In this document: in pieces, positions 1-54,531 of the stretch | Layout: every line of letters starts with the position of its first letter | Position numbering within the stretch: position 1 is the first letter of the stretch | Source: Cytophagaceae bacterium | GTDB taxonomy: Bacteria > Bacteroidota > Bacteroidia > Cytophagales > Cytophagaceae | Reading direction: 5' to 3' | Assembly (NCBI GenBank): GCA_025455005.1 | Contig: JALONH010000019.1 | Coordinates: 1 to 54,531 of the forward strand | DNA length: 54,531 bases | Translations under genes and position numbers: made by a program | The notes under the pieces: model-generated | Told to the model about the DNA's origin: nothing | Seen by the model: only the letters and a program-made list of their open reading frames with translations | Databases searched by the model: none

Positions 1-2120
1 GTTGTTACGAATCTCAGTATTTCAAAGAATGAAAGCAAATCACAACATAATGTGTTATTCTTAACAGAACCATTTAGTTGTTACGAATCTCAGTATTTCA
101 AAGAATGAAAGCAAATCACAACTATAGTCAAGCAGGCAGAATAGCATATCTTGTTGTTACGAATCTCAGTATTTCAAAGAATGAAAGCAAATCACAACCT
201 TTGGAAGAAGCTAAAAAGCTTTATCCAAGTTGTTACGAATCTCAGTATTTCAAAGAATGAAAGCAAATCACAACACCGGCATTATCATTGTCAATATCAG
301 CCTGGTTGTTACGAATCTCAGTATTTCAAAGAATGAAAGCAAATCACAACACATCAACTAATTGACCATTTGCAGGATTGGTTGTTACGAATCTCAGTAT
401 TTCAAAGAATGAAAGCAAATCACAACATATATAACACCCATGGCAAAAGCAAAAGAAGTTGTTACGAATCTCAGTATTTCAAAGAATGAAAGCAAATCAC
501 AACTACGTGAATGGGAACAATCAAGCGGACCTGTTGTTACGAATCTCAGTATTTCAAAGAATGAAAGCAAATCACAACCTGTAGAATCCTCCATGCTGAG
601 CATCTCCAGTTGTTACGAATCTCAGTATTTCAAAGAATGAAAGCAAATCACAACCTTAAAACCAACCACCCTTTAACCCCTTACGTTGTTACGAATCTCA
701 GTATTTCAAAGAATGAAAGCAAATCACAACAATGTCACCTGTCTTTATGTTAGCTAAGTGTTGTTACGAATCTCAGTATTTCAAAGAATGAAAGCAAATC
801 ACAACTAATGATCGGTGTAGTGATTCCAAATAACTGTTGTTACGAATCTCAGTATTTCAAAGAATGAAAGCAAATCACAACATACTTCCGGTACGCGATC
901 ATTTAATGTGGTTGTTACGAATCTCAGTATTTCAAAGAATGAAAGCAAATCACAACGCAGTTGACGCCGTTAATCCTGATGCCTCGTTGTTACGAATCTC
1001 AGTATTTCAAAGAATGAAAGCAAATCACAACGTCATATTTGCAGAGGTAGCCGAACCTTTAGTTGTTACGAATCTCAGTATTTCAAAGAATGAAAGCAAA
1101 TCACAACTCGGCAAATGACGACAAAACAGATTTCCAAGTTGTTACGAATCTCAGTATTTCAAAGAATGAAAGCAAATCACAACGCAGTTGACGCCGTTAA
1201 TCCTGATGCCTCAGTTGTTACGAATCTCAGTATTTCAAAGAATGAAAGCAAATCACAACTTTGATTTATATTTAACCACACTCCAATTAGTTGTTACGAA
1301 TCTCAGTATTTCAAAGAATGAAAGCAAATCACAACGGGTTATGAAAATAGGTAAAAATATAAGCTGTTGTTACGAATCTCAGTATTTCAAAGAATGAAAG
1401 CAAATCACAACGGACATGAACGGCACAAGTGTTCCTGCACTGTTGTTACGAATCTCAGTATTTCAAAGAATGAAAGCAAATCACAACGGATGATCGTTTC
1501 CCCCTACTATTCATAGGTTGTTACGAATCTCAGTATTTCAAAGAATGAAAGCAAATCACAACCCTACCTCAGCTGTAGCATCATTCCCACCGGTTGTTAC
1601 GAATCTCAGTATTTCAAAGAATGAAAGCAAATCACAACACTGAAAGTGATCGTTGACGGTGTTACCGTGTTGTTACGAATCTCAGTATTTCAAAGAATGA
1701 AAGCAAATCACAACTTACACATCAATATTGTACAATTAAATAGTTGTTACGAATCTCAGTATTTCAAAGAATGAAAGCAAATCACAACAATGGAACAATT
1801 GTAACATTAACTAAGTCGTTGTTACGAATCTCAGTATTTCAAAGAATGAAAGCAAATCACAACTTTTGTATTATCCGTTGTATCGAAATAATCGTTGTTA
1901 CGAATCTCAGTATTTCAAAGAATGAAAGCAAATCACAACACACCAACTATTGAAGTATGGTAAACAATAGTTGTTACGAATCTCAGTATTTCAAAGAATG
2001 AAAGCAAATCACAACGCCCATGATGGAACACCACCGTTGGTACCGTTGTTACGAATCTCAGTATTTCAAAGAATGAAAGCAAATCACAACAGCCATTTGT
2101 TTACTTCATCAATTGCAACA

Positions 2121-2171
2121 GTTGTTACGAATCTCAGTATTGTATTTCAAAGAATGAAAGCAAATCACAAC
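2121..2171. repeat. Aberrant CRISPR repeat with a 5-bp tandem duplication
   Basis: This repeat copy is 51 nt instead of 46 because GTATT is duplicated in tandem after repeat position 21. It directly follows the spacer at 2091-2120, which occurs a second time at 3915-3944. Such an insertion would change the crRNA repeat stem that pairs with tracrRNA, so maturation of the adjoining crRNA may be impaired. Confidence 0.9.
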
Positions 2172-2854
2172 GGTAAGGCTATCGACCAAGAAGCCAAAGA
2201 AGTTGTTACGAATCTCAGTATTTCAAAGAATGAAAGCAAATCACAACGCCATCATGGAATTTACAAAGTCTGTAGGTGTTGTTACGAATCTCAGTATTTC
2301 AAAGAATGAAAGCAAATCACAACTAATTCAAAATCATCTACATCTAAACCGTCGTTGTTACGAATCTCAGTATTTCAAAGAATGAAAGCAAATCACAACT
2401 GTAACTAACTGAGTTGCTACAAGCCTTTGGTTGTTACGAATCTCAGTATTTCAAAGAATGAAAGCAAATCACAACTAAGTTAAAGTGGAGAATTAAGGAC
2501 ACGCGTTGTTACGAATCTCAGTATTTCAAAGAATGAAAGCAAATCACAACGAACTGATCAACTTCCGGCGCAAAATTTAAGTTGTTACGAATCTCAGTAT
2601 TTCAAAGAATGAAAGCAAATCACAACTTACGATCCGCTTTTACCTTTAAGTAAATAGTTGTTACGAATCTCAGTATTTCAAAGAATGAAAGCAAATCACA
2701 ACCTTGCATATTCATATGCTCAAAGTCATATGGTTGTTACGAATCTCAGTATTTCAAAGAATGAAAGCAAATCACAACTACTCCATAATATTCATAATAG
2801 CATGGTGCGTTGTTACGAATCTCAGTATTTCAAAGAATGAAAGCAAATCACAAC

Positions 2855-2884
2855 TAAAAAAAGGGGGTTTCCCCCCTCTATTTA
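2855..2884 (-). terminator. Spacer that carries an intrinsic-terminator sequence on the crRNA strand
   Basis: Read on the minus strand this spacer contains GGGGGGAAACCCCC followed by seven T. That is a five-pair all-G:C stem closed by a GAAA-type loop and then a T tract, the form of a rho-independent terminator. It was presumably captured from a phage or plasmid terminator. Whether it stops transcription of the array is unknown. Confidence 0.6.
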
Positions 2885-3944
2885 GTTGTTACGAATCTCA
2901 GTATTTCAAAGAATGAAAGCAAATCACAACCCATAAGGACTTTGGCTATTATCATCTACAGTTGTTACGAATCTCAGTATTTCAAAGAATGAAAGCAAAT
3001 CACAACTTAACCTCTTGGGCTACGCTAGTGGCTTTCGTTGTTACGAATCTCAGTATTTCAAAGAATGAAAGCAAATCACAACATGGTGAACATTCGGCCC
3101 AAATGGTTCAAGAGTTGTTACGAATCTCAGTATTTCAAAGAATGAAAGCAAATCACAACCATAACTATTCATTTTGTCAGGTTCTAACGTTGTTACGAAT
3201 CTCAGTATTTCAAAGAATGAAAGCAAATCACAACATATTAGCCATAGCTTGAGCATACTGAATAGTTGTTACGAATCTCAGTATTTCAAAGAATGAAAGC
3301 AAATCACAACCCTATCCCAATCGTCACGTTTAGAATCTTGTTGTTACGAATCTCAGTATTTCAAAGAATGAAAGCAAATCACAACATTGAGGGCATCGGA
3401 GATTTGTTCCGGGAGGTTGTTACGAAACTCAGTATTTCAAAGAATGAAAGCAAATCACAACGCTCTCAGTACAACGGTTATGATGAAAAAGTTGTTACGA
3501 ATCTCAGTATTTCAAAGAATGAAAGCAAATCACAACGGTTGGATATCACCAACAGGCATTCCAATAGTTGTTACGAATCTCAGTATTTCAAAGAATGAAA
3601 GCAAATCACAACCCTTTAGTGATTTTGTAACCTACTATACGGTTGTTACGAATCTCAGTATTTCAAAGAATGAAAGCAAATCACAACTACTGACTATAAC
3701 ACGTGCTATAAGCAAGTGTTGTTACGAATCTCAGTATTTCAAAGAATGAAAGCAAATCACAACTTTCCAATACCTTTACTACAAAATATTTTGTTGTTAC
3801 GAATCTCAGTATTTCAAAGAATGAAAGCAAATCACAACTAGCCCCATTTGTTTTTTCAGCCATTCGCCGTTGTTACGAATCTCAGTATTTCAAAGAATGA
3901 AAGCAAATCACAACAGCCATTTGTTTACTTCATCAATTGCAACA

Positions 3945-3977
3945 GTTGTTACGAATCTCAGTATTTAAATTAAAAGA
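3945..3977. repeat. Truncated CRISPR repeat (22 nt) plus an 11-nt remnant
   Basis: The repeat starting at 3945 keeps only its first 22 nt, is followed by 11 unrelated AT-rich bases, and the next full repeat begins at 3978. It follows the second copy of the duplicated spacer (3915-3944). The break falls at the same repeat position as the GTATT duplication in the copy at 2121-2171. Confidence 0.9.
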
Positions 3978-5913
3978 GTTGTTACGAATCTCAGTATTTC
4001 AAAGAATGAAAGCAAATCACAACTAAGCCTATAGAGTATTACTCGGCTATCGAGTTGTTACGAATCTCAGTATTTCAAAGAATGAAAGCAAATCACAACT
4101 GAACGCATACTACCACTATTAAGAACTTCGTTGTTACGAATCTCAGTATTTCAAAGAATGAAAGCAAATCACAACGTTCAAACGGTTGCATATTTATTTG
4201 TTAATGTTGTTACGAATCTCAGTATTTCAAAGAATGAAAGCAAATCACAACTGCGCTATGTCAACGCTTATAAAACCCAACGTTGTTACGAATCTCAGTA
4301 TTTCAAAGAATGAAAGCAAATCACAACCTTGTAGAAATCTGTTGGTTATCTATAGGGTTGTTACGAATCTCAGTATTTCAAAGAATGAAAGCAAATCACA
4401 ACCCTGTTGACGTGTCAACTCTTGTAACTTCAGTTGTTACGAATCTCAGTATTTCAAAGAATGAAAGCAAATCACAACGTTGTGCTCAATTGCAAATGCA
4501 ATTTTCTGTTGTTACGAATCTCAGTATTTCAAAGAATGAAAGCAAATCACAACTAATCAAAAAAAGGTTGCTTGTCTTGTCGGGTTGTTACGAATCTCAG
4601 TATTTCAAAGAATGAAAGCAAATCACAACATCTCAGATGTTTGGAATAAATACTGCGTAGTTGTTACGAATCTCAGTATTTCAAAGAATGAAAGCAAATC
4701 ACAACTTCAAACACAGAAGTTATCTTAGGTGCTACAGTTGTTACGAATCTCAGTATTTCAAAGAATGAAAGCAAATCACAACCACATTGGCAGACTTTTC
4801 TAAAGCTTTGTGTTGTTACGAATCTCAGTATTTCAAAGAATGAAAGCAAATCACAACGGTTTTCGACAACGGTAATTGAGCCTGCAAGTTGTTACGAATC
4901 TCAGTATTTCAAAGAATGAAAGCAAATCACAACGGTAGGCATTAGATACTGTATATCGTTCTCGTTGTTACGAATCTCAGTATTTCAAAGAATGAAAGCA
5001 AATCACAACACATTACATAAAGTAACTCCAAACATGGCGGTTGTTACGAATCTCAGTATTTCAAAGAATGAAAGCAAATCACAACAAGACCATCGAAACG
5101 TACACATACAAAGGGGTTGTTACGAATCTCAGTATTTCAAAGAATGAAAGCAAATCACAACCAATTACCGGCTGTTAATTCGAAATCGTAAGTTGTTACG
5201 AATCTCAGTATTTCAAAGAATGAAAGCAAATCACAACGAACGGGATGACGTGCCATACGACGATTTAGTTGTTACGAATCTCAGTATTTCAAAGAATGAA
5301 AGCAAATCACAACTTCTACGTTACGACATGAACGCATTACATCGTTGTTACGAATCTCAGTATTTCAAAGAATGAAAGCAAATCACAACTACTAAACGCT
5401 TTGTCCTTTTAGCATCACCGTTGTTACGAATCTCAGTATTTCAAAGAATGAAAGCAAATCACAACTGCTTAATTGTTCGGCATCTAAGCCTCTAAGGTTG
5501 TTACGAATCTCAGTATTTCAAAGAATGAAAGCAAATCACAACCTGTAGATGTGTCTACTCTAGTAACTTCACGTTGTTACGAATCTCAGTATTTCAAAGA
5601 ATGAAAGCAAATCACAACTTCTATTCGTGCTTGGTGTAGCAATGCTAGGTTGTTACGAATCTCAGTATTTCAAAGAATGAAAGCAAATCACAACCATCTT
5701 TCGTTGGTTTAGGATGGTTAGTATGTTGTTACGAATCTCAGTATTTCAAAGTATGAAAGCAAATCACAACCGTCATTCGTTGGCTTAGGATGGTTAGTAT
5801 GTTGTTACGAATCTCAGTATTTCAAAGTATGAAAGCAAATCAGGAATGGAGGTTCTAAAGCGTCGTTTCTTATATTCTATTTAGCTATTTTATTCAATCG
5901 CCTCTTCATTTCA

Positions 5914-6033
5914 ACAGAGAACCCGGAGGAAGGCACAGAGTTTCACCGAGGATTCGTTGAATATTACTTTCGCTCTGTATCTCTTTTTAATACTCTGTGA
6001 AACTCTGTGTTTTTCTCTGTGTTACTCTGTGGT
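5914..6033. repeat. Stem-loop-forming intergenic repeat, copy 1
   Basis: The left arm (5915-5950, containing CACAGAGTTTCACCGAG) is the imperfect reverse complement of the right arm (5993-6033, CTCTGTGAAACTCTGTG and onward), so the DNA could fold into a long imperfect hairpin with about 40-base arms. Bases 5914-5995 recur at 6179-6260 with only about five differences in 82. CTCTGTG/CACAGAG motifs repeat within the arms. No coding potential is convincing in this 560-bp gap between the array and the next gene. Confidence 0.7.
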
Positions 6034-6178
6034 TTTTCTTATTAAGCATATAATACATCCGTACATCATTTATTCGTGGTCCATTCCTTTCACCCTGTTT
6101 CAGTCTTCTGTTTCTCTTACTGTTTCTGTTTCTCACTATTCTATTCACTTAGTAAAGCGTTAGTGGCACTTGTATTAC

Positions 6179-6260
6179 ACAGAGAACCCGGAGGAAGGTA
6201 CAGAGGTTCACAGAGGGTTCGTTGAATATTACTTTCGCTCTGTATCTCTTTTTAATACTC
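6179..6260. repeat. Stem-loop-forming intergenic repeat, copy 2 (decayed right arm)
   Basis: This is a second copy of the 82-bp unit found at 5914-5995, 265 bp downstream and in the same orientation. The CTCTGTG-rich right arm that follows copy 1 is recognisable here only as a degraded version (about 6261-6310). The pyrimidine-rich stretch between the copies (6060-6150) shows nothing I can assign. Confidence 0.7.
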
Positions 6261-6405
6261 AGTTTAATTCTGTGATAAATGTACCCTCTATGTTTTTCTC
6301 TATACCACTCTCTTCGTTTTGTCCTACTTTTCCCAAAATGGGAAAAAATTGCTAGTAGACGCACTGAAATTTTTATTCTCTATACCCATCCCTTAGTTTC
6401 GCAGC

Positions 6406-8301
6406 ATGAAAGGAACCTCCATTTTTCTTCTATACTGTTTTTTATATACGAGTGTGTGGGCGCATGACGTTCTTCCGGATGCGGAAGTGGAACATCTGGC
6501 CCACCAACTCGAGCACTTAGAACAACACAATCAAACACAGTCCACACCGCAATGGCTACTGGATACTCGGTCTGCTGCGGTACAAGCGGCCTTTCCCTTA
6601 GACGCCAACACCCAACAACAACTTAGACAACGCTTGGCGGTCTTTCAACGGCACCATCCTTCCATTCGCTTATATGTATTAGTCAGTTATATCGTCGTAC
6701 ATACGATTCAAGAAAGTCGCTTATACGATTGGGCGCAAGCAAAAGGACACCCCCTATCCATAGACAATTCCGAAGCGTACACAGCGGATCAAACCCAAGC
6801 TATACTCGACCACTGGAAGCCGGCGGAGGAAGATAGGGACGAGGAAGATAAAGTACTGTTGCTGCATTACCAACAGGTTTTGTCGGGAGCGGCTTGTTAT
6901 TGGAAAGTACACTATGGAGTAGATGTACGCTTTACAAGTGATTTTAATCAACGCTTTAGCAGTTCCTTGCGTTTAGTGGCAGACAATGCCACCATAGCCG
7001 TAAATCCTACGAATCATATATATACGAATATCCAACGGGTAGATGCCGCTATTGATAATCCGGCAGCTGCGGCTAGTAAATATAAAATTCAAACCTATAT
7101 CGGCGATACCTTAATGACCTTGAATAAGGTGTATATACCGACACATATGAACCACGATCCTATTTTTTCTTTTATCCCTACCGACAGTTCAACCGCTTTT
7201 GTCAACATTAAATTAAAAATCGTTAGTGCTCAGCATAAATCCGGAGTCTTCTATCCCGCTACAGGCTATTTGAAACTAGATAAGAACAGACGCATAACCC
7301 TGGATGTCGACAGCTTGGAAGAAGGGAAATACCAAATTCAATGTGAAGGAAGTAATTCTTGTCTAGTTAATTATTTTTATGTGAGAAAGAAGAAACACGA
7401 CTTTGCTTGTAAGTTCTGCGGTAGAGATTTAACTATTACAAATTCGTTTATAAAAACTATTAACAGAAATATATTGTTTTTTGAAAACTATCCATTACAA
7501 CTTTTAGTAATTAATGCTTACTTAAAAAAATATAATTTAAATAGCTGTAAAGGTATTTCACATATTTTATCACAAATAATAGTTGAAACAAAATATCTAA
7601 AAGTATTTGAAGAAGATATGACCTATAGTTTACCTAATATGTTAACAACATTCCGAGACAAGTCTACAGTACAGGATATTTTTTTTAAACAAAGTTTTTG
7701 GGACAACAAACAGTATCTTCGTTATGTTGCCTCCAGCGAAACCTACATAAAAGTAGATACGAATCGTACTGTAAAAGGACAATATGTTAGTTCCAACAGT
7801 AAAAATTATTATTATAAATTCGATAATACTAAATACGTTACCATTTGTGATGCCTTTAATTTTAAAAAGGGGAAAGGGGATTTTAATAAATATAGTTTTA
7901 GTACTGGTCAAAAAGAAGAAAATAAAAAACGATTATTTTCATTAGTGTATTCTAATAAATATGGAAATGGCGACACGACAAGTGAAGACGGATATAAATA
8001 CGCCGGAAAAGGTTTAATCCATTTGACCTGGAAAGAAAATTATATAAAGTATTCCAGACTAGCCAATGCTGAATTTCAAACTTCTTACGATTGGGAAAAA
8101 CACCCGGAGGAAATTAAAAACAATCCTACAGCAATTGTACATTCCGGATTAGTATTTCTTAAAGACAAATTAAATTTCCCTGAACTACATAACAAGACCT
8201 GCGCTGAAGTAAGCCAACTTGTGAACGGAGGTAACAATGGAGCCTCAGAACGTTTAAATTATTTTACAATTATTAATAATCTGCTATTATGTTACAAGTA
8301 A
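6406..8301 (+). CDS. Secreted GH19-like (chitinase/muramidase fold) protein, candidate antibacterial effector
   Basis: A 631-residue protein with an N-terminal signal peptide (hydrophobic to about residue 18, then AHDVLP). Residues 30-330 are not recognised. A CKFCGRD motif (Cys335, Cys338) precedes a C-terminal GH19-like domain, about residues 345-631. It shows the family pattern: Glu394 in SQIIVETKYLK and Glu403 in FEEDMTYS match the two catalytic glutamates of HESGGF...ENLNYS endolysins, and YKYAGKGLIHLTW (from residue 530) matches the conserved YxGRGxIQLT core. Such domains cut chitin or peptidoglycan; with no other chitin gene nearby, peptidoglycan is the likelier substrate (inference). 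Base composition drops within the gene: 30 of 60 bases are G/C at 6481-6540 but only 11 of 60 at 7441-7500. The AT-rich part continues into the next gene, which overlaps by 13 bp. That is the layout of a polymorphic toxin with a swapped C-terminal domain. GH19-like assignment is fairly sure, effector role is inference. Confidence 0.75.
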   Translation: MKGTSIFLLYCFLYTSVWAHDVLPDAEVEHLAHQLEHLEQHNQTQSTPQWLLDTRSAAVQAAFPLDANTQQQLRQRLAVFQRHHPSIRLYVLVSYIVVHTIQESRLYDWAQAKGHPLSIDNSEAYTADQTQAILDHWKPAEEDRDEEDKVLLLHYQQVLSGAACYWKVHYGVDVRFTSDFNQRFSSSLRLVADNATIAVNPTNHIYTNIQRVDAAIDNPAAAASKYKIQTYIGDTLMTLNKVYIPTHMNHDPIFSFIPTDSSTAFVNIKLKIVSAQHKSGVFYPATGYLKLDKNRRITLDVDSLEEGKYQIQCEGSNSCLVNYFYVRKKKHDFACKFCGRDLTITNSFIKTINRNILFFENYPLQLLVINAYLKKYNLNSCKGISHILSQIIVETKYLKVFEEDMTYSLPNMLTTFRDKSTVQDIFFKQSFWDNKQYLRYVASSETYIKVDTNRTVKGQYVSSNSKNYYYKFDNTKYVTICDAFNFKKGKGDFNKYSFSTGQKEENKKRLFSLVYSNKYGNGDTTSEDGYKYAGKGLIHLTWKENYIKYSRLANAEFQTSYDWEKHPEEIKNNPTAIVHSGLVFLKDKLNFPELHNKTCAEVSQLVNGGNNGASERLNYFTIINNLLLCYK

Positions 8302-8918
8302 TACTATTTTTAACTTCAATTTTAAATCAAGAGTCAGATTCTATATGTAATAGAAAGCAATCCGAATCGATTTCTAATATCCTAGCTGACGATACTACTA
8401 TTTGTTATCCTAAAGGTTATTATTTGAATAATGCTGATTTTTTTGATCCAAATTCAAATGATATAGAAGATATTTTACAAACGTATCGTAAAAATAATTT
8501 ACAACAAGGGGATACTTTACTATTGGGAATTTATATAAGGGACAATACTAAAAAAATTATAAGTTCTCGTATTTACAATAACGTATACACACCTAGTTTT
8601 GACCCATTTAAAGATTATAATTATTATAAATCAATAGGTTTAGATTCCATTTATGAAATTTTTCATGAAGTATATTCCTCTACTTTGATTTATAACGATA
8701 CTATAACCATAATGATTCAATCAAATGTTGCGGTACATTTAACGTTTGATTTTACGTTTGATAGTACTATCAATGAGTATACGGCTACAGATTACCGCTA
8801 TATATATGAAGGGTACAAAGGAAAAGTATTACAAGATCGCCGTATCCCATTAGGTCGAACAATGCAGTTACACGAATTCAATATTCTGGAATATTATCTA
8901 AAACATACCGGTGATTGA
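8289..8918 (+). CDS. Hypothetical protein, candidate immunity protein for the GH19-like effector
   Basis: A 209-residue protein that I do not recognise. Its ATG lies 13 bp inside the end of the preceding gene, so the two are probably translationally coupled. The first 15 residues are hydrophobic (MLQVILFLTSIL), which could be a weak signal peptide and would place the protein in the periplasm, where peptidoglycan is attacked. The gene is strongly AT-rich (15 of 60 bases G/C at 8461-8520), like the C-terminal half of the upstream gene and unlike the AsmA gene that follows. Size, overlap and composition fit an immunity protein, but there is no motif evidence. Confidence 0.65.
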   Translation: MLQVILFLTSILNQESDSICNRKQSESISNILADDTTICYPKGYYLNNADFFDPNSNDIEDILQTYRKNNLQQGDTLLLGIYIRDNTKKIISSRIYNNVYTPSFDPFKDYNYYKSIGLDSIYEIFHEVYSSTLIYNDTITIMIQSNVAVHLTFDFTFDSTINEYTATDYRYIYEGYKGKVLQDRRIPLGRTMQLHEFNILEYYLKHTGD

Positions 8919-8933
8919 AAATTTAGTTTATAC

Positions 8934-11900
8934 CTACCTCTTCTTCCTCTTCGCCTTACTGATCGTATAATTATCCGGTGTGCCGGTTACTTGTAGATGT
9001 AACATCATTTCCTTTTTAGAAGGATCACGGTATTCTAAAGCATCTTCATGATCGGGATCTATACCTTCTTTTGGCTTTCCTTTAAATAACATATCCATTC
9101 CAATTTCTGCAATCAACGATAAAGGTACACTAATATGATAATCCATTTGTGTGTTTAGGTTTTGTTTACCCTCTACCTCCATATAACCTAATGTAGAGTT
9201 AATCTGCATTCGGTCTATATATAGAGTGTTTTTTTCAAAATGTAAGGTGCTACGTAAAGTATCAAAACGAACACGTCGTATATTTTTATCCTTAAAATAA
9301 TCCTTCATAGCCAATAGCGGCTCATAATCAATCAACTCTCCCCTATCTAAACGCATCTGTACTTTTGCTTCACTTGCTTCTATTATCGGTACTAAATCGG
9401 GGTGCATCCGAACGTTGCTTACAACCTTTCCGGTTAACACGCCTTTGATATTTTTATTTAACACATAATCTTGTCCAAAATTATCAAAACGTAAAAGCAA
9501 TTCATCCAAATGGATATGATCTACGTCTACTACACTTTTGTAATAAATCTTTTTAGGGTCTGAACCATTAAAATACCCTTTCATATTCATGGCTCCATGG
9601 GCAATTTTCATAGACATCGTATCCACATAGAGATAATGATTTTTTTGCATTCGAACCTTGCCTTTTAACAATTCAATAGCGGTGCCATGATACTGTAATT
9701 TCTTTACATCCGCTCTAAACACCATATCAGTAAATGGAAGTGTAAAAATATTAAATGCCTCTTCATGTTCCTTGGCCGTTTTAGGGGTTGTAACTTGATA
9801 ACTCAACAATTCATCCATATTCAACGCATTCGATTGAAGTGTGAAATAATTATCTCTTTTTTTATCGGAAGATTTTTTCCCGGCAAAAAAAGATAAATTA
9901 ATCTTCCAATCACTTTGACCCATTTTACCTATGAAATCCGTAATTGTTAGGTGTTCCTGCTCATAATGAAAATGCCCTTTCAATTGGTCGATTCTAATTG
10001 GATGCATTTTTAATTTTCCGGAGGCATGCTCTAATTCGAGTTCTGCATAGCGTAATATACTATCGTATTCTAATACAATACGTCCATCAATATGTGCGTT
10101 TTTAATTTCTTCCTCTTTATATTCTTTGGGCAAATAATTTACTCCATTATATTTCAAGATATCTTTAAAATATAAATGCTTAGAATTGGCCTCTACTGTA
10201 AATATACTTCTACCTTTATGTTTAGAGTCAAACCAAACTCTGTAATTATCTACTTTAAAGGTCGATTGTACATCCGCTTTATCAATTAACGCGTTGAATT
10301 TTTTACAAACTAAACTTGAATCATTGATGAATACATCCAATTGTACATCGTGTATTGTATGCGGATAGTTTTTTAATTGTGCATAGAAATCGTCCATGAT
10401 GAATTCACCCATTGGTAAAGCCGGATGGTCTAATAGGTCTTGTACACTTGTTTTAAACCGGCACAACATTCTCAAATCCCGAATCTCCTCTGTAATAGAG
10501 TCGGCTAACGTAGGATTGAAACGAAGAAAATCGGCTACTTTGATAAAATTTGAATGAATTCCAAGTTTCAATTCTACCCTTTTTTGATGATGATGAAACA
10601 AAGCTGGCAAATCACTTATGGAACCATAGGTAAAGAAATCAGACTTACCCAATTGAAAAGAAATCGTATCTATATCCACAAAACCTTTTCGCATTTGAGC
10701 GTGAATGTTCATGTTGCGAACGGGTTCTTTAAAGCCGGGTATTGTAAAATATAAATCTTTAATACGCAAATCACTATCCACTCCTTGTTTTAATCGGACC
10801 AAATTATTTTCAGGAACTGTAATATCAATCAATTCATTAAAGCGCATGTCAACATAAACATTACCTTTCAGTTGTTTTAATCCTTCTATCTTAAAAAATT
10901 GCCCTATAAACTCCAATTGTAAATCCGAATGGAGATTTATAGCAATAGTAGGATTCTCAAAATTAGCGATGATTAAATCTCCTGAAAAAATGCCTTTATC
11001 CGGTCGAGCCGACACATTATTTATTTGTAAAATAGAGGTCCTTAAACAATTATCCGCACCATTGGTGTAATACCCCTTAAATCCAATTCCATGAATTTTT
11101 TTATTAATATCTGTATTCATGAAGTAGCCATTTTCACATCCAAAGTCAACATGTACGTGAGGTACCGAATCTTTAGCAATAGATCCATTCACTTTAGCGT
11201 GAAAGAAAATAGTGCCCTCGTTTTTATACTGCTTCAAATAAACAGCTACATCATGTGGTGCAAAGGCTGCAAAGGTGGAAAAGTCCGGCTTGTCTCCTTC
11301 GATTGATACATCAACCATTCTTCCACTTCCTAGATGAATCGTTCCATAACCTAAAAAGGAGGCCTCTTCTAACTTTATTTTTGAAGGTGAAATAACGATT
11401 AAAGAATCTTGTACTCTAAAATCAATGTGTAAGTCCAGCATTAGCGGCTTATTAGAAAAAAAGGTGCTGTCCTGCCCATTCATTAAACTAACTGTAGATT
11501 CAACTACTATGTCCGCATGCTGAATCGTATCTAAATATAAAAGTTTTCCTTCTGCTGAATGTATGTCGACTTCTTCATGTGTAGAATCTTTTTTGTAAAA
11601 ATTAGATAAATGAAAATCCTGAATATCCAAACGGTGAATTTTCCAATATAGAGGAACGCTTGTCTCTGAGGTATCTTCACTTATTTTTTTAGCATTTAAA
11701 ATATTGATAGTACCATCCAACTCATGAATGATATCTATATACCCCCCATTCACTTCCAAATCTTGAACAGTGTAATTTCCTTGTATTAGTTGTATTATCG
11801 AAAACCCTATATATAAATCCCTTATCTCATACAAAGGCTTTTGTTTCGTTGTTTTGTCGGAATAAAACCGGACGCCCTTTAAATCTATGGTAACATGAGG

Positions 11901-12086
11901 AAAAAAATGAAACAATCGGATTTCGCTTTTATCAATGACTAAGTGTCCTTCGTAGGATGTATTAACATATTGTAAGGCATAGTCTACTAATTTCCGTTGG
12001 TAGGAGGTAAGCAATAAATAAAAAGAAAGAAGTACGATTCCTACACTTGATAGTAATCCCCAAAAAATCTTTTTTTTAATCTGCAT
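8934..12086 (-). CDS. AsmA-like family protein
   Basis: A 1050-residue protein with one N-terminal transmembrane segment (about residues 8-28) and a large remainder of alternating beta-strand-like sequence, as in the AsmA/TamB/YhdP superfamily of bridge-like lipid-transfer proteins. The start resembles AsmA: an anchor, then residues about 40-130 with VDYALQYVNTSYEGHLVI and FPHVTIDLKGVRF. The AsmA_2-type C-terminal region (about residues 880-1010, with LHFEKNTLYIDRMQINS) is present. The end is very basic (SKAKRKKR). Family members sit in the inner membrane and span the periplasm. The gene stands alone on the minus strand, diverging from the DUF1801 gene; the 136-bp gap holds a 7-bp inverted repeat (CGAATTG at 12137 and CAATTCG at 12157). 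Confidence 0.85.
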   Translation of the reverse strand: MQIKKKIFWGLLSSVGIVLLSFYLLLTSYQRKLVDYALQYVNTSYEGHLVIDKSEIRLFHFFPHVTIDLKGVRFYSDKTTKQKPLYEIRDLYIGFSIIQLIQGNYTVQDLEVNGGYIDIIHELDGTINILNAKKISEDTSETSVPLYWKIHRLDIQDFHLSNFYKKDSTHEEVDIHSAEGKLLYLDTIQHADIVVESTVSLMNGQDSTFFSNKPLMLDLHIDFRVQDSLIVISPSKIKLEEASFLGYGTIHLGSGRMVDVSIEGDKPDFSTFAAFAPHDVAVYLKQYKNEGTIFFHAKVNGSIAKDSVPHVHVDFGCENGYFMNTDINKKIHGIGFKGYYTNGADNCLRTSILQINNVSARPDKGIFSGDLIIANFENPTIAINLHSDLQLEFIGQFFKIEGLKQLKGNVYVDMRFNELIDITVPENNLVRLKQGVDSDLRIKDLYFTIPGFKEPVRNMNIHAQMRKGFVDIDTISFQLGKSDFFTYGSISDLPALFHHHQKRVELKLGIHSNFIKVADFLRFNPTLADSITEEIRDLRMLCRFKTSVQDLLDHPALPMGEFIMDDFYAQLKNYPHTIHDVQLDVFINDSSLVCKKFNALIDKADVQSTFKVDNYRVWFDSKHKGRSIFTVEANSKHLYFKDILKYNGVNYLPKEYKEEEIKNAHIDGRIVLEYDSILRYAELELEHASGKLKMHPIRIDQLKGHFHYEQEHLTITDFIGKMGQSDWKINLSFFAGKKSSDKKRDNYFTLQSNALNMDELLSYQVTTPKTAKEHEEAFNIFTLPFTDMVFRADVKKLQYHGTAIELLKGKVRMQKNHYLYVDTMSMKIAHGAMNMKGYFNGSDPKKIYYKSVVDVDHIHLDELLLRFDNFGQDYVLNKNIKGVLTGKVVSNVRMHPDLVPIIEASEAKVQMRLDRGELIDYEPLLAMKDYFKDKNIRRVRFDTLRSTLHFEKNTLYIDRMQINSTLGYMEVEGKQNLNTQMDYHISVPLSLIAEIGMDMLFKGKPKEGIDPDHEDALEYRDPSKKEMMLHLQVTGTPDNYTISKAKRKKR

Positions 12087-12222
12087 TGTGCTGATAATTA
12101 AGTATACTTGTTTAAGTGAAATCTTTCTTCAAATTACGAATTGCTCCATATAAAAACAATTCGCTCTTGACCTTAGGTTAAAATTATTATTACGTTACTC
12201 TTTTATTAACCCTATTATTTAT

Positions 12223-12669
12223 ATGAAGAAACGTTCTGAAGTCGAAATGTATTTAGCCGATGTAGATTCGGATAAAAAAGAAGCTTTTGAAAATCTTTTT
12301 CATACCATACAAAAACATCTTCCCAAAGGTTTCGAACCCATCATCCAATACAAGATGATTTCTTTTGTAGTTCCGCTTTCTACCTATCCTTCCGGCTACC
12401 ATTGTACTGCGAATACCCCTTTACCTTTTATCTCTATCGCCGCTCAAAAAAAATACATTTCCCTTTATCATATGGGTCTATATGTTGACACTTCCCTTTA
12501 CCAATGGTTCACCTCTGAGTACCCAAACTATAGTAAAACCAAACTCGATATGGGAAAAAGCTGTATCCGATTTAAAAAAACGACCGAAATACCTCTAGAG
12601 TTAATCGCCCAACTCGTCTCTAAAATGAGCCCCAAAGAATGGATTGCTCTTTACGAAAAACAACACTGA
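12223..12669 (+). CDS. DUF1801 domain protein (YdhG-like)
   Basis: A 148-residue protein of the DUF1801/YdhG family. It has the family's pattern: an N-terminal helix (about residues 5-35, EMYLADVDSDKKEAF), a central IQYKMISFVVP followed by PFISIAAQKKYISLY (residues 68-85), and a C-terminal GKSCIRFKKTTEIP. The fold is the YdhG/frataxin-like alpha-beta domain; its function is not established. No signal peptide is present. The next gene, a lipoprotein sulfatase, starts 65 bp downstream and has its own candidate -7 box, so they may be separately transcribed. Confidence 0.85.
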   Translation: MKKRSEVEMYLADVDSDKKEAFENLFHTIQKHLPKGFEPIIQYKMISFVVPLSTYPSGYHCTANTPLPFISIAAQKKYISLYHMGLYVDTSLYQWFTSEYPNYSKTKLDMGKSCIRFKKTTEIPLELIAQLVSKMSPKEWIALYEKQH

Positions 12670-12702
12670 TATCCCTTTCCCCTATCCTACCATTATTTTC
12701 TT

Positions 12703-12710
12703 TATATTTG
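12703..12710 (+). promoter_or_regulatory. Candidate -7 box for the first sulfatase gene
   Basis: TATATTTG matches the Bacteroidota -7 consensus TAnnTTTG and lies 24 bp before the ATG at 12735. No clear TTTG -33 element is present at the usual spacing. Confidence 0.5.
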
Positions 12711-12734
12711 AACTTGACTTTCTTTTTACCACTT

Positions 12735-14429
12735 ATGCTTAGAAAATTATCTCTCTTTCTTCTTTGTATTGCTACCTTATTTACTGCTTGTACAGAAAAT
12801 ACGAAGACCCAAGCGCCGGAAGAAAAGAAACCGAATATACTTTTCATTGTAGCAGACGATATGGGTTTCAGTGATATTGAACCTTATGGTGGGAATATTG
12901 CTACACCGAATCTAAATAACCTCGCAAGTCAATCCCTACTTTTTTCGAATTTTTATGTTCAACCTACATGTTCGCCTACTCGCTCCTCTTTGCTCACCGG
13001 TGCCGACCATCATATTGCCGGCATCGGCATTATGAGTGAAATGCATTACCCTGCTTTAGATGCATTAAATCTTCCGGAATATAATGGTCATCTCAATACC
13101 AATGTCGTTACCATACCGGAACTCTTGAAGGAAAACGGCTATCATACGTATATGACCGGTAAATGGCATTTAGGTGAAGGCAAAGGCTTAGACCCCTATG
13201 ACCGCGGCTTTGAAGAGACATTTATATTAGGTACCGGTGGCGGTAGTCATTGGAAAGATAAAAAAGCATTGTCCCCCTTGCAACATATGGAGTATACGAG
13301 TCAGGGAACAGTAGTAGATCTGCCGAACGATTTTTATTCTTCAAAAAACTATACCGATTCTATGATTCATTTCATAGATAAACATACTGCCGACGGAAAA
13401 CCTTTCTTTGGTTATCTATCCTACACCGCTGCGCATGATCCTTTGCATGCGCCCAAAGAATACATAGATAAATATAAAGGTAAATTCGATGCCGGTTGGG
13501 ATAGCCTATGGGCAGAACGATTTGCCAATTTAAAAAAGTTAGGTATACTTCCTAAAAACCTTAAGGCGTCTCCTTCTAATCCTGCCATTCCGAAATGGGA
13601 AAAGCTATCGCCGGATCAGCAAAAGCAATTGGCGCGCGATATGGAAGTATATGCAGCCATGATTGAATATATGGATATGTCTATAGGTAAAATCATACAA
13701 TACTTAAAAGACAAAAATTTATATGACAATACCTTAATTGTTTTCCTATCAGACAATGGGGCTAACGGTGCAGTAGCCAGTACGTATCCCGGAAATGAAG
13801 ATGGGAAGTATCATAACAGTTTCAACAATAGTATAGATAACAAAGGTCTCATTAACTCCTATGCGGAAGCGGGACCGGGTTGGGCTCAAGCTTCTACTTC
13901 TCCTTTCCGATATTTTAAAAGTTTTACCACAGAAGGTGGTATCAAAGCGCCTTTGATAGTTAAATTACCTAAACACAAAGCCTCCAATACAGGCGAATGG
14001 AATGCAGGCCTTGTACATGTGACCGATATCATGCCTACTGTATTAGAGATTTCCGGCACTCCTTATCCAGCTACTTTTCGACAACATACGATTCAACCCA
14101 TTTATGGTAAATCCATTCTTCCGATTCTTACACATGATTCTATTTCGGTGCATACTAGTGATGGATTTGGCTGGGAATTATTTGAAATGAAAGCGTATAG
14201 AAAAGAGGACTGGAAAATTGTACGCCTTCCCAAACCCATGGGCTCCGGCGATTGGGAACTCTACCATATAACATCTGATCCTTGTGAATCAGTAAATAGA
14301 TCATCTGAATTCCCGAAAATAAAAGAGGATTTGATTCAACGTTGGAAAGCCTATGCGATTCAAAATCGAGTGTACGATCACAAAGGTCATTACGATTCCC
14401 TTTATTTAAAAAGTTTTACAAAAAAATAA
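12735..14429 (+). CDS. Arylsulfatase (lipoprotein, Cys-type)
   Basis: A 564-residue sulfatase. The signal peptide ends in the lipobox LFTAC (Cys19), so the protein is a lipoprotein. NILFIVADDMGFSDIEPYGG (residues 34-53) supplies the metal-binding Asp pair, and CSPTR (Cys79) is the signature whose Cys must be oxidised to formylglycine. YMTGKWHLGE, SYTAAHDPLHAP and IVFLSDNGANG are further conserved sulfatase blocks. An upstream in-frame ATG at 12639 overlaps the preceding gene and would bury the signal peptide, so 12735 is preferred. A formylglycine-generating enzyme is encoded at 21548-22657. The substrate cannot be read from sequence; it belongs to the broad arylsulfatase A-like group. It converges with the next gene, with 16 bp between the stops. 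Confidence 0.92.
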   Translation: MLRKLSLFLLCIATLFTACTENTKTQAPEEKKPNILFIVADDMGFSDIEPYGGNIATPNLNNLASQSLLFSNFYVQPTCSPTRSSLLTGADHHIAGIGIMSEMHYPALDALNLPEYNGHLNTNVVTIPELLKENGYHTYMTGKWHLGEGKGLDPYDRGFEETFILGTGGGSHWKDKKALSPLQHMEYTSQGTVVDLPNDFYSSKNYTDSMIHFIDKHTADGKPFFGYLSYTAAHDPLHAPKEYIDKYKGKFDAGWDSLWAERFANLKKLGILPKNLKASPSNPAIPKWEKLSPDQQKQLARDMEVYAAMIEYMDMSIGKIIQYLKDKNLYDNTLIVFLSDNGANGAVASTYPGNEDGKYHNSFNNSIDNKGLINSYAEAGPGWAQASTSPFRYFKSFTTEGGIKAPLIVKLPKHKASNTGEWNAGLVHVTDIMPTVLEISGTPYPATFRQHTIQPIYGKSILPILTHDSISVHTSDGFGWELFEMKAYRKEDWKIVRLPKPMGSGDWELYHITSDPCESVNRSSEFPKIKEDLIQRWKAYAIQNRVYDHKGHYDSLYLKSFTKK

Positions 14430-14445
14430 TGGGGCTATAGGCCTT

Positions 14446-15345
14446 TTATTTCTCTTTTATTAGTGTTAACAACACATTTAATTCTCGAACGACCGAGTCC
14501 AATTCTTGTGTCGTTTTTTCAATTTGAGTATCTATAAACGCTATCTCTTCCGGGTCTGAGCTAAAGCGTTTCACATGAATTAAACCTTGTATACGAGCTA
14601 TAGGAGCACGCAAGTGATGCGAATTCATCCAAGAATAGCGTTCAAATTTTTCGTTTGATTCTTCTAATGAAGAAATGTAGGCCTCCAACTGTTGGTTTAA
14701 TTCCTCTAAATGTATGTTTTTAATAATCAAGTCGTCATTCAGGACTTGTGATCTATTACTTTCTCTTTGGTATAAGATATAATACTTGACAAATAATTGA
14801 TAATACAACATAAAAAACAGGAACACCAAAATTAAATTCATGGTGTTGATGACTAGAGCATCCCGTGTATTGTGAACGGGTAAGACCATACCCCAATCGC
14901 CCATTTTATAGATAAAGTAATCCAATGTTATCATTCCGATACCTAGCACAATGACACTTAAAGACCAACGCCAATTCAAAATAACCAAAGCGATAAACGA
15001 AATAATTACATATTGGACGATAGCGATATTATTAATAGCATCGTCGTATTGATAACCTAAAACATAAAATGACTCTAAGAAGAAAAATAAAAAAATGCTG
15101 ATACGGCTTGTCCAAAAGAAGTCTTTCCTGGAAAAGTAAATAATGCTAGAATTCATGATCAGCATAAATACAGCTGTTTGACCTAAGAACTCAAAATATT
15201 CTTTTTGGATACATCCATAAATAAACAATGAAATCGCGTAGGTATATTGAAAAAGTGTATAAACAATGAGTCCTTTGTGTTTAATATTGTCTAAGCCTTC
15301 GGTATTGTTTGTAAGCTTGTCAATAATAGATTGTATTTTCCTCAT
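14446..15345 (-). CDS. Membrane histidine-kinase-like protein lacking an ATPase domain
   Basis: A 299-residue protein with about six transmembrane segments (residues about 20-190), then a coiled coil (IIKNIHLEELNQQLEAYISS) and a HisKA-type dimerisation helix with the H-box SHHLRAPIARIQGL. After a second helix the protein ends; the HATPase_c domain with its N, G1 and G2 boxes is missing. Bacteroidota histidine kinases commonly have the same HHLRAP motif, so the family call is solid. The protein could form phosphotransfer heterodimers or be a decayed kinase. The ATG at 15345 is preferred over a TTG nine codons upstream. No response regulator is adjacent; a regulator-like gene with a defective phosphorylation site lies at 34137. 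Confidence 0.75.
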   Translation of the reverse strand: MRKIQSIIDKLTNNTEGLDNIKHKGLIVYTLFQYTYAISLFIYGCIQKEYFEFLGQTAVFMLIMNSSIIYFSRKDFFWTSRISIFLFFFLESFYVLGYQYDDAINNIAIVQYVIISFIALVILNWRWSLSVIVLGIGMITLDYFIYKMGDWGMVLPVHNTRDALVINTMNLILVFLFFMLYYQLFVKYYILYQRESNRSQVLNDDLIIKNIHLEELNQQLEAYISSLEESNEKFERYSWMNSHHLRAPIARIQGLIHVKRFSSDPEEIAFIDTQIEKTTQELDSVVRELNVLLTLIKEK

Positions 15346-15419
15346 ATCCTTGTAATTTATTAATAAATACAAGAAGTCACAATACCCAAAGGATTACTAA
15401 TCGTTTAATGGCTTTTTTG

Positions 15420-15427
15420 TATTTTTG
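15420..15427 (+). promoter_or_regulatory. Candidate -7 box for the U32-ferredoxin operon
   Basis: TATTTTTG matches TAnnTTTG and lies 19 bp before the ATG at 15447, giving a short leader. A TTG at 15432 is the upstream alternative start but would leave almost no leader. Confidence 0.5.
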
Positions 15428-15446
15428 AGTATTGAATATTTTCCTT

Positions 15447-16688
15447 ATGACAGTAGCAAATCGTATAGAACTCATGGCGCCGGCGGGCTCCTTCGAAGCC
15501 CTTCAAGCAGCTATCGACAATGGAGCAGACTCCATATATTTTGGGGTTGACCAACTTAATATGCGAGCACGGGCGACCATGAATTTTACGTTAGGAGATT
15601 TAGCGGAGATAGCCGAAAGGTGTTCCGCTGCAGGAGTGAAGACCTATCTAACCTTGAATACGATTATCTATGATCACGATATTTCGTTAGTAAAAAGAGT
15701 TATCGACCAAGCGAAGGCGCATCAAATTTCCGCTATTATTGCATCCGATCAGGCTGTCATCCATTATGCATTTCAGCAAAAAATGCCGGTGCACGCATCT
15801 ACACAACTTAACATCACCAACATCGATACTGTAAAATTTTATGCCTTGTTTTGTGATGTTATGGTTTTATCCCGTGAATTGAGTTTGCGGCAAGTCAAAC
15901 ACATCACGGAAGCTATTGAGAAAGAGCAAATCAAAGGACCTTCAGGTGCGTTGATTAAAATAGAAATATTTGGTCATGGTGCCTTATGTATGGCAGTATC
16001 CGGAAAATGTTATTTAAGCTTACATACCCAGAATGCGTCCGCCAATCGGGGCGCCTGCATACAAAATTGTAGACGAAGTTACAAAGTCATCGATATGGAG
16101 GACGGGCATGAACTGGAAATCGATAATGAGTACATCATGTCTCCACAAGACCTATGTACGATAGACTTCTTAGACCAAGTAGTAGCTGCGGGAACAAATG
16201 TATTGAAAATAGAAGGACGTGGTAGAGCGCCGGAATACGTAGCAGCCGTAACGCGATGTTATCGAGAAGCAATAGACAGTATTGATGCGGGCACTTATAG
16301 TCAAGCGAAAATAGAAGCGTGGATGAGCCAATTGGAAAAGGTATTCAATAGAGGCTTTTGGAGTGGTTATTACTTAGGACTAAAATTAGGAGAATGGACC
16401 AATCAGGCCGGATCTTCTGCATCGCAAAAGAAAGTTTATATAGGAAAAGGATTGCATTATTATTCTAAAAGTCAAGTAGGAGAATTTTTAATAGAAGCCC
16501 AATCGATTAAAGTAGGCGATCCCATTTTCATTATGGGGCCTACGACCGGTGTAATTGAAACGGAAATTGAGGAAATACGAAAAGACAATATAGTGGTAGA
16601 GGAAGCGAAGAAAGGAGATACCATTACGTTTAAAGTAGCGGAGACGGTTCGCGCTTCCGATAAATTATACAAAATAGTTCCGGCTTAA
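15447..16688 (+). CDS. Peptidase U32 family protein (TrhP/YegQ-like tRNA hydroxylation factor)
   Basis: A 413-residue cytoplasmic protein. The start IELMAPAGSFEALQAAIDNG is the U32 signature, followed by a TIM-barrel-like region. The family's cysteine set is present: Cys181, Cys188, Cys204 and Cys208, in GHGALCMAVSGKC and GACIQNCRRSY, expected to bind an Fe-S cluster. A C-terminal beta domain (about residues 330-413) ends FKVAETVRASDKLYKIVP. U32 proteins such as TrhP act in prephenate-dependent hydroxylation of tRNA uridine-34 and are not proteases in that role. A 4Fe-4S ferredoxin gene lies 12 bp downstream in the same operon and may provide electrons (inference). RlhA-type rRNA hydroxylation is the alternative U32 role. 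Confidence 0.88.
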   Translation: MTVANRIELMAPAGSFEALQAAIDNGADSIYFGVDQLNMRARATMNFTLGDLAEIAERCSAAGVKTYLTLNTIIYDHDISLVKRVIDQAKAHQISAIIASDQAVIHYAFQQKMPVHASTQLNITNIDTVKFYALFCDVMVLSRELSLRQVKHITEAIEKEQIKGPSGALIKIEIFGHGALCMAVSGKCYLSLHTQNASANRGACIQNCRRSYKVIDMEDGHELEIDNEYIMSPQDLCTIDFLDQVVAAGTNVLKIEGRGRAPEYVAAVTRCYREAIDSIDAGTYSQAKIEAWMSQLEKVFNRGFWSGYYLGLKLGEWTNQAGSSASQKKVYIGKGLHYYSKSQVGEFLIEAQSIKVGDPIFIMGPTTGVIETEIEEIRKDNIVVEEAKKGDTITFKVAETVRASDKLYKIVPA

Positions 16689-16700
16689 TAATCTAACTTC

Positions 16701-16928
16701 ATGGTTATACTATCCCATAACAGAGAAAAATGCATCGGTTGTAATTACTGTGTTGAATTAGCTTTTGATCGATGGCGTATGTCTAAAAAAGATGGTAAGG
16801 TCACACTTATCGAAGGAGTGGAAAAAAAGGGGATGTACACGGCACGTGTTTCCGATGAGGAGTACGAAGCGAATGTAAAAGCCGCTCAAGCCTGTCCTAT
16901 GAATATCATACAAGTAAAAAAAATATAA
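16701..16928 (+). CDS. Small 4Fe-4S ferredoxin
   Basis: A 75-residue ferredoxin with CIGCNYC (Cys11, Cys14, Cys17) and a distal CPMNIIQV (Cys65). This binds a single [4Fe-4S] cluster. It lies 12 bp after the U32 gene and 1 bp before the DUF3667 gene, so all are probably co-transcribed. A redox link to the U32 Fe-S protein is suggested by position only. Confidence 0.9.
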   Translation: MVILSHNREKCIGCNYCVELAFDRWRMSKKDGKVTLIEGVEKKGMYTARVSDEEYEANVKAAQACPMNIIQVKKI

Positions 16929-16929
16929 C

Positions 16930-17694
16930 ATGAAATACTGTAAAAATTGTGGAAACGATTTAACAGGAAATTTTTGTTCCTATTGTGGTCAAAAATCCGA
17001 TGTCGATCGACTCGATTTTAAGTATGTTCAATCACATTTTAGAAAAATCTTCTTTAAATATTTTGATAAAGGTATTATTTATACTTGTAAACAATTAGTA
17101 ACACGACCCGGTCATACTATTCGAGAGTATTTAGAGGGTAAACGGATAAAGCATTACGATCCAATTACATTATTTATTACACTTGGAGCATTGTATGGTA
17201 TTTTTAGTCAAATGTATTCCATTGAATTTTTATATAGTATAAAAGACGAAGACTTGGGTCCTTTAACAGATAAGAAATCTCTAAACTTATGGATAGATGC
17301 GCATTATTCCATTTTTATGAGTATCAACATACCGATCATTAGTATCGTTATGTATTACGTATACAATATCAAGAATCATAATTTAATAGAAATATTAGTA
17401 TATAATTTTTTTGTAAGTTCATTAAAAATATTAATTCGATTACTTTTTTTGCCGGTTAATATCTACTATAATTCTAAGGAAGAAATTGCATACTTATACA
17501 ACTTTTTTCTAATTATAGATTTACTACTATTTATTTTAATTTATGTACAATTTCATTGTTCAGAAAAGGTGATACTCTCTATCAGAAGAGCGATTGCTAT
17601 TCAACTTATATATATATTATCATTTTCACTACTCCTTTTTCTTTTTTATTATATTTATGCTTTATTGTATAATTTACCTTTTACACTTACTTAA
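16930..17694 (+). CDS. DUF3667 domain membrane protein
   Basis: A 254-residue protein with an N-terminal zinc ribbon (Cys4, Cys7, Cys16, Cys19: YCKNCGND and FCSYCGQK), then the family's conserved region (about residues 28-90; TRPGHTIREYLEGKRIKHYDP) and four to five transmembrane helices. Function is unknown. It is common in Bacteroidota. It starts 1 bp after the ferredoxin stop and its stop is 1 bp before the next ATG, indicating an operon. The gene is much more AT-rich than the U32 gene upstream, as is the protease gene that follows. Confidence 0.85.
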   Translation: MKYCKNCGNDLTGNFCSYCGQKSDVDRLDFKYVQSHFRKIFFKYFDKGIIYTCKQLVTRPGHTIREYLEGKRIKHYDPITLFITLGALYGIFSQMYSIEFLYSIKDEDLGPLTDKKSLNLWIDAHYSIFMSINIPIISIVMYYVYNIKNHNLIEILVYNFFVSSLKILIRLLFLPVNIYYNSKEEIAYLYNFFLIIDLLLFILIYVQFHCSEKVILSIRRAIAIQLIYILSFSLLLFLFYYIYALLYNLPFTLT

Positions 17695-17695
17695 T

Positions 17696-19126
17696 ATGAA
17701 ACCACTAAATAGTAATTTCTACTCTTTTATTTTTTGTGTCTGTACTTTTCTAACAAGCAATCTGCTAACCGCTCAAACAACAGAACAACATATTGGAGAG
17801 AGTACCTATCAAATGGTAAAAAAAAGATATGGTATCTATACGAATGACAGTATTCTTTCATTAATCAAAAAGGTAGGTAAGAAACTGGAAAATAATCTTG
17901 TTCTAAAAGATTCTATAAAATACTTTTTATTAGATACTCATGAACCAAACGCATTCGCTACAGCCGGTGGTTATGTATATGTAACAAGAGGTCTATTAGC
18001 AATACTAGGAACAGAAGATGAATTAGGTTGTATAATGGCGCATGAAATTACACATGTAACGAAACACCACTCTAGAAAAACGTTAGAAGTAAAAATCATT
18101 CCTGCTATTTTAGATATTCCGGGGAATATCATAGGAGAGTTAACGGATCCCTTGTACGGTAAATTGATTAACTTAAATATAGATTATCCTGCTGAAACTA
18201 TTGCAGCAGGATTTTCCAGAAAACACGAACGGGAGGCAGATATAGTAGGTGTTGACTTAGCTGCTAAATCAGGTTTTGATCCATTTGCTTTAGCCAGTGC
18301 CCTAAATAGGTTAACAAATTATATTTTATATTTTGATTCTACCTTTATGGAAAAAGATATTTTTAATGACCATCCTATAACTGAAAAACGAATTTCTTAT
18401 CTGAAACACCACTTAGTGAAGCGAGGATATTTACCTACTCCTTTTACAAAGGGAACAACTTTGCCAACTTTAAATGGTCTCATATATGGAATTAATCCCA
18501 TATACGGAGTAGTAAATAAAAATCAATACGTGCATCCCAAGCACTTGTTTTCATTTTTAATTCCTGAAAGTTGGCGACCCTCCATTGTTCAAGGTGATGT
18601 GACGTATGAGTCGATGGATAAAAGACAGTACATTTTTCAAAGCATAGATACATCAAAAAAATCTATAGATTTATTAATTGAACAAATGAGTAAAAAATTA
18701 AATAGTACTAACTTTACTTTAGTAAAAGATACTTTTCACTCTTCTCCATTTTACGTTATAAAAATAAATTCAGCTATTAATGGTTTATTCTATAATATAT
18801 TTTATCTTCCTATTCCAGGAAAAAAAGATATCATTCGATTAACATATGTATATAGTGTGGAATTAACGCCATTTAAAACGAATGAAATCTTGCAGAAATT
18901 AACCTTTTTACAAGAGAAGGATTTAAAAAAATATTATTATCATTCTGTAAAAATTCAACCTATCACTATTGCTAAAAGTGTAGGGGAACTTTCAGATGAA
19001 CTTAAAATTGCAGATAAGAATAAAGAAATATTTTACTTGATTAACGGATGTACGTCTATTAATGACGTTTTAACACCCAAGGAAGGATTTATGAAATTTA
19101 TTTCCAATTCTTCTCTAGGTATTTAA
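17696..19126 (+). CDS. Exported M48-family metalloprotease
   Basis: A 476-residue protein with a signal peptide (cleavage near TAQ, residues 25-27) and an M48 peptidase domain (about residues 30-240). The zinc site is MAHEITH (His116, Glu117, His120) with a third ligand Glu178 in SRKHEREAD. AFATAGGYVYVTRGLL is the conserved M48 block upstream. Residues about 280-400 form an uncharacterised domain, and VGELSDELKIADKNKEIFYLINGC near the end is typical of periplasmic M48 proteins. Such proteins act in envelope protein quality control (BepA/LoiP-like). The ATG at 17696 is chosen because earlier in-frame codons lie inside the preceding gene and would bury the signal peptide. The gene is strongly AT-rich, about a quarter G/C in a sampled stretch. 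The 254 bp after it show no gene. Confidence 0.9.
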   Translation: MKPLNSNFYSFIFCVCTFLTSNLLTAQTTEQHIGESTYQMVKKRYGIYTNDSILSLIKKVGKKLENNLVLKDSIKYFLLDTHEPNAFATAGGYVYVTRGLLAILGTEDELGCIMAHEITHVTKHHSRKTLEVKIIPAILDIPGNIIGELTDPLYGKLINLNIDYPAETIAAGFSRKHEREADIVGVDLAAKSGFDPFALASALNRLTNYILYFDSTFMEKDIFNDHPITEKRISYLKHHLVKRGYLPTPFTKGTTLPTLNGLIYGINPIYGVVNKNQYVHPKHLFSFLIPESWRPSIVQGDVTYESMDKRQYIFQSIDTSKKSIDLLIEQMSKKLNSTNFTLVKDTFHSSPFYVIKINSAINGLFYNIFYLPIPGKKDIIRLTYVYSVELTPFKTNEILQKLTFLQEKDLKKYYYHSVKIQPITIAKSVGELSDELKIADKNKEIFYLINGCTSINDVLTPKEGFMKFISNSSLGI

Positions 19127-19380
19127 GTTAAATATCTTCTTTTCAATGAAAATCACTACGATAACTATGTAATCTTAGATGACATATTATATTGTTAAGG
19201 TCAGACAGGATTCAGTCGAATGAAGAATGTTTTGACAGAATTAAACATCGAACCTTCCAATATTCATTTACAAAATAAGGTAACAATATTGTGTGAAGTT
19301 ATACTAGGAATTCGCTATTAATATTATAGTAAAATGCAGGTAAAAATATCTAATTCCTTTCTACCCACTAAAAATACTAC

Positions 19381-20787
19381 ATGATGAAAACATCTATTCT
19401 TTGCATTTGCTTATTGATAATAAGTTTAGGGATACACTGCTCTTTTCAAAACAAAACATCCGATATTAAACCATTCGATAATTTGACTGTAAAAGAGGCT
19501 CGGAAACTGGCAAAAGAGGCCTACATCTATGCTTATCCAATGGTTGATGGCTATAGAATTCAATATGCTTATTTTGTTGATACATCAAATAAAGAGTACA
19601 AAGCTCCTTACAATACCCTTTTTCATACAGCAAGAGTGTATACTCCGGAGGATAAAGCTGTACAAACACCCAACTCCGATACACCCTATTCCTTTGCCGG
19701 GCTTGATTTAAGGGCAGGACCAGTAGTTATTAGTATTCCAGAAATAGAAAGTAATCGGTACTTTAGTGTTCAATTAATAGATTATTATACACACAATTTT
19801 GCCTACATCGGGAGTCGCACTACCGGTAATAAAGGTGGTCATTATTTAATTGCCGGACCGAAGTGGTCCGGTACTGCTCCGGATTCCATCACTCAAGTTA
19901 TACGATGTGAAACAGAACTTTTAATTGCGTTGTTTCGCACTCAACTATTTTCATCTGATGACATCGAAAACGTAAAAAAAATTCAACAACAATACCGCTT
20001 AACCTCTTTATCTCCGGATAAATCAATAAATAAAATAGACTTTTTACCTCCTGTATCTAAACAAGAGTTGGGTCATTCTTTGCAAGTATTTAACATTCTA
20101 AACTTTCAATTGCAATTCTGTCCAACTGATAGTTCAGAGATTTCATTATTGAATCGACTTCAATCAATAGGTATTAGGCCCGGATATAAAATCGATACTA
20201 CACTTATAGCTGATTCCATAAGATCTGGGCTACACGCCGGAATTCAAGATGCTTGGAAGGAGTATTATTTGGTAAAAGAAAAAGTCGATAAAAAAGAAGT
20301 TACATCAGGAAATTTATTTGGAACACGATCTTTCTTAAAGAATAAGTATATCTACAGAATGGCCGGTGCGTTAATTGGTATTTACGGAAACTCTAAAGAA
20401 GAAGCCTTATATCCTATTTATACGGTTGATTCATCTAATCTTCCCCTAAGCGGTAAAAATAAATACACCATTACTTTCCCTAAAGATCAATTACCTCCTT
20501 CTAACAGCTTTTGGTCTTTAACAATGTATGCCCTGCCCTCGAGTTTATTAGTTGACAATCCTATACATCGCTACTTAATTAACTCCAATATGATGAATCA
20601 ACTAAAAATGAATGCTGATGGTAGTTATACGTTATATATACAAACGAATGCCCCATCAAATGATAAACTTTCCAATTGGTTACCTGCACCGGAGAATAAC
20701 TTTATGTTAGTCATGCGACTATACTGGCCTAAACCCTCTGCATTGAACGGAACCTGGCAACAACCTCCTTTAATTCTTACTAAATAA
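19381..20787 (+). CDS. DUF1254/DUF1214 lipoprotein
   Basis: A 468-residue lipoprotein (lipobox LGIHC, Cys20). The DUF1254 domain spans about residues 40-180 (EAYIYAYPMVDGY, TPNSDTPYSFAGLDLRAGPV, YFSVQLIDYYTHNFAYIG) and the DUF1214 domain about residues 340-465 (YTITFPKDQLPPSNSFWSLT). The two domains occur together in many bacteria; their biochemical role is not settled. The carbonic anhydrase gene begins 24 bp downstream and overlaps the FGE gene, so the three form an operon of envelope proteins. The FGE link suggests co-function with the sulfatases, but this is inference. Confidence 0.9.
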   Translation: MMKTSILCICLLIISLGIHCSFQNKTSDIKPFDNLTVKEARKLAKEAYIYAYPMVDGYRIQYAYFVDTSNKEYKAPYNTLFHTARVYTPEDKAVQTPNSDTPYSFAGLDLRAGPVVISIPEIESNRYFSVQLIDYYTHNFAYIGSRTTGNKGGHYLIAGPKWSGTAPDSITQVIRCETELLIALFRTQLFSSDDIENVKKIQQQYRLTSLSPDKSINKIDFLPPVSKQELGHSLQVFNILNFQLQFCPTDSSEISLLNRLQSIGIRPGYKIDTTLIADSIRSGLHAGIQDAWKEYYLVKEKVDKKEVTSGNLFGTRSFLKNKYIYRMAGALIGIYGNSKEEALYPIYTVDSSNLPLSGKNKYTITFPKDQLPPSNSFWSLTMYALPSSLLVDNPIHRYLINSNMMNQLKMNADGSYTLYIQTNAPSNDKLSNWLPAPENNFMLVMRLYWPKPSALNGTWQQPPLILTK

Positions 20788-20811
20788 TTTCATGCTTTAT
20801 CTTTTGCAACT

Positions 20812-21558
20812 ATGAGACAGTATTTATTAATAATTATTTTAGGTTGTATAATACTACAGCACTGTACAACAACATCAAATGAAGGTTTCACTCAGCCGAA
20901 GACAGACACTACACTTGTTCCCGGGTTGCAACATGGTTTTGAACAATCCCCTATAAACATTATTACAACTGCAACGGAAGAAGGCCACCATACCATTTAT
21001 TTATATTTTCAAGATTCCATTAAAGCGATAGAAAATAAAGGGCATACGGTACAATTAGATTTTAAAGAAGGCAGTACGTTAATTCAAGATGATACCACTT
21101 TTGAGTTTAAACAATGTCACTTCCATACCCCATCTGAACATTTATTGGATGGTAAAGGCTTTCCGCTGGAAATGCACATTGTTAATATCATGCCAAGTAC
21201 AGACAGTATTCCACAATATTTAGTTATCGGTATATTATTTAAAGAAGGTAAACGAAATGCGTTTATTGATGATTTTTTACAAGCGATACCTAAGCAAGCG
21301 CATCAAACGAAGGATCTGGCTCCGGGACAAGTGAGCTTTCAAGACTTAGTTGACTCTATTCCACACGAGTTAAAAGGAAAATTCTATCATTATAGAGGCT
21401 CGCTTACTACACCACCGTATACAGAAACAGTTCGTTGGTATGTTGCAAAACATATCTTTGAAGCTTCTAAAGAACAAATCGAAGCGCTACACGCTATTGA
21501 AGGAAGTAATGCCCGTCAAGTACAAGGGCTATACGGAAGGAAAATAGATGAAAAATAG
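20812..21558 (+). CDS. Alpha-type carbonic anhydrase (lipoprotein)
   Basis: A 248-residue alpha-carbonic anhydrase that interconverts CO2 and bicarbonate. The zinc ligands are visible: His103 and His105 in QCHFHTPSEH, and His122 in LEMHIV. QSPINI (residues 45-50) and GSLTTPPYTETVRW, with the active-site Thr pair, are family hallmarks. The N-terminus is a lipoprotein signal (LQHC, Cys18; LGC at Cys12 is an alternative), so the enzyme acts in the periplasm or at the outer membrane. Its end overlaps the FGE gene by 11 bp. Confidence 0.95.
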   Translation: MRQYLLIIILGCIILQHCTTTSNEGFTQPKTDTTLVPGLQHGFEQSPINIITTATEEGHHTIYLYFQDSIKAIENKGHTVQLDFKEGSTLIQDDTTFEFKQCHFHTPSEHLLDGKGFPLEMHIVNIMPSTDSIPQYLVIGILFKEGKRNAFIDDFLQAIPKQAHQTKDLAPGQVSFQDLVDSIPHELKGKFYHYRGSLTTPPYTETVRWYVAKHIFEASKEQIEALHAIEGSNARQVQGLYGRKIDEK

Positions 21559-22657
21559 AATTAGGTTACTTCTATTGAGTCTACTATGCTTTAGCGGATT
21601 GGGAACATTCTTTTTTTGGAAAAGTAAAAAAATAGAAACTACACCACTTACATCTATACCTGCAGGAACTTTTGGAGAAACGGTACTCAATACCCTAGAC
21701 ATACCGAGTCCAAGTAAAAACAATATGGTATTTATACCCGGTGGTGTATTTTATATGGGAACCTTAGCCGCTAATGAATCCCTATGTAGTGTAAAAGGAA
21801 TAACCAACGATGCTGTACCGATTCATCCCGTCTACGTGGATGCCTTTTGGATGGATACACATGAAGTAACGAATGCAGAATTTGCACGATTTGTTGAAGC
21901 AACCGGATATGTGACCATAGCAGAACGACGGTTAGACGAAAAAGAATTTCCTGATTTAAGTGAAGAAGAGCGAAAGCCCGGCTCTGTAGTATTTATGCCC
22001 CCCTCCAAGCCCATCTCTTTAGATTCTTATATGCAATGGTGGGCCTTTGTTTATGGAGCCAATTGGAAACACCCTCTAGGTCCTAACTCTTCTATAGAAG
22101 GTAAAGAAATGGAACCGGTAGTACATATAGCGTGGGAAGATGCACAAGCCTATGCTCGTTGGGCCGGTAAACGCTTACCGACTGAAGCAGAGTGGGAGTT
22201 TGCCGCACGAGCCGGTATATCGGGTTCACTTTATTCGTGGGGCAATGATTTTAATCCTAAAGGGACGTTTGCTGCCAATACCTTTCAAGGTAGTTTCCCC
22301 AATGAAGACAATGGTGCCGATGGATTTATCGGTATTGCACCGATACAACAATATCCCGCCAATGCCTTTGGACTATATGATCTTACCGGAAATGTTTGGG
22401 AGTGGTGTAGCGATTGGTACCATAGTGGGTATTATGCTACTTTATCTTTAACAGAAGTAAACAAAAACCCTATAGGGCCTCCTAGTTCCTTCGACCCGGC
22501 CGAACCGGGAGTAGCCAAAAAAGTACACCGCGGTGGATCCTTTTTATGTACAGAACAATATTGTTCGCGCTATATTTTAGGAACCCGAGGAAAAGGGGAT
22601 TGGAAAACAGGGACCAATCATTTGGGATTCCGCTGTGTTCAAGACTATATACGATAG
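21548..22657 (+). CDS. Formylglycine-generating enzyme (sulfatase-modifying factor, SUMF1 type), membrane-anchored
   Basis: A 369-residue FGE/SUMF1-family protein. It begins with a hydrophobic anchor or signal (residues 5-25). The FGE-sulfatase domain covers about residues 55-365: MVFIPGGVFYMGT, HEVTNAEFARFVEATGY, RLPTEAEWEFAARAG, LYDLTGNVWEWCSDWY and RGGSFLCTEQYCSRY. The last holds Cys334 and Cys339, matching the active-site Cys pair of aerobic, copper-dependent FGE, which oxidises Cys in CxPxR to formylglycine with O2. Many Bacteroidota paralogues (GldJ/GldK) lack this pair, so real activity is likely. Both sulfatases in the window carry CSPTR. The signal implies action outside the cytoplasm, like the lipoprotein sulfatases. 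It overlaps the carbonic anhydrase gene and is followed by a bidirectional terminator. Confidence 0.93.
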   Translation: MKNRIRLLLLSLLCFSGLGTFFFWKSKKIETTPLTSIPAGTFGETVLNTLDIPSPSKNNMVFIPGGVFYMGTLAANESLCSVKGITNDAVPIHPVYVDAFWMDTHEVTNAEFARFVEATGYVTIAERRLDEKEFPDLSEEERKPGSVVFMPPSKPISLDSYMQWWAFVYGANWKHPLGPNSSIEGKEMEPVVHIAWEDAQAYARWAGKRLPTEAEWEFAARAGISGSLYSWGNDFNPKGTFAANTFQGSFPNEDNGADGFIGIAPIQQYPANAFGLYDLTGNVWEWCSDWYHSGYYATLSLTEVNKNPIGPPSSFDPAEPGVAKKVHRGGSFLCTEQYCSRYILGTRGKGDWKTGTNHLGFRCVQDYIR

Positions 22658-22723
22658 TAGTTAGGTTAGAGTATTTAAACATCATCCCTATCTATACTGT
22701 AGATAGCGTCCACCAAGGAAAAT

Positions 22724-22762
22724 AAAAAAAGAGCGCTTTTAATCGAAGCGCTCTTTTTTTTA
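22724..22762. terminator. Bidirectional intrinsic terminator between FGE and sulfatase genes
   Basis: GAGCGCTT (22731-22738) pairs perfectly with AAGCGCTC (22746-22753) across a 7-base loop. It is flanked by an A run on the left and a T run on the right, so it can stop transcription of the convergent genes on both strands. Confidence 0.9.
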
Positions 22763-22778
22763 TTTTAAGACAGATTAA

Positions 22779-25163
22779 TTATAACAATTCAATTTCTATT
22801 TTATCAATTTTACCTTTGAATGCATTTGCTTTACCTACAGGATAAAGTGCACTAACATTCAATGCTTCGTCCATACCTACATCTGCGCCTTCATCTAAGC
22901 TGATAATATTAGCGGCGGTATGTTCTATTCTACCTTTTCCAACTTCAACACCATCCACTTTTATAACAGCAGTTCCACCTTTTCCAGTACCACCACCATC
23001 ATATGTAAAGGTCATCTCAATTACATGTTTACCGGTCGTCAATGGTTTACCGGAGACGTGGTATTGCGCTTTGCCAACCCAATTGTAAGTATAATACGGA
23101 ACACCTTTATGCAGATATAAACTATATCCACCAAAAGCTCCACCGGCAGCTAATAACACGCCGGAAGCATTAGCCGGTGTTTCAATATATGCTGTCATTT
23201 TAAAGCTTCTATTTTTAGTATTAATGAAGGAGTTCTCTTGCATACCTCCCATTCCGGAATAGACAGTCATTTTAGTTCGGCCTCCCATAGCATCCGGTCT
23301 GCCCGCTTGCGCCGGATCCAAACGCTCAAGACTTCTATCGTCGAGCGGGAATACATGGAATTTTATGGCTTCTTCTTTAAACAATTCTTGTAGTTCTTTT
23401 AGCTTTTCCGGATACTTATCCGCAACGTTGGTACTCATACTAAAGTCCTCCGCAACGTTAAACAATTCCCACTTATCTTGGGCTACAGTGCCCTTTGGTT
23501 TAATTTCCCATGGTGCTTTATGTACGGTACGTGCCATCCAACCTTCACTGTAAATTCCTCTATTGGCTATGATTTCAAAGTATTGACGTTTATGAAATTC
23601 CGGTGCGGCTGCATTTTTTATACTTTCCACCATAGAGAAGCCTTGAATGGGTTCCTGTTTCACGCCGTTTACACTGGTAGGTTGCGGAACTTTACAAAGT
23701 TCTAAAATCGTAGGTGCAATATCAATCACATGTGAGAATTGAGAACGAATAGTCCCCTTATCTTTTTCTGAAATCAATGCGGGATAATCGATAATAACTC
23801 CGTTACGTGTACCACCAAAATCTCCGGCAACTTGTTTAGTCCATTTGAATGGCGTATTACCGGCAACAGCCCATCCGGCAGCAAAATGACCATAGGATGC
23901 TCGAGTACCAAATTTTGGAAGTTGTTTTTCTAATTCTTCTATCGTTTCCGGAATGGCGTTGAAATAAGTATTCTCATTAAACAACCCATTAGCCGTTCCT
24001 TCAGCACTCGTACCATTATCTCCAATGATATATATGAACACCGTTTTTTCTAGTTCGCCTATGGATTCTAGGTACTCGTGTAAGCGTTGGATTTGAGCGT
24101 CTGTATGTTCAGCAAAGCCGGCATACACTTCCATCTGACGAGCAAACACTTTTTGCTCTACTGCAGATAACTCATCCCAATCCTTTATGAATGAATCCTT
24201 AGGCGCTAAGGTAGTACCTTTAGGAACGATACCCATTGCGATTTGGCGTTCCAATGTTTTTTTACGCATTACGTCCCATCCATCATTGAATTGACCTTTG
24301 TATTTATTTACATAAGAAGCCGGAGGATGGTGAGGAGCATGACAAGCACCCGGTGCAAAATACATGTAAAACGGTTTATCAGGTGTCATGGAATGTTGGC
24401 TGCTCATCCATTGTATGGCTTTGTCCGTCATATCATTTGTAAAATGATAGTTAGGATCTTCTACCGGTACTTCTACTCGTGAGGTACCATCCCATACACC
24501 TGGGTAAAACTGATTGGTTTCTCCACCCATGAATCCGTAAAACTTTTCGAAGCCTTGTCCTGTTGGCCAATTTTCAAAAGAACCACTAGCATGTATCTGC
24601 CATGCCGGTGTTTCATGGTTCTTTCCGAATTGAGCAGTATTAAAACCATTTAATTTCAATATCATTGCTGTTTGTGCCATACTTTGCGGACGAACGCCGG
24701 TATTACCCGGAAACGCCGTTGCTATTTCTGTAATTCCAGCCATATTATTGCTGTGGTGATTACGACCGGTTAATAAAGCCGTACGGGTTGGCGAACAAAG
24801 AGCCGTTGTATGAAAACGATTATAGCGTAAACCTCTTTGAGCTAATTTTTCTGCAAATGGCATTTTAATAGGACCACCAAAAGCACTGCTCATACCAAAA
24901 CCAATATCATCAATCATTACAATGACTACATTGGGAGCGCCTTCCGGTGCTTTTACCTCCCATGGTGCCGGTCGCTGGGCATTGCGCGCATCTTCCTCTG
25001 TAATGCTTACAACAGGAGGAGGGGCTATAGGTAAAATCGTTCGATCTAATACGTACTCCGAACCATTTTCTGATGATGCTGTTTTAGTGTCCGATGAAGG
25101 CTGACAGGCAAAGAAAGCGGATAGCAATATTAAACTACTGCCAATTTGAATTTTAGTGAACAT
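22779..25163 (-). CDS. Large arylsulfatase with C-terminal lectin/LamG-like domain (lipoprotein)
   Basis: A 794-residue sulfatase with a lipoprotein signal (lipobox AFFAC, Cys20). The catalytic domain (about residues 75-600) has NVVIVMIDDIGFG with the metal-binding Asp pair, ALCSPTRTALLTG with Cys123 as the formylglycine site, FGKNHETP, and IYIIGDNGTSAEG. Residues about 640-790 form a jelly-roll region (GGAFGGYSLYLHKGVPYYTYN, IEMTFTYDGGGTGKGG) seen at the end of long PAS/AtsD-like arylsulfatases. It is longer than the first sulfatase and of a different subfamily. It faces the FGE gene across a shared terminator. The substrate is not evident. Confidence 0.93.
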   Translation of the reverse strand: MFTKIQIGSSLILLSAFFACQPSSDTKTASSENGSEYVLDRTILPIAPPPVVSITEEDARNAQRPAPWEVKAPEGAPNVVIVMIDDIGFGMSSAFGGPIKMPFAEKLAQRGLRYNRFHTTALCSPTRTALLTGRNHHSNNMAGITEIATAFPGNTGVRPQSMAQTAMILKLNGFNTAQFGKNHETPAWQIHASGSFENWPTGQGFEKFYGFMGGETNQFYPGVWDGTSRVEVPVEDPNYHFTNDMTDKAIQWMSSQHSMTPDKPFYMYFAPGACHAPHHPPASYVNKYKGQFNDGWDVMRKKTLERQIAMGIVPKGTTLAPKDSFIKDWDELSAVEQKVFARQMEVYAGFAEHTDAQIQRLHEYLESIGELEKTVFIYIIGDNGTSAEGTANGLFNENTYFNAIPETIEELEKQLPKFGTRASYGHFAAGWAVAGNTPFKWTKQVAGDFGGTRNGVIIDYPALISEKDKGTIRSQFSHVIDIAPTILELCKVPQPTSVNGVKQEPIQGFSMVESIKNAAAPEFHKRQYFEIIANRGIYSEGWMARTVHKAPWEIKPKGTVAQDKWELFNVAEDFSMSTNVADKYPEKLKELQELFKEEAIKFHVFPLDDRSLERLDPAQAGRPDAMGGRTKMTVYSGMGGMQENSFINTKNRSFKMTAYIETPANASGVLLAAGGAFGGYSLYLHKGVPYYTYNWVGKAQYHVSGKPLTTGKHVIEMTFTYDGGGTGKGGTAVIKVDGVEVGKGRIEHTAANIISLDEGADVGMDEALNVSALYPVGKANAFKGKIDKIEIELL

Positions 25164-25263
25164 AAAGAATTGTAACTAAAAAAGGTTGATTGATGAGAGA
25201 CGCAATATAGTAAAATGTGTTTATAAATTATACTGAACGCCCCTTACATAAATTTAAAATGTT

Positions 25264-25271
25264 TATCTTTG
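25264..25271 (+). promoter_or_regulatory. Candidate -7 box for the DUF2490 gene
   Basis: TATCTTTG matches TAnnTTTG and lies 15 bp before the ATG at 25287. A possible TTG start at 25269 falls inside this box, which argues for the ATG as the true start. Confidence 0.55.
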
Positions 25272-25286
25272 ATCTACTTAATTAGT

Positions 25287-26027
25287 ATGGTACGTCATTG
25301 CTATCTTTTTTTCTTCTTTTTTTCAACTCATGCATTTAGTCAATCGTCTACTTTTCAAGGATGGTTGGAAGCTATGGGCACACATAGTATATCTAATAGA
25401 ACAGGGCTCGAGCATTGTTTTACCTATTCTACTTTGTATGGTACTCCGAAATGGAGAGCCTATGATTATTCTTTATGTATGGAAAGAACCATGTCAAAAC
25501 ATTGGGACTTGATGGCCCAAGGTGTTCTTTCGTATACCGTACAAACTGAAAATTATAACACTCTGGAACTACGACCAATACTAGGTTGCAGATGGCATAT
25601 TACAAAAGCTTCCTCACATAGGCTGTACCTACGAATGTTATTAAGAATGGAACAACGGAATCTTAAAAATCTATCCAACGATACATGGGAGGTAAGTGTT
25701 CGACCTAGAATACGTTTCGAGTTGCTGTTCCCGATCAGTTCTTCTCGAATGACCGATACAAACTTATGGTATGGAATATGGGATATTGAATTTTTATATT
25801 ATGATGATCGGGTAACGGAACGCTTTGCCAATAAAAATAGAATGCGGTTAGGCATTGGGTACACACCGGATAAACGTTGGAAATTTGAAACCATCGTGAT
25901 GTGGCAACAGTCCCGTAATACAATAGAAAGCTCTTTTGAACAAAGTGATATTATTCTTAGATTACGTCTACGGTATTTCTTACCACAGAAAGAAAAAGAC
26001 AACCTAAATGAAGGAGTAGGAAACTAA
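25287..26027 (+). CDS. DUF2490 outer-membrane beta-barrel protein
   Basis: A 246-residue protein with a signal peptide (to about THAFSQ, residue 19) followed by alternating hydrophobic and aromatic strands, as in the DUF2490 family of small outer-membrane barrels. Typical features are WLEAMGTHSISNRTGLEH near the start, WEVSVRPRIRFEL in the middle, NRMRLGIGYTPDKRWKFE, and a final strand DIILRLRLRYFL. Function is unknown. The CDF-like transporter starts 13 bp downstream, so the two are probably co-transcribed. Confidence 0.85.
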   Translation: MVRHCYLFFFFFSTHAFSQSSTFQGWLEAMGTHSISNRTGLEHCFTYSTLYGTPKWRAYDYSLCMERTMSKHWDLMAQGVLSYTVQTENYNTLELRPILGCRWHITKASSHRLYLRMLLRMEQRNLKNLSNDTWEVSVRPRIRFELLFPISSSRMTDTNLWYGIWDIEFLYYDDRVTERFANKNRMRLGIGYTPDKRWKFETIVMWQQSRNTIESSFEQSDIILRLRLRYFLPQKEKDNLNEGVGN

Positions 26028-26040
26028 ATCTATCAATAAA

Positions 26041-26925
26041 ATGGAACATACTATCGAAAAAAGAACATTACGTTGGACTTTGGCGGGTACTTTACTTTTA
26101 ATGATTTGGAGTATTGGGTTCAGTTTATTTACAGATTCTAATATTATTGAACTCGATGCAGCATCGTATGCTATAAGTGGTATTATAGGTATAGTAACCT
26201 TATACGTTTCGGCTATTACACAACGAGAGGCTAATGAAAAGTATCCATTAGGCTTTTATGGATTTGTTCCAATTCTCATTTTATTGCGGAGCTTAATGAT
26301 TATTCTTATTTGTTTAGATTCCATCGTAGAGTCAATAGAAGCTATCATACATGAGCCGGAAGCAGAGAACAGTTGGTTATTGATTTATTATTCCATTGGA
26401 GCTTTTGTTATCAACGCTTTTATTTATTTTATAGTGAAACAAAATCAGAAAAAAGCTGCATCGGAATTATTAAAAGCAGAAGAAACCGAGTGGCGCATTG
26501 ATTTATTATTTACTGTGTCTATTTTTATTTCATTTGTTGGGATCGCGGTGTTACATCAATACGGCTTTACAAAATTGGCTGCTTATATAGACCCTAGTAT
26601 TTGTTTACTATTGTCTGTATACATGTGTAAAGAACCCATTTTACTTTTTAAAGAAAACATGGATACCTTATCCGTTACATCCGTTGAAAAGGAATTACAA
26701 GATAAAATTATTGAACGAATTGAAAGGGATATTCCCAGATTGAAAGAAATACCTTGTACGTATCGTTTAGTTCGAGTAGCGGGTGTTTTATGGTTGGATT
26801 TAGAGATGACCTTAGGGCCTATAGAAGTCATTCAAGGAAAAAATCTTGTTGCCGGTACTCGTTTAGTTGAACAAATAATGCGAGAATATCATCCTAAAGC
26901 GAAAGTAACCTATGTTATAATTTAG
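26041..26925 (+). CDS. Cation diffusion facilitator (CDF)-like transporter
   Basis: A 294-residue protein with about six transmembrane helices (residues about 12-215) and a cytoplasmic C-terminal domain (about 220-294) like the ferredoxin-like domain of CDF metal exporters. Asp38 in IELDAASYAISGIIG and Asp158 in EWRIDLLFTVSIF lie where metal-binding residues of TM2 and TM5 fall. The usual HxxxD pairs are incomplete, because no His is present at either site, so metal specificity is uncertain and zinc or cadmium transport should not be assumed. It converges with the DinB-like gene, with 2 bp between stops. Confidence 0.75.
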   Translation: MEHTIEKRTLRWTLAGTLLLMIWSIGFSLFTDSNIIELDAASYAISGIIGIVTLYVSAITQREANEKYPLGFYGFVPILILLRSLMIILICLDSIVESIEAIIHEPEAENSWLLIYYSIGAFVINAFIYFIVKQNQKKAASELLKAEETEWRIDLLFTVSIFISFVGIAVLHQYGFTKLAAYIDPSICLLLSVYMCKEPILLFKENMDTLSVTSVEKELQDKIIERIERDIPRLKEIPCTYRLVRVAGVLWLDLEMTLGPIEVIQGKNLVAGTRLVEQIMREYHPKAKVTYVII

Positions 26926-26927
26926 GT

Positions 26928-27392
26928 CTATCGGAGGATACTTTTTCTTAATTGCATGATGATACCAAAATGCAATCCCTCGTGGTAATTATTAAATTGT
27001 CCAGCTGCATCAAAAGATGTTAATGTAAATCCCGTCACTGTAGTATACGGTTGGTAAGTAGTAAATTTATTTTCCACTACATCTTTTTTCAGCTGGTGTA
27101 CTTGAGAAGTTAAAAGATCTTCTACATCCCGTATTTGTTCCGGTGTAACGATGGTTTGTGGTATAGAACCTGTTTTAAAAACAAACACTTGTTCTTTTGA
27201 TACTCCCATTTCTAGATTTGACAGACTATAGAGTAATGCTTGCTGTGTTACGAGAATATGACCAACATGCCAAATGATATTATTTTTACTACCATTGGGA
27301 ATCGTATTCAATTGTTCAGGAGATAAGTCTTTCATAAAGTCGACATAATTCTGTCGGTTTCTTTCCCAAATGGCAATCCATATATGTTCCAT
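26928..27392 (-). CDS. DinB-family (four-helix, metal-binding) protein
   Basis: A 154-residue protein of the DinB/YfiT-like four-helix superfamily. Conserved histidines are visible in IIWHVGHILVTQQALL (about residues 38-53) and NNYHEGLHFGIIMQLR (about 134-149), the expected three-His metal site. These cytoplasmic enzymes include thiol-dependent transferases; the specific activity is unknown. It lies 20 bp downstream of the SRPBCC gene on the same strand and the two are probably an operon, a combination seen in other genomes. Confidence 0.85.
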   Translation of the reverse strand: MEHIWIAIWERNRQNYVDFMKDLSPEQLNTIPNGSKNNIIWHVGHILVTQQALLYSLSNLEMGVSKEQVFVFKTGSIPQTIVTPEQIRDVEDLLTSQVHQLKKDVVENKFTTYQPYTTVTGFTLTSFDAAGQFNNYHEGLHFGIIMQLRKSILR

Positions 27393-27412
27393 ATTATTAT
27401 AACTACTATCAG

Positions 27413-27817
27413 TTATTTACTTAGTTCGCAATAGCGTTTAAATTGGTTTAAAATAGAAAGCCAACCTGCTTCTTGTAATTCTATGGAATGAACCGTTTCC
27501 GGTTCAAAGATTTCTATAATGTGCGTACTGTGTGCATCTCCTGAAAAAAGAACCTCTACTTTTCTACCATCTAGTATGGTATAAGTTATCTTTTGTAATG
27601 GAATAATATCGGTATAGGTGCCCTCGAAATCAAATGCAACACTGCCATCTTTAGCTGCCATAGTGTAAGAAAACGTGGCTCCGATTTCTAAGGGATTTTT
27701 TGCAATAGGACAATGCCAATCGTCTGATGCAAAGTTCCAATGGATAACATGGTTAGGTGTTGTCCAATACAACCAAACTATTTCTACAGGAGCTTTTATT
27801 TGGGTTTGTATTTTAAT
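27413..27817 (-). CDS. SRPBCC/AHSA1-domain protein, possible ATT start
   Basis: A protein of about 134 residues of the START-like AHSA1 family (polyketide-cyclase-like fold). HWNFASDDWHCP, GGTFSYTM-type GATFSYTMAAKDGS and FDFEGTYTDIIPLQKITYT are family blocks, and WLSILNQFKRYCE is the C-terminal helix. The first canonical start codon in frame is TTG at 27772, which would delete the first beta strand. Codons upstream of it read IKIQTQIKAPVEIVWLYWTTP, the normal N-terminus of the family. No ATG, GTG or TTG occurs there before an in-frame stop; the codon at the right place is ATT at 27817, preceded by AAAGGA. Either ATT is the start, or a start was lost in the two seven-base A runs just upstream. 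Confidence 0.7.
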   Translation of the reverse strand: MKIQTQIKAPVEIVWLYWTTPNHVIHWNFASDDWHCPIAKNPLEIGATFSYTMAAKDGSVAFDFEGTYTDIIPLQKITYTILDGRKVEVLFSGDAHSTHIIEIFEPETVHSIELQEAGWLSILNQFKRYCELSK

Positions 27818-28015
27818 AGGTGTCCTTTTTTTATTTTTTTACAATACTAGGGTTTTTCATTCAATAGTACATCAAAGTCGAAAATTTGTACTTTTTCAAT
27901 AAATACAATGAATATTGAATCGATTATTGTATCTATCTAATAAATATTAAATTATTGATTTTCAATTTACATTTGTACATGCGAATATACAGTTATATAC
28001 ATTAAAAGTATTTTT

Positions 28016-28023
28016 TACCTTTG
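28016..28023 (+). promoter_or_regulatory. Candidate -7 box for the sucA operon
   Basis: TACCTTTG matches TAnnTTTG and lies 22 bp before the sucA ATG at 28046. No TTTG is found at the -33 position. Confidence 0.55.
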
Positions 28024-28045
28024 TACCACGAATCTTATAAAAAAC

Positions 28046-30835
28046 ATGGATAAATATTCTTATGTCGCGAATGCACACGTTTCGTACATCGATGAAATGT
28101 ACCAAGCGTATCGCTCCAATCCCGAATCTGTAGACCTTACTTGGCAAAAATTCTTTGAAGGATACGAATTCTCTCTTCAAAAATATGGTGAAACGGGTAA
28201 ACCATCGACAAACGGTTCCGGAAATGGCGTAGCGGCTACAGCCTCTACTCCTGCCTCTACTGTTTCTGAAAAAGAAGTACGGGTACATTATCTGATTCAT
28301 GCCTACCGTTCTAGAGCACACCTTCGTTCCAAAACGAATCCGGTGCGTACCCGCAAAGACCGCAAAGCGTTATTAGAATTGGCTGATTTTGGATTAAGTG
28401 ATGCGGACTTAAGCACCACGTTTCTTGCGGGAAACGAATTGGGCATAGGCCCTGCACCGTTGAAAACCATTATCGACACCTTAAAAGCTCGGTACGAAGA
28501 CACCATTGGTTTCGAATATATGTATATCCGAAACCCGGAAAAGTTAGCTTGGTTGCGCAATAAAATTGAAAAAGAAAGTTTTAATCCCAGTATTGAAGAG
28601 AAAAAACGTATTCTTAAAAAACTGAATGAAGCTGTTGTTTTTGAAAACTTTTTGCATACTAAATATGTAGGTCAAAAACGATTTTCCTTAGAAGGCGGGG
28701 AAACCACTATACCTGCGTTATACGAGATGATGGACAAACTAGGCGAACAAGGAGCAGAAGAAGTTGTCATCGGTATGGCGCACCGCGGTCGTCTCAACGT
28801 TTTGGCCAATATCATGGGCAAAACCTATGAACAAATATTCAATGAATTTGAAGGCAATGTAAAAGCCGATCAAACCATGGGCGACGGAGACGTGAAATAC
28901 CACATGGGATACTCGTCCGAAGTGGTGATGCCTTCCGGCGCAAAATTAAATTTAAAACTTATTCCTAATCCCTCTCACTTAGAAGCCGTAGATCCGGTTG
29001 TGTTAGGTTTTGTTCGGGCTAAAGGTGACCGGTTATATGGATATGATTATCATAAAGTAGTACCGGTTCTCATCCACGGAGATGCGGCTGTTGCGGGACA
29101 AGGTATTGTATACGAAATTGTTCAAATGTGTAAACTCAACGGTTTCCAAACCGGTGGAACAATACACTTTGTGATTAACAACCAAGTAGGTTTCACAACC
29201 GACTTTGAAGATGCGCGTTCGTCGATATACTGTACGGATATAGCTAAAATAGTAGACGCTCCGGTGTTACACGTTAATGGAGATGATCCGGAAGCAGTAG
29301 TATATTGTATGCGTTTAGCGGCAGAGTATCGTCAAAAATTCCAAAGCGATATATTTATCGATATGGTGTGTTACCGTCGCCACGGTCACAACGAATCAGA
29401 TGAGCCTAAATTCACACAGCCTAAATTATATAACGTCATTTCCAGACATCCTAATCCACGAGAAATTTATAATCAAAAATTAATTGAACGTGGGGATGTA
29501 GATGCGCAGATTGCAAAAAATTTAGATAAAGAATTCCGTGATTTACTTCAAGATCGTTTGAATCAAGTGAAACAAACGCCTCTTCCCTATTCTCTTCAAA
29601 AGATGGAGAAAGAATGGTTGGAATTACGTCAAGCGAAGAAAGAGGATTTTGAACAATCTCCGGACACCTCCATATCACAAGAGGTAGTTGAACAAGTTGG
29701 CAAGGCACTCATTACTACTCCAGAAGGTTTCAAGCCGATAAAACAAATCGAAAAATTATTAAAAGATCGTAAAGAACAAATTTTTGATACTAAACAAGTA
29801 ACCTGGGCTACAGCAGAGTTAATGGCTTATGGTTCTTTGTTAATGGAAAAGAAAATTGTTCGGATCACCGGACAAGATGTACAACGCGGCACATTCTCTC
29901 ACCGTCATGCTGTAATCCGTGATGCAGAGACCAATGAACCGTATTTTACATTAAATCATATATCCGATAATCAAAAACGTTTCCGTATATACAACTCTTT
30001 ATTATCTGAATATGGAGTATTAGGTTTTGAATACGGTTATGCGTTAGCTAATCCTAATGCTCTAATTATATGGGAAGCACAGTTTGGTGATTTTGCGAAT
30101 GGTACTCAAGTAATGATTGACCAATTTATCTCCTCCGGGGAAACAAAATGGCAACGTCAGAATGGTATCGTGATGTTATTACCACATGGTTATGAGGGAC
30201 AAGGTCCGGAACACTCTTCCGCGCGTTTAGAGCGTTTCTTAGGTCTTTGTGCCAATTACAACATGATTATAACCAATATTACAACTCCGGCTAATTTCTT
30301 CCATGCATTACGCAGACAGGTGAAATGGGAATTTAGAAAACCGATGGTGAACATGGCGCCAAAATCTTTATTGCGTCATCCATTAGTCGTGTCTGATGTT
30401 AGCGAACTTACTTCCGGAACATTCCAAGAAGTCTTAGATGACAAGCAGGTAGACGCTAAAAAGGTAAAACGTGTCTTGTTCTGTAGTGGTAAAGTATATT
30501 ACGATTTATTAGAAGAACAACAAAAATCAAAGCGTACGGATATTGCCATTGTACGGGTTGAACAGTTGTATCCATTCCCGGAAAAACAATTAGACGTTAT
30601 CTTCCAAAAATATCCTAAAGCCGAAATGGTGTGGGTTCAAGAAGAGCCGTACAACATGGGTGCTTGGGGGTACATCTTACGACGCATGTATTTAGTTGGT
30701 AAACAACTGGAAGTAGTGGCCCGCTTAGAAGCATCGTCTCCGGCAGTGGGTTATTTAAAACTACACAACGAAACACAAGCTGATTTAGTAAAACGCTCGT
30801 TTGCAGACAAAATTGAAAAAATGAGTGCTCGTTAA
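28046..30835 (+). CDS. sucA: 2-oxoglutarate dehydrogenase E1 component
   Basis: A 929-residue thiamine-diphosphate-dependent E1 subunit, the usual length for the family. It decarboxylates 2-oxoglutarate and passes the succinyl group to the lipoyl domain of E2. The N-terminal peptide SYIDEMYQAYRSNPESVDLTW (residues about 13-33) is typical. GMAHRGRLNVLANIMGK, the HGDAAVAGQGIVYE block, and the ThDP-binding region with ADGDVKYHMGY-type GDGDVKYHMGYSSE and HVNGDDPEAV are clear, as is the C-terminal VQEEPYNMGAWGYI. Residues about 50-75 are a low-complexity linker. The E2 gene follows after 38 bp and E3 after that, giving a complete sucA-sucB-lpdA operon of the TCA cycle. Confidence 0.97.
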   Translation: MDKYSYVANAHVSYIDEMYQAYRSNPESVDLTWQKFFEGYEFSLQKYGETGKPSTNGSGNGVAATASTPASTVSEKEVRVHYLIHAYRSRAHLRSKTNPVRTRKDRKALLELADFGLSDADLSTTFLAGNELGIGPAPLKTIIDTLKARYEDTIGFEYMYIRNPEKLAWLRNKIEKESFNPSIEEKKRILKKLNEAVVFENFLHTKYVGQKRFSLEGGETTIPALYEMMDKLGEQGAEEVVIGMAHRGRLNVLANIMGKTYEQIFNEFEGNVKADQTMGDGDVKYHMGYSSEVVMPSGAKLNLKLIPNPSHLEAVDPVVLGFVRAKGDRLYGYDYHKVVPVLIHGDAAVAGQGIVYEIVQMCKLNGFQTGGTIHFVINNQVGFTTDFEDARSSIYCTDIAKIVDAPVLHVNGDDPEAVVYCMRLAAEYRQKFQSDIFIDMVCYRRHGHNESDEPKFTQPKLYNVISRHPNPREIYNQKLIERGDVDAQIAKNLDKEFRDLLQDRLNQVKQTPLPYSLQKMEKEWLELRQAKKEDFEQSPDTSISQEVVEQVGKALITTPEGFKPIKQIEKLLKDRKEQIFDTKQVTWATAELMAYGSLLMEKKIVRITGQDVQRGTFSHRHAVIRDAETNEPYFTLNHISDNQKRFRIYNSLLSEYGVLGFEYGYALANPNALIIWEAQFGDFANGTQVMIDQFISSGETKWQRQNGIVMLLPHGYEGQGPEHSSARLERFLGLCANYNMIITNITTPANFFHALRRQVKWEFRKPMVNMAPKSLLRHPLVVSDVSELTSGTFQEVLDDKQVDAKKVKRVLFCSGKVYYDLLEEQQKSKRTDIAIVRVEQLYPFPEKQLDVIFQKYPKAEMVWVQEEPYNMGAWGYILRRMYLVGKQLEVVARLEASSPAVGYLKLHNETQADLVKRSFADKIEKMSAR

Positions 30836-30873
30836 TATTCAATTTACACAATACGAAATAAAAGCAAAACAAT

Positions 30874-32373
30874 ATGGCATTAGAGATAAAAGTTCCTGCA
30901 GTAGCAGAATCCATCAACGAAGTAACCATTGGTCGATGGGCAAAAAAAGAGGGTGAAACCGTACAAAAAGACGAATTGATTTGTGAAATCGAATCGGATA
31001 AAGCTACTTTCGAATTGATGGCAGAAGCCGGTGGTGTACTACGAATTAAAGTAGCAGAAGGCGCTACCGTTGCCATAGGCACCGTGATATGTGTAATCGA
31101 AGAAGGGAATGCTACCGCCGCACCTACAGTGACTCCTACAACGACGGCTGCTCCGACACCTACCGCTAGCGGCACTCCTATAGAGATGAAAATACCGGCA
31201 GTAGCAGAATCAATTAACGAAGTTACTATAGGTACGATATCCGTAAAATCCGGGGATAGTATCCAACAAGAGGACTTAATTTTAGAAATTGAATCCGATA
31301 AAGCCACATTCGAATTACGAGCAGAAGTAAGTGGTAAAATTGAACTATTGGTACAACAAGGTCAAACCGTTGCTGTTGGTGCCACAGTATGTAAAATCAC
31401 ACCAGGAGCCGCAGGAAGCGCACCGGCTGCAGCACCTTCAGTAGCTGCACCATCGGTAGCAAGCGGAAGTAATTCTAATTATGCCAGTGGGCACGCTTCT
31501 CCGGCGGCAGGTAAAATATTAGCTGAAAAAGGAATCGATCCTCAAGCCGTTGCCGGAACCGGCAAAGATGGTCGCATTACGAAAGAGGATGCTGCTAAAG
31601 CACAAGCTCAAGCGCCAAAAGCAGCACCGGCCGCAGCTGCAACTGCACCTGTAGCTAAAGCAGCATCGGGAACACGGGAAGATAATCGTCAAAAAATGAC
31701 GAACCTTAGGAAGACAATATCCCGTCGTTTGGTAGCCGTTAAAAATGAAACAGCCATGTTGACTACGTTTAACGAAGTGGACATGAAGCCGGTCATGGAT
31801 ATGCGGTCAAAATACAAAGATACCTTTAAAGAAAAATACGGAGTAGGTCTTGGCTTTATGTCTTTCTTCACGAAAGCCGTAACGATGGCCTTACAAGAAT
31901 TCCCTGCTGTCAATGCTTACATAGATGGGGATGATATTGTTTACCACAATTATTGTGATGTTTCGGTTGCCGTATCTACACCAAAAGGCTTAGTAGTTCC
32001 TGTGATTCGTAACGCAGAGCAAATGGGCTTCCATGAAATTGAAGCCGAAATCGTACGATTAGCGACACGTGCACGGGATGGCAAATTAAGTATAGATGAA
32101 ATGTCCGGTGGAACATTTACCATTACAAATGGAGGGATATTCGGTTCGATGTTATCTACCCCTATTATCAATGCGCCACAATCGGCAATTTTAGGGATGC
32201 ATAACATAGTAGAACGTCCTGTTGCCTTGAATGGCCAAGTTGTTATTCGTCCTATTATGTATGTGGCATTATCTTATGACCACCGCATTATTGACGGTAA
32301 AGAATCCGTAGGTTTCTTGGTAAGAGTGAAACAATTATTAGAGGACCCTTCTAGATTACTACTTGGTGTTTAA
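30874..32373 (+). CDS. sucB: 2-oxoglutarate dehydrogenase E2 component with two lipoyl domains
   Basis: A 499-residue dihydrolipoyl succinyltransferase. Two lipoyl domains are present (about residues 2-76 and 103-177), each with the lipoylation motif [11 protein letters not shown] (Lys43 and Lys143). They are followed by an Ala/Pro-rich linker, a peripheral-subunit-binding domain (about 207-245; [28 protein letters not shown]) and the catalytic domain (about 275-499) with SYDHRIIDG (His470, Asp474). E. coli SucB has one lipoyl domain, so the double arrangement is notable. The E1 gene is 38 bp upstream. Confidence 0.96.
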
Positions 32374-32381
32374 TGTTCAAC

Positions 32382-32428
32382 GTCTAAAGTATGAGAAAAG
32401 AAACTTTAGACATGGACATACTTTAAAC
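32382..32428 (+). promoter_or_regulatory. Alternative hairpins in the sucB-lpdA gap
   Basis: GTCTAAAGT (32382-32390) pairs perfectly with ACTTTAGAC (32403-32411). The longer GTCTAAAGTATG (32382-32393) can instead pair with CATACTTTAAAC (32417-32428), 11 of 12 bases. The two folds exclude each other. The 79-bp gap may therefore hold a folding switch, an mRNA-processing site, or chance repeats of CTTTAAAC. Confidence 0.4.
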
Positions 32429-32452
32429 CTTTAACTATAAACTTTAAACTTT

Positions 32453-33856
32453 ATGCAATACGACGTAGTAGTAATCGGTTCCGGACCCGGAGGTTATGTA
32501 GCAGCCATCCGCTGTGCACAATTGGGGATGAAAACCGCATTAATTGAAAAATATTCTACACTGGGGGGGACCTGCTTGAATGTAGGTTGTATCCCTTCGA
32601 AAGCGATGTTGGACTCTTCCGAACATTATTACAATGCGACACATACCTTTAAAGAACATGGTATAGATGTCAAAGACGTTCAAGCAAATTTGAAACAAAT
32701 GATTGCCCGCAAAGCCGGAGTGGTGAAACAAACCTGTGATGGAATAGTGTACTTAATGAAGAAAAACAAAATTGATGTACACACGGGAGTTGGTTCCTTT
32801 TTAGATAAAAACACTATCAAAGTAACAGCCGCTGATGGGAGCGTTAAAGAATTAAAAACGACTAAAACCATTATCGCAACGGGTTCAAAACCGTCTACTT
32901 TGCCTACTGTTCCGGTAGATAAAAAACGAATCATTACATCAACGGAAGCATTAGAAATGACCGAAATTCCTAAACATATGGTGGTCATTGGCGGTGGGGT
33001 TATCGGAATGGAATTAGGATCTGTTTATGCCCGATTAGGATCTAAAATAACTGTTATTGAATATTTTGATTCTTTAATCCCAAGCATGGATAAAGCGTTA
33101 GGAAAAGAACTTCAAAAAGTGTTAAAGTCTCATTTAGGATTTGAATTTTTATTCCAGCACAAGGTGACCGGTGCAACCGTAAAAGGAAAAGAAGTCACGG
33201 TAACGGCGGAAGACAAAGAAGGGAAAACAGTAGAAGTAAAAGCCGATTATGTATTAGTCTCCACCGGTCGTAAGGCTTACACAGAAGGATTAGGATTAGA
33301 AGCATTAGGTATACAAGTAGACGAACGTGGACGTATTCCGGTTGACGCACATTTGCAAACTGCTGTGCCCAATATATTTGCTATAGGGGATGTGGTGCAG
33401 GGAGCTATGTTAGCGCATAAAGCAGAAGAAGAAGGCGTTTTTGTAGCTGAATATATGGCCGGACAAAAACCACACATTAACTATAACCTAATACCGGGGG
33501 TGGTGTATACATGGCCGGAAGTAGCGGCAGTAGGCTATACAGAAGAACAATTAAAACAACAAGGCGTTGCCTATAAAGTAGGTAACTTCCCTTTCAAAGC
33601 CTCCGGTAGAGCCCGTGCCAGTATGGATACCGATGGTTTTGTAAAAGTATTAGCGGACAAAGCCACGGATGAAATCTTAGGCGTTCATATGATTGGACCA
33701 CGTGTAGCGGATATGATAGCAGAAGCTGTAGTAGCTATGGAATACAGAGCCTCTGCTGAAGACATATCCCGTATGTCCCATGCACACCCTACGTTTACGG
33801 AGTCTTTCAAGGAAGCTTGTTTAGCTGCAACTGAAAACCGAGCGATTCATATTTAA
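32453..33856 (+). CDS. lpdA: Dihydrolipoyl dehydrogenase (E3)
   Basis: A 467-residue FAD-dependent E3 that reoxidises dihydrolipoamide with NAD+. VVVIGSGPGGYVAAIRCAQ is the FAD-binding fold, GGTCLNVGCIPSK carries the redox disulfide Cys41-Cys46, MVVIGGGVIGMELGSVYARLG is the NAD-binding fold, and SHAHPTFTES holds the catalytic His445. It is the last gene of the sucA-sucB-lpdA operon and can also serve pyruvate dehydrogenase. A strong terminator lies 150 bp downstream. Confidence 0.97.
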   Translation: MQYDVVVIGSGPGGYVAAIRCAQLGMKTALIEKYSTLGGTCLNVGCIPSKAMLDSSEHYYNATHTFKEHGIDVKDVQANLKQMIARKAGVVKQTCDGIVYLMKKNKIDVHTGVGSFLDKNTIKVTAADGSVKELKTTKTIIATGSKPSTLPTVPVDKKRIITSTEALEMTEIPKHMVVIGGGVIGMELGSVYARLGSKITVIEYFDSLIPSMDKALGKELQKVLKSHLGFEFLFQHKVTGATVKGKEVTVTAEDKEGKTVEVKADYVLVSTGRKAYTEGLGLEALGIQVDERGRIPVDAHLQTAVPNIFAIGDVVQGAMLAHKAEEEGVFVAEYMAGQKPHINYNLIPGVVYTWPEVAAVGYTEEQLKQQGVAYKVGNFPFKASGRARASMDTDGFVKVLADKATDEILGVHMIGPRVADMIAEAVVAMEYRASAEDISRMSHAHPTFTESFKEACLAATENRAIHI

Positions 33857-34007
33857 TACTCGTTTGTTCCAATACTTCCAATGATTCGTTAAGGAAGAAT
33901 AATCCTTACGTTGTAAACGGTATAGATAATTATGGGTTCTATAAGAAGCCCATTAGTTAATGAACTACCGTAAGGTAGGAGTTAAGAACACGACATAGCA
34001 TTCTTTT

Positions 34008-34040
34008 AAAGCCATGATGTTTCCTTCATGGCTTTTTACA
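34008..34040 (+). terminator. Intrinsic terminator after the sucA-sucB-lpdA operon
   Basis: AAAGCCATGA (34008-34017) pairs perfectly with TCATGGCTTT (34026-34035) across an 8-base loop, followed by a T run. A smaller hairpin CTACC-GTAA-GGTAG lies upstream at 33966-33978. The rest of the 280-bp gap between lpdA and the next gene shows no gene. Confidence 0.85.
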
Positions 34041-34086
34041 TTTTTGAGAAGTATAGTTTACAAACTGTATACATCTTTTTTCAATT

Positions 34087-34118
34087 CTTGTAGTTTTATT
34101 ACTTAAATCTTACTTTTG
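34087..34118 (+). promoter_or_regulatory. Candidate promoter for the regulator-like gene
   Basis: CTTG at 34087-34090 (TTTG consensus) and TACTTTTG at 34111-34118 (TAnnTTTG) are 20 bp apart, the spacing seen in the tRNA-fMet promoter in this window. The ATG at 34137 follows 18 bp later; a TTG at 34116 lies inside the -7 box and is unlikely as a start. Confidence 0.6.
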
Positions 34119-34136
34119 TATACTAGGTTAGTTTTT

Positions 34137-34724
34137 ATGAATCTATTTATAGTTGATTTAGATAAAGACTATACTTCGTTACTACAAGCCTTTTTTACCA
34201 AGAAACATTCAACTGTCCACTTTTTTGACGATGCCTCCACAGCTATGGATCATCTGCATGAAAAGCCGAATATTCTTATATTAAACGTAGGCATCGTACG
34301 AGTATGTCCATTAGAATTTATTCGTGGAGTGCGTGCACTCGTCCCGAATATTTGTATCATCGTATTAATACAAAGCCATCAAGATATGCCCAAAGACCCG
34401 GCGTGTATAGAACTGATTGATGACTTTTTATTAAAAGACGAACTCATTTTGTTTCGCTTAGAATTGTTTTGGCGGAATTACATAATTAAAAAAAATCAAG
34501 CCGGGCTGAATCAATATTTAGAACAAAAAATTAAAGCTTTTGAAACAGAAGAGCGAATTGCGTTGAACGAGACGGTATTAGAAAACATGGACTTTAATGC
34601 AATACAACGCAGTGTTATACGACAATATCTCTCCTACTATGAGAATAATGTAGTAGAAGTAGCTCAAAAGTTAAAAATAGGTAAGTCTACTTTGTATCGA
34701 TTAATGAAAGAGAAAAAATGGTAA
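34137..34724 (+). CDS. Atypical response-regulator-like protein with Fis-type helix-turn-helix
   Basis: A 195-residue protein with a receiver-like N-terminal domain (about residues 1-115) and a C-terminal Fis-type HTH (about 155-195: EVAQKLKIGKSTLYRLMKE), the DNA-binding unit also found at the end of NtrC-class activators. No sigma-54 AAA domain is present. The receiver keeps acidic Asp7/Asp9 (IVDLDKDY) and a Lys after FLL, but the phosphorylation site is Asn50 (NILILNVGI) instead of Asp. It may thus work without phosphorylation. No kinase gene is adjacent. The DUF2141 gene 22 bp downstream has its own -7 box within this gene's end. Confidence 0.8.
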   Translation: MNLFIVDLDKDYTSLLQAFFTKKHSTVHFFDDASTAMDHLHEKPNILILNVGIVRVCPLEFIRGVRALVPNICIIVLIQSHQDMPKDPACIELIDDFLLKDELILFRLELFWRNYIIKKNQAGLNQYLEQKIKAFETEERIALNETVLENMDFNAIQRSVIRQYLSYYENNVVEVAQKLKIGKSTLYRLMKEKKW

Positions 34725-34732
34725 TATTTTTG
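34725..34732 (+). promoter_or_regulatory. Candidate -7 box for the DUF2141 gene
   Basis: TATTTTTG matches TAnnTTTG and overlaps the last base-pair of the stop region of the preceding gene, 14 bp before the ATG at 34747. It suggests separate transcription of the two genes. Confidence 0.4.
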
Positions 34733-34746
34733 TGTATATTGGTAAT

Positions 34747-35175
34747 ATGTATATGCGGTTTTCTACGATTTTCTTTCTTCTATTAATCTCTTACTGGACT
34801 CTTGGTCAATCGTGTGCATTGACAGTAATCGTAACCGGTTTTAAAACCAATAGCGGAAAAGCCATGTTGGCCCTTCATCATAAACCAGAAGCGTTCCCAA
34901 ACAAAGATGCTTCCGCGTATACCCGTATAACGGCTACCATACAAAACAATACTGCTACCTTTGTATTAAGCCAAATACCTTATGGTACTTATGCTATAGC
35001 CGTATTTCACGATGAGAATAATAATAATAAACTAGACTTTAGTTTAATCGGGTACCCCTCAGAAAAATTCGGCTTTTCCAATAATGCCAAAGTGACCTTT
35101 GCTCCGCCTAAGTGGGATGAAGCTAAAATAATGTTACAAAGCCCTACGCTTCGACATAGTATTGTATTACAGTAA
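34747..35175 (+). CDS. DUF2141 domain secreted protein
   Basis: A 142-residue protein with a signal peptide (cleavage near TLGQS, residue 21) and one DUF2141 domain: SCALTVIVTGFKTNSGKAML, then VLSQIPYGTYAIAVFHDENNNNKLDF (about residues 78-103) and PSEKFGFSNNA. The DENNNNKLD stretch is the family's acidic, possibly Ca-binding loop. Role unknown; common in Bacteroidota envelopes. A GTG at 34732 and an ATG at 34753 are alternative starts. Confidence 0.88.
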   Translation: MYMRFSTIFFLLLISYWTLGQSCALTVIVTGFKTNSGKAMLALHHKPEAFPNKDASAYTRITATIQNNTATFVLSQIPYGTYAIAVFHDENNNNKLDFSLIGYPSEKFGFSNNAKVTFAPPKWDEAKIMLQSPTLRHSIVLQ

Positions 35176-35194
35176 AAAGACTGTAGCGTATTTT

Positions 35195-36754
35195 TTATTC
35201 TTTTGCTAAAGTATGGTAGATTCTTGGTTTCTGTTGAACCGTATCTATTCTTAATCGATCCATTTCAGATTCTTTAAAGTTTAAAATAGAATCTTTATGA
35301 ATAAAATCTATCGATTTATTAGTATGTATTTTGGTATACTGTTCTAGATTTTTGGGAATAAAACCAAAATAAAGTATATCCGAAAATCGGTGCGTCATAC
35401 AAGACGCTTCGATTTTTTGTCCATCTTTTATTTGTTTAAAAGAATCCGTAGCATACCATTGATGAAGAGCCTCTATTATCTGCTCCGACTTTCTGATGGA
35501 GCGTAATGCATGTTCATTTAGATAATCGTTTACTATAGACACTACAAATAATGTCAGGGACAAAATCAAAACAACAGCACGTTTGATGGATGCCTTAGGT
35601 ACTACTTCCAATAAAAACAAGAAGAGGATAGCAATGAACGGTACTATGGTTAAATAAGAATAAAACGTGTATACATAATAATTTTCAAATGCACTCCACT
35701 CTATGTATTTGGGTGTAATTGAAATTAAACTATTCGGTACAAAGAAATAAAGTATTAATAGTGGAATAACATACTTAAATTTAGAAGTAAAGGATACTTT
35801 GTATCGAATGGTTACAGCATATGCAATCCCGGCAATTATGAATGCTTTAATCCACCAAAGTGCTTTTGCATGATATATAATGTACGCTATATTTTGTTTA
35901 TGCCCTTCCGGCAAAAAGGAGTTGTTGATTAAGTAGCCTCTATCGGTATGAAAAAAGTGTAAAGGAATGGCCGGTTTAGAATACGCCCAAATAGATTTAA
36001 AAACAGCGGATATTTCTAAATGAGAAGAAATCTTTGTGCCTCTATAGAGATTATTACTCATAAAAGAAGACCAAACAACATACACTAATACGTATACTAT
36101 GGTAACAGCAATAAATGGTCGAATAGAAGGGGGTAGTATCCCTCTCCACCAAGACTTATCCATGTCTTTCATCAACAGTAGGTAAAACGGTAGATAGAGA
36201 ATATTTAATTCACAAAACAATATGAAAGCCGAATACAACACAATTGAAACAAGTAGGAAGGCACTTTTCCTATTTTCTTGATACGAAATAAAACTCAAAA
36301 GGGAGAGTAAAAATAAACCAATCGAAAAAGAATAATGAACCGGATAACTGACCATAGGTGAATAATGACCTACAATATTAACCGTTGCAGCAAAAAATAA
36401 TAAAACGATACAAAATACGGCTTCTTGTTGAAGTATTTTTTTTAGTAGCAGCGCGATAAGTACGACATCTATAGACCAAAGGAATAAATTAAGATAAGAA
36501 GCAAATCGAAGGCTATTCAAACCATAGGGTATTAATTTAAAAAACAAAGGGACTATAATCATTTGAAAAAATCGACCTTGGTCAACCGCATTTTGATAGG
36601 ACGTTTTCCATATATCCGCCAAGTGCGTTTGTTGGTAAAACATAAAGTCATCCTGAACACCGAATGTTTCGGTTACAAGCGACATAAAGGAGAATACCAC
36701 TAATGCTATCGCAATAAATGCACTATATTTCATATACATATGAATGGAAAACAT
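35195..36754 (-). CDS. Polytopic membrane protein, GT-C-like
   Basis: A 519-residue protein with about eleven transmembrane helices over residues 10-410 and a soluble C-terminal tail of about 110 residues. An acidic pair in the first extracytoplasmic loop (VQDDFMFYQQT, about residues 33-43) is where GT-C glycosyltransferases place catalytic acids, so a lipid-linked sugar transferase is plausible but not proven. Three in-frame ATGs exist (36754, 36739, 36733). The tRNA-fMet terminator ends directly at the first of these, so the later ones may be the true start. It is downstream of tRNA-fMet on the same strand with no other gene between. Confidence 0.7.
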   Translation of the reverse strand: MFSIHMYMKYSAFIAIALVVFSFMSLVTETFGVQDDFMFYQQTHLADIWKTSYQNAVDQGRFFQMIIVPLFFKLIPYGLNSLRFASYLNLFLWSIDVVLIALLLKKILQQEAVFCIVLLFFAATVNIVGHYSPMVSYPVHYSFSIGLFLLSLLSFISYQENRKSAFLLVSIVLYSAFILFCELNILYLPFYLLLMKDMDKSWWRGILPPSIRPFIAVTIVYVLVYVVWSSFMSNNLYRGTKISSHLEISAVFKSIWAYSKPAIPLHFFHTDRGYLINNSFLPEGHKQNIAYIIYHAKALWWIKAFIIAGIAYAVTIRYKVSFTSKFKYVIPLLILYFFVPNSLISITPKYIEWSAFENYYVYTFYSYLTIVPFIAILFLFLLEVVPKASIKRAVVLILSLTLFVVSIVNDYLNEHALRSIRKSEQIIEALHQWYATDSFKQIKDGQKIEASCMTHRFSDILYFGFIPKNLEQYTKIHTNKSIDFIHKDSILNFKESEMDRLRIDTVQQKPRIYHTLAKE

Positions 36755-36789
36755 AAAAAAAGAGTGTAAAACGATGCTTTACACTCTTT
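36752..36789 (-). terminator. Terminator downstream of tRNA-fMet
   Basis: AAAGAGTGTAAA (36759-36770) pairs perfectly over 12 bp with TTTACACTCTTT (36778-36789) across a 7-base loop. On the minus strand it is followed by a T run, 7 bases after the tRNA 3' end. The T run abuts the first possible start codon of the membrane-protein gene. Confidence 0.85.
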
Positions 36790-36795
36790 ACGTAG

Positions 36796-36868
<73 letters not shown>

Positions 36869-36879
36869 CTATAGGAATG

Positions 36880-36911
36880 CAAACATAGTATTTTTTGTTG
36901 ATTTTACCAAA
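36880..36911 (-). promoter_or_regulatory. Bacteroidota promoter of tRNA-fMet
   Basis: On the minus strand TTTG (36911-36908) and TATGTTTG (36887-36880) are separated by 20 bp, an exact match to the Bacteroidota consensus TTTG/TAnnTTTG. The -7 box ends 11 bp before the first tRNA base. The remaining gap to 37104 is AT-rich and shows no gene. Confidence 0.8.
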
Positions 36912-37103
36912 TTGATTATTTTATATCGAAATGACCTATTTTTTAAACATTATCTTACTCAATATCAGTACAATTACTAGTTAGGATTAACGATGAAATT
37001 CATCCTTTAGAATATTTTTAATCAATTTTAATAATAAACGTTGACTACTTTGACTACTTTTATACTCTCTACTACTCAGGTTATCTGCTCAACATTACCT
37101 GAT

Positions 37104-38573
37104 ATGAATCGTTTAACTTTTCTCTTGGCATTATTTTTTATGCTTTATACCGGTATGCTGTTTTCTCAAACAGCATCAGGACCAATATCTTATTCCGGAA
37201 GATCGGATTTGGTTATTGAAGGAAAAGCCTTTGTTGCATCTACTGCAGCTGCATGTATTCAATTAACCAATTGTAGAAACATCAAAATACAAAATTGTAC
37301 TTTTACAGATATTCCCTCCATGATTGGTGTATCTATAAATGGTAGTACAAATATTGAAATCACTAATTGTCGTTTTTATAGTTTTAGAGGAGGAGTATAT
37401 GCCATCAATAGCAGTAGTATTAAAGTAACCTGTAATTATTTTGAAACCATTAAAGGTCCTAAACCAAGAGGTCAAATCGTTCAATTTAATTCTGTTACCG
37501 GAGGCGGAAATCGAATTAATTATAATCGCTCTGAACACACGTTGGGGGATGGCAATCCGGAGGATATCATTAATCTATATGGCTGTTCCGGTATTGCATC
37601 AGACCCTATTCAAATAATCGGAAATCATTTAAGAGGTGGGGGTCCCAGTAGCTCCGGTGGGGGAATAATGGTGGGTGATAATGGTGGTGCATATTTTTTA
37701 GTAGCGGATAATGTCTTAGTAAATCCGGGACAATACGGCATAGCGGCTCCGTCGGGTTCATATGTAACCATTCAAAACAACAAAGTATATGCCTCTCAAC
37801 AAACCTTCACAAATGTTGGCATATACGTTGGCTTGCAATCAGAAATTACCGCAGGATATGCTTGTGTACCTTCTACCATTCGAGTGCTGAACAATCAAGT
37901 AAACTGGACGAATCGCGACGGGAGAAAAAATGGTTTTTATAATTGTCCCTGTTGCTCGGGTATAACCAGTACAGGCAATAATTTCAATTCATCCATCAAT
38001 GCGAGTATTTTACCGGCTGCATTTCCTGCAGGTGTTTGTCCAAATCCAACCTTACCTATAGAGGGAATACATCTTAGCGTGCACCATCAAAACGGAATGG
38101 ACTTTATTCAATGGTCGGTGTGGGGAGAGATAGATGTTTTGTATTACATTTTAGATAGGAGTACGGATGGTATTTCTTTTGATAGTATTCAAACCATCTC
38201 TTCGAGACCTTCGGGCATCGTTCAAACATATACAACAAGCGCTATCTCTACTGGTCAGACACATTATTATCGAATTCGATATGTTAGTATAGATGGAAGT
38301 ACCGGGTATTCTACAGTACAATCAATTATAACTAATAAAAATCAATTGACTGTTTTTCCATTACCTATGAATGAAATGGGTGCGCAAATCGTGTGTCCGG
38401 AACCGATAGTTGCTGTATCGATGTATAAAGTGGATGGGGCACTAATCTCTACTTCAATATCGGATGGAAGTAGTACTACCTACTTTCTGCCCAAACCCTC
38501 TACCGGTGGTTACTATATAGTAGAAGTCACCGGAATTACTACCGTTTATCGGGAGAAACTATATGTAGAATAA
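37104..38573 (+). CDS. Secreted right-handed beta-helix protein with T9SS sorting domain
   Basis: A 489-residue protein with a signal peptide (cleavage near LFSQ, residue 19). Residues about 25-300 are parallel beta-helix repeats (IQLTNCRNIKIQNCTFTDI, NIEITNCRFYSF, SIKVTCNYFETI, YGIAAPSGSYVTIQNNKVY), as in pectate-lyase-like and other surface carbohydrate-active proteins. A fibronectin-III-like segment follows (about 320-410) and then a type A T9SS sorting domain (about 420-489), ending GGYYIVEVTG...REKLYVE. It should cross the outer membrane through T9SS and be attached or released. No catalytic residues can be named. The ATG at 37104 is chosen because it starts the signal peptide; an upstream in-frame start at 37041 adds 21 non-signal residues. 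Confidence 0.88.
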   Translation: MNRLTFLLALFFMLYTGMLFSQTASGPISYSGRSDLVIEGKAFVASTAAACIQLTNCRNIKIQNCTFTDIPSMIGVSINGSTNIEITNCRFYSFRGGVYAINSSSIKVTCNYFETIKGPKPRGQIVQFNSVTGGGNRINYNRSEHTLGDGNPEDIINLYGCSGIASDPIQIIGNHLRGGGPSSSGGGIMVGDNGGAYFLVADNVLVNPGQYGIAAPSGSYVTIQNNKVYASQQTFTNVGIYVGLQSEITAGYACVPSTIRVLNNQVNWTNRDGRKNGFYNCPCCSGITSTGNNFNSSINASILPAAFPAGVCPNPTLPIEGIHLSVHHQNGMDFIQWSVWGEIDVLYYILDRSTDGISFDSIQTISSRPSGIVQTYTTSAISTGQTHYYRIRYVSIDGSTGYSTVQSIITNKNQLTVFPLPMNEMGAQIVCPEPIVAVSMYKVDGALISTSISDGSSTTYFLPKPSTGGYYIVEVTGITTVYREKLYVE

Positions 38574-38589
38574 TCTTGTGCTTTATTTC

Positions 38590-38597
38590 TACATTTG
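38590..38597 (+). promoter_or_regulatory. Candidate -7 box for the alkaline-ceramidase-like gene
   Basis: TACATTTG matches TAnnTTTG and lies 30 bp before the ATG at 38628. Confidence 0.5.
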
Positions 38598-38627
38598 TAG
38601 CAAAATAAAAATATTCACTCCCTTTTG

Positions 38628-39356
38628 ATGTCAACATTAGATAAACGTTTCCTATTGGTATTGGGACTTTTGAGTATCGTCTTTCTTTATTTTAAAGGAT
38701 CTATCCCTCAAGAAGAACATTATCACCAGTTTGCAGACCAACGATACTTAGGCATCCCCAATGCATTCAATGTATGGAGCAATATCCCCTTTTTAATTTG
38801 TGGTGTTTGGGGTTTTATACAATCGAAAACTATTTTGTTATCTGGATTTCAAAAAATACAATATGCCGCTTTATTTTTAGGCATAATGCTAACGGCATTC
38901 GGTTCCTCCTATTACCATTGGAATCCTAATTCCACTACGCTGGTTTGGGACAGGTTACCAATGACCGTTGTGTTTGCTTCATTCTTTGCCTGCGTTCTTT
39001 CTGATACATTTTCTGCAACAAAGGAAAAAGTAGTGTGGACCAGTTTATTACTATTTGGTTTTTTCAGCATTGGGTATTGGGTATTATGGAATGATTTGAG
39101 ATTCTATGTATTCTTACAGTTCTTCCCTATCCTTTATATTATATGGTGTGTCCTGCGCAACCTATTTCCAAATCGAGTTAAGAAAAGTGTAGTACTGATT
39201 ATTGGATGTTATGGTATAGCAAAGCTGATGGAGCATTATGATTATAGTATTTATGCGTATCTAGGATCCAATGTAAGTGGTCATAGTTTAAAACATTTGT
39301 TTGCTTCCATTTCCACGTTTGGTATTGTTCGGTATAGTTCACTCCGTTTAACTTAA
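38628..39356 (+). CDS. Alkaline ceramidase-like (CREST family) membrane protein
   Basis: A 242-residue protein with about seven transmembrane helices. The ceramidase/CREST signature is clear: NAFNVWSNIPFLICGVWGF (residues 47-65), GSSYYHWNPNSTTLVWDRLP (about 95-114) and SGHSLKHLFAS near the end, which supply the His/Asp/Ser metal-site residues. Eukaryotic relatives hydrolyse ceramides to sphingoid base and fatty acid; bacterial members are poorly studied. Bacteroidota make sphingolipids, so a lipid role is plausible. A neutral-ceramidase-like protein is encoded at 45236, across the GH8 gene. Confidence 0.85.
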   Translation: MSTLDKRFLLVLGLLSIVFLYFKGSIPQEEHYHQFADQRYLGIPNAFNVWSNIPFLICGVWGFIQSKTILLSGFQKIQYAALFLGIMLTAFGSSYYHWNPNSTTLVWDRLPMTVVFASFFACVLSDTFSATKEKVVWTSLLLFGFFSIGYWVLWNDLRFYVFLQFFPILYIIWCVLRNLFPNRVKKSVVLIIGCYGIAKLMEHYDYSIYAYLGSNVSGHSLKHLFASISTFGIVRYSSLRLT

Positions 39357-39380
39357 TCTTTCGCCTGACATATAGTTGGT

Positions 39381-39420
39381 ATAAAAAAGGCTACATATTG
39401 AATATGTAGCCTTTACCTTT
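39381..39420. terminator. Bidirectional terminator between ceramidase-like and GH8 genes
   Basis: AAAGGCTACATA (39386-39397) pairs perfectly with TATGTAGCCTTT (39403-39414) around a 5-base loop. An A run on the left and T-rich sequence on the right allow it to serve both convergent genes. Confidence 0.9.
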
Positions 39421-39434
39421 TTTAACGTATTTCT

Positions 39435-42400
39435 TTATTCTTTCACTAAGCGCTTAATTAATTTACCTTGTGCGGTAGCGATTTCAATGAAATAAATACC
39501 TGCCGGTAAAGCAGCAGTGTTCAGTGATTGTACACCGGACACAGATCCTATGCGATCTACGGATACCGTAGCACCTGTACTATTCAATACCGTTACCACT
39601 ACATTGTCATACATTTGATTGAATTCCAAATACGCCAGACCATTGTTTGGATTTGGATATACGTCCACTGCAGCTGCATCCAATGCTCCTAAGGTAGACG
39701 TAGCGGTCAATCCCGTTACCGTTACATTAATGACAAAGCTGGCATTGGTTGTGCTGTTCGATGCAATCGTAATAGTACCATTATTAGCACCGACTACACT
39801 AGGTGAACCGGTTACATTGAAGGTAACCGTTGCATTTGGAGCAATAGGACCAACCGGTGAGATAGAGGTAGCTCCAAAGATACTACTTGGTGTAATAGAC
39901 GTTATCGTTAAGTTGGCTGTTCCTGTATTGGTTATGGAGAATGATGTATACGTTACTGTGTTACCTATTACTGCACTTCCTATGTTAATGGCTGGTGTAG
40001 CATTATGGTTAATAATAGTAGTACCATTCTTCACTTGTATTTGAGGTGACGTAGCCGTAGTACCGGTTACCGAAACGTTTAAGGTAAACGATGGTCTGGA
40101 AGGATCGTTTGTAACTATTGTGATGGTACCTGTATTCGTTCCACTGGCTGCTGGCGTAGCCGTTACACTAAAGGAGGAAACTCCATTAGGAGCAATAGGG
40201 CTTGCCGGAGAGAGTGCAGAGACTACAAATCCACTGGATCCTGTAATAGAAGTTACTGTTAAGTTAGCCGTACCAGTATTTGTTATCGAAAAACCGGTGA
40301 AGGCAGCAGCAGGAGATCCCACAACGGCAGTTCCAACGGAGATGGCCGGTGTCGCATTATGAGTTAATGAGGTTGTACCATTTCTCACTGTTATTTGTGG
40401 TGTTGCCGCAGCAGTTCCGGTTACCGTTACATTCAGGGTAAAAGAAGGAACAGATGGATCATTTGTTGCAATGGTTATGGTACCATTATTTGCGCCAACA
40501 GCAGCTGGCGTAGCCGTTACGCTGAAAGAAGAAACGCCATTAGGAGCAATAGGGCTCGCCGGAGAGAGTGCAGAGACTACAAATCCGCTGGATCCTGTAA
40601 TAGAGGTAACCGTTAAGTTAGCCGTTCCAGTGTTTGTAATGGTAAATCCGGTAAAGGAAGATGCCGGAGAACCTACAATAGCGGAGCCTACGGAGATAGC
40701 CGGAGTGGCATTATTTGATACCACTGCTGTACCATTTCTAACGGTGAGTTGAGGAGTAGGTGCTGCTGTTCCGGTTACGGAAAGGTTAACTCTATAAGAT
40801 GGAGTAGCCGGATCATTCGACGCAATCGTTAAAAACGCTGTATTTGCTCCTATAGCAGCCGGAGTAGCTGTTACGGTGAACGTAGACAAGCTATTTGCAG
40901 CGATAGGACTAACCGGTGTAAGCGCGGATACGACGAACGCTGTACTACTAGATGTTACAGAGGTAATACTTAAAGGTCCTGTTCCATTGTTTTTTATGGC
41001 CAAAGTATAAGCCGGTGCTGCATTCGATACCACAGCAGAACCGATGTTAATAGCCGGAGCGTTATTATTCGCAATAATAGGTGATGTTGTAATAGAACCA
41101 TTTAATACTTGAATAACAGGAGCAGTAGCCGTTCCGGTAACGGTAAACGTATAGGACCCTTCGTTTGAATCGTTATTCGGGATGGTAATCGTAGCCGTGC
41201 GTATTCCACTTGCAGTTCCGGTAGGTGTGAAAACAATTGTAAACCCGGTTGCACCTAAAGCCCCAACAGTTGTACTGAAAGAGGATGTCGTTGTTACGAT
41301 AAAATCAGCTGCGTTCGTACCGGATTTTTGAATGGCATTGGGTGTACCCGTTAAGTTTAGCGTTTGCAATCCATTATTTTGAATACTAAAGTTGACAGGA
41401 GTTGAAGAAGTGCCGATACCAACAGTGCCCAAATTAATCGTACCTCCTGTTAATACATTCGTTTGTGTAGGACTGGTTAAAGCTCTAACGTTGATTTCCG
41501 GTGCAGGTGGTGCGTAACGAATATCGTCAATGTAATACGTGCGTTGCGTAACGGTAGTGGTCGCTCCGGAAGAAGTTCCATCCGGATCCATGATTAATTC
41601 TATAAAGGCAACGTTCGTAGCATTTAATACTGCTGAGTGGTCAAATCGAAGGTTTGTCCATGTGTTAGCTGTAGCTACTACTTCTGTAACATCGCTAACC
41701 GTAACGCCTGTAGCCGTTTTAAGCGACATTGTTACTTTTACATTGGCTACCGGTGCGTATACTTTTACATCAATTAGTGTATTACCCGGAGCTAAATTTA
41801 AGCTGTTTTGACAAGCCGATAATCGTAATGAGGTACCGGTAGTTGTACCTGTATTCCGAACAAACGTCCCAACGGTAGAGCTGGTGTTGATTCCGGTAAG
41901 AGATGGGTTTGCAGCGATACTGTTAAAAGTAGACGTTCCCGTAGTTCCAGGGAAAACGACGCCTAAATAACGATTGTCTTCGAAATCGTTTAAGATGTTC
42001 GTAGCCGGTATACCGGTCACGCAAGGAAGCGCTGTCTCTAGGCGGATATCATCGAAATAAAATGTACCACCACTGGAAATATCATTCGGGTCAAAGAATA
42101 TATCGATGGACCGTACAGTAGGTAGTTGTGCTGTTGTAATCGCTGATAAATCAAAATAGATTCTGTGCCACCTGTTGGCAAAGACTGTATTTTGAATATC
42201 TGTATCTGCATCATCCGGGAAAGCATCCGCATCCGGACCATCCGGAATTTTTGCACCAATTTGAATCGGTACATTTGCCGCAGGTGCATACACCAACATA
42301 CTGATGTATTTCTTTGTTGACAAATCGATAAAGTTGTTACAACCATTATAGCGGAAACCATCGTCGTAAGCGGAGGTGTTTACTGTTTTAATAAAGCGAC

Positions 42401-45104
42401 CTACGTTGGTAGATGTGTTAGAACCGGTCATCGATGGATTTGGTACAGGAGCGGTTAAAGCGGTTAACGTATAGTCTAGTGTTACGTTAATGTGATCATT
42501 ATAATCTTGTAAGATTCCTGAGTTATCACTTAAACATGGATTGATACCATATTTAATTTCATCTATATAGAAGGTACGGGCGGCAATTGCAGCATTTGCA
42601 GGAGCACCTGACCATGCCCTTAGTGGGTCAATCTGAATATCTAATGCTCTCATATCACCGGCAACACCGGCACGTATGATATTACCCATGTCAAACGTTA
42701 ACAATTCCCATTGATTCGCTTTTGTAGTGGTTACAGTAACATTGGATGAATAATCCGCAATAAGAGGAGCCCAAGCGTTTGTTGTACCGGTTGGTTTTTG
42801 AGGTGCTACTGTTATTGGAATACCCACTCCCGGTGAATACACTAATATTTGAATCGTAGGGTTGGATGCGTTTACAGCAAAAGGAATATAAGTAGAGTTT
42901 GAATGGGCTGATCCCGCAATAGATCCACAGTTATAATATCGAATGATATCGTAATCACCCGTAGTAGCTCTTACATAACTGGCAACTGTTGGACTTAAGT
43001 TTGCCGGTGTTACACTTGGATTGTTTGCAGTAGGTGACCAAGTACCGGTTGGATTCCAAGGTTGGATTAAATGTCTATATCCATCATAATCCATTAAAAT
43101 CTTATTACTTGGATTATTTGAACACGCTGCTGAAGAGGCGGATAAATTAAGTGTTAACGTCGGGGCGTTGGGATCATTGGTTGAAAACGTTACGGTACTG
43201 TTTGTAGTAGCGGGAGAAGCAGGTGCGTTAAACCCGATGGTAATAAATGATTTTCCTCCTACCGGTATTACTAATGGTGTAGAAAAGTTTGCCGGCGTAG
43301 TCATAGAGAACGCCACATTACCAAAGGTTGCATTGGTGATATTCAACGGTGCATCTCCGGTGTTGGTTATTTTAAACACTTTATACCCTCTGGTTCCACC
43401 GGTAAAAGTACCCATCGCTACATTCGATCCGGTAGTAAGGACGTTTACAGTATCAAATACCGTCATTCTTGGAGCTGTTGTATTGGCTGTTCCGGTTCCG
43501 GTTATGGTAATCACATAAGGATTTTCATCCGGGTCATTACTTGCTATGGATAGAGTAGCGGTTTTAGTACCGGTAGTAGTGGGGGTAAAGGTAACGTTAA
43601 ACGTTGTTGTTGCTCCCAATGCTAAAGAAGAAGCAGACGGTTGGGTTAAGGAAAATTGATTGGCATTTGTACCACCTAAAACTACTCGCGTAGTACCGGT
43701 TAAATTTAAGCTCGCAAAGCCTAAGTTTTCAATGGTGAAGGTTAACATTTTACCACTGGATGCCGGTGGTGTTGTTTGTTGATTTTGAAAATCAAACGTA
43801 CCACCATTTGGGATTTGGGTTACACCTTGACGAACATTAATCTCTTGAATTGAGGTTGTACCATACTTCCAAAAGTTACCGGTCATCATAAATAAAGAAA
43901 TACAACGTAGCGTATTTCCAAAATAACCGGATAAGGTTACGTTTCTAATTTGGTCTTTTGTATTTCTTGTGGCTGTATACATTTGATCCATTAAGGATTG
44001 ATAGGTACTGTTGGTACCCATCACGGCCATGGCAAAAGTAGAAACGAAGGTAGCATTTCGAGCAAAACCGGGATAGTTTGTTCCGTTTTGATATAAAGGA
44101 CCACCTATGTTGTTCACGCCTCTTGAATTGATATAAGCAGCAATTTTTGTACAAATGGATCTCGCTTGAGCATCATTGTTCCAAAGAACATCTTGAGCCA
44201 TACGCCAAGGATTTCTACAAGCGTCATAACCGTATCCATCGGTAGCTGCATACCCTAAACCACCGGGGTTACACGTATTACGAACACCATTTTGATCGGA
44301 CCAGTCGGAAACCAAACCGGTAGTATTATCATCATTTGCATTAATTAAGGTGTAGGCACCATTTACAGCAGCATTCCAAGCAGCCGTATTTCCGGTATTA
44401 ACTGTAGCAAATACTTTGTAGTATGGAGGGGATTGATAAGATGGGTTACGGCAATTGTTACCAAAACCCCAACCATCTCCATTGATCAATTGACCTGAGC
44501 TATTTACCTCTAAATCTTTTATTGAGTTTAACATGTTATTCGCTTCACTTAAATAATCGTATGGAGTATTAAGCGATGGCCATTGTGTTTCTGCTATTAA
44601 AAGAGCCCATGCAGCATCCACATCTGCATCCGCAGCACTACCTGTTCCGCTAACACCTGTTCCACAGCCTTCAATTCTCCAGTTCATCAATTTACCTGTT
44701 CTTGAATTGGTATTTGGCGTTACATACGCTTTCCAGTAAGTATACAAACCATCAAATAAGTTTTTATCCGCTGCGTATGCTGCTAATTGCATACCATAAG
44801 CTATACCTTCCGAAACGGTACGATTCGGTTCATCAAATCGAACACGAATTCTTCCTCCCCCGCAGGATTCAGTGTAATTTGCCTTCCATTCGATATACGC
44901 ATCTGCCGCATCTTGAGATCTACCATATGTACCACCCGATGGTAATACTGCGGTGGACGGCATAATTCCATTACCCCCATAATTCGGGTTAGAACCAAAC
45001 GGAACCACCGCTCCGGAAGGCGTATTAATTTGTGCGCGGATTTGCACACTCAAAAACAGGGAACAAATAAGTAAAAAGGTCCACGATTTAACTGATGACA
45101 ACAT
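39435..45104 (-). CDS. Giant T9SS-secreted glycoside hydrolase family 8 enzyme
   Basis: An 1889-residue multidomain protein with a signal peptide (cleavage near IRAQ, residue 25). The GH8 domain (about 26-415) has RTVSEGIAYGMQLAAYAAD with the expected general acid Glu99, SAADADVDAAWALLIAE (about 156-172) and DGWGFGNNC. GH8 enzymes cut beta-1,4 glucans, xylans or chitosan by inversion. Two choice-of-anchor D/ASPM-SPD-2-Hydin (ASH)-type beta domains follow (about 420-660), then three related beta-sandwich modules (about 665-1200; YYIDDIRY, FYFDDIRLE, FYIDEIKYG ends) that look carbohydrate-binding, then further anchor-D repeats (about 1200-1800), the last several nearly identical. A type A T9SS sorting domain (VDVYPNPNNG ... 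GKLIKRLVKE) ends the protein. Anchor-D repeats act as stalks. It is transcribed alone. Confidence 0.92.
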   Translation of the reverse strand: MLSSVKSWTFLLICSLFLSVQIRAQINTPSGAVVPFGSNPNYGGNGIMPSTAVLPSGGTYGRSQDAADAYIEWKANYTESCGGGRIRVRFDEPNRTVSEGIAYGMQLAAYAADKNLFDGLYTYWKAYVTPNTNSRTGKLMNWRIEGCGTGVSGTGSAADADVDAAWALLIAETQWPSLNTPYDYLSEANNMLNSIKDLEVNSSGQLINGDGWGFGNNCRNPSYQSPPYYKVFATVNTGNTAAWNAAVNGAYTLINANDDNTTGLVSDWSDQNGVRNTCNPGGLGYAATDGYGYDACRNPWRMAQDVLWNNDAQARSICTKIAAYINSRGVNNIGGPLYQNGTNYPGFARNATFVSTFAMAVMGTNSTYQSLMDQMYTATRNTKDQIRNVTLSGYFGNTLRCISLFMMTGNFWKYGTTSIQEINVRQGVTQIPNGGTFDFQNQQTTPPASSGKMLTFTIENLGFASLNLTGTTRVVLGGTNANQFSLTQPSASSLALGATTTFNVTFTPTTTGTKTATLSIASNDPDENPYVITITGTGTANTTAPRMTVFDTVNVLTTGSNVAMGTFTGGTRGYKVFKITNTGDAPLNITNATFGNVAFSMTTPANFSTPLVIPVGGKSFITIGFNAPASPATTNSTVTFSTNDPNAPTLTLNLSASSAACSNNPSNKILMDYDGYRHLIQPWNPTGTWSPTANNPSVTPANLSPTVASYVRATTGDYDIIRYYNCGSIAGSAHSNSTYIPFAVNASNPTIQILVYSPGVGIPITVAPQKPTGTTNAWAPLIADYSSNVTVTTTKANQWELLTFDMGNIIRAGVAGDMRALDIQIDPLRAWSGAPANAAIAARTFYIDEIKYGINPCLSDNSGILQDYNDHINVTLDYTLTALTAPVPNPSMTGSNTSTNVGRFIKTVNTSAYDDGFRYNGCNNFIDLSTKKYISMLVYAPAANVPIQIGAKIPDGPDADAFPDDADTDIQNTVFANRWHRIYFDLSAITTAQLPTVRSIDIFFDPNDISSGGTFYFDDIRLETALPCVTGIPATNILNDFEDNRYLGVVFPGTTGTSTFNSIAANPSLTGINTSSTVGTFVRNTGTTTGTSLRLSACQNSLNLAPGNTLIDVKVYAPVANVKVTMSLKTATGVTVSDVTEVVATANTWTNLRFDHSAVLNATNVAFIELIMDPDGTSSGATTTVTQRTYYIDDIRYAPPAPEINVRALTSPTQTNVLTGGTINLGTVGIGTSSTPVNFSIQNNGLQTLNLTGTPNAIQKSGTNAADFIVTTTSSFSTTVGALGATGFTIVFTPTGTASGIRTATITIPNNDSNEGSYTFTVTGTATAPVIQVLNGSITTSPIIANNNAPAINIGSAVVSNAAPAYTLAIKNNGTGPLSITSVTSSSTAFVVSALTPVSPIAANSLSTFTVTATPAAIGANTAFLTIASNDPATPSYRVNLSVTGTAAPTPQLTVRNGTAVVSNNATPAISVGSAIVGSPASSFTGFTITNTGTANLTVTSITGSSGFVVSALSPASPIAPNGVSSFSVTATPAAVGANNGTITIATNDPSVPSFTLNVTVTGTAAATPQITVRNGTTSLTHNATPAISVGTAVVGSPAAAFTGFSITNTGTANLTVTSITGSSGFVVSALSPASPIAPNGVSSFSVTATPAASGTNTGTITIVTNDPSRPSFTLNVSVTGTTATSPQIQVKNGTTIINHNATPAINIGSAVIGNTVTYTSFSITNTGTANLTITSITPSSIFGATSISPVGPIAPNATVTFNVTGSPSVVGANNGTITIASNSTTNASFVINVTVTGLTATSTLGALDAAAVDVYPNPNNGLAYLEFNQMYDNVVVTVLNSTGATVSVDRIGSVSGVQSLNTAALPAGIYFIEIATAQGKLIKRLVKE

Positions 45105-45235
45105 ATGTGTTTATTTATTTGACTAATTCAATTGGACTTTAAAAATAAGAAGAAAAAATTGTATTCTCTATGTTAAAATACCATTAAATTACTAAATGTT
45201 CCTCGTATACTTCAAATTTGCTTATAGAATTTGTT

Positions 45236-46603
45236 TTAAGGGGTATATTTAGAAAGTGTCCGTTTGTTTAGCTCCAAAAAGTAGGCACCATTCCCCGGTC
45301 CATACCAATTCATATCCCGAACTTCCCCTTTATCCAAAAAATAATATTTATCGGGCGTGATATACCCAATATAGCCTCCATTAAATCCGGTGACAACGAT
45401 TTCCGTGTTTGTTGCCTGTGCTTGATTTTCAAGTTCCGGCATAAACTCTCCGGAGTAGTCACAAGGTAAGCTAATCAGTACCGTATTGTCAATTTTAATG
45501 GATTGTATTTCCGGGTTGTCTTTACCTAAAAAAGTATAAAAGACCCAAGGTCTGATTTTTAATTCGGGACTAACTCTTAATTGAGGTTCAGGGAGTTGAA
45601 CCGAATATCGACAATACGCAACCGGTGGTGTGTAGGTGGTTACAGGCGGAGTGTCGAGTACCTTTCGTACCGCTTTCCATAGCATTGAACCGGTCAACTG
45701 TATATTGGTTTCCCCATCAAAACCGTGTATTTTAGGTCCATGAGAGCCTACAGCGCCTGCCATATAAGCAGACCATTGAACCCCATGTTTTTGAATCGAA
45801 TCGTTTAATACGTTGGGGTAATCCCCAGAAAAGTGGTTTGCGTCTGTATCTAAACAATTCGCATGCGCCGCATACGTAAATAATAGGCCTTTTGAGCCAT
45901 CGTTTCTATAGATACAAAGTCCTCTTAACCAAGTATCTACATGACCTTCTGTACCAACCAAACGGTTTCTTACAGCTCCCGGAACAGAAATTCGAAATGA
46001 TGAAAACTGTGCCGGGCGACGGGTAACTTTTGCTGATACAACAGCCGATTTGATTTCGTGGACCAACAGCTCTATATAGTCTTCATGGAATTTTCCGGCT
46101 AAAAAGTGTCCTCCCCATTTTTGAGCCCAACCACCGGGACCACTATGGGTATGGGTAGCAGACAAGTACAACTGAATACCTAAGGAGTCAAAATAAGATG
46201 TAATTTCCTTTTTAACGATTGGAGGGAAGATGAGCAAATCTAAACTGATAAGGGCTACTGTTAAGGACCCTTTTTCAATAATAACTGCGCGGACTTTGGT
46301 TGTATCTCGGATCCGTTGAACCCAAGGTCGAACGCCATAGCCTGCGGTAGGAAAGGGCAATTGTGCGGGTAGTAACGAAGACTGATGCCAACCCACAAAA
46401 ACCGTATCATTTGTTTCTCCAAAATGTAGTGTTGCTTGTTCAAGATTTTTGAACGTAGCTTGATGATGTGGTTGAAGAGTTACGTCATTTGACGTTGTCG
46501 TAAAGAGAAGAAATAAAAGGAGAAGTACAGCGTCCAATACGGTGACGATTACCCGAAAGGATAATGTTACAATCAAATATAGGGTGGCAATAAGGGGACG
46601 CAT
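45236..46603 (-). CDS. Neutral/alkaline non-lysosomal ceramidase-like membrane protein
   Basis: A 455-residue protein. A transmembrane anchor (about residues 3-35) precedes a neutral-ceramidase-type amidase domain: YGVRPWVQRIRD, LISLDLLIFP, LSATHTHSGPGG (the zinc His pair, about residues 138-149), YAAHANCLDTDANHFSGDYP, and C-terminal FNGGYIGYITPDKYY. Full neutral ceramidases are about 650-750 residues with an extra C-terminal immunoglobulin-like domain; this shorter form is common in Bacteroidota and its substrate may be another amide. ATG 46603 is preferred over an upstream TTG. It diverges from an HxlR regulator across 124 bp that contain palindromes, suggesting local control. Confidence 0.88.
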   Translation of the reverse strand: MRPLIATLYLIVTLSFRVIVTVLDAVLLLLFLLFTTTSNDVTLQPHHQATFKNLEQATLHFGETNDTVFVGWHQSSLLPAQLPFPTAGYGVRPWVQRIRDTTKVRAVIIEKGSLTVALISLDLLIFPPIVKKEITSYFDSLGIQLYLSATHTHSGPGGWAQKWGGHFLAGKFHEDYIELLVHEIKSAVVSAKVTRRPAQFSSFRISVPGAVRNRLVGTEGHVDTWLRGLCIYRNDGSKGLLFTYAAHANCLDTDANHFSGDYPNVLNDSIQKHGVQWSAYMAGAVGSHGPKIHGFDGETNIQLTGSMLWKAVRKVLDTPPVTTYTPPVAYCRYSVQLPEPQLRVSPELKIRPWVFYTFLGKDNPEIQSIKIDNTVLISLPCDYSGEFMPELENQAQATNTEIVVTGFNGGYIGYITPDKYYFLDKGEVRDMNWYGPGNGAYFLELNKRTLSKYTP

Positions 46604-46644
46604 GTGGTTGAAATAATAACGCAAAATACTAGAATATTGCGGTT

Positions 46645-46717
46645 AAGCACAATGTGCTTTTATAAATTATTAGAGTATAGTCAAACCTTTTTCTACTATA
46701 CTTAGTATATTTACTAA
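46645..46717. promoter_or_regulatory. Palindromic candidate operators between ceramidase-like and HxlR genes
   Basis: Three inverted repeats lie in the divergent gap: AAGCACA-A-TGTGCTT (46645-46659, perfect), AGTATAG/CTATACT (46674-46680 and 46696-46702, 15 bp apart) and TTAGTA-TATT-TACTAA (46702-46717, perfect). The last contains TATATTTA, one mismatch from the -7 consensus, so a repressor bound there would block hxlR-type gene transcription. Confidence 0.5.
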
Positions 46718-46727
46718 AGTTAACAAT

Positions 46728-47129
46728 ATGAGTGACCTCCGGTATAATAACAAATGGTACCGTTCCGGTATTGAGCTGTTTAGTGACGTGCTTCATGGTA
46801 AATGGAAGCTAGTCATCCTATGGTATTTGTATAAAAAAGATGCTCGCTTTTCCGAACTTCGAAAAAATATACCCAGCATTACCGATCGAATGTTAAGTTT
46901 ACAACTTAAAGAATTGGAGGAATTGGGATTTATAAAACGAGTGGTACATCCCGGAAATCCACCTAAGGTTTCATATGAAATAATGGAACTTGGGGCTTCT
47001 TTACTTCCAGCTCTGGAAGCCTTGGATGTGTTTGGCCGAGCATATTCAAAAGAAGTGAAAGCTGTTACAAGAGACTCTTCTATTGTACATCCTCCGGAAG
47101 ACGATTCTAGTTTTTTTGACGAGATTTAA
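46728..47129 (+). CDS. HxlR-family winged-helix transcriptional regulator
   Basis: A 133-residue HxlR-type regulator. GIELFSDVLHGKWKLVILWYL (about residues 14-34), FSELRKNIPSITDRMLSLQLKELEELGF (about 43-70) and the wing HPGNPPKVSYEIMELGASLLP are the family pattern. Many HxlR members sense redox state or electrophiles through an N-terminal cysteine, but this protein shows none in that region. Dimers bind palindromes; three lie just upstream. The likely targets are itself and the divergent ceramidase-like gene (inference). Confidence 0.93.
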   Translation: MSDLRYNNKWYRSGIELFSDVLHGKWKLVILWYLYKKDARFSELRKNIPSITDRMLSLQLKELEELGFIKRVVHPGNPPKVSYEIMELGASLLPALEALDVFGRAYSKEVKAVTRDSSIVHPPEDDSSFFDEI

Positions 47130-47208
47130 CTTATAAATTTCTATTAACTATCAACAATTAAGACGTTTTACATTTTCCTACAATTTCTAACTGTTAGAAA
47201 ACATCAAT

Positions 47209-48774
47209 TTATACTGGAATAATAAAACCTTTATTAATGGCCTTGTTTCGTATGATATCTTGAACCGGTTGATTATAGATTTTGCTTTCCAGCCAGGAGA
47301 TAATATCGAAATATATAAAGGCTCGTTTCTCAAACTCGCTGTTTTCCAGCTCTGTTAATTGTGCTTTTAGTGTAGTAAACCGGTTAACCAATTCGTTTTC
47401 ATCTACTTGATCGTTTAGATTTTTCAAAAAGGAGAGGATGTATTTTTGAAATCTTCTTAAGTCATCTCGTTTCCACAAAAATCGGTACGTAGAGATGATG
47501 TAATACTTTATAACATCATAATTACCCAATTCATAGTGGCACACTAAATTAATTATTCGGGCAAAACAATGTATATCCTCTCGAATATCCACATTGGGCA
47601 AATTGATGATTCTATTAAGCCAACGAAGGGAATGGTTAAAGAGCCCGGCGCCAAAATATAGACAGGCAATTTTATACATCAAGATCAGTGCGGAGTGAGA
47701 ATCTAGTTTTTGTAATAACTTCTGAACCTCCTCATTTTCATCCACTAACAATTTTTTTACTCCATATGTAAACTCTCCTGTCAAAAAGTACATATTGAGT
47801 TCGTGCATGTAATAATACTTTAATAAGTTGATTTTCAAGTTTTCATTGAAATATATAGCACTATCATTAGAGAAGTGAATCAACTTCTGATTGGTTAGTA
47901 TAAAGTCATTGAAGTTGTTAAGCTTAAATTGTGCTATCAACAAGTTATTCAACGCTTTAATATAATTTTCAGGGGAATAACGAACGAACTCCGGATTTTC
48001 TTCGAGCAAAGACACTAACTTGTTGGCATACAAGTATCCATTAAAAAAATCTTGAATAAAGTAATAGTATCCAATAAACATTCGAAAGAGTGTTATTTTT
48101 TCTACTACAGAAAGTTCTTCTTCCTTATAATCAGGTAAATGTTCAATGAAGTAGGCTTTTAGTTTCTCATAATCTTTTTCATCGCGTATAAACCCAATGC
48201 GGGTATACAAGGAGTTTAACTTGATACTTAAATTAGAAAACATATTAATGTTATGAATGCGGGTGTTGATATCCCGTACTTCTACAATAATATTATCTAC
48301 TGTGGAATCCGTATCTACGTCCACGGTCTGCATCAAAACACTTTTTTCCAGTTTTATAATCTCTAACAATAGCTCTAAATTTTCATGCAACTGTGCTAAT
48401 TTTCGAGCCTTTTTTAAACAGGATTTACCTTGGACATATAAGCGTCGTTCAAATAAAAGTTGTGCAAAATCAATTTGTTCCCGGATTTGAATATCTAAAA
48501 TTTTGGACGTGTTGTATTGTCGCACCGATAACAAAACCCTTTCATACAAATAGGCTTTCAGATTCGACAACTGACTCGCTTTAATTTGTGGGATCGATTC
48601 GTGTACCCGCTCTTCGTTAAACTCCTTTTGTTTGTTTAAGTAATCGAACAGCAGTAACATTTTTTTGTCTTCGGTATTGTCATTGCCTCCATAAGTGACT
48701 TTAAAGTGTCTTTTTTCATTGGGAGACAAGGAATGTATCAAATCAAATAAGCTTTTTGACTTTACTCTTGACAT
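47209..48774 (-). CDS. Hypothetical alpha-helical repeat (TPR-like) protein
   Basis: A 521-residue, mostly helical, soluble protein with no signal peptide. The start (KSLFDLIHSLSPNEKRHFKV) and the overall helical-hairpin pattern resemble a family I have seen only in Bacteroidota with no assigned function. Repeated helix pairs such as LKKARKLAQLHENLELLLEIIK suggest a TPR-like superhelix for protein binding. A candidate -7 box TAATTTTG lies on the minus strand at 48817-48810. The 80-bp gap to the HxlR gene holds the palindrome TTTCTAA-CTG-TTAGAAA (47184-47200). Confidence 0.7.
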   Translation of the reverse strand: MSRVKSKSLFDLIHSLSPNEKRHFKVTYGGNDNTEDKKMLLLFDYLNKQKEFNEERVHESIPQIKASQLSNLKAYLYERVLLSVRQYNTSKILDIQIREQIDFAQLLFERRLYVQGKSCLKKARKLAQLHENLELLLEIIKLEKSVLMQTVDVDTDSTVDNIIVEVRDINTRIHNINMFSNLSIKLNSLYTRIGFIRDEKDYEKLKAYFIEHLPDYKEEELSVVEKITLFRMFIGYYYFIQDFFNGYLYANKLVSLLEENPEFVRYSPENYIKALNNLLIAQFKLNNFNDFILTNQKLIHFSNDSAIYFNENLKINLLKYYYMHELNMYFLTGEFTYGVKKLLVDENEEVQKLLQKLDSHSALILMYKIACLYFGAGLFNHSLRWLNRIINLPNVDIREDIHCFARIINLVCHYELGNYDVIKYYIISTYRFLWKRDDLRRFQKYILSFLKNLNDQVDENELVNRFTTLKAQLTELENSEFEKRAFIYFDIISWLESKIYNQPVQDIIRNKAINKGFIIPV

Positions 48775-49326
48775 CGGATTTAATTAGTTTATTAATGTCT
48801 GATTTTAAGCAAAATTACTAGTAAAAAATGACTCTTTAAAATCGTAAAAATTCCCTTATCCTCTTTTTTCTTCACATGTGGAAAGATAAGATGTGTAAAC
48901 GTAAGACATTTTCGAAAAAATGCTGTTGTTGTAAGATTTTAGTAAACTTGCCCGGTAAATCCTATTTTTTACTCTTTATTAAAAACGAAAATCAAGGGGA
49001 TGAACCTCCTTTTGCTAAAGGCTTACAGCCAAAGGAGACTATTAGCTAATCAAAAAGCATTACCGAAATCTATAATAAATTAACGTCGAGGACTCAGAGA
49101 ATAAAAACCGGTCAAACGAACTAAAGACCGAAAATAAGGCAGTTCCATGATGTAAACCATTCGATTATTATAGCAAGCCGTAAGCTTCGACTCCAAAATG
49201 AAACCGCTTTTACTATAAACCCCAGTAGGTTGTGACGTGCGCTTGGGCCACGCTAAACGTTACACTCTTTAATCCATCCGAATGTTGCGTTATCCTGTCA
49301 TCTTCCCCCGCCGTATGGAGGCGATG
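48775..49326. other. 552-bp intergenic region, unassigned, with a stem-loop
   Basis: No gene is convincing here. CTCCTTT-t-GCT (49007-49017) pairs with AGC-c-AAAGGAG (49027-49037) to form a 10-bp stem with one mismatch. On the minus strand a frame is open for 59 codons (49083-49259); its only ATG, at 49160, gives 26 residues (ending GFYSLSPRR). The region 49080-49320 is more GC-rich than ordinary spacer DNA here. I looked for tmRNA, RNase P and SRP RNA signatures and saw none. Confidence 0.4.
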
Positions 49327-51393
49327 CTACTTATAATTTTTAGCACCCTTACTTAAAAAATCAACGAATTCCTCTACAGACCTATTATAGCCCATGGGTT
49401 CTGTCAACGGCTGTTCAGTCTTAGGGTCTACTAATACGTAAAACGGTTGTGCATTAAAATTAAACCTGGTAATCTGAAAATCAATATTTTGCTTACCCAT
49501 GGTGCGTTTCTCTTTACCATCATAAGCACTTACATACCATTTTGATTTTGGTAACTCCGTCCGATCATCGGTGTATAAGGCGACGACTACATATTGGGTA
49601 CTTAAACTATTCCATACAACCGGATCCGACCACACATAGGACTCCATTTCTCGACAATTCGTACAACCATGGCCGGTGAAATCTATAAACAGGGGTTTGT
49701 TTTGTTCTATCGCGCACTTTTTGGCTTGTTCGTAATCAAAATACCCTTTTAAACCTAAGGGCAGTTCTAATTTATCCCCATACAAAGGTGCATCACAAAG
49801 TGTACCGCCGGAAGTTGATCCTTCTTTATTACTCTGAATTACAAAATCTTGACTCGTTAAGGGAGGTAAATACCCCGACAACGCCTTTAAGGGTGCACCC
49901 CACAAACCCGGAATCAAATACACCACGAACACAAATACAACGATTGCCATTATCAATCGAAATACACCGATTGGTTCCTTGTCATGGTCATTTATTTTAA
50001 TTTTTCCTAAAAGATAAAGTCCTAAGAAAGTGAAGATAACGATCCAGATGGCTAAGAAAACCTCCCGATCTAGTATTCCCCAATGCTCCACTTGATCCGC
50101 TATACTTAAAAATTTAAAGGCCAATGCCAGTTCTAAAAAGCCTAGGGATACTTTAACGGTGTTTAACCAACCTCCGGATTTTGGTAAACTTTTTAACATG
50201 CCCGGGAATATAGCTAATACTGTAAAAGGTAAAGCAAAAGCGCTAGAATACGCCAACATACCTACGATTGGTTTAATTACTTCCCCTCCCGCGGCAGATA
50301 ATAAAATTGTACTTACGATAGGTCCTGTACAGGAGAAAGATACTAATACTATGGTAAAAGCCATAAAGAATATACCAACATACCCACCCTTATCCGATTG
50401 TCTGTCTGCTGCGTTTACCCATTTATTTGGCAAGGTTATCTCAAACCAACCAAAAAAGGATACTGCAAAAACAAGAAAGATAATGGTAAATAATGTATTA
50501 GGAATCCAATGGGTACTAATAAAATGTACGAACTCCGGACCATTAAAATAGGAAATTAATGTGCCTAATAAGGTATAAATAAAAACGATAGAACCTCCAT
50601 AAAACAATGCTTTACGAATGACTTGCGCTTTGGAAGAGGAACTTTTGGTAAAAAAAGTAACCGTCATCGGAACCATTGGAAATACACAGGGAGTAATCAC
50701 TGTAACAAATCCGGCTGCAATAGCGGCCAACACAAACCACCATAAACTGCCATCCGATTTTTGTATAGGACCCAAAGGTTTAATCTGTTCTTCGAGACCG
50801 GCTGATGTCGTTGAAGTAGAATCGTACCGCATGCTATCGACCTTCTGAACAGTAGCAGTATCTTCCGGTGTAGGGGTCAAAACCGGCTTCTTAATTGCAG
50901 AAACTGTAGTTGTTGTTTTCGGTAATAGAGAAAGTGATGGAAATTGAAAAGGCGTGTCAAAGGAGACGCATTTGTCATTATTGCAGACTTGATATTGAAC
51001 TTCGAAAGCAATTGTAGCAGGATTTTTCAGTAGGATGATAGACTGTCGGAACTCCGCCTGTTTTTTAAAGTACGTCAACTCCATATCAAAAATATCGTCG
51101 TATTTTTTAATAGGTTGTATCGACTTTAAGCCTCCTAGTACTACTACGTTAGAGCCTGCTTTGTCCAGTATAAATGTCGTAGGAATTGGGCCTTGATTTG
51201 CCGGAAAGGTACTCCCGTACAATTCCCATGTATCGTTTATTTTGGCTTTTATAATCACCTCCACCGTATCTCCTATGTGCAACTCCTTGGACGATAAACT
51301 AAAGTCCCATTGTGTTGGGTTAGAAGTCAATTGAGCCTTTGCTGAAAAACAAAAGCCTATTAAAAAGACAAAAACTTTGAAATACGTATACAT
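49327..51393 (-). CDS. dsbD: Protein-disulfide reductase DsbD family protein
   Basis: A 688-residue DsbD with all three parts. A signal peptide (to about residue 20) leads into the periplasmic alpha domain (about 21-165) with a Cys pair in YQVCNNDKCVSF. Eight transmembrane helices (about 215-500) carry the membrane cysteines in TPCVFPMVPMTVTFF and SCTGPIVSTILLS. The C-terminal thioredoxin domain (about 560-688) has GHGCTNCREME. DsbD moves electrons from cytoplasmic thioredoxin to periplasmic partners for disulfide isomerisation and cytochrome c maturation. The linker at about 170-205 is Ser/Thr-rich. It lies 23 bp downstream of the M20 dipeptidase gene and is probably co-transcribed. Confidence 0.93.
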   Translation of the reverse strand: MYTYFKVFVFLIGFCFSAKAQLTSNPTQWDFSLSSKELHIGDTVEVIIKAKINDTWELYGSTFPANQGPIPTTFILDKAGSNVVVLGGLKSIQPIKKYDDIFDMELTYFKKQAEFRQSIILLKNPATIAFEVQYQVCNNDKCVSFDTPFQFPSLSLLPKTTTTVSAIKKPVLTPTPEDTATVQKVDSMRYDSTSTTSAGLEEQIKPLGPIQKSDGSLWWFVLAAIAAGFVTVITPCVFPMVPMTVTFFTKSSSSKAQVIRKALFYGGSIVFIYTLLGTLISYFNGPEFVHFISTHWIPNTLFTIIFLVFAVSFFGWFEITLPNKWVNAADRQSDKGGYVGIFFMAFTIVLVSFSCTGPIVSTILLSAAGGEVIKPIVGMLAYSSAFALPFTVLAIFPGMLKSLPKSGGWLNTVKVSLGFLELALAFKFLSIADQVEHWGILDREVFLAIWIVIFTFLGLYLLGKIKINDHDKEPIGVFRLIMAIVVFVFVVYLIPGLWGAPLKALSGYLPPLTSQDFVIQSNKEGSTSGGTLCDAPLYGDKLELPLGLKGYFDYEQAKKCAIEQNKPLFIDFTGHGCTNCREMESYVWSDPVVWNSLSTQYVVVALYTDDRTELPKSKWYVSAYDGKEKRTMGKQNIDFQITRFNFNAQPFYVLVDPKTEQPLTEPMGYNRSVEEFVDFLSKGAKNYK

Positions 51394-51416
51394 GTTACCT
51401 AATACAACAAAATAGG

Positions 51417-52799
51417 CTATTTAGTTTCGTTTTGCAATTGAGCAAAGGTAAAATGAAAATGTGCAATCGTTTCGATTCCTTTTAAGAAGTTGGCAATTCC
51501 AAAATGTTCATTCGGAGAATGTATGGCATCAGTATCCAAACCAAATCCCATTAATACAGTTTTCAAACCTAAAACTCTTTCAAACAAGGCTACTATAGGA
51601 ATACTGCCTCCTTCTCTCATCGGAATGGGTGTTTTGTTCCATGCTTGCATAAATGCTTGCTCCGCCGCTTTATACCCAATGCTATTAGTAGGGGTAACCG
51701 CCGGCTCTCCGCCATGGTGTGGAGTTACCTTCACCTTAACAGAGGGTGGTGCTATCGAATGGAAGTAGTCGGTAAACAAACGGGTTATTTCATCCGGGGT
51801 TTGATTTGGCACTAAACGCATGGATATTTTTGCGTATGCTTTGGAAGGTAAAACCGTCTTCGCGCCTTCCCCTGTATACCCTCCCCATATTCCATTTACA
51901 TCTAATGTAGGTCGAATAGACGTACGTTCTAATGTCGTATAGCCTTTTTCTCCTTCTACCTCGGCAATGTCTAAATGTTTCTTATATGAATCGATAGAAA
52001 ACGGTGCCTTATTGAGCGCTGCTCGATCTTCTACACTTAAAACTTCGACTGTATCATAAAAACCCGGAATAGTAATGTGATGGTCTGCATCTTTCATAGA
52101 CGCAATCATAGCGCATAAGGTATTAATGGGGTTGGCCACAGCGCCTCCGTACACTCCGGAGTGCAAGTCTCTGTTAGGACCCGTTACTTCTACCTCCAAA
52201 TAACTTAAACCTCTTAAGCCAACAGTTATAGACGGAGTATCCATAGAAAAAATCGCCGTGTCTGAAACTAATATGATATCTGCTTTCAGTTTTTCTTTAT
52301 TCTTTTCTAAAAAAGGTCCTAAGTTATCAGAACCTACTTCTTCTTCCCCTTCGATCATGAACTTTATGTTGCAAGGTAAAGGACCTAATTGGTTCAACAA
52401 TTCAAAGGCTTTTACGTGCATGAATACTTGCCCTTTGTCATCACAAGCGCCGCGAGCATAAATCTTCTCCTCTTTAACAACCGGTTCGAACGGCGGAGAG
52501 TCCCATAGATTCAAGGGGTCCGGTGGTTGAACATCATAGTGTCCATAAACCAATATGGTGGGCAAAGAGGGATTGACGATTTTTTCTGCATAGACCAGTG
52601 GGTGTCCACCGGTACTACATAACTCTGCTTTATCTGCTCCTGCAGCCAGTAGTGACTCTTTTATATATTCGGCAGCACGTACTACGTCCCCTTGATGCCT
52701 ACTATCTGCACTGACAGAAGGAATGCGTAACCAATCACATAGTTCGGATAAAAAACGTTCTTTGTTTTCCTGTATGTAAGAATGTATTTCCTGATTCAT
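51417..52799 (-). CDS. M20-family dipeptidase
   Basis: A 460-residue M20 metallopeptidase. Zinc-ligand blocks are visible: VYGHYDVQPPDPLNLW (about residues 84-99), RGACDDKGQVFMH (Asp bridging ligand), IEGEEEVGSDNLG (catalytic Glu and zinc Glu) and the dimerisation domain with GLRGLSYLEVEVTGP. GIDTDAIHSPNE-type GLDTDAIHSPNEHFG near the end holds the last zinc His. No signal peptide is present, so it works in the cytoplasm, releasing amino acids from dipeptides (CNDP/PepV-like group). It is followed by dsbD after 23 bp. Confidence 0.93.
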   Translation of the reverse strand: MNQEIHSYIQENKERFLSELCDWLRIPSVSADSRHQGDVVRAAEYIKESLLAAGADKAELCSTGGHPLVYAEKIVNPSLPTILVYGHYDVQPPDPLNLWDSPPFEPVVKEEKIYARGACDDKGQVFMHVKAFELLNQLGPLPCNIKFMIEGEEEVGSDNLGPFLEKNKEKLKADIILVSDTAIFSMDTPSITVGLRGLSYLEVEVTGPNRDLHSGVYGGAVANPINTLCAMIASMKDADHHITIPGFYDTVEVLSVEDRAALNKAPFSIDSYKKHLDIAEVEGEKGYTTLERTSIRPTLDVNGIWGGYTGEGAKTVLPSKAYAKISMRLVPNQTPDEITRLFTDYFHSIAPPSVKVKVTPHHGGEPAVTPTNSIGYKAAEQAFMQAWNKTPIPMREGGSIPIVALFERVLGLKTVLMGFGLDTDAIHSPNEHFGIANFLKGIETIAHFHFTFAQLQNETK

Positions 52800-52840
52800 T
52801 TGAAAGGCTTAAATTTTTAGCAATTAAATATACGAAAAAA

Positions 52841-53268
52841 GCTGAAGGCTAGAAAGCTTATAGCCAAAAGCTATGTTAAGCTATCAGGCTAACTTAAGTG
52901 GAAGTGTATGGATTCGCTTTAAAGTTACGTTACGCACGGATTCCCTCTTTGGAGAGCCTGTCCCGATTTATTCGGGAGGGATTAAGGGGGGGCGATTAAC
53001 GTATTGAATGAGTGTTGCGAGAGGATACTCATCACGGTGGGAGAGGTGGTAGTGGTGCGTGGGGACACGCACCACCGTTAGGGGACAAGCACCACTGCTA
53101 GGGGACACACACTACGGCAAAATAGACACGCACGGCGATAGCAAATTTATCATTCGTAAAACAAACCCTCCAGGTATTTTAAAACTTTGAAGGTTGCGAT
53201 AATCGTTCTCTTCTATTTATTACTAATAATCTACTCTGCCTTCGGCATTAAGCTTTCTAGCCTTCGGC
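52841..53268. mobile_element. MITE-like element with 20-bp terminal inverted repeats
   Basis: The 20 bases at 52841-52860 (GCTGAAGGCTAGAAAGCTTA) are the reverse complement of 53249-53268 with one mismatch. The 428-bp segment between them has no gene and is packed with structure: CCCGA/TCGGG (52962-52976), GTGGTGCGT/ACGCACCAC (53052-53075), and four 20-bp tandem units. It ends on the first base of the stop codon of the next gene. A non-autonomous element is possible; no target-site duplication is clear. Confidence 0.45.
53061..53140. repeat. Four 20-bp degenerate tandem repeats
   Basis: Units start at 53061, 53081, 53101 and 53121. The first three share GGGGACA followed by a CACC/CACT core (for example GGGGACACGCACCACCGTTA); the fourth is more diverged. 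The first unit is also the right arm of a 9-bp perfect hairpin. Confidence 0.75.
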
Positions 53269-54149
53269 TATTTTCCTGCCCAACCTTGCTGTCCTCCGGT
53301 GTGTAAGGCAACAATAGTGCTCCCTTTAGGAAAAAAGCCTCGCTCCATCAAGGCTTTTAATCCCCAAATCATTTTACCATTATAGATAGGATCAAACAAC
53401 ACTCCTGTTTCTTTTTCTACGTCACGTAAAAAGGTAAGGTACTCGGTATGGGTTTTGGCATAACCACCTAAAGCAAACTCCGAAGAGAAATAATGAATCC
53501 GGTCTTTAGTAAACGTTTCTCCGAGTAGTGATTGAATATCCTCCAGTAAAAATTCTCCCTTATTTAAAACAGGAAAGCCCATTAATTGCGCAGCATGCGA
53601 ATAATGCTGTACACCTACCATCAACCCGGCAAAAGTAGTACCGGTACCACAAGCAGTTGCCAAATAATGGTAAGGAATATCTATTTCACTAACGAGTTCG
53701 GCAACACCTTTTACCGCTAGTGGATGGTGTCCGCCTTCCGGAATATAATACCACTCGCTTTCATCAACACCACTTAGTTCAAACGCAAGAGAAGGATTTT
53801 CTCTTAGGGCACGGTATGCGTCTCGAGGTACAAAAACAAGTTGCATGTGATGGTGTTGAGCGACTTGGAGTGTTTCATTATCTACTTCCTCCCCGCGAAT
53901 GAGGGCAAGCGACTTCAATCCCCTTTCCGCCGAATAAACAGCTGTAGCTCTTATATGATTAGAATATGCTCCCCCACAAGTAAGTAGTCCTTTTTTGTTT
54001 TGTGATAGGGCCTCTTCAACAATGTATTTCAGTTTGCGTATTTTATTTCCTCCATATTCCGGATGTAAAAAATCTTCCCGCTTCAAATACAGTTGTACTT
54101 GAGCCTTATAAGTCCAAGGTGTAATGAAAGATTGTAAAGGGGAATTCAT
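53268..54149 (-). CDS. PLP-dependent ACC deaminase/D-cysteine desulfhydrase family enzyme
   Basis: A 293-residue fold-type II PLP enzyme. LYLKREDFLHPEYGGNKIRK (residues 21-40) holds the PLP lysine, Lys36 in GGNKIRKLKYI. LLTCGGAYSNHIRATA is the substrate-carboxylate loop and ATACGTGTTFAGL the phosphate-binding loop. Family members deaminate 1-aminocyclopropane-1-carboxylate or desulfhydrate D-cysteine; sequence alone does not separate them here, and D-cysteine desulfhydrase is the commoner activity. It is about 30 residues shorter than the typical 320-340 residues at the N-terminus. Its stop codon touches the inverted repeat of the MITE-like element. Confidence 0.9.
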   Translation of the reverse strand: MNSPLQSFITPWTYKAQVQLYLKREDFLHPEYGGNKIRKLKYIVEEALSQNKKGLLTCGGAYSNHIRATAVYSAERGLKSLALIRGEEVDNETLQVAQHHHMQLVFVPRDAYRALRENPSLAFELSGVDESEWYYIPEGGHHPLAVKGVAELVSEIDIPYHYLATACGTGTTFAGLMVGVQHYSHAAQLMGFPVLNKGEFLLEDIQSLLGETFTKDRIHYFSSEFALGGYAKTHTEYLTFLRDVEKETGVLFDPIYNGKMIWGLKALMERGFFPKGSTIVALHTGGQQGWAGK

Positions 54150-54531
54150 AGGGTGAAGATAGCATAAAAAGCTTAGGGCTTAAAGCTGAAAGTAGAGAGG
54201 AGGGGAATTTAGATGGGGACCAAATACATCGTCGTTGTAGGTGTTTGCGGTAGAATATTCCATCGTTAAATAATATACTTTATTACCGTGTCACTAACAG
54301 CTTTTTACAATAAAATATACTCATAGCAACTTATTGTACAATCATATAAAAGACTATGATAAAATAATTATTATCAATGGTTGTTGGTGACGCCGCGGTT
54401 AAGACCTTCACTTATTGACAATGCAGTATGCGGCTAAACACCAACCTTTACTTTTACCTCGTAGTAAAATTCCAAGATTTCTAATTTAATATTTCCTCAA
54501 AGAGAAAGACAGAAATAATCTGCCTTTCTTC
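54150..54531. other. Gene-free right edge with one paired structure
   Basis: No gene is evident in the last 382 bp. GTTGGTG (54383-54389) pairs with CACCAAC (54439-54445), and inside it GCCGC (54392-54396) pairs with GCGGC (54430-54434), giving a two-helix structure. The last bases (GAAAGaCAGA aataa TCTGcCTTTC, near 54504-54528) form a terminator-like hairpin for a gene beyond the edge. Confidence 0.45.

Follow-up and report, generated by a model that had tools for sequence, protein, structure and literature searches.

Two pairs of similar but non-identical spacers in a long CRISPR array of a Cytophagaceae bacterium are very probably the products of separate captures, in each case from diverged relatives of one mobile-element lineage, whose source would be a phage or plasmid. 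The first-pass annotation of this DNA had proposed that each pair marks the same coding site in diverged relatives, and the proposal is borne out by the synonymous pattern of the differences, by the rejection of mutation inside the array, and, in one pair, by shifted spacer ends. The window (the whole stretch of DNA analyzed, 54,531 nucleotides) is the entire contig C34 of a genome assembled in 45 contigs (2.94 Mb). The features concerned are as follows.

1..5842, minus strand (probable crRNA sense): CRISPR array of 46-nt repeats and 28–31-nt spacers; the anti-repeat forms a duplex with the minus-strand repeat.
957..985, no strand assigned: spacer 13 (29 nt), same site as spacer 16.
1184..1213, no strand assigned: spacer 16 (30 nt), with the same left end as spacer 13 and one base longer.
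2091..2120, no strand assigned: spacer 28, identical to spacer 52.
3915..3944, no strand assigned: spacer 52, identical to spacer 28 and followed by a truncated repeat.
4403..4432, no strand assigned: spacer 58, first member of pair 2, from the repeat scan and pair comparison.
5543..5572, no strand assigned: spacer 73, second member of pair 2, offset by one base.
5695..5724, no strand assigned: spacer 75, first member of pair 1, from the repeat scan and pair comparison.
5771..5800, no strand assigned: spacer 76, second member of pair 1, the oldest spacer if the right end is the trailer, as appears probable.
5801..5842, no strand assigned: last repeat, shortened, with an A-to-T change that is also present in the repeat at 5725–5770; taken as the trailer end.

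A fuzzy repeat scan of the window found 77 repeats separated by 76 spacers. Spacer 0 and the last repeat on that side sit on another contig, C2, giving 77 spacers in total. The first 99 bases of C2, when reversed, are exactly the first 99 bases of the window, and because of this exact overlap the two contigs are taken to join there. The 16-base end of the repeat is also present in four other genomes of the 19-genome family set. The split of the array between C34 and C2 falls at spacer 1 (window 1–99, L009 1–99), which hints at a branching point there, that is, at a duplicate of spacer 1 or at strain variation.

An ungapped comparison of every pair of the 77 spacers, covering both strands, found exactly four similar pairs, with scores of 30, 29, 21, and 17 (identities of 30/30 for spacers 28 and 52, 29/29 for 13 and 16, 27/30 for 75 and 76, and 25/29 at an offset of one for 58 and 73), whereas none of 20 sets generated with an order-1 Markov model exceeded a score of 8. 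The two differing pairs were thus chosen by similarity alone and not by their codon pattern, because the all-pair score had set them apart. Their coordinates and difference counts in the first-pass annotation (3 of 30 and, at offset one, 4 of 29) were reproduced exactly; pairs 28/52 and 13/16 are further redundant pairs absent from it. A protein-level comparison of all spacer pairs gave no further diverged pair, the next best score being 26, compared with 30 in three null sets.

The differences lie at spacer positions 2, 5, and 14 in pair 1, and at positions 6, 9, 15, and 21 of spacer 58 (5, 8, 14, and 20 of spacer 73) in pair 2. All seven are synonymous third positions of open plus-strand frames, which read SFVGLGWLV in both members of pair 1 and VDVSTLVTS in both members of pair 2; the longer peptide annotated earlier for pair 2, PVDVSTLVTS, stands except for its leading P, whose codon is complete only in spacer 58. 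Position 2 of pair 1 falls in a codon that the spacer boundary interrupts (NCA/NCG), and the change is synonymous whatever the first base. Thus, seven of seven differences occupy third positions and none occurs at the other 39 of the 59 aligned sites (Fisher P = 2e-4). When the same number of changes was placed randomly in 4000 simulations per pair, the probability that all were synonymous third-position changes in some open frame was 0.040 for pair 1 and 0.0085 for pair 2 (joint P = 3.4e-4). With seven differences, the codon argument taken alone is of moderate strength. The two pairs differ in what they say about the frame. On the minus strand, pair 1 would need one K/N change, and only the plus frame SFVGLGWLV is free of changes. 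Pair 2 is also open and fully synonymous on the minus strand (EVTRVDTST in both members), so its coding strand is not revealed. The earlier statement that the pairs disclose the coding frame of the targets therefore applies to pair 1, which fits one frame, but not to pair 2, which fits two frames on opposite strands. Across all spacers, open frames were not clearly enriched on either the plus strand (1.73 versus 1.68 ± 0.07 in shuffled sequences) or the minus strand (1.66 versus 1.56 ± 0.09).

Mutation inside the array, which the first-pass annotation had itself named as a competing origin, was tested against the repeats and rejected. In the window, 76 of the 77 repeats have no insertion or deletion, and these 76 contain three substitutions over 3492 sites, of which the last repeat contributes its remaining 42 bases; the T variant common to two repeats is perhaps one event copied once. 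At this rate, the two pairs would be expected to hold 0.1 changes, but seven are seen (P ~2e-11), and the comparison is fair because repeats are about as old as the spacers adjoining them. The identical units 28 and 52 could be explained by rearrangement, and one member of each differing pair might likewise be derived from the other by mutation after duplication of a unit. However, selection on codons cannot act inside the array, where a third-position bias would be meaningless, and copying of units in the array would not give the shifted ends of pair 2 or the different lengths of spacers 13 and 16. We therefore give this origin almost no credence. Hardly more can be said for spacers derived from the host's own genome or for an assembly error, an explanation to which the fragmented assembly (the window being one contig of 45) and the split of the array at a 99-base overlap lend themselves. 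Degenerate patterns for both peptides matched only the array copies in the own genome, and assembly errors would not respect codon phase.

The longest exact repeat within the array, found where spacers 28 and 52 agree, is 99 bases long, as is the contig overlap. If an exact spacer duplicate were flanked by two perfect repeats, the shared stretch would span at least 122 bases, and such duplicates may have collapsed in, or broken, the assembly, depending on an assembler word length that is our assumption; same-site pairs could therefore be undercounted. The repeats after both copies are damaged (window 2121–2171 and 3945–3977), one having a 5-base tandem duplication and the other being truncated with ~11 bases added, and both depart near the same repeat position.

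By the features tested, the array belongs to a type II-C CRISPR–Cas9 system. On C2, spacer 0 and the last repeat are followed by cas2, cas1, a 124-amino-acid ORF, an AAA_14/DUF4143 gene, and a cas9 gene encoding 1379 amino acids; the contig carries two whole repeats beside the cas genes, and only ~117 bases separate the last repeat (ending at L009 173) from the cas2 ORF (from 291). Cas9 matched TIGR01865 above the cut-off (1.3e-113), whereas 4 of 14 control genomes gave matches and none of these exceeded it. The protein also contains Pfam RuvC_III (1.9e-58) and HNH_4 (2.7e-16), and its best-scoring solved relative is CbCas9 (8iyq, 180 bits). Type II Cas1 and Cas2 are encoded near cas9 (PADLOC Cas1_II, 5.6e-104; Cas2_II, 4.2e-47), with the AAA_14/DUF4143 gene and the 124-amino-acid ORF between cas9 and cas1. 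The absence of Cas4 separates type II-C from type II-B, and that of Csn2 separates it from type II-A. Cas4 (PF01930) had no match in the own genome and matched in 8 of 14 control genomes; Csn2 (TIGR01866) had no match in the own genome, but none in the 14 controls either. A tracrRNA with its anti-repeat before cas9 is predicted from pairing: a putative anti-repeat (~L009 7931–8005) forms 16 bp with the minus-strand repeat, with a duplex energy of −24.2 kcal/mol. An Rfam search of L009 1–9200 gave no match at the gathering score.

The neighborhood of the locus has further peculiarities. A 64-base copy of the cas9 3′ end (88% identical; L009 2298–2361 and 3756–3819) adjoins the 3′ end of the AAA_14/DUF4143 ATPase gene between cas9 and cas1, which suggests an insertion with local duplication. 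The whole CRISPR–cas locus is flanked by direct copies of a CACAGAG-rich repeat (window 5914–6330 and L009 8545–9126) that are 87–90% identical over ~350 bases. The 28-base core of this repeat has five genomic occurrences when up to two mismatches are allowed, every one of them at these two flanks. Elsewhere in the genome, the repeat has eight weak matches of 40–50 bases, all on contig C1, and weak short matches occur in 3 of 18 other family genomes. The flanks could be the boundaries of an island that is mobile or can be excised. Two adjoining ORFs beside the array (631 and 209 amino acids; window 6406–8918) had no Pfam match at E 0.001.

The guide RNA most likely has the sense of the minus strand of the window, because the anti-repeat pairs better with the minus-strand repeat than with the opposite strand (−24.2 versus −17.1). 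In the type II-C system of Riemerella, new insertions are reported at the cas2 side (PMC6008519), and in Flavobacterium columnare the guide is taken as transcribed from the old end (PMC5524643). By analogy, the right end of the array in the window is probably the old (trailer) end, where the last repeat is shortened and has a base change in common with its neighbor. With this orientation, the PAM would be expected on the left side of each spacer in window orientation, and spacer 76 would have entered before 75, and 73 before 58.

Here, we propose how the pairs may have arisen by separate captures from diverged relatives. The host would have encountered relatives of one element on more than one occasion, and these would have kept the same protein at the site while diverging at silent positions. 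Cas1–Cas2 would then have taken the same target site twice, because the usable sites are limited in a lineage met repeatedly. The first-pass annotation had noted that nearly the same site was hit by different acquisitions in the second pair; the shift by one base agrees with this, but the observation is not peculiar to pair 2, since the members of pair 1 have the same ends. The older guide probably matched the newer relative poorly, because in each pair two of the mismatches would fall among the nine bases nearest to the likely PAM side. Random sampling from ~730 sites (95% range, 286–2685) would give the four same-site pairs seen among 77 spacers, if all sites are used equally and 28/52 is taken to be a repeated capture; counting only three pairs raises the estimate to ~975.

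The members of pair 1 are neighbors, and those of pair 2 are 15 units apart. Taken over all four pairs, members lie at somewhat shorter array distances than expected by chance (P = 0.035 for the summed distances), and two of the four pairs are at an array distance of 3 or less (P = 0.032). This closeness is not predicted by plain random sampling from a constant pool and counts against it, but would be expected if the relatives circulated at about the same time. It also leaves room for guided re-sampling, in which a mismatched old crRNA leads Cas9 and Cas1–Cas2 back to the site on a relative, in a priming-like process of a type II-C system. Priming around a partially matching spacer is described for the type II-A system of Streptococcus mutans, in which 55% of the first new spacers lay within 2.5 kb of the old site; the passages considered do not mention the very same site (PMC8265633). 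As the limited site pool accounts for the number of pairs without guidance, we consider this process very unlikely to be the origin of the differing pairs. A broader form of the idea, that all four same-site pairs are its traces and that the array updates an outdated, silently mismatched entry with the current sequence of a relative, is decidedly improbable. A further possibility is that two diverged gene copies (paralogues) in one element, or co-present relatives, were sampled in one period. Spacers 75 and 76, being neighbors, were possibly taken close in time, and paralogues are also expected to diverge synonymously. However, the same explanation would be needed twice, and the distance of 15 units in pair 2 does not favor it; we regard this reading as improbable.

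Targets were searched for with nine of the 77 spacers (0, 13, 16, 28, 52, 58, 73, 75, and 76), and no target or protospacer was found for these in viral contigs, genome contigs, phages, plasmids, or family and phylum genomes. A degenerate pattern for FVGLGWLV matched nine loci in viral contigs, with 8 to 14 mismatches to the two spacers over 30 bases; at three of the nine (L018, L019, and L020), the motif is in a stop-free frame of >150 codons. L018, which differs at 11 and 10 of 30 bases from the two spacers, encodes a phage major tail protein (phrog_88, 9.9e-19). Its 16 similar phage records, which come from other hosts, comprise 13 Lactobacillus phages and 3 unannotated human-gut phages, a relative is encoded in only two further viral contigs, and it was treated as a weak, probably chance lead and not as the target. 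The minus-strand pattern of pair 1, TNHPKPT(K/N), matched four loci with 8 to 12 of 30 differences in stop-free frames of 49 to 141 codons. The PVDVSTLVTS pattern and its minus-strand counterpart EVTRVDTSTG matched none, and the exact sequences of spacers 28/52, 13 (the part common to 13 and 16), and 0 had no match each. In the genome contigs, the pair 1 pattern with the serine codon matched two loci, in Opitutus and Planctomycetota MAGs; one is in a 38-codon frame and one in a protein that looks membrane-bound, and neither was taken as a target. Phage searches with single spacers gave a best E of 0.6 for 76, 58, 73, and 16 (E up to 10) and no match for 75 (E up to 1), and plasmid searches with 58 and 76 gave none (E up to 1). 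Pair 1 in the 19 family genomes, and pair 2 in these and 395 phylum genomes (own genome included), matched only the own array. Most spacers have no known protospacer, which is ascribed mainly to unsampled viruses that are diverged relatives of known ones (PMC7308287).

The type II-C system of Riemerella anatipestifer, for which acquisition was measured and a PAM of 5′-GWATTN upstream of the protospacer reported, has an array of 15 spacers (PMC6008519), compared with 77 in the present system. The C1 locus of F. columnare (type II-C) resembles it in that transcription of the crRNA is assumed to start from the conserved end, spacers matching phages were added over time at the variable end, and protospacers changed in later phages (PMC5524643). 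It differs in that its array lies after cas9 and before cas1/cas2, and in that the four protospacer changes described as most specific were non-synonymous, whereas all seven differences here are synonymous. In a hot-spring mat virome, sequences matching a spacer differed by silent or conservative changes and may evade the spacer (Heidelberg et al. 2009, PMC2612747); those are viral variants compared with one spacer, whereas here both variants are stored in one array. The main text of PMC7308287 does not contain the word codon and hence no codon-phase comparison of spacers. In the open-licence literature, covered mostly by titles and the beginnings of abstracts, no prior use of synonymous differences between two spacers of one array was found; such use may exist. 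Silent protospacer variation is already published, and the pairs are a tidy case of a known phenomenon, expected of a known immune system and read from the array alone. An array can thus show, without any target genome, that its targets are protein-coding, conserved at the site, and from a diverging lineage, and the count of same-site pairs gives a rough size of the target-site pool. Both kinds of inference can be extended at little cost to further long arrays without known targets.
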